Source: Candidatus Tectimicrobiota bacterium (GTDB taxonomy: Bacteria; UBA8248; JACPRG01). Taken from it: DNA of 5,434 nucleotides. Below are positions 1 through 5,434 of this stretch, in pieces. Made by a program: the position numbers and the translations under genes. How positions within the stretch are numbered: the first letter of the stretch is position 1; every line of letters begins with the position of its first letter. The notes under the pieces were generated by a model. The model saw nothing but the letters and a program-made list of their open reading frames with translations. It was not told the origin of the DNA and made no database searches. The DNA is taken from assembly GCA_016190025.1 (NCBI GenBank), contig JACPRG010000055.1:1-5434 (forward strand), read 5' to 3'.

Positions 1-471
1 GGGAAATGCATTCTCTGCCGCGAGCGGGTCGAGGCGGGAATGCCCACCGCCTGCGCCTCGGCCTGCCCGACGGGAGCCACGCTGTTCGGCGAACGGGAGG
101 CGCTGGTCCGCGAGGCGCGCTCCCGGATTCAATCGGGACCCGCCCTCTATGTGGACCACATCTTCGGACTGGAGGAGGTGGGGGGCACCTCGGTCCTGAT
201 GCTCTCCAGCGTCCCCTTCGAGGGGCTGGGCTTCAAGAACCCCCTGCCCAAACATCCTCTCCCGATGCTCACGTGGCAGGCCCTGTCCAAGATCCCAGAC
301 CTCGTTCTGATGGCGGGTGTCCTCCTCTACGGCATCCACTGGATCACCGCGCGCCGGGAGTACGTGCGGGCCGTCGCCGCGCGAGAGGTCTCGCCCGGCC
401 CGGCGGCCGCCCTGTCCGGGTGGCTCCGCTCCGTGTGGCGCCGGCTCAGCGGAAGGGTGGAGCGGCCATGA
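1..471 (+). CDS. HybA/FdnH-like [4Fe-4S] electron-transfer subunit, C-terminal part (5' truncated)
   Basis: The reading frame is open from base 1, so the N-terminus lies outside the window; 156 residues remain. The first visible residues hold a ferredoxin cluster-binding motif, CxxC-x11-CxxxCP (Cys 3, 6, 18 and 22 of the fragment), followed by PTGA, typical of HybA, FdnH and NrfC-type subunits. After a region of about 75 residues there is one hydrophobic segment at about residues 100-117, followed by a basic tail. This matches the C-terminal membrane anchor of HybA and FdnH. Such subunits pass electrons from an extracytoplasmic catalytic subunit through several [4Fe-4S] clusters to a membrane quinone-reactive partner. 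The stop codon overlaps the start of the HybB-like gene (ATGA), so the two are probably translationally coupled and form one complex. The sequence does not show whether the catalytic partner is a hydrogenase encoded upstream or the FdnG-like protein downstream. An internal ATG at 40 is not the true start, because the cluster motif begins before it. Confidence 0.9.
   Translation, partial: GKCILCRERVEAGMPTACASACPTGATLFGEREALVREARSRIQSGPALYVDHIFGLEEVGGTSVLMLSSVPFEGLGFKNPLPKHPLPMLTWQALSKIPDLVLMAGVLLYGIHWITARREYVRAVAAREVSPGPAAALSGWLRSVWRRLSGRVERP
456..462 (+). promoter_or_regulatory. Ribosome binding site for the hybB-like gene
   Basis: GGTGGAG lies 5 bases before the ATG at 468, inside the end of the iron-sulfur subunit gene. 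It supports the 468 start over the longer open frame and fits coupled translation through the ATGA overlap. Confidence 0.55.
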
Positions 472-1649
472 ACCACACGGCAACGCTCGGCGTCCGCCTG
501 AGCCGCGTCGGATTCTGGCAGGCCGTGTTCGGCCTGTTGCTGCTGGGGATGGGCGGGGTCACGGTGGTGCGCTACATGCGAGGGCTGGGGGCCACCACCA
601 ACCTGAGCGACGCCTTCCCCTGGGGGCTATGGATCGGGTTCGACGTTCTCTGTGGCGTCGGCCTGGCGGCGGGCGCCTTCACCCTGACGGCGGTCGTCCA
701 CCTCTTCAACCTCCGACGATTCGAGCCGATCGTCCGCCCGGCGGTGCTGACGGCCTTCCTCGGCTACCTCCTGGTGATTGCCGGGCTGCTGTTCGACCTG
801 GGCCAGCCCTGGCGGATCTGGCACGCCCTGGTCTTCTGGAACCCGCGGTCGGTGATGTTCGAGGTGGCCTGGTGTGTGATGCTCTACACGGCGGTCCTGG
901 CCTTGGAGTGCCTGCCGGTGGTGTTCGAGAGGTTCCGGCTGGAGCGCCCGCGGCGCCTCTTCCGGCTCCTGACCACCCCGCTCGTGATCGCGGGGGTCAT
1001 CCTCTCGACCTTGCACCAGTCCTCGCTCGGCTCCCTCTACCTGATCGTCCCGTTGAAGCTCCACCCGCTCTGGTACACCCCGCTCCTACCGTTCCTCTTC
1101 TTCATCTCCGCCGTCGGGGCAGGGATCGGGATGGTGATACTCGAATCCTACCTGAGCCAGCGGGCCTTCGGACGGCACCTCGAGATGGAGCTGCTGGAGC
1201 CGCTGGCTCGGGTCATGGTGGTGGTCCTGGGCGTCTACGGCCTGCTCAGGATTCAGGTGCTGCTAAGGAACGGCGGCATCGCGGAGCTGCGACACCCGGG
1301 GTACGAGGGCTGGATGTTCGCGCTGGAGCTGGGACTCGGGACGGTCCTGCCGGTCCTGTTGCTGGCCTTCGCGCGCGTGCGGACCAGCCCGGGGGGCCTG
1401 GTGACCGGGGCCTTTCTGGTGGTGCTCGGTTTTGTCATGAACCGACTGAACGTCAGCGTGACCGGCATGGAGGCGGCAGCGGGGGTGCGGTACGTGCCCT
1501 CCGGGATGGAGATCCTGGTCTCCCTGGGCCTGGTGGGCCTGGGCTTCGCCGCCTTCAGCTTGGCGGTCCGCTACCTCCCCATCTTCCCGAAGAAGCGCCT
1601 CCGGCCGGGCGCGCGGGGGGAGGACCTGCTGGGGCCGGTCGAGGACTGA
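468..1649 (+). CDS. hybB: HybB/NrfD-type integral membrane quinone oxidoreductase subunit
   Basis: This 393-residue protein is about the length of E. coli HybB. It has roughly ten hydrophobic segments, near residues 17-34, 54-80, 92-110, 130-152, 167-182, 203-225, 247-266, 283-301, 310-324 and 348-370. Family-like signatures include PWGLWIGFD (51-59), a buried THLxQSSLGS-like stretch (HQSSLG at 183-188) and NRLNVSVTG (325-333). The NrfD/HybB family carries no heme and exchanges electrons and protons between the partner iron-sulfur subunit and the quinone pool. The start at 468 is chosen because it overlaps the upstream stop as ATGA, has GGTGGAG about 5 bases before it, and gives the expected family N-terminus. 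The frame is open further upstream, but that stretch overlaps the iron-sulfur gene and has low-complexity, non-homologous composition. The symbol is given by family resemblance; the complex could serve formate oxidation rather than hydrogen. Confidence 0.92.
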   Translation: MNHTATLGVRLSRVGFWQAVFGLLLLGMGGVTVVRYMRGLGATTNLSDAFPWGLWIGFDVLCGVGLAAGAFTLTAVVHLFNLRRFEPIVRPAVLTAFLGYLLVIAGLLFDLGQPWRIWHALVFWNPRSVMFEVAWCVMLYTAVLALECLPVVFERFRLERPRRLFRLLTTPLVIAGVILSTLHQSSLGSLYLIVPLKLHPLWYTPLLPFLFFISAVGAGIGMVILESYLSQRAFGRHLEMELLEPLARVMVVVLGVYGLLRIQVLLRNGGIAELRHPGYEGWMFALELGLGTVLPVLLLAFARVRTSPGGLVTGAFLVVLGFVMNRLNVSVTGMEAAAGVRYVPSGMEILVSLGLVGLGFAAFSLAVRYLPIFPKKRLRPGARGEDLLGPVED

Positions 1650-1662
1650 CGGGACGGTACCG

Positions 1663-3528
1663 ATGCTCACGCGGATCGGGACGCAGGTGATCCTTGGAGT
1701 TGCGCTCGTGACGGCCGTCACCATCGGCGTTGTGGCCGTCCTGATCATCCGGGCGCACGAGGCTGACCTCATTGCGGCCCTGAGCCGCAGCGCGGACCAG
1801 TTGAGCGAAACGGTCAAGAGCAGCACCTATTACGACATGCTGGAGAACCGGCGGGACAGCCTTCACCGGGTGATCGAGACGATCGGACGCCAGGAGGGGA
1901 TCGAAAAGGTCCGCATCTTCAATAAGGACGGAGAGATCATGTTCTCTTCCGCCCCGGCGGAGATCGGGCGGTCCCTGGATAAGCGGGCCGAGGCCTGCTA
2001 CGCCTGCCACGCGGTGGACCGCGCGCTGGAGAAGCCGCCGATCCCGGAGCGCATCCGGATATTCCATGGCCCCAACGGGACGCGGGTGTTGGGGATCGTC
2101 AACCCGATCCAGAACCAGCCGAGCTGCTGGTCAGCGGCCTGCCATGCCCACACTGCGAAGCAGACCGTCCTGGGCGTGCTGGACGTGACCGTATCCGTCG
2201 CCGAGGTGGACCGGCAGATCGCCGCCAGCAAATGGCAGATCCTGGGTCTCGCTGCGGCCGCCATCGCCGCCGGCAGCCTGCTCCTCTGGTGGTTGAACCG
2301 GCGGCTGATCCTTCGGCCGGTGGAGGCGCTTGCGGCCGGGACGCGGCGGGTGGCGGAGGGCGACCTGACCGCTTCCATCCCAGTGAGCGCGACCAACGAA
2401 CTCGGGGATCTGGCCCGCGCGTTCAACGAGATGACGCGCCGTCTGACGGAGACACAGCGCCAGCTCACCCAGGCAGACAAGCTGGCGTCAGTGGGGCGCC
2501 TGGCGGCTGGGGTGGCGCACGAGATCAACAACCCGCTGACCGGGGTCCTGACCTACGCCTCGTTGCTGCTGAAGCGGGCCGGGGGGAACGGGGAACTCAA
2601 GGAGGATCTGGAGGTCATCGTCCGGGAGACGAAGCGCTGCCGGGACATCGTGAAGGGGCTGCTGGACTTCGCCCGGGCGACGCCGCCGAAGAGCCAGCCG
2701 ACCGACCTGAATGAGGTGGCGCGCCGCGCCGTGGCCGTAGTGATGAACCAACTCGCGCTCAACCGCGTGGCCCTCACGCTTGATCTGGCGCCGGACCTGC
2801 CCCAGGTGACGGCCGACCCCAACCAGATGCAGCAGGTCGTGGTGAATCTGCTGGTGAACGCCGCGGACGCCATCGGCGAGGAGGGAGGCGCGATCACGGT
2901 CAGCACCCACACCGCATCCGTCCCCCCGTGGGGCACGACGCCGATCCGCAAGGCGACGTGCCCGACAGGCTGTGACCTCCTGGACCCCTCGGTGAAGATC
3001 GGCGGCATGCCGGCCATCCGCGTCAGCCGGAGCTGGGACGGCCAGATCGCCACGGTCCACCTGGATCCGGTGTATGGCCGCTTCAATCACCTGGCCAGCC
3101 AGCCCTCGCCGGATGGACAGATCTCCGTGTTCGCCTGTCCGCGGTGCCGGGAGGTGCTCACGCTGCCCGGGGGATTGTGCCCCCGCTGCGAGGCCCCGAC
3201 CTTCGGCGTGCGCGCGCCCGAGGCGGGCGTCGTCGAGTTCTGCAGCCGGACCGGCTGCCACTGGGCCCGGTGGGAGGTGGTGGTGGGAAAGGGACCGCGC
3301 CCCTGCGTGGAACTCACCATCAGGGATACGGGCGTCGGAATCCCCCCCGAGGATCTTGGCCGCATCTTCGAGCCGTTTTTCAGCACGAAAGAAACCCGGG
3401 GCGCCGGGCTGGGCCTGGCCGTGACATGGGGCATCCTCGAGGCGCACGGGGGGGCGATCGACGTGGTGAGTGAGGTGGGCGAGGGCAGCCGATTCACCAT
3501 CCGCCTCCCGCTGAAGCCGGCCGCCTGA
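1663..3528 (+). CDS. Membrane sensor histidine kinase with extracytoplasmic c-type heme motifs and a Cys-rich insert in the ATPase domain
   Basis: This 621-residue protein has TM1 at about 9-29 and an extracytoplasmic sensor domain at about 30-190. The sensor contains a CxxCH motif (112-116) and a CX4CH motif (155-161). TM2 is at about 191-211, HAMP at about 212-264, and a HisKA domain follows with phospho-acceptor His286 in AHEINNPL. The HATPase domain has its N box at about 391-404 (Asn395, Asn399), G1 box DTGVGIP (555-561), F box FEPFFSTK (569-576) and G2 box GAGLGLAV (580-587). The kinase core looks intact. About 130 residues separate the N box and G1 box beyond the usual spacing; this insert carries CPTGC, two CPRC knuckles and CSRTGCH. 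By family knowledge it autophosphorylates on His and passes phosphate to receiver domains; the two receiver proteins downstream are the obvious partners. The heme motifs suggest redox or ligand sensing outside the membrane (inference). The gap to the upstream gene is 13 bases with no clear Shine-Dalgarno; the ATG is chosen because it directly precedes TM1. Confidence 0.93.
   Translation: MLTRIGTQVILGVALVTAVTIGVVAVLIIRAHEADLIAALSRSADQLSETVKSSTYYDMLENRRDSLHRVIETIGRQEGIEKVRIFNKDGEIMFSSAPAEIGRSLDKRAEACYACHAVDRALEKPPIPERIRIFHGPNGTRVLGIVNPIQNQPSCWSAACHAHTAKQTVLGVLDVTVSVAEVDRQIAASKWQILGLAAAAIAAGSLLLWWLNRRLILRPVEALAAGTRRVAEGDLTASIPVSATNELGDLARAFNEMTRRLTETQRQLTQADKLASVGRLAAGVAHEINNPLTGVLTYASLLLKRAGGNGELKEDLEVIVRETKRCRDIVKGLLDFARATPPKSQPTDLNEVARRAVAVVMNQLALNRVALTLDLAPDLPQVTADPNQMQQVVVNLLVNAADAIGEEGGAITVSTHTASVPPWGTTPIRKATCPTGCDLLDPSVKIGGMPAIRVSRSWDGQIATVHLDPVYGRFNHLASQPSPDGQISVFACPRCREVLTLPGGLCPRCEAPTFGVRAPEAGVVEFCSRTGCHWARWEVVVGKGPRPCVELTIRDTGVGIPPEDLGRIFEPFFSTKETRGAGLGLAVTWGILEAHGGAIDVVSEVGEGSRFTIRLPLKPAA
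1996..2145 (+). other. Putative c-type heme attachment region of the sensor domain (CxxCH and CX4CH)
   Basis: The codons cover residues 112-161 of the kinase. CYACH is a canonical CxxCH heme c site; CWSAACH is CX4CH, a spacing known from cytochrome c3-type proteins. Both lie between TM1 and TM2, on the side where cytochrome c maturation works. Between them is a stretch of about 38 residues with His135; this His, His163 and others could be distal ligands. Heme binding is inferred from the motifs alone. The second motif could instead bind no heme or form a disulfide. Confidence 0.7.
2911..3309 (+). other. Cys-rich zinc-ribbon-like insert within the kinase HATPase domain
   Basis: The insert covers about residues 417-549 of the kinase, between the strand after the N box and the strand leading into the G1 box. 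It holds eight cysteines in paired arrangement: C433xxxC437, C492xxC495, C506xxC509 and C527x4C532, the last followed by His533. The middle pairs, each followed or preceded by Pro-Arg, look like the two knuckles of a zinc ribbon or rubredoxin-like fold. The outer pairs could form a second site. Between the first and second pairs is an HLDPVYGRFNH stretch with aromatic and His residues. Boundaries are approximate. Metal binding is inferred, and the metal (Zn or Fe) cannot be told from sequence. Confidence 0.75.
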
Positions 3529-3548
3529 GACGCATTGGGGCTGGGGTC

Positions 3549-3947
3549 ATGACGGAGTCGTGGGACGTCCTCGTGATCGATGACGAGCCGGTGGTGCGCG
3601 ATGCCGTGGACCGGGTCCTCGCCGAGGATGGCCTGCGCGTGGCAAAGGCGGCCAACGGCGCGGAGGCGCTGAGCCACCCCGCCCTCGCCACCTGCCGGTT
3701 GGTGATCCTGGACCTGATGCTCCCCGATCGCTCGGGCACCGAGGTGCTGCGCGCGTTGCAGGCGGCCAGGCCTCGCCTGCCTGTGGTGGTCATCACCGGC
3801 TATGCGATCCACGAGAAGACGAGCCGGGCGATGGACGCGGGAGCGGTGGATTACCTGCCCAAGCCGTTCGAGGCCTCGGAGCTATTGACCGTCGTGCGTC
3901 GGGCCCTGGAGGCTCGGGCCGGCAGCGCGGAGGAGAACCGATCATGA
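3549..3947 (+). CDS. Stand-alone response regulator receiver protein
   Basis: This 132-residue protein consists of one REC domain (about residues 6-122) and a short tail. All key residues are present: acidic pair Asp11/Asp12, phospho-acceptor Asp55, Thr83 in VVITGYA, and Lys105 in the LPKPF motif. There is no DNA-binding, enzymatic or RNA-binding output domain, so it resembles CheY/Spo0F-type receivers that act by protein contact or as phosphorelay intermediates. It begins 20 bases after the kinase stop and its own stop overlaps the next start as ATGA. Kinase His286 is therefore its likely phosphate donor (inference from context). The leader between the two genes is G-rich but lacks a strong Shine-Dalgarno. 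Its job may be to relay or drain phosphate between the kinase and the membrane-anchored receiver next door. Confidence 0.92.
   Translation: MTESWDVLVIDDEPVVRDAVDRVLAEDGLRVAKAANGAEALSHPALATCRLVILDLMLPDRSGTEVLRALQAARPRLPVVVITGYAIHEKTSRAMDAGAVDYLPKPFEASELLTVVRRALEARAGSAEENRS
3929..3935 (+). promoter_or_regulatory. Ribosome binding site for the receiver/GcvH-like fusion gene
   Basis: GGAGGAG lies 8 bases before the ATG at 3944, within the last codons of the receiver gene. It supports the 3944 start, which includes the N-terminal membrane segment, over a later start at the receiver domain. Confidence 0.75.
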
Positions 3948-5119
3948 CGGCGCTCATCGTTGTCCTAATGATCGTGGCGTTCGTGATCATCGATGTGCTG
4001 GTTCGCATTACTACCCGGAGGATGGCCGAGGCCCGGGTCCGACGCGAGCGTGAAGCAGTGCTCCAGACGGCGCTTCGCCTGGACTTCACCCACGAGGCGC
4101 CGAGCCTCAAACGGGCGGAGGTGCCGAACGCCGTGGCCCGGATCCTGGCCGTGGACGACGAGCCGGTGGTCCTGGACTCCTTCCGCAAGATCCTGGTCTT
4201 GGCCGGATTCAGCGTGGACACGGTGGAGAGCGGCCCGGAGGCGCTGGGCCTGGTCCAGCGGCACGACTACGACTTCGTGTTCACCGATCTCAAGATGCCG
4301 GGGATGGACGGAGTGGAGGTGGTCAAGGCGGTCAGGCACCTTCGGCCGGACGTGGATATGGCCGTTATCACCGGGTACGCCACCATCGAGTCGGCGGTCG
4401 AGACGATGAAGCACGGGGCGGTGGATTACGTGCAGAAGCCCTTCACCGAGGATGAGCTGTCGGCGTTCGCGCGCCGGCTGCTGATCAAGCGGCAGGCCCG
4501 GCTGGAGGCCCAGCGCCGTCCCGAGGTGCGGGTGGTGGCGCCGGCCATGGCCGAGACGGCGCGGGGCCACGAGTTCTGTGTGTCCGGAGGCGCCTTCCTG
4601 TCGGCCGGGCACAGCTGGGCCCGGATCGAGCCGGGGGGCCAAGTGCGCGTGGGCGTGGACGATTTTGCGCGCAAGGCGCTCGGCCCCATCGAGGGGGTAG
4701 AGCTGCCCAAGGTGGGGGAGACGCTGGATCGCGGGGCGCCCCTCTTCGCGGTAAAGCGCGCCAGTCAGACGGCGCACTTTACGACTCCGGTGGCCGGCCG
4801 GGTGGTCGAGATCAACGCCGCCTTGGTCCAGATGCCGGCCCGGGTCAGCCAGAGCCCCTACGACCGGGGCTGGGTGTGTTTCATTGCGCCCGCCGACCTG
4901 GCCGGAGATCTACCGACCCTCCGGATCGGGCAACCCGTAGTCGCCTGGTACCAGGAAGAGATCGCGCGGCTACGCGCATCCGTCGGCCCAACCGCTGGGG
5001 GGATCCCGCTCGACGACTGGGCGGTCTTCGAACGGGACTTCCTGTGGCCCGATCCGGGATACTCGGGACCCGTGGATCGGAGAGAGGAGGGGAAACACCA
5101 TGGCCTTGTCTCGTCGTGA
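3944..5119 (+). CDS. Membrane-anchored response regulator receiver fused to a GcvH-like domain without lipoyl lysine
   Basis: This 391-residue protein starts with a hydrophobic segment (about 3-20) followed by a strongly basic, probably helical linker (21-60). That predicts an N-terminal membrane anchor with a cytoplasmic body. A complete NtrC-like REC domain follows (about 66-180): Asp71/Asp72, phospho-acceptor Asp115, Thr143 and Lys165. After a linker, residues 208-343 resemble glycine cleavage H protein: GHSWARIE, VGVDDFARKALG, VELPKVGETL, TPVAGRVVEIN and SPYDRGW follow the GcvH order and spacing. The position of the lipoyl lysine is Ser274 when the two conserved blocks are aligned without gaps, so it probably carries no lipoate. 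The C-terminal tail of about 48 residues is unrecognised and ends with an acidic/aromatic patch. There is no helix-turn-helix or sigma-54 AAA+ domain. ATGA overlap with the receiver gene and a 20-base overlap with the fdnG-like gene point to tight co-expression. Domain calls are firm for REC, good for the GcvH-like fold; the function is unknown. Confidence 0.9.
   Translation: MTALIVVLMIVAFVIIDVLVRITTRRMAEARVRREREAVLQTALRLDFTHEAPSLKRAEVPNAVARILAVDDEPVVLDSFRKILVLAGFSVDTVESGPEALGLVQRHDYDFVFTDLKMPGMDGVEVVKAVRHLRPDVDMAVITGYATIESAVETMKHGAVDYVQKPFTEDELSAFARRLLIKRQARLEAQRRPEVRVVAPAMAETARGHEFCVSGGAFLSAGHSWARIEPGGQVRVGVDDFARKALGPIEGVELPKVGETLDRGAPLFAVKRASQTAHFTTPVAGRVVEINAALVQMPARVSQSPYDRGWVCFIAPADLAGDLPTLRIGQPVVAWYQEEIARLRASVGPTAGGIPLDDWAVFERDFLWPDPGYSGPVDRREEGKHHGLVSS
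4565..4972 (+). other. GcvH-like (lipoyl/biotinyl-type fold) domain lacking the attachment lysine
   Basis: The codons cover residues 208-343 of the fusion protein. Compared with E. coli GcvH as recalled, the distance from the LPxVG block to the Pro of the PVxG block is the same (24 residues). Without gaps, the lipoyl lysine position is occupied by Ser274; the nearest lysine, Lys271, sits three residues earlier. The later PYxxGW motif is conserved as PYDRGW. The domain probably serves as a structural or binding module, not a lipoyl carrier (inference). Confidence 0.75.
5085..5090 (+). promoter_or_regulatory. Strong ribosome binding site for the fdnG-like gene
   Basis: A perfect AGGAGG lies 9 bases before the ATG at 5100, inside the last codons of the receiver/GcvH-like gene. 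It is the best Shine-Dalgarno in the window and fixes the start used here. It also suggests the catalytic subunit is translated more strongly than the regulators before it. Confidence 0.85.
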
Positions 5120-5434
5120 ATTCCTCCAGACGTCCGGTGCGGCCACGGCCACCGGCGCCCTGGCGGGGCTGGGGCTGGACCTCGCCCCGCTCACGGCCGA
5201 GGCGCAGGTTCTCCGGACCCGCGAGGCCAAGGAGGTCCCGACGGTCTGCATGTATTGCGCCGTGGGCTGCGGCCAACTGGCCGCGGTCGAAAACGGCCGG
5301 ATCATCAACATCGAGGGCGATCCGGACAACCCGATCAACCAGGGGGCCCTGTGCTGCAAGGGCAACGCCGACATCCAGATCCTGTATAACGAGCGCCGCC
5401 CCATGCGGGTCTGGTACCGCCGGCCCAACGGCGA
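5100..5434 (+). CDS. fdnG: FdnG-type formate dehydrogenase molybdopterin alpha subunit, N-terminal part (3' truncated)
   Basis: The frame runs open to the window end, giving 111 residues of a protein that is usually about 800-1000 residues long. Residues 4-10, SRREFLQ, are a twin-arginine export motif followed by a hydrophobic Ala/Gly/Leu stretch. AEA at 33-35 fits an AxA signal peptidase site. A molybdopterin oxidoreductase Fe4S4 domain then begins, with ligands Cys50, Cys53, Cys57 and Cys85 (CxxC-x3-C-x27-C) and Lys87, typical of the FdnG/FdhA group. The DPDNPINQGALC stretch is also characteristic. The protein would be exported folded with its Mo/W-bispyranopterin cofactor and oxidise formate to CO2 outside the cytoplasm. 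The active-site Cys or selenocysteine lies beyond the window, so a different substrate in the same superfamily cannot be excluded. It overlaps the upstream gene by 20 bases in another frame and has a strong AGGAGG. Confidence 0.9.
   Translation, partial: MALSRREFLQTSGAATATGALAGLGLDLAPLTAEAQVLRTREAKEVPTVCMYCAVGCGQLAAVENGRIINIEGDPDNPINQGALCCKGNADIQILYNERRPMRVWYRRPNG

Follow-up and report, generated by a model that had tools for sequence, protein, structure and literature searches.

The sensor histidine kinase encoded in a stretch of DNA from Candidatus Tectimicrobiota bacterium (contig JACPRG010000055.1; the whole 5,434 nucleotides are called the window below) carries an additional domain with eight paired cysteines inside its ATPase core. 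The domain and its conservation were obtained directly by computation, as were a confident fold prediction, a single clade of kinase copies and the repeated absence of the domain within that clade. The domain may bind zinc at two sites, for which a pairing is proposed below; it may also dock a partner and have an effect on signalling. What is new is this inserted domain, nameless above cut-off in the scanned libraries; the kinase itself is of a known kind. Histidine kinases usually acquire inputs through sensor domains ahead of the DHp helix; in this kinase a complete folded domain lies inside the catalytic core and is retained across several phyla.

Gene content of the window

The window contains the following genes (positions, strand, product, basis of assignment):

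1..471, +, HmcB/HybA-like iron-sulphur subunit, truncated by the window start (profile matches)
468..1649, +, NrfD/HmcC/HybB-like membrane subunit (profile matches)
1663..3528, +, sensor histidine kinase, 621 aa (ORF and Pfam)
3549..3947, +, stand-alone CheY-like receiver protein, 132 aa (Pfam and relatives)
3944..5119, +, fusion of a receiver and a GcvH-like domain, 391 aa (Pfam and relatives)
5100..5434, +, start of a molybdopterin oxidoreductase with Tat signal and 4Fe-4S domain, truncated by the window end (Pfam)

Since the Tat-signal molybdopterin oxidoreductase follows directly downstream, the gene cluster continues past the window. Rfam gave no family at gathering score across the window. 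Gene contexts were read with a rough ORF caller, and frames are wrong in places. The usual partner of the kinase is the receiver-GcvH fusion (window, L001, L002, L110-L112, L166-L173, L181-L185), and the order NrfD/iron-sulphur genes, kinase, receiver-GcvH is common to carriers of the insert (L001, L110, L111, L112) and to the insertless loci L166-L173. The window's copy of the fusion begins with a hydrophobic stretch, interpreted as a membrane anchor, that recurs in L001, L002, L110-L112 and L166-L173 and is missing in L181-L185; by Pfam, this protein has no DNA-binding domain. Lipoylation of the GcvH part was rejected as a general feature, as the aligned lysine was present in only 7 of 19 sequences (window, L166, L167, L170-L173), with one other unreadable. 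A separate GcvH-like stretch occurs upstream of iron-sulphur, NrfD and kinase genes in L174 (3157-3627), which suggests a later origin of the receiver-GcvH fusion.

Position of the insert in the kinase

The kinase consists of a transmembrane segment, a periplasmic Cache-like sensor, a second transmembrane segment, HAMP (58.9 bits in Pfam), HisKA (63.1 bits) and a split HATPase_c (81.1 bits, matched as two stretches). It has the phospho-acceptor His, the N, G1 and G2 boxes and the above-cut-off Pfam matches of a two-component sensor kinase. The features considered below are:

1753..2232, +, predicted periplasmic sensor, residues ~31-190 (Pfam, alignment, structure model)
1996-2010, +, CYACH, a CxxCH heme c-type motif in the sensor, residues 112-116
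2125-2145, +, CWSAACH, a Cx4CH(xH) heme c-type motif in the sensor, residues 155-161
2494..2682, +, HisKA, residues 278-340, with phospho-acceptor His286 (Pfam)
2638-2640, +, Cys326, 40 residues past His286 (Cys in 93/93)
2845..2859, +, N box Asn395-Asn399, upstream half of the split catalytic domain (alignment, residue check)
2911..3309, +, inserted eight-cysteine domain, residues 417-549 (alignments, fold prediction, missing from insertless kinases)
2959..2973, +, cysteine pair 1, C433xxxC437 (alignment)
3061..3081, +, LDPVYGR motif, residues 467-473 (D468, P469, Y471 and G472 in 93/93)
3136..3147, +, cysteine pair 2, C492xxC495 (alignment)
3178..3189, +, cysteine pair 3, C506xxC509 (alignment)
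3241..3261, +, cysteine pair 4, C527x4C532, then H533 (His in 74/93; alignment)
3301..3516, +, downstream half of HATPase_c, residues 547-618, with G1 Asp555 and the G2 box (Pfam)

In the sensor, C112 and C115 were found in 85 of 93 sequences (8 gaps) and C155 and C160 in 87 (6 gaps). Its Cache match stayed below cut-off (sCache_3_2, 18.4 against 28.4 bits), and PF11845 (sCache_heme) was missing from the Pfam matches at E <=1, a range in which most matches above 0.1 are lost to the HMMER filters. With the sensor profile, matches were obtained in 14 of 47 and 116 of 396 genomes, so that the sensor is more widespread than the insert.

The original prediction had described an extra segment of about 130 residues with eight cysteines in four pairs; this was confirmed as residues 417-549, and Asn395, Asn399 and Asp555 are located as it had said. 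It was also right in expecting a gap of only a few tens of residues in ordinary kinases: the distance from N box to G1 was 155-160 residues in carriers compared with mostly 27-35, or about 30, in kinases that share the sensor but lack the insert, where three outliers reached 46, 49 and 60 residues and some rows were unreadable by the pattern used. The length difference, together with the cysteine conservation described below, bears out an evolved insertion with intact catalytic boxes and not decay.

The insert occupies a hairpin turn: the strand before it follows the N box, and the strand after it runs to G1. In the model this second strand comprises residues 546-555, and about eight extended residues separate the insert from the Asp. 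As the insert replaces the hairpin turn, the domain is predicted from strand geometry to meet the sheet at the end remote from the G1 Asp. A metal site beside the ATP pocket, as had been proposed, is at odds with this modelled attachment.

Conservation of the cysteines

The 133 residues of the insert contain nine cysteines, compared with five in the other 488 residues of the kinase. When the insert was shuffled with its own composition kept, four close pairs arose in 48 of 20000 trials; they arose in 0 of 20000 pieces of 133 residues taken from the shuffled whole protein. Using the insert as query, 92 of 194 candidates were collected at E 0.001, which together with the query gave a set of 93 sequences (pairwise identity of the insert: median 52%, minimum 38%). 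All eight paired cysteines are invariant in this set (93/93), and they account for most of the 13 invariant positions out of 133, the others being Asp468, Pro469, Tyr471, Gly472 and Arg529. Gly472 is likewise present in all 76 rows of the domain alignment A5. The ninth cysteine, C548, occurs in 12 of the 93 sequences and is unconserved.

Because the homologues were gathered by words shared with the insert, conservation at residue 437 is overstated in this set. A profile search of genomes revealed His at 437 in 13 kinases (L073, which is the same as L109, L181-L186 and L211-L216), and in the domain family as a whole 44 of 259 distinct sequences have His there. Thus the conservation of all eight cysteines, which the original prediction had singled out for checking in homologues, was found throughout the 93 sequences and breaks down at position 437 in the 13 kinases of the wider search.

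Predicted fold and putative metal sites

When residues 409-553 were modelled alone with 75 relatives, a nearly all-beta structure was obtained with pLDDT 96.7 and pTM 0.87, and the insert is accordingly predicted to be an independently folding domain. Two putative metal sites are proposed, 433/437/492/495 and 506/509/527/532. This pairing is favoured by the L101/L202 lineage, and a weak alignment of residues 496-538 to topoisomerase I and an RNA polymerase V subunit favours 506/509/527/532 as one site. The other scheme, with 492/495/506/509 as one ribbon and 433/437/527/532 as the second, is less favoured, as both of these observations speak for the first. The exchange of Cys437 for His and the register changes between CxxC and CxxxC fit structural metal ligands better than a redox switch, and the His in 13 kinases argues against an essential disulfide through 437. 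Any metal held at these sites is probably zinc.

Comparison with named families and known systems

No Pfam or NCBIfam model scored above cut-off on the insert when the kinase and seven stand-alone or NuoE-fused copies were scanned; DZR reached 12.3 bits on the insert against a cut-off of 27.3, and the seven copies were below cut-off for every zinc model listed. A PDB sequence search with the query insert gave no match, and one with the insert profile gave weak zinc-protein matches, the best at E 0.0093. In a mixed-profile search only kinases were among the best 60 rows, because the profile contained full kinases. The earlier remark that no named domain exists for the insert therefore holds for the libraries scanned, with nothing above cut-off in Pfam or NCBIfam and no good PDB sequence match. 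Among the titles and abstract openings listed by searches of the open-access literature, none describes the insert, a NuoE protein with this tail or a fusion of receiver and GcvH.

ZraS (PDB 9jfj) has the same DHp and catalytic domain; by fold only an integrative WalK model ranked above it, and it came first for the profile containing full kinases. Compared with ZraS-like kinases the insert is extra here, the gap of ~30 residues used for comparison being that of insertless relatives and not of ZraS. CPxC knuckles are shared with the zinc ribbons DZR (PF12773), DZR_2 (PF18912), Zn_Ribbon_1 (PF13240) and the topoisomerase I C4 ribbon, whereas the domain described here has ~125 residues, two likely sites and a conserved LDPVYG, and scores below the cut-offs. 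NuoE-like proteins (L070, L076, L078, L080 and others) have the same eight-cysteine domain at the C-terminus; theirs is a tail on a 2Fe-2S thioredoxin-like subunit, whereas that of the kinase is an insertion in the ATPase. For sCache_heme (DUF3365/Tll0287), a short captured CXXCH module is described within the Cache sensor of kinases and other receptors (PMC12889525). That capture sits in the sensor, whereas here two sensor motifs are combined with a larger second capture in the catalytic domain.

The domain outside the kinase

A profile built from 28 inserts (A2) was used to search genomes by phylum. At E 1e-6 it matched at least 16 of 47 genomes in the phylum of L001 (Candidatus Eisenbacteria) and, with 10 candidates per genome scored, at least 33 of 396 in the phylum of L002 (Acidobacteria). 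At E 1e-8 at least 9 of 249 genomes were matched in the phylum of L018 (Gemmatimonadetes), at least 4 of 188 in that of L005 (Myxococcota) and 0 of 198 in that of L004 (Nitrospirota). These genome counts are lower bounds, as only part of the candidates was scored in most phylum searches. Class-level searches at E 1e-20 gave 2/41, 2/38, 0/193 and 6/93 genomes, the last being the class of G151.

Among the 24 loci read from the phyla of L001 and L002, the domain was a free small protein in 11, the tail of a NuoE-like protein in 8 and part of a kinase in 5. Six kinases, three NuoE tails and one masked piece were found in Gemmatimonadetes, and none of the Myxococcota loci carrying the domain was a kinase. 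With free small proteins and NuoE tails in the same family, the domain is no peculiarity of kinases. The C-terminal eight-cysteine tail is present in the NuoE-like proteins L070, L071, L076-L078, L080-L082, L187-L189 and L195, and PF01257 was found in the one such protein scanned. The family is described by the ligand order CxxxC, CxxxH or CxxC, then CxxC, CxxC and Cx4C, and by a YG motif that separates the first pair from the second; the window's insert shows both the order and the motif.

The free small proteins came from the genome searches; a protein search with A2 kept 7 of 1457 candidates, consisting of kinase fragments and P0095, and no free protein. P0095 has a GreA-type start joined to the domain on a contig of 1680 bases, perhaps a misassembly. 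Using 12 stand-alone proteins as queries, 86 of 735 candidates were kept, whose source names were 'hypothetical', tRNA-ligase names or 'predicted RNA-binding Zn-ribbon protein'; nine of the 86 had precomputed Pfam labels, six with PF09334 (tRNA-synthetase) and two with PF13240 or PF07191.

Some of the neighbourhoods contain redox genes. A free domain in L108 is preceded by KorA/KorC-type genes and followed by SucC/SucD look-alikes (the latter by eye), and NiFe hydrogenase genes lie ~2 kb from the free domain in L116. In L114 the NuoE-tail gene is followed by a NuoF-like part joined to a pyridine-nucleotide oxidoreductase part and by a 2Fe-2S protein and a glutamate-synthase-like protein; the neighbourhood of L115 resembles it (BLAST cluster). 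The start of the domain gene overlaps an iron-sulphur-type-looking gene, judged by eye, in L084, L085, L094 and L099, and no redox neighbour could be named in L104, L105, L107, L113 and L117. The proximity to ferredoxin-type and redox genes in some loci is an association, not a function.

Evolutionary history of the insertion

The domain tree was built from 114 rows after thinning of 257; it has few columns, and many forks are open. All 50 kinase copies fall into a single clade (SH-aLRT 98), whose neighbours are the stand-alone copies L066 and L067 (88); a separate clade (98) unites the 12 NuoE copies. A single kinase clade beside stand-alone copies suggests one capture. Kinase trees were built without the insert columns. 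With four carriers added, the tree of 61 rows has five changes of insert state (5-6 in bootstraps), four of them forced by well-supported branches; a count of three changes from the first tree of 69 rows was superseded when more carriers were included. Given insertless outgroups and one origin, this would correspond to a single gain with some four losses, three at the minimum. The trees thus appear to reflect one acquisition of the domain and several later losses; repeated insertion at one and the same position is formally possible.

Possible role of the insert

We tentatively favour the reading that the insert is a structural-zinc docking arm which ties the kinase to a cytoplasmic redox partner. 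By a single capture the eight-cysteine domain would have passed from a family of small stand-alone proteins into the catalytic domain, at its hairpin turn, and the metals of two zinc-ribbon-like sites, probably zinc, would hold its fold together. Its surface, with the LDPVYG and RxGC motifs, would dock a redox partner in the cytoplasm. The kinase might then read its heme-type periplasmic sensor and also sense, via the arm, whether a cytoplasmic electron-transfer protein is present or what state it is in. That the insert was apparently lost several times while the operon stayed intact suggests that the arm modulates a kinase able to work without the insert. A wider version, possible but doubtful, is a redox kinase of two compartments, in which a heme-type sensor would face the periplasm and the zinc-type domain would dock a low-potential electron-transfer protein, such as a hydrogenase, a NuoE-type or a ferredoxin oxidoreductase, and tune the ATPase, the domain being a general docking module of anaerobic redox enzymes.

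Other readings have to be weighed against the docking arm. The original prediction was a redox or metal gate, with cysteine oxidation or metal loss altering the fold and switching the kinase, which would then read both sides of the membrane. Invariant cysteines, the operon and some domain relatives among redox enzymes, and heme-type periplasmic motifs within the same protein are in line with such a gate. As worded, however, it is not sustained by the 13 kinases with His437, in which no essential disulfide can pass through this residue, or by the register changes of the pairs; the same sites also occur in non-kinase proteins, and the attachment at the hairpin turn is away from the G1 Asp. Gating of some kind is conceivable, and we regard it as unlikely. 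That the hairpin turn merely tolerates a folded passenger without functional gain would agree with about four losses (at least three) from kinases that otherwise kept their operon, yet the domain is retained with intact metal ligands in kinases of three phyla, which makes this reading improbable. Alternatively, the sites might hold iron, of the rubredoxin or Fe-S type, and the domain would carry electrons in the NuoE fusions and the kinase. Fusion to NuoE-like 2Fe-2S proteins and neighbours using low-potential electrons would suit this, but the knuckles match zinc-ribbon models best, though below cut-off, and His is common at 437 in the family; we consider iron quite improbable.

The insert might also serve to dock a second response regulator, namely the CheY-like protein whose gene lies directly downstream. 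A CheY gene lies between the kinase and the receiver-GcvH gene in five carriers (window, G001, G031, G040, G207) and next to the kinase in none of the 29 relatives without insert that were read (L002 plus 28 of the best-scoring sensor-profile loci). The strict co-inheritance that these counts would imply was broken by 12 further carriers, all with His437, in which no CheY gene adjoins the kinase: L109, of which only 632 bases were seen, the Gemmatimonadota carriers L181-L185, and L211-L216, six carriers from the class of G151. In L186, which is cut, the CheY state is unreadable. Among the loci read CheY accompanies only carriers of the Cys437 type, possibly as one event. CheY docking appears very improbable. 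The revised counts of losses and of carriers lacking CheY left the weight given to all these readings unchanged.

The apparent repeated loss of the insert provides natural kinases with and without it in the same operon, and such pairs make it possible to test what an input does when it sits directly on the ATPase sheet. Through the domain, NuoE-type subunits and, in some loci, redox gene neighbourhoods are linked with a signalling protein; as the domain is nameless above cut-off and occurs in several settings, a function found in one of them would inform the others.

Outside the insert, one further cysteine deserves mention. The redox cysteine of RegB/PrrB lies 40 residues after the phospho-acceptor His, and we know of no insert of the present kind in RegB. 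Cys326 shares this spacing and is only a side feature of the kinase described here.
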